DNA of 12,457 nt from contig JAIWOL010000034.1 of NCBI GenBank assembly GCA_020216925.1, positions 1 to 12,457 of the forward strand. Reading direction: 5' to 3'. This document shows, one piece after another, positions 1 to 12,457 of this stretch. Each line of letters starts with the position of its first letter. Positions within the stretch are counted from its first letter, which is position 1. The stretch comes from Thiobacillus sp. GTDB lineage: Bacteria; Pseudomonadota; Gammaproteobacteria; Burkholderiales; Thiobacillaceae. A model generated the notes under the pieces. It did not search any database. It saw only the letters and a program-made list of their open reading frames with translations, and had not been told where the DNA came from. The translations under genes and the position numbers were made by a program.

Positions 1-1085
1 CGCGGCTTACTCTCGAAGCCCCGCAACCTGTCGCCTACAAGTATTTCAGCCTGAGCAACCCCGAGCGCTTGGTGATCGACCTCGAAGGCGTGGAGGCGGG
101 TCCCGCGCTTGATGCGCTGGCGGCTCAGCTTGCGGCAGACGATCCCTACATTGCGGCCATCCGGGTAGGCGTGAACCGGCCGGGCGTGATGCGGCTGGTG
201 CTCGATCTCAAGCGTGCCTGCAAGCCTTCCGTCTTTGCCCTGCAGCCGCTGGCGCAGTACGGACATCGCCTGGTAATCGACCTGCACGCGCCGGATGCCG
301 TGCCGCAGGCCGCTGCGCCCGCTGCCGACCCGCGCACGCCGCCCAAACCCGCCGCCCCGCAGTACGCGCGTCTGATCACGGTGGCCATCGATGCAGGACA
401 CGGCGGCGAAGACCCCGGCGCAATCGGCGCGGCCGGCTCGCGCGAAAAGGACATCACTCTGGCGCTGGCAAAAAAACTCAAGCAGAAACTCGACGCCCAG
501 GAAAACATGCGGGCCGTGCTGGTGCGCGACGGTGATTATTTCGTGCCGCTGGCGCAGCGTGTGGGCAAGGCGCGAGCAGCAAAAGCGGACCTGTTCATAT
601 CGATACATGCCGACGCCTTCATCAAGCCGCACGCGCGCGGCTCGTCGGTGTTCGCGCTGTCGGAAAGCGGAGCCACCTCGACCGCAGCACGCTGGCTGGC
701 CAAGAAGGAAAACGAGGCCGATCTCATCGGTGGCGTGAACATCGACGTCAAAGACCCCTTCCTCAAGCGCACCCTCATCGACCTGTCGCAAACCGCCACC
801 ATCAACGACAGCCTCAAGCTCGGCCGCGCAGTACTGAAGGAAATCGGCGGCGTGAATACCCTGCACAAGAACTACGTCGAGCAGGCCGGGTTTGCCGTGC
901 TGAAAGCGCCGGACATCCCATCCATCCTGGTCGAGACGGCCTTCATTTCCAACCCCGAGGAAGAAAAGCGTCTCAACGATGCCGAGTATCAGGACAGGCT
1001 GGTCGATGCCATCGTCGCCGGCATCAAGAGCTATTTCGACAAGCATCCGTTGACCGCACCCGCGCGGCTCACGCGCAATCCATGA
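1..1085 (+). CDS. amiC: N-acetylmuramoyl-L-alanine amidase AmiC (5' end outside window)
   Basis: Periplasmic zinc amidase that cuts the stem peptide from MurNAc and splits septal peptidoglycan during cell separation. The reading frame is open from base 3, so signal peptide and true start lie upstream. Bases 3 to about 300 encode an AMIN-type domain (targeting to the septal wall), then an Ala/Pro linker, then an Amidase_3 domain from about 375. The four expected zinc/catalytic residues are visible: His in DAGHGG (base 399), Glu in GSREKD (444), His in SIHAD (606) and Glu in LVETAF (933). The stretch at about 680-790 with LIGGV matches the inserted helix that occludes the active site in AmiB/AmiC and is relieved by EnvC/NlpD-type activators (family knowledge). 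The stop overlaps the next start by 4 bases (ATGA), implying translational coupling. AmiC rather than AmiB is favoured by the AMIN domain and the lack of LysM repeats. Confidence 0.93.
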   Translation, partial: RLTLEAPQPVAYKYFSLSNPERLVIDLEGVEAGPALDALAAQLAADDPYIAAIRVGVNRPGVMRLVLDLKRACKPSVFALQPLAQYGHRLVIDLHAPDAVPQAAAPAADPRTPPKPAAPQYARLITVAIDAGHGGEDPGAIGAAGSREKDITLALAKKLKQKLDAQENMRAVLVRDGDYFVPLAQRVGKARAAKADLFISIHADAFIKPHARGSSVFALSESGATSTAARWLAKKENEADLIGGVNIDVKDPFLKRTLIDLSQTATINDSLKLGRAVLKEIGGVNTLHKNYVEQAGFAVLKAPDIPSILVETAFISNPEEEKRLNDAEYQDRLVDAIVAGIKSYFDKHPLTAPARLTRNP

Positions 1086-1624
1086 TCTACGACCTGCTGG
1101 GCAAGACGGCGCCGGGACTCGACGCGCCGATCGACGTTCTTGAAGCCTGTCATCAGCGCATTGCCTCACAGTGCGACACGCTCGAAAAACTGCTCGCCCA
1201 TCTGCCCCTGCATGGCGCGGACAGGCAGGCGCAGCAGGCGGCCCGCGCAGTGCTGCGCTATTTCGATGTGGCGGCTGTGCACCATCACGACGACGAGGAG
1301 CGGAATCTCTTCCCGCTGCTGCAGGCGGCACACGCGCCCGGCGCATGCGAACTGGCCGAGACGCTCACGCTTGAGCACGAGGAACAGGCCAGGCTCTGGC
1401 GAAGTTTGCGTATCCAGCTTGCGGCAATCGAAACGGGTGCGTCCGCCGCACTGGACGCGGCACGGGCGAGCCGCTTCATCGACGCCAACCGTGCCCACCT
1501 GGCATTCGAAAACACCCACGTCCTGCCGTTGGCGCGCGTGGCGCTGGATGCGGCCGCGTTGCAGCGGCTGGGGCGCGCAATGGCGGCACGACGCGGGCTC
1601 GACTACCCCGGCGCGACCACATGA
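1082..1624 (+). CDS. Hemerythrin-like (HHE domain) non-heme di-iron protein
   Basis: A 180-residue, probably cytoplasmic helical protein with no signal peptide. Likely iron ligands follow the HHE pattern: His24 (ACHQR), the HHHDDEE cluster at 67-73, His99 (LEHEE), and His139 with Glu143 and His146 (HLAFENTHVLP). Such domains bind a di-iron centre and act in oxygen or NO sensing, oxygen storage or iron-sulfur repair; the sequence alone does not say which. It is joined by ATGA overlaps to amiC upstream and mutL downstream, with no clear Shine-Dalgarno at either junction, so all three are probably translated in series from one message. Neither neighbour needs an oxygen-binding protein, and in many proteobacteria the amidase gene directly precedes mutL, so this looks like an accessory gene lodged in a housekeeping operon. 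Its GC-rich codon use looks like that of its neighbours, so transfer is not evident. Confidence 0.85.
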   Translation: MIYDLLGKTAPGLDAPIDVLEACHQRIASQCDTLEKLLAHLPLHGADRQAQQAARAVLRYFDVAAVHHHDDEERNLFPLLQAAHAPGACELAETLTLEHEEQARLWRSLRIQLAAIETGASAALDAARASRFIDANRAHLAFENTHVLPLARVALDAAALQRLGRAMAARRGLDYPGATT

Positions 1625-3387
1625 GCATCCGCGTTCTGCCTGATGTGCTGATTTCGCAGATCGCCGCCGGCGAGGTTATCGAACGTCCTGCCGCCGCGCT
1701 GAAGGAAATTCTCGAAAACAGCCTCGACGCCGGCGCGACCGACATCAGGATCGATCTTGAACAAGGCGGCGTCAAACGGATCCGGGTAGCCGACAACGGC
1801 AGCGGCATCGCGCGCGACCAGCTGATGCTGGCGATGACGCGCCATGCCACCAGCAAGATTGCCAGCCTGGCCGACCTGGAGCAGGTGGCGAGTCTGGGCT
1901 TCAGAGGAGAGGCTTTGGCGTCGATTGCGGCCGTGGCGCGGGTGACTCTGACCAGCCGCTGCGCCGACACCTCGCATGCCTGGTCAGTGACTGTCGAAGG
2001 CGGACGAATGGAAACCCCCATACCGGCAGCGCGAGAAACCGGCACCACGCTCGACGTGCAGGACCTGTTTTTCAACACGCCTGCCCGCCGCAAGTTTCTC
2101 AAAACCGAGGCTACCGAATACGCACATTGTGCCGAGACGGTGCGGCGCGCGGCGTTGGCGCATCCGTCCACAGCCTTCACCCTGAGCCACAACGGCCGCG
2201 TGCAGGCGCGCCATGCCTCGGGAAACGCCGCCGCCCGGATGCGTCAGGTGCTGGGCGAGGCATTCGAGTCGCAGGCCATTGCGGTCGAAGCGGCGGCGGG
2301 CGCACTCAGGGTAAGCGGCTGGGTGATCCGTCCGGCCGCGGCCACGGCGAGCCGGGATAGCCAGCACGTGTTCGTCAACGGGCGTTACGTGCGGGATAAG
2401 CTCATCGTCCACGCGCTGAAGGAAGCTTATAAGGATGTGCTGCATCAGCAGCTGAATCCGGCGTATTGTCTTTTCATCGAAATACCGCCTGATGCGGTGG
2501 ACGTGAACGTGCATCCCGCGAAAACCGAAATCCGCTTCCGCGATGCGCGCAGCGTGCACCAGTTCCTGTTCCATGCGGTCGAGCGTGTGCTGGCCCGTCC
2601 GGCGCAGGTTGGTTCGCAGCCTGCGCCGCTGCAGGCCGACACCGCATATCGCGCGTCCCGGCAGGCAGCCATGCCCCTGCATGTCGACGAGTCCATGGCT
2701 TTCTATGCGCCGCTTGCTGCGGAAGCAAAAGCGCACGCAGGAAATTCCAGCGATCCGCTTGTGCCTGCGCCCCCCGCCTTGCCGGTCGGCGGCCCGGAAG
2801 AGGTTCCTCCGCTGGGGTTTGCGCTGACCCAGTTGCACGGCGTTTATATCCTGGCGGAGAACGCGCAGGGCCTGGTGCTGGTGGACATGCATGCGGCGCA
2901 CGAACGGGTAGTCTACGAAAAGCTCAAAGCGGCGCTCGATGCGCGCGCAGTCCCTGCGCAGACACTCCTGATTCCGGTGGCGCTGACCGCGGACGCGCGC
3001 GACGTGGCCGAGCTTGAACCGCATCTCGCAGCCCTCCGTGACATCGGCTTTGAGCTGTCGATCACCTCGCCGACGTCGGTGGCAGTCCGCGCCGTGCCCT
3101 GGCTGCTGAAAGACGCCGATCCGGTCGAACTTACTCGCAGCCTGCTGCGCGAGGTGGCGGAATTCGGCGTGGCCCGGTTGCTCGCCGAACGACGCAACGA
3201 GCTGCTCGCCACGCTGGCCTGTCACGGCGCGGTGCGCGCCAACCTCCGCCTCACCCTGCCCGAAATGAACGCGCTGCTGCGTGACATGGAGGCCACCGAG
3301 CGCGCCGGGCAGTGCAATCACGGCCGTCCGACCTGGTTCCAGCTTTCGATGCGCGAGCTCGACGCGATGTTCTTGCGCGGACGCTGA
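1621..3387 (+). CDS. mutL: DNA mismatch repair protein MutL, endonuclease type
   Basis: A 588-residue mismatch repair ATPase that links MutS to strand incision. The N-terminal GHKL ATPase shows all motifs: catalytic Glu29 with ENSLDAG (32-38), DNGSG (58-62), RHATSK (74-79) and GFRGEAL (93-99). A transducer domain follows to about 330, then a poor Ala/Pro linker, then a C-terminal dimerisation domain. The C-terminus carries the metal-dependent nicking motif as DMHAAHERVVYE (422-433; family DQHA-x2-E-x4-E with Gln replaced by Met), plus ACHGAVRA (533-540) and CNHGRP (565-570). This MutL should therefore nick DNA itself, as expected where MutH is absent. The start ATG overlaps the hemerythrin stop; there is no strong Shine-Dalgarno, so coupling is likely. 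Length is close to the usual 600. Confidence 0.97.
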   Translation: MSIRVLPDVLISQIAAGEVIERPAAALKEILENSLDAGATDIRIDLEQGGVKRIRVADNGSGIARDQLMLAMTRHATSKIASLADLEQVASLGFRGEALASIAAVARVTLTSRCADTSHAWSVTVEGGRMETPIPAARETGTTLDVQDLFFNTPARRKFLKTEATEYAHCAETVRRAALAHPSTAFTLSHNGRVQARHASGNAAARMRQVLGEAFESQAIAVEAAAGALRVSGWVIRPAAATASRDSQHVFVNGRYVRDKLIVHALKEAYKDVLHQQLNPAYCLFIEIPPDAVDVNVHPAKTEIRFRDARSVHQFLFHAVERVLARPAQVGSQPAPLQADTAYRASRQAAMPLHVDESMAFYAPLAAEAKAHAGNSSDPLVPAPPALPVGGPEEVPPLGFALTQLHGVYILAENAQGLVLVDMHAAHERVVYEKLKAALDARAVPAQTLLIPVALTADARDVAELEPHLAALRDIGFELSITSPTSVAVRAVPWLLKDADPVELTRSLLREVAEFGVARLLAERRNELLATLACHGAVRANLRLTLPEMNALLRDMEATERAGQCNHGRPTWFQLSMRELDAMFLRGR

Positions 3388-3398
3388 AACGGCTCGGC

Positions 3399-3404
3399 TA
3401 TAAT
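3399..3404 (+). promoter_or_regulatory. Consensus -10 box (TATAAT) before the S24-like gene
   Basis: A perfect TATAAT lies 11 bases after the mutL stop and 36 bases before the ATG at 3441. A start site near 3411 would give a leader of about 30 bases. No good -35 stands at 17 bases (CGCGGA there; TTGCGC at 3373 is 20 bases away). The box is the main reason for choosing the short 117-residue form of the next gene, because the longer frame open from 3312 would begin upstream of it. Confidence 0.5.
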
Positions 3405-3440
3405 CCCGACTTCTTTACTCAAGTATTGGCAGGGCGCGTC

Positions 3441-3794
3441 ATGGACGAACGCAAGATCATTCCCATTCAGGACATCAACGAAACCAGCAACTGCGCGGGC
3501 TCGGAGCCGTACGCGCTGATGGTGCTGGGAGATTCCATGCTGCCGGAATTCGAGGAAGGCGAGATCATCGTGGTCGAGCCGTCCGGCCTGGTGAAGGACG
3601 GCTCCTACGTGGTGGCTTTTGTCAACGAGGAATACATTTTCCGGCAGATGGTGAAGCACGAGGACGGCTGGATGCTGAAGCCGCTCAACCCGCTTTATCC
3701 GAATATTCCCATTGCGGACATCGATGTGGCCAAGGGCGTGGTCATCATGAAAAAACGCCCGGGCAAGCGCAGCGAGCAAAAGCGTTACATTTAA
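3441..3794 (+). CDS. Stand-alone S24 (LexA/UmuD C-domain)-like protein, catalytic Lys replaced by Arg
   Basis: A 117-residue protein made only of the S24/S26 fold found at the C-terminus of LexA, UmuD and phage repressors; there is no helix-turn-helix in front of it. Ser32 in LGDSM matches the nucleophile (LexA Ser119, UmuD Ser60). Aligning the DGD-like turn (EEGE, 39-41) and DGSYVVA (53-59) puts Arg68 (in YIFRQM) where the general-base Lys belongs. The protein may thus be peptidase-dead, or a structural or binding module. The C-terminus is very basic (KKRPGKRSEQKR). The frame is open back to 3312 inside mutL, but ATG3441 is preferred because it follows a TATAAT box and starts just before the conserved domain; the Shine-Dalgarno (CAGGG) is weak. 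It could be transcribed alone or by read-through from mutL. Its function is not recognised; a DNA-damage role would be a guess from the fold. Confidence 0.75.
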   Translation: MDERKIIPIQDINETSNCAGSEPYALMVLGDSMLPEFEEGEIIVVEPSGLVKDGSYVVAFVNEEYIFRQMVKHEDGWMLKPLNPLYPNIPIADIDVAKGVVIMKKRPGKRSEQKRYI

Positions 3795-3853
3795 TATGAA
3801 TTGCAATCAATTGTTTTAAAATGAATTTATTAAGCAGGCAATAAATAAGTATT

Positions 3854-3871
3854 ATTGATTAAGCTATCAAT
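3854..3871. promoter_or_regulatory. Inverted repeat ATTGAT-N6-ATCAAT, activator-type position
   Basis: Perfect 6-base arms separated by TAAGCT. The centre is about 60 bases upstream of the start site predicted from the promoter at 3888-3915, the classic spacing for a class I activator. It resembles an FNR/CRP-like half-site pair, but the spacing (TTGAT-N6-ATCAA) is two bases longer than the FNR consensus, so the binding protein is unknown. Confidence 0.4.
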
Positions 3872-3882
3872 GTATTGAATTT

Positions 3883-3896
3883 ATTAGTTGACTAAT
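3883..3896. promoter_or_regulatory. Dyad ATTAGT-TG-ACTAAT overlapping the -35 box
   Basis: A 14-base palindrome (6-base arms, 2-base centre) that covers the -35 hexamer TTGACT. A protein bound here would block RNA polymerase, so it is placed like a repressor operator. No specific regulator family is recognised. Confidence 0.4.
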
Positions 3897-3915
3897 TAAC
3901 TCGGGTATATACACT
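3888..3915 (+). promoter_or_regulatory. Sigma70-type promoter for the SOR-like gene
   Basis: TTGACT (-35, 3888-3893), a 16-base spacer, and TACACT (-10, 3910-3915) within TATACACT. The predicted start site near 3921-3922 leaves a leader of about 33 bases before ATG3955. It also rules out the ATG at 3922 as a translation start, since that would sit on the first base of the transcript. Confidence 0.55.
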
Positions 3916-3954
3916 GGAGGCATGTTCAACCGCAGTAGCACACAGGAGAGAAAC

Positions 3955-4404
3955 ATGAGTGGACTGATCGCAAATTTCCCGCCCGACGGCGTGGTGACCG
4001 TCAACCGGGTGATTCTCAAGCCGTCGTACACGGTGGACGACCTGCAGGAACGCGTCGCTTTCCTCTGCGAGAACGTGAAGACCTACCATTCCGACACCGG
4101 TTTTGTCGGTGGCTTCGTGGCTTTGAATTCGGGCGCCGTGTCGAACGAAGGCTCAACCATCGGCCAGGCCGTCGAAAGCCCGATGAAAGGCAAAGAAGCG
4201 CTGATCGTGACCTTCTGGACGAGCTTTGAGAATCACGAGAAGTCGCACCGCTCCGAAACCTTCCAGCCGCTGTTCCAGCAGGTGCTGGATCTGTGCGAAA
4301 ACGGCAACGAAGAGATTGCTTACGAAATGCTCTGGTCGGGCAAAGCTTACAGCCCGGAGGAAATCGAGGCGGCACGCAAGGCCAAGGCCAAATACGCGGC
4401 CTGA
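3955..4404 (+). CDS. Small dimeric alpha/beta-barrel protein resembling one domain half of sulfur oxygenase reductase
   Basis: A 149-residue soluble protein without signal peptide; no named gene is recognised with certainty. The start at 3955 is set by AGGAG at 3944-3948 (6 bases before ATG) and by the promoter. The central block, GFVGGF (49-54) then TFWTSFENHEKSHR (86-99), fits the ferredoxin-like/ABM superfamily. Compared with SOR as I remember it (TFW-x5-HEEMHR, then Glu114 in EPIYE), the pattern TFW-x5-HEKSHR is identical in spacing. Glu120 in EIAYE falls where Glu114 would with a two-residue gap. His94, His98 and Glu120 would then be the iron triad, and Cys38, before GFVG, could match the sulfur-binding Cys31 with a three-residue shift. 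SOR is about twice as long, so this would be a mini form. Alternatives are an ordinary ABM-type monooxygenase or an uncharacterised stress protein. Its private promoter suggests regulated expression. Confidence 0.6.
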   Translation: MSGLIANFPPDGVVTVNRVILKPSYTVDDLQERVAFLCENVKTYHSDTGFVGGFVALNSGAVSNEGSTIGQAVESPMKGKEALIVTFWTSFENHEKSHRSETFQPLFQQVLDLCENGNEEIAYEMLWSGKAYSPEEIEAARKAKAKYAA

Positions 4405-4418
4405 TGGGCTTCAGGCCG
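4397..4418 (+). other. Hairpin across the stop codon of the SOR-like gene
   Basis: An 8-base perfect stem, CGGCCTGA / TCAGGCCG, with loop TGGGCT; the left arm contains the TGA stop. No T-run follows, so it is not a standard Rho-independent terminator. It might stabilise the 3' end of the message or partly separate it from miaA. Confidence 0.5.
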
Positions 4419-4434
4419 GGCAGGATCGCTGCGG

Positions 4435-4440
4435 CATAAT
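4435..4440 (+). promoter_or_regulatory. -10 box (CATAAT) immediately before miaA
   Basis: CATAAT matches 5 of 6 consensus bases and ends only 8 bases before the miaA ATG, so a transcript from it would be almost leaderless. The -35 is poor (TTCAGG at 4410, 19-base gap). Together with the absence of a Shine-Dalgarno before ATG4449, leaderless initiation is possible. Confidence 0.35.
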
Positions 4441-4448
4441 CCCCGCGA

Positions 4449-5411
4449 ATGTCCCATAGCCTGCCACCAGCCGTCTTTCTCATGGGCCCGACCGCGTCGG
4501 GCAAAACCGCGCTTGCTGTGCAACTGGCAGCGTGTCTGCCTCTGGAGTTGATCAGCGTCGATTCGGCACTGGTTTATCGCGGCATGAACATAGGCACGGC
4601 CAAACCCGACCAAGCCACGCTGGCGCGCGTCCCCCACGCCCTGCTGGATATCCGCGATCCGCACCAGACGTATTCCGCCGCCGCGTTTCGCGAGGATGCG
4701 CTCGGCTGCATGGCCGAGATCACCGCGCGTGGCCGCGTGCCGCTGCTGGTCGGGGGAACCATGCTGTATTTTCGCGCGCTGCTCCGGGGGCTGGACGACC
4801 TGCCGCGCGCCGACGCGTCGGTGCGAGCCGGTATCGAGGCGGCCGCGCGCGCGCGCGGCTGGCCGGCGCTGCATGACGAACTGGCCGCAGCCGACCCGCT
4901 GACCGCTGCGCGTCTGTCCCCCAATGATTCACAGCGCATAGGGCGCGCCCTGGAAGTACTGCGTCTGAGTGGGCAGCCCATGTCGGCCCAGCTCGCGCGC
5001 GGCGCCGAAACCTTGCCCTATTCCGTGCTTCAGCTCGCGTTGATTCCTGGCGACCGCGCGGCCTTGCACGAGCGCATTGCCGCGCGCTTCGACGCCATGC
5101 TGGCGGACGGTCTTCTCGATGAAGTGCGGGCTCTGCGTGCACGATACCCGCTCACCGCCGACCTGCCCGCCATGCGTGCCGTCGGCTACCGGCAGGCGTG
5201 GGCATATCTGGACGGCCGCATCGATGCCACGGCGCTGCGTGAACAGGGAAAGGCGGCGACACGACAACTGGCCAAGCGGCAACTCACCTGGCTGCGGTCC
5301 TGGCCGGGGGCGATCATACTGGATAGCCTGGCGGACGATCTGCCGGCGCAGGCGGAAACCCGGGTGCGCCGGTTTCTCGCCCATCCCGCGCACGAGATCA
5401 ATCCGGCGTAG
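4449..5411 (+). CDS. miaA: tRNA dimethylallyltransferase MiaA
   Basis: Transfers dimethylallyl from DMAPP to N6 of A37 in tRNAs that read codons starting with U, which steadies codon-anticodon pairing. The 320-residue length is normal. Visible motifs: P-loop GPTASGKT (13-20), DSALVYRG (38-45, binds the tRNA base), DIRDP (67-71), GGTMLYF (102-108), [16 protein letters not shown] in the middle, AVGYRQAW, and the C-terminal [14 protein letters not shown]. It completes the usual mutL-miaA order, although two genes intervene here. The ATG lies 44 bases after the SOR-like stop and directly behind a -10 box. The 3' end overlaps the convergent xseA by 14 bases, and no hfq gene follows, unlike the enterobacterial order. 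Confidence 0.96.
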
Positions 5412-6777
5412 TCGATACCACTGTTGCCCGCGCGCGTCCGCTGTGAAAACGCAGGCCGATCGTTTCGCCCGGTTTCAGGGCAGATACATCCTGCACTACC
5501 GTACCGTCGGCACGCTGCACCAGGCTGTAGCCACGCGCCAGCACGCGCTGGGGATCGAGATGCGCGAGGCTCGCAGCCAGGCGGTCGAGCGTCAGGGCGC
5601 GCCGGGTCGAGCCGGCGCTGCGCGCACGAACCAGGCGATTTTCCAGCAAGGACAGTCCGTGCTGCTGTGCGCGGATGAGACAGGCGGGGCTGGCAAGCCG
5701 CGCCTGTGCGTTGTCGACCTGTACCTGTCTGCGCTGCTGCTGGGCATGCGCGGCCCGCAGAAGGCGGCCGGACACGAGTTCGAGAGCGGCGCGCCGCAAA
5801 CGCAACTGTTCGGCAGGATGCAGCAGCCGGCGCGAGAGATGATCGAGGCGCTGGCTGGCGTCTTGCACGCTGCGGGTCTGCGCTGCGGCCAGCTGCCGGG
5901 CAAGCGTGGCAAGCTGGCCGAGCAGTTCGTCGCGGTGCGGGCTTGCGAGCTCCGCGGCGGCGGTGGGCGTGGGTGCCCGCAGGTCAGCCGCAAAGTCTGC
6001 CAGCGTGAAGTCGGTTTCATGGCCCACGCCGGACACCACGGGCATCGCTGCAGCGGCGATGGCCCGCACCACGGTTTCCTCGTTGAACGGCCACAAATCT
6101 TCCAGCGAACCGCCCCCGCGCACCACCAGTAACACGTCGCAATCAGCGCGCGCGCTGGCAGTCTGAATCGCGCCCGCAAGCCGGGGGGCCGCGCCGGCCC
6201 CCTGTACCGGCGCGGGATAGAGGATGATGCGCAGGCCCGGCATGCGTCTCGCCAATGCTGTCAGCACGTCGCGCAGGGCGGCTGCCTGCAGGGAGGTGAC
6301 GACACCCAGGGTGCGCGGAAAACGGGGCAGCGCGCGCTTGCGTGCCGCATCGAACAGACCTTCGGACTCCAGTCTGGATTTGAGTCTGAGAAAGGCTTCG
6401 AACAGTTTGCCTGCACCGGCGCGGCGCATCGTCTCGGCGCCCAGCTGGAAATCGCCGCGGGCTTCGTAAAGGGAGGGCAGGGCGCGGATTTTCACGTGAT
6501 CGCCGTTGGCCGGCGTGAAATCGGCGAACTGGTTGCGGCCGCGGAACATCACGCAGCGCACCTGTGCCTGGTCGTCCTTGAGCGAAAAATACCAGTGGCC
6601 CGAAGCGGCGCGGGTGAAGTTGCTGATCTCGCCTTCCACCCACAGCAGCGGCAACTGCGATTCGAGCGCGCGTCGCGCCATGCGGTTGAGTTCGCTCACG
6701 GTGAGCACGGGAGCGGTTTCGGCGGTGTCGAACTGTGTCATGGCGCGAGCATACGGGCAGAGCGGGGCGGCAGTCAT
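5398..6777 (-). CDS. xseA: Exodeoxyribonuclease VII large subunit
   Basis: With XseB (not in this window) it forms the single-strand-specific exonuclease VII, which degrades ssDNA from both ends to acid-soluble oligonucleotides. In order: N-terminal OB fold with [20 protein letters not shown] (about 45-64), catalytic domain with [28 protein letters not shown] (219-234), [13 protein letters not shown] (250-262) and [12 protein letters not shown], then a long Ala/Gln/Arg-rich coiled coil (about 280-400) and a C-terminal LARGYSLV segment. The chosen ATG (459 residues) has GGAG 7 bases ahead. The ATG at 6741 gives a more typical N-terminal length (447) but has no Shine-Dalgarno, so it remains possible. 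It is the only minus-strand gene in the window, convergent with miaA and divergent from exbB. Confidence 0.95.
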
Positions 6778-6837
6778 GCACAGTCTCCAAAAAGTCATGA
6801 AAAAATCTTGCATGAACCTATTGACGGCAGCATGGTT

Positions 6838-6866
6838 TTTATAACTGTCTGATAAATAAATATATT
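6838..6866 (+). promoter_or_regulatory. Candidate promoter for the exbB operon
   Basis: TTTATA (-35, 4 of 6) and TATATT (-10, 5 of 6) with an ideal 17-base spacer. A start near 6873 would produce a leader of about 200 bases containing the nested stem structure. Many A/T-rich hexamers occur here, so the assignment is weak. Confidence 0.3.
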
Positions 6867-6907
6867 CTTGAGTTGGTCACTTTTTGAGCCGAACCGGTTT
6901 TTCCTTT

Positions 6908-6999
6908 GCGGGCGGGTGTTTAGCGGGTACCGGGCCGGCTTTTGCACAGACTTGTCCACACGATTTGTGGAGAAGTCTTGGCCGGCGGCACCCGCCTGC
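6908..6999. repeat. Three nested inverted repeats (possible structured leader or small RNA)
   Basis: Outer stem: 6908-6918 pairs with 6989-6999 (11 positions, one G-T pair; core GGCGGGTG / CACCCGCC). Middle stem: GCCGGC at 6934-6939 pairs with GCCGGC at 6981-6986. Inner stem: 6948-6960 pairs with 6966-6978 (12 of 13 positions, one G-G mismatch) around loop CGATT. The unpaired bases are nearly all on the left side (15 and 8 bases, against 2 and 2 on the right). There is no following T-run, so it is not a terminator. Confidence 0.5.
6952..6974. promoter_or_regulatory. Inverted pair of DnaA-box-like 9-mers
   Basis: TTGTCCACA (6952-6960, + strand) and TTCTCCACA (6966-6974, - strand) each differ from the DnaA consensus TTATCCACA by one base, at the same third position. 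They face each other across 5 bases. A regulatory DnaA site or chance are both possible; no AT-rich 13-mer array or cluster of more boxes suggests a replication origin. Confidence 0.35.
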
Positions 7000-7075
7000 C
7001 GCAACACGGCGCACTTGCCCTGCCTGCGTCCCGGCGCTACATTTTGTGTCTTGACATTTTTTGAGGTGGGTTCAC

Positions 7076-7681
7076 GTGCTAGCCATCATCGAGGCGGCCG
7101 GCTGGCCGATCTGGCCGCTGATCCTGGTGTCCGTCATTGCCGTTGCCATCATCATCGAGCGCACCTACAGCCTGCGGGCAAAGGAAGTGACGCCGGACAA
7201 CCTGCTGTCCGAAACCATCAAGGCCTACCAGGAGCATGGCGTGACCGCCGAACTGCTGAACAGGCTCGCCGAAGGCTCGCCCCTGGGACGCATCTTTGCC
7301 ACGGCCCTGAAGAACGCGCACTGCTCGCGCGAGGTGATGAAGGAATCCATCGAGGAATCCGGCCGCGCGGTGACGCAGGAACTGGATCGTTTTCTCACAT
7401 CGCTTGGCACCATCGCCAGTATGGCCCCGCTCATGGGCCTGTTCGGCACGGTGGTCGGCATGATCGAAATCTTTGGCGCGCAAACGGCGGGCGGCACCAA
7501 TCCGGCGCAGCTCGCGCACGGCATTTCCATTGCCCTTTATAACACCGGCTTCGGCCTCATCATCGCCATTCCGACCATGGCGTTCTACCGGCATTTCCGC
7601 CGTCAGGTAGAAGCGCTGGTGGTGGACATGGAACAGCAGGCGATCAAGCTGGTGGAAATCGTCCACGGCGAACGCAAGTAA
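7076..7681 (+). CDS. exbB: MotA/TolQ/ExbB-family proton channel protein
   Basis: Inner-membrane component of the ExbB-ExbD motor, which uses proton flow to drive a periplasmic partner such as TonB. The 201-residue protein shows three membrane segments: 10-29, 107-130 and 147-170. The two family hallmarks are LGTIASMAPLMGLFGTVVGMI (110-130) and GISIALYNTGFGLIIAIPTM (149-168). The start GTG7076 is chosen because GAGGT lies 8 bases ahead; the TTG at 7061 overlaps that Shine-Dalgarno. It heads an operon with exbD 9 bases downstream. No tonB follows, and lpxK is next, a layout also known from Pseudomonas, so the partner could lie elsewhere or the motor may serve the envelope more generally. TolQ is less likely since tolR/A/B are absent. 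Confidence 0.9.
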   Translation: MLAIIEAAGWPIWPLILVSVIAVAIIIERTYSLRAKEVTPDNLLSETIKAYQEHGVTAELLNRLAEGSPLGRIFATALKNAHCSREVMKESIEESGRAVTQELDRFLTSLGTIASMAPLMGLFGTVVGMIEIFGAQTAGGTNPAQLAHGISIALYNTGFGLIIAIPTMAFYRHFRRQVEALVVDMEQQAIKLVEIVHGERK

Positions 7682-7690
7682 GAGACCGCC

Positions 7691-8113
7691 ATGAATTTCC
7701 GCAAAGGCCGGCGCGAAGACTACCCGGAGATCAACCTGATCGCCTTCATCGACATTCTGCTCGTGATCGTGATCTTTCTCTCGGTGACCACCACTTACGC
7801 GCGCTTTGCCGAGCTCAAGATCAACCTGCCGACCAGCGGGGCCGAGCAGACGCCGACCCCGCCCAAGCAGATCGAGGTGGCGGTTGCCGAAAACGGGCGT
7901 TACCAGATCGACGATGTCGCCATTGGCGACGCCAGTGTCGAACAACTGGCGCAGGTTCTGAAATCGGCCGCAGCCAACCAGCTGGAACCGGTGGTGGTGA
8001 TCAATGCCGACGCGCGAGCCGCCCATCAGTCGGTGGTGAATGTGATGGAAGCCGCGCGTCGTGTGGGGCTGGTGCGTATCACCTTCGCCACCCAGACCAA
8101 TCCTGCCCCCTGA
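7691..8113 (+). CDS. exbD: ExbD/TolR-family proton-motive accessory protein
   Basis: A 140-residue single-pass inner-membrane protein. Its short cytoplasmic N-terminus carries EINLIAFIDILL; Asp21 at the start of the membrane helix (21-36) matches the proton-carrying Asp25 of E. coli ExbD. The rest (about 40-140) is the periplasmic domain, with EVAVAENGRYQIDD and the PVVVINADARAAHQSVVNVM segment typical of the family. GAGA sits 5 bases ahead of the ATG, and lpxK starts 5 bases after the stop, so the operon is tight. Works as a complex with the ExbB gene just upstream. Confidence 0.92.
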   Translation: MNFRKGRREDYPEINLIAFIDILLVIVIFLSVTTTYARFAELKINLPTSGAEQTPTPPKQIEVAVAENGRYQIDDVAIGDASVEQLAQVLKSAAANQLEPVVVINADARAAHQSVVNVMEAARRVGLVRITFATQTNPAP

Positions 8114-8118
8114 TTCCG

Positions 8119-9171
8119 ATGCGGGCGCCTGAGCGTGTGTGGGCGCGCAGGGGCGTGCCGGCGATGCTTTTGTTGCCGCTCGCAGCGTTGTTCAGTGCCG
8201 TGGCGGCAATGCGTCGCGCCCTCTATCGAATGCGTCTGCTGCCGCGTGCGGCGATGGGGGTGCCGGTTATCGTGGTGGGCAACATCACGGCTGGCGGCAG
8301 CGGCAAGACGCCGCTCGTCATCTGGCTGGTCAATCACCTGCGGGCGCGGGGCCTGCGTCCCGGCGTGGTCAGCCGGGGATACGGCGGTGCGGCACGCGGG
8401 TGTGTCGACGTTGACGCCATGCGCTCGCCCACCGAAGTGGGCGATGAACCCTTGCTCGTCCATGTGAAAACCGGTGTGCCCGTGGTGGTGGGTCGAGACC
8501 GTGTCGCGGCTGCGCGCACCCTGCTGGCGCGGCATCCGGGTGTCGACGTAATCGTCTCTGATGATGGCTTGCAGCATTACCCCCTGCACCGCAACCTGGA
8601 ACTGGCTGTCGTCGACGCGAGCGCCGGACTCGGCAACGGCTGGCCTTTGCCCGCGGGACCCTTGCGTGAACCGCCCGCGCGCCTGCGCAGTGTGGACGCC
8701 GTGGTGCAGGTGGTGCGGGGTGACCGACCGCCGCGTGACTACGGCGGCATCACGGGCTGGTGGATCGATACCCGGCCCGGCCAGGCGTGGCGTCTGGCGC
8801 AGCCACAGCTGCGGGTGGCTTTGACTGATTTGCCGGTTAACAAACCTTGTCTGGCCGTGACCGGCATAGGCCGTCCGCAAGGATTTTTCGACATGCTGGC
8901 GCGCGCAGGGCTGCGCTGCGAGACGCGAGCCTTTCCCGATCACCACGCCTTTCGGCCGGGCGAACTGCCCGTCGATAGACTGCTGCTGATGACCGAGAAA
9001 GACGCGGTAAAATGCCGTTCGTTTGCGGGAACACACTGGTGGGCGGTCGAGTTGGAGATTGCCCCCGAGGCTGGATTCGTGGCCTGGCTGGATCAGAAAA
9101 TCACGGCAATCGTCAGCCGGGTTGACGCACGGGAGGGTTGTATCGATGCGCGCAACAGACTGGAAGGATAG
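8119..9171 (+). CDS. lpxK: Tetraacyldisaccharide 4'-kinase LpxK
   Basis: Phosphorylates the 4' position of the lipid A disaccharide (ATP-dependent, inner membrane, cytoplasmic face), giving lipid IVA, the acceptor for KDO. Residues 14-30 are hydrophobic and anchor the protein. Motifs: P-loop GNITAGGSGKT (54-64), SRGYGG (85-90), SDDGLQHY (147-154), NGWPLPAGPLREP (173-185), then TGIGRPQGFF, PDHHAF and MTEKDAVKC. At 350 residues it is somewhat longer than E. coli LpxK (328); the last 20 or so residues (after LDQKITAIV) lack a counterpart, and the final 26 bases overlap the GGDEF gene. The ATG has no clear Shine-Dalgarno, so it probably depends on coupling to exbD. Its substrate pathway links to kdsB three genes on. 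Confidence 0.96.
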   Translation: MRAPERVWARRGVPAMLLLPLAALFSAVAAMRRALYRMRLLPRAAMGVPVIVVGNITAGGSGKTPLVIWLVNHLRARGLRPGVVSRGYGGAARGCVDVDAMRSPTEVGDEPLLVHVKTGVPVVVGRDRVAAARTLLARHPGVDVIVSDDGLQHYPLHRNLELAVVDASAGLGNGWPLPAGPLREPPARLRSVDAVVQVVRGDRPPRDYGGITGWWIDTRPGQAWRLAQPQLRVALTDLPVNKPCLAVTGIGRPQGFFDMLARAGLRCETRAFPDHHAFRPGELPVDRLLLMTEKDAVKCRSFAGTHWWAVELEIAPEAGFVAWLDQKITAIVSRVDAREGCIDARNRLEG

Positions 9172-10252
9172 GCGCCATCCCTGTCGCTGGGAGGCTTCGT
9201 CGGACGAGGCTGGATTCTGGGTGCCCGATCGCTCGGAAATCGTCACGCAGTTTTTTACCCGCTACCTGTTTTTCTCGCTGGCGGTGATCTATTTCTCCAC
9301 CCTGGATAGCGTAAGGCCGGTGCTGTTCGGGCTTGAATATCTCTTGCTCGCCCTGGGGGGGTATTTCATCATCAACAGCTGGTTTTTTCTGCTGGCCCTG
9401 AAACGCGTGACCTTGCTGCGCATCCGCAGTGCCATGGCGATCGATCTGATCATCGTCACCCTGTGTGTCCTGCATGATCCCAATCCCATCCCGCCGTCGG
9501 CACTGGCATTTCTGATGGTGCTGCTGGGTAACGGCATGCGCTACGGCATGCGGCTGTTTGCCGAGGTGCTGGCGGGCGCCATACTCGGCATGGCCCTGGC
9601 CTTTGCCTTGCGCTACCGGTTGGGCGGGTTCGATGTGACGGCAGGCGATGTTTTCTTCGGCATCTTCTGGGTCACGCTTGCACTGTATGCCTACATCCTG
9701 ATGGGACGGATCGAGGGGCAGCGCCAGCAGCTCGATTATCGCAGCCGTTTCGATACGCTCACCGGCCTGCTCAACCGGCACGGCCTTCTGGCGGCGTCGG
9801 ATCAGATCTTCGACAAGTCCGACGCGAGCCTGCCAGCCACGGTGCTATTTGCCGATCTCAACCGCTTCAAGGAAATCAACGACCGCTACGGACACGGTGT
9901 GGGTGACCGCGTGCTGGCCGAATTCGGCCAGATTTTCAGCGAATCGGCCGACATGGGCGTATGCGGTCGCTGGGGCGGGGATGAATTCGTCGCCGTGCTG
10001 CCGCTGCGCGACGAAGCCACGGTGCATCGCATCTTCGAGCGCATCGAGACGCGCACCGAAGTCTGGAGCCAGAGCAACGGCCTGCCGATGGATGTCAGCC
10101 TGGGCGTGGCCCACGCCCCGCGCGACGGCCACGATCTGGTGACGCTGCTGGCCGTGGCGGACATCCATCTCTACCAAAGCAAGGCACGCCGCGACGAAAC
10201 CCGCGCCTCGCCGATCTACAGGACATTTGCCAATGAACCCGAAGCTACTTGA
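9146..10252 (+). CDS. Membrane-bound GGDEF diguanylate cyclase
   Basis: A 368-residue protein expected to make cyclic di-GMP from two GTP. The first 190 residues carry about six hydrophobic helices (roughly 36-53, 60-87, 97-110, 117-133, 137-156, 167-187) of no sensor family that I recognise. The cyclase domain starts at DTLTGLLNR (203-211) and has the metal Asp237 in [20 protein letters not shown], and an intact GGDEF signature at 277-281 (RWGGDEF). The RxxD inhibitory site expected just before it is missing ([10 protein letters not shown]), so product inhibition by that route is unlikely. No EAL domain. The start ATG9146 has a strong GGGAGGG 8 bases ahead. It overlaps lpxK by 26 bases and the Trm112-like gene by 20, so it is firmly embedded in the operon although not part of its usual gene set. 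Confidence 0.9.
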
Positions 10253-10418
10253 AATCCTGGTCTGTCCGGTCTGCAAAGGGCCGCTCGACTGGAAAAAATC
10301 CGTGCCCGAACTGATCTGCCACGCGTGCCGCATTGCCTATCCGGTTCGAGACGACATCCCGGTGATGTTGCCCGAAGAGGCCCGCCAGCTCACGGCTGAC
10401 GAAATTCACGGCGGCTGA
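10233..10418 (+). CDS. Trm112/YcaR-family zinc-ribbon protein
   Basis: A 61-residue small protein with two cysteine pairs, CPVC (11-14) and CHAC (29-32), followed by [13 protein letters not shown] and LTADE, the typical Trm112-like pattern. In eukaryotes and archaea Trm112 activates methyltransferases; the bacterial role is less clear. The E. coli homologue YcaR lies directly before kdsB, as here. ATG10233 is chosen over the TTG at 10227 because AGGA lies 9 bases ahead. It begins inside the GGDEF gene and ends one base before kdsB. All four cysteines are present, so zinc binding is plausible. Confidence 0.92.
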
Positions 10419-10419
10419 T

Positions 10420-11215
10420 ATGCATTTCCGGGTTGTCATTCCCGCGCGCTACGCATCCAGCCGGCTACCGGGCAAGCCGCTGGCCGACATTGCAGGCAAA
10501 CCCATGATCCTGCACGTGCTGGAGAAGGCGCTGGAAGCCGGCGCCGAATCGGTCGTGGTGGCCACGGACGACGTGCGTGTGCAGGCGGCCGTCGAGGCGG
10601 CGGGGCATGCAGCCTTGATGACCTCGCCCGAGCATCGCTCCGGCACCGAGCGCCTGGTCGAAGTGGTGGAAATGATGGGCTGGGCTGATGACGCGCTGCT
10701 GGTCAACGTACAGGGCGACGAGCCGCTGATCGACCCGGCGCTTATCCGCGAGGCGGCACGGCAACTGGTTCTGCACCCCGATGCGGTGATGGCGACACTG
10801 GCGCATCCGATCCACGATCATGACGACTTCATGAATCCGAACGTGGTCAAGGTAGTGCCCGACGAAGCGGGCTACGCCCTCTATTTCAGCCGCGCGCCCA
10901 TTCCCTGGCCGCGGGATGCCTTTGCCGCATACGGCTCCACATGGGCTTCAGCCGGTAGTGGGCCGGAGTCCTTTGCGGCCCGGCGGCCGATGCCGCACGA
11001 ACTCGGCGCGCTGCGCCACATCGGCCTGTACGCTTATCGCGCCGGCTTTCTGCGCATCTATGCCGGCCTTGCTGTCTCGCCGCTGGAGCGGTACGAGCTG
11101 CTCGAACAACTGCGGGTGCTCTGGCACGGCTACCGCATCAGTCTGGGCACGACAACCCGCGCGCCTGCTGCCGGTGTCGATACACCGGACGACCTGGCGC
11201 GGGTTCGCGCCCTGT

Positions 11216-11229
<14 letters not shown>
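10420..11229 (+). CDS. kdsB: CMP-KDO synthetase (3-deoxy-manno-octulosonate cytidylyltransferase)
   Basis: Activates KDO with CTP to CMP-KDO, the donor for adding KDO to lipid IVA; cytoplasmic. Motifs: [14 protein letters not shown] (8-21), ATDD (48-51), HRSGTERL (72-79), VNVQGDEPL (95-103), NPNVVKVV (139-146), YFSRAPIPW (155-163) and HIGLYAYR (200-207). At 269 residues it is about 20 longer than E. coli KdsB; the extra residues sit in a loop at about 168-190, rich in Ala, Ser and Gly, away from the motifs. The start lies one base after the Trm112-like stop, so translation is probably coupled. It is the last gene before a 104-base gap. Confidence 0.96.
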
Positions 11230-11987
<758 letters not shown>

Positions 11988-12042
11988 ATCACGCCGGCGG
12001 GATGAAAACCGGCTCGAATCGGCAGCAGTCCGAATCCGGCAC

Positions 12043-12069
12043 GCATGGCCGATGCGGAATCGGGCATGC
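12043..12069 (+). repeat. Imperfect hairpin in the adk-phosphofructokinase spacer
   Basis: Arms 12043-12053 and 12059-12069 pair at 10 of 11 positions (one G-G mismatch) around loop GCGGA. It lies in a 107-base non-coding stretch (11988-12094) that also has three loose copies of a GAATC-GGC unit (near 12016, 12032 and 12057). No T-run follows. Confidence 0.45.
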
Positions 12070-12094
12070 CCATGTCTGACGACACCTGATGTGC

Positions 12095-12132
12095 AAGGCC
12101 AGCCCTGTTCTGCGAGCAGGGCTGGCCTTTTT
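12095..12132 (+). terminator. Rho-independent terminator after adk
   Basis: A perfect 13-base stem (AAGGCCAGCCCTG, 12095-12107, with CAGGGCTGGCCTT, 12117-12129), a 9-base loop and a run of five T (12128-12132). It ends 41 bases before the next start codon. The A residues at the foot make it able to work in both directions to some extent. Confidence 0.92.
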
Positions 12133-12173
12133 ACTTTCTGGCATTTCTTCGCAACCATAAAGGAGACAACACC

Positions 12174-12457
12174 ATGGCGAAAAAAATGAACGCCTTTTAC
12201 GCGCAGTCTGGCGGCGTCACAGCCGTTATCAACGCCTCGGCCTGCGGTGTGATCGAAACCGCGCGCAAGCACAAGGACGTCATCGGCAAGGTCTACGCCG
12301 GCCGCAACGGCATCATCGGCGCACTCACCGAGGATCTCATCGACACCAGCAAGGAATCGGCCGCAGCGATCGCCGCGCTGCGCAGCACGCCGTCGGGCGC
12401 CTTCGGCTCCTGCCGCTTCAAGCTGAAGTCGCTGGAAGCCAACAAGCGCGAATACGA
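12174..12457 (+). CDS. pfp: 6-phosphofructokinase, probably PPi-dependent (3' end outside window)
   Basis: The first 94 codons are seen. AGGAG (12161-12165) stands 8 bases before ATG. The N-terminus has AFYAQSGGVTAVINASACGV, the Gly-rich phosphate-binding loop of the PfkA superfamily, then YAGRNGIIGAL, a variant of the usual YxGxxGL segment, and TPSGAFGSCR, where ATP-PFKs have GGTxLGSSR. The AQSGGVTAVINAS form is what I associate with the pyrophosphate-using enzymes of methylotrophs and sulfur oxidisers, which convert fructose 6-phosphate to the 1,6-bisphosphate reversibly. The residue that decides ATP against PPi (the GGD position) lies beyond the window, so the donor is inferred. No promoter is visible in the 41 bases between terminator and start. 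Confidence 0.88.
   Translation, partial: MAKKMNAFYAQSGGVTAVINASACGVIETARKHKDVIGKVYAGRNGIIGALTEDLIDTSKESAAAIAALRSTPSGAFGSCRFKLKSLEANKREY

Follow-up and report, generated by a model that had tools for sequence, protein, structure and literature searches.

Sulfur oxygenase reductase (SOR) forms a hollow sphere of 24 subunits and produces sulfite, thiosulfate and sulfide in an O2-dependent manner. The SOR chain (PF07682, NF047630; Acidianus, Sulfurisphaera and Thioalkalivibrio paradoxus) has about 310 residues, or 313–329 aa in the proteins compared here, and consists of two fused halves. His86, His90 and Glu114 are the ligands of its iron, and the enzyme cannot do without Cys31; mutants H86A, H90A, E114A and C31A are inactive, and C101A/C104A has about a tenth of the activity (PMC7398979). 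Two further groups share features with the protein described here, namely the dimeric alpha+beta barrels of the ABM superfamily (SnoaB, YgiN, LsrG) and the heme oxygenases IsdG and IsdI.

The window analysed here is a 12,457-nucleotide stretch of a Thiobacillus sp. contig (JAIWOL010000034.1, forward strand). It contains a genuine 149-aa open reading frame whose product is a member of a strongly conserved family, which we refer to as mini-SOR; the positions of the gene, of the codons discussed below and of the flanking genes are given in Table 1. The ATG at 3955 is favoured over an in-frame ATG at 3922 because of the AGGAG at 3944–3948, and the frames of homologues also have a Met near this position (starts chosen by our own rule). 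We saw no signal peptide by eye, and therefore take the protein to be cytoplasmic. The motifs named in the sequence-only reading are all found in the translation: T86-F-W88-x5-H94-E95-x2-H98-R, E120-x2-Y123-E124, and C38 ahead of G49-F-V-G.

Table 1. Positions of the mini-SOR gene, selected codons and flanking genes in the window
Feature	Position	Strand	Remark
mini-SOR gene	3955..4404	+	ORF of 149 aa plus stop
Likely ribosome-binding site AGGAG	3944..3948	+	ends six bases before the ATG at 3955
N17 codon	4003..4005	+	invariant in the mini-SOR family and SOR N-halves
C38 codon	4066..4068	+	aligned with SOR Cys31
W88 codon	4216..4218	+	invariant
H94 codon	4234..4236	+	aligned with SOR iron ligand His86
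H98 codon	4246..4248	+	aligned with SOR iron ligand His90
C114 codon	4294..4296	+	Cys in 57/62; region of two further SOR cysteines
E120 codon	4312..4314	+	aligned with SOR iron ligand Glu114, including the 6m35 profile match
Peptidase S24-like protein, upstream neighbour	3312..3794	+	mutL overlapped by its 5' portion; start uncertain
miaA-like gene, downstream neighbour	4449..5411	+	name by eye

At least 572 relatives were found, of which 80 named loci were kept. The family has two types, type A (about 149 aa, 66–95% identical to the window protein) and type B (about 130 aa, 32–44% identical). The hosts of the kept loci include Thiobacillus, Thioalkalivibrio, Sulfuriferula, Sedimenticola, Thiohalophilus, Thiogranum, Thiohalobacter and Candidatus Thiodiazotropha, many others being labelled by broad group only. 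One further host is a metagenome-assembled genome labelled Rhizobium (L126), with a mini-SOR 85% identical to that of the window, possibly on a mis-binned contig. We found no description of the family in the open-licence literature that formed the scope of the search, PMC6382920, PMC12998232 and PMC13047784 included.

When searched alone the window protein matches SOR weakly and without significance (PF07682 at E 0.066 and 12.5 bits, NF047630 at E 0.0087 and 15.1 bits), under the curated cut-offs of 25 and 400 bits respectively, and among PDB sequences SOR appears at E 0.21, behind unrelated matches. Such single-sequence searches are not decisive whereas the family profile is, so that the SOR link rests on the profile, built from 52 of 78 distinct sequences. 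Its best match among PDB sequences is SOR 6m35 (E 1.2e-5, profile positions 14–133 against residues 6–127); eight further distinct SOR sequences lie below 0.07 and two more reach up to 0.29, several of them being variants of one enzyme, and the next unrelated group, triosephosphate isomerase, stands at E 0.015, above several of the weaker SOR matches. Comparison of the family with six SORs from Thioalkalivibrio genomes by hhalign gave E 1.5e-6 and a probability of 90 over the N-half, with E120 unpaired in that alignment. PF07682 is matched by 39 of the 52 members (best 1.1e-4), whereas the ABM model PF03992 is matched weakly by 18 (best 0.005, under the family cut-off), and the profile searches thus favour the connection to SOR that had been put forward as suggestive; a Monooxy_af470-like model is matched by nine (best 9.8e-4). 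The family profile scores SOR N-halves at 8.6–17.8 bits (five sequences of two types), SOR C-halves at no more than 2.2 bits, and the 29 ORFs of nine ABM loci at no more than 5.4 bits.

An unforced alignment of eight mini-SORs with four SOR N-halves has twelve invariant columns (M1, N17, C38, F50, G60, T86, W88, H94, E95, H98, F103 and E120). We equate C38, H94, H98 and E120 with Cys31, His86, His90 and Glu114 because of the motif order together with the 6m35 match, the aligned SORs differing in length. The motifs go beyond coincidence: across the 52-sequence family alignment 21 columns are invariant, including C38, W88, H94, E95, H98 and E120, and these six plus N17 show no exception in a set of 62 sequences (9 of type A, 20 of type B and 33 viral); E120 is the invariant glutamate, and E124 varies. 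Conservation of the SOR iron ligands and of a Cys31 equivalent, as originally proposed, therefore holds both in the SOR alignment and throughout the 62 family sequences aligned. In the region where SOR has two further cysteines, Cys101 and Cys104, mini-SOR has one, C114 (Cys in 57 of 62). The sequence-only reading had also claimed nearly the spacing of SOR: W-x5-H-x3-H is identical in a Thioalkalivibrio-type SOR (locus L183), the second His and the Glu are 22 residues apart in mini-SOR and 24 in that SOR, and the Cys and the GF motif 11 and 8.

At the level of sequence these comparisons show that the family is homologous to the N-terminal half of SOR, with corresponding active-site residues; a ferredoxin-like barrel domain is common to both. 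Because mini-SOR has half the length of SOR, no C-terminal half, and scores under the curated cut-offs, we do not file it as SOR, the length and the scores ruling out an SOR equivalog. Mini-SOR represents a sister family in which the active-site residues of SOR are retained and which, unlike SOR, occurs in many rDsr/Sox bacteria and on viral contigs. A search for the SOR family in 299 phylum genomes gave no match over the cut-off, and one weak match, at locus L058, turned out to be a mini-SOR; the SOR sequences used here came from four of ten genomes searched, all four labelled Thioalkalivibrio. We also observed a second SOR-like family (L186:1453-2391, L187:1477-2418 and L185:3-782; 313–314 aa) that is 33–34% identical to the first Thioalkalivibrio SOR and scores closer to mini-SOR than the first does; both SOR types co-occur in two genomes.

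In the kinship sample 33 of the other 59 genomes have a relative (31 of these among 35 same-genus genomes), as do 55 of the 273 genomes of the class sample, the window's own genome excluded; beyond the class a relative occurs in five genomes (8 of 299 phylum genomes, own genome included). Strong matches (E <1e-30 for dsrA and <1e-100 for soxB, cut-offs set after the tables had been seen, with carriers G126, G190 and G255 counted on partial gene matches only) were found for dsrA in 49 of the 55 class carriers, for soxB in 50, and for one or both in all 55. Among the 218 non-carriers 70 have dsrA or soxB (Fisher P 5.6e-23, ignoring kinship), mini-SOR being found in 0 of the 148 class genomes that lack both, and it is missing from 44 of 93 dsrA genomes. 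Eight carriers outside both the window's genus and that sample have dsrA over the cut-off in 8/8 cases and soxB in 7/8. Two 1.0–1.1 Mb genomes (G201 and G314, loci L083 and L084), possibly reduced symbionts, both have mini-SOR and dsrA. Phototrophy fails as a test of O2 dependence, since a reaction centre occurs in only five of 274 genomes, all of them non-carriers and all outside the strong dsrA set.

The window itself is a housekeeping region with genes for an amidase, a hemerythrin-like protein, the S24-like protein, xseA, exbB, exbD, a GGDEF protein, Trm112-like and kdsB-like proteins and adk, together with mutL and miaA, named by eye, and no sulfur gene is adjacent to mini-SOR in it. The hemerythrin-domain protein (1082–1624) lies between the amidase and mutL genes and overlaps each by four bases. 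The S24-like protein sits between mutL and mini-SOR, and a look-alike ORF clusters in 13 named loci; an ORF resembling the miaA-like neighbour forms a cluster across 17 loci, both resemblances being judged by eye. The neighbours of mini-SOR vary among genomes, as read from simple longest-ORF picks that include antisense artefacts, and this small gene stands alone in many loci. The commonest next-downstream family is sat, found for 6 of the 45 proteins scanned (of 64 picks outside Thiobacillus-like loci, downstream picks only, with likely artefacts dropped by eye). Locus L151 has the gene order mini-SOR, sat, aprB, aprA, and in L093 the genes sat, aprB and aprA come downstream of mini-SOR, separated from it by other ORFs; sat and aprBA constitute the route from sulfite to sulfate. 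The neighbours of bacterial type B genes have no sulfur theme in the 34 of 38 picks scanned.

Type B relatives are also found on 39 IMG/VR contigs (L206–L244), many of them near-copies of one another. A DsrC-family gene lies within nine of these 39 mini-SOR stretches, at 125 bases upstream in five of the nine, and PF04358 was confirmed in the three DsrC-family genes tested; two more contigs have one elsewhere (L227/L278 and L228/L279, paired by contig name), which brings the total to 11 of 39, with several near-copies among them. In the reverse check mini-SOR was present in 7 of 80 stretches around such viral dsrC-like genes. The DsrC-like proteins observed beside viral mini-SORs have one terminal cysteine motif or none; in PMC8190135 most phage DsrC proteins have the second motif only and may act as TusE. 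The same paper names dsrA, dsrC/tusE, soxC, soxD and soxYZ as viral sulfur auxiliary genes, which like mini-SOR lie on viral contigs and of which dsrC/tusE-like genes adjoin some viral mini-SORs; a SOR-type enzyme is not in the gene list of that paper, and 'sulfur oxygenase' occurs 0 times in its main text. We regard viral mini-SOR as a candidate viral sulfur gene.

Phage matches near the viral copies include a single-strand DNA binding protein, a baseplate hub, a tail protein, a helicase loader and a DnaB-like helicase (97 of 164 ORFs from nine viral loci, best 25 of 70 families, given for the pool rather than contig by contig), and at L210 mini-SOR has a Pfam gp32 gene at a distance of 1.4 kb. 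At L234 (4179-4499 and 5352-6390) the viral mini-SOR is flanked by an iron-sulfur cluster biosynthesis-like gene and by a gene for a weakly Rieske-like protein (E 0.025), a single small ORF separating it from its upstream neighbour, and at L233 (4411-4977) a Mom-like DNA modification gene is directly 5' of the viral mini-SOR of that contig. On the tree the viral copies group with type B (100/100); the viral and bacterial labels need four changes and 0 of 200 bootstrap trees gave a single change, but the starred branches are compatible with one change. The window protein has no match among plasmids, INPHARED phages or PHROGs, nor does one viral copy in INPHARED or four viral copies in PHROGs.

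An alternative explanation is that mini-SOR is a non-catalytic or regulatory sulfur protein, whose site would bind iron or a persulfide and which would sense or carry sulfur for the Dsr/Apr pathway. The small, often solitary gene and the carrier-type dsrC-like genes near it on viral contigs are consistent with this, as is the dominance of carriers over enzymes among known viral sulfur genes (PMC8190135). We nevertheless consider it unlikely, as all 62 sequences keep the SOR catalytic set, for which a carrier would have no use, and no further domain would fit in 149 aa.

The predicted fold (monomer prediction, pLDDT 90.8) is an ABM-type ferredoxin-like half-barrel, with H94 and H98 in helix 91–98, E120 in strand 119–124 and C38 in helix 27–45. 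Its size, fold and likely dimer are those of ABM-superfamily barrels, and such a modelled fold alone cannot separate SOR from other members of that superfamily. In structure SnoaB and RslO4 match it best, with IsdI and IsdG among the best Foldseek matches at 15–22% identity; SOR is absent among the Foldseek matches listed, which counts as no evidence against it.

The principal structural alternative is a heme-type site, because N17, W88 and H98 resemble the Asn6, Trp66, His76 triad of IsdI (PMC4835899). Mini-SOR would then be an IsdG-like ABM protein with a heme-degrading site at these three residues, and its resemblance to SOR would reflect shared superfamily ancestry. The fold and the N-W-H order are common to both, the W88–H98 spacing of 10 equals that in IsdI, N17 is invariant, and 6 of 52 members weakly match a heme-oxygenase model (best E 0.0044). 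The SOR model, however, matches more members and does so better in the same comparison (31 of 52, best 1.4e-5), and SOR has the same spacing from the Trp to the second His (W97–H107 in L183), so that the pattern is not specific. A heme-degrading site also leaves C38, H94 and E120 unexplained, which are invariant in mini-SOR and additional to the residues shared with IsdG/IsdI, and the distribution and some of the neighbours are sulfur-related; we judge this explanation quite improbable. An ordinary cofactor-free ABM monooxygenase or cyclase with an organic substrate is highly improbable despite the SnoaB and RslO4 matches, since the window protein fails to match PF03992 at any E up to 10, the SOR-set residues are invariant and mini-SOR co-occurs with sulfur markers; W/Y/F-x5-H-x3-H is found in 0 of the 29 ORFs of nine ABM loci, among which the ABM protein was not singled out.

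We return to the SOR-type interpretation, and consider it reasonably probable that mini-SOR is a homodimeric, non-fused, half-size non-heme iron sulfur oxygenase that forms sulfite in the cytoplasm. We infer the iron and its geometry, the dimer, the substrate, the use of O2, the product and the activity as follows. One chain would constitute one ferredoxin-like half-barrel, two chains forming the barrel that SOR builds from its fused halves, and each chain would hold a mononuclear non-heme iron through H94, H98 and E120. C38, with C114, may accept sulfane sulfur and bind it as a persulfide, the donor perhaps being a DsrC/TusE-type carrier or a small persulfide. In the absence of the SOR sphere, soluble carrier-bound sulfur is a likelier substrate than solid sulfur. 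O2 and the iron site would oxygenate the C38-bound sulfur to sulfite, which would be passed on to AprBA and Sat, in parallel with rDsr or Sox. We propose more tentatively, as a possibility about which we have some doubt, that mini-SOR is a non-duplicated SOR acting in the cytoplasm on DsrC- or TusE-bound sulfur beside DsrAB, and that phages carry it with dsrC for use in infection. If this is true, rDsr/Sox oxidizers would possess, in addition to DsrAB, a direct and O2-dependent way of making sulfite, and phages would drive sulfur oxidation during infection. Mini-SOR may thus be an overlooked step in how sulfur-oxidizing bacteria burn sulfur.
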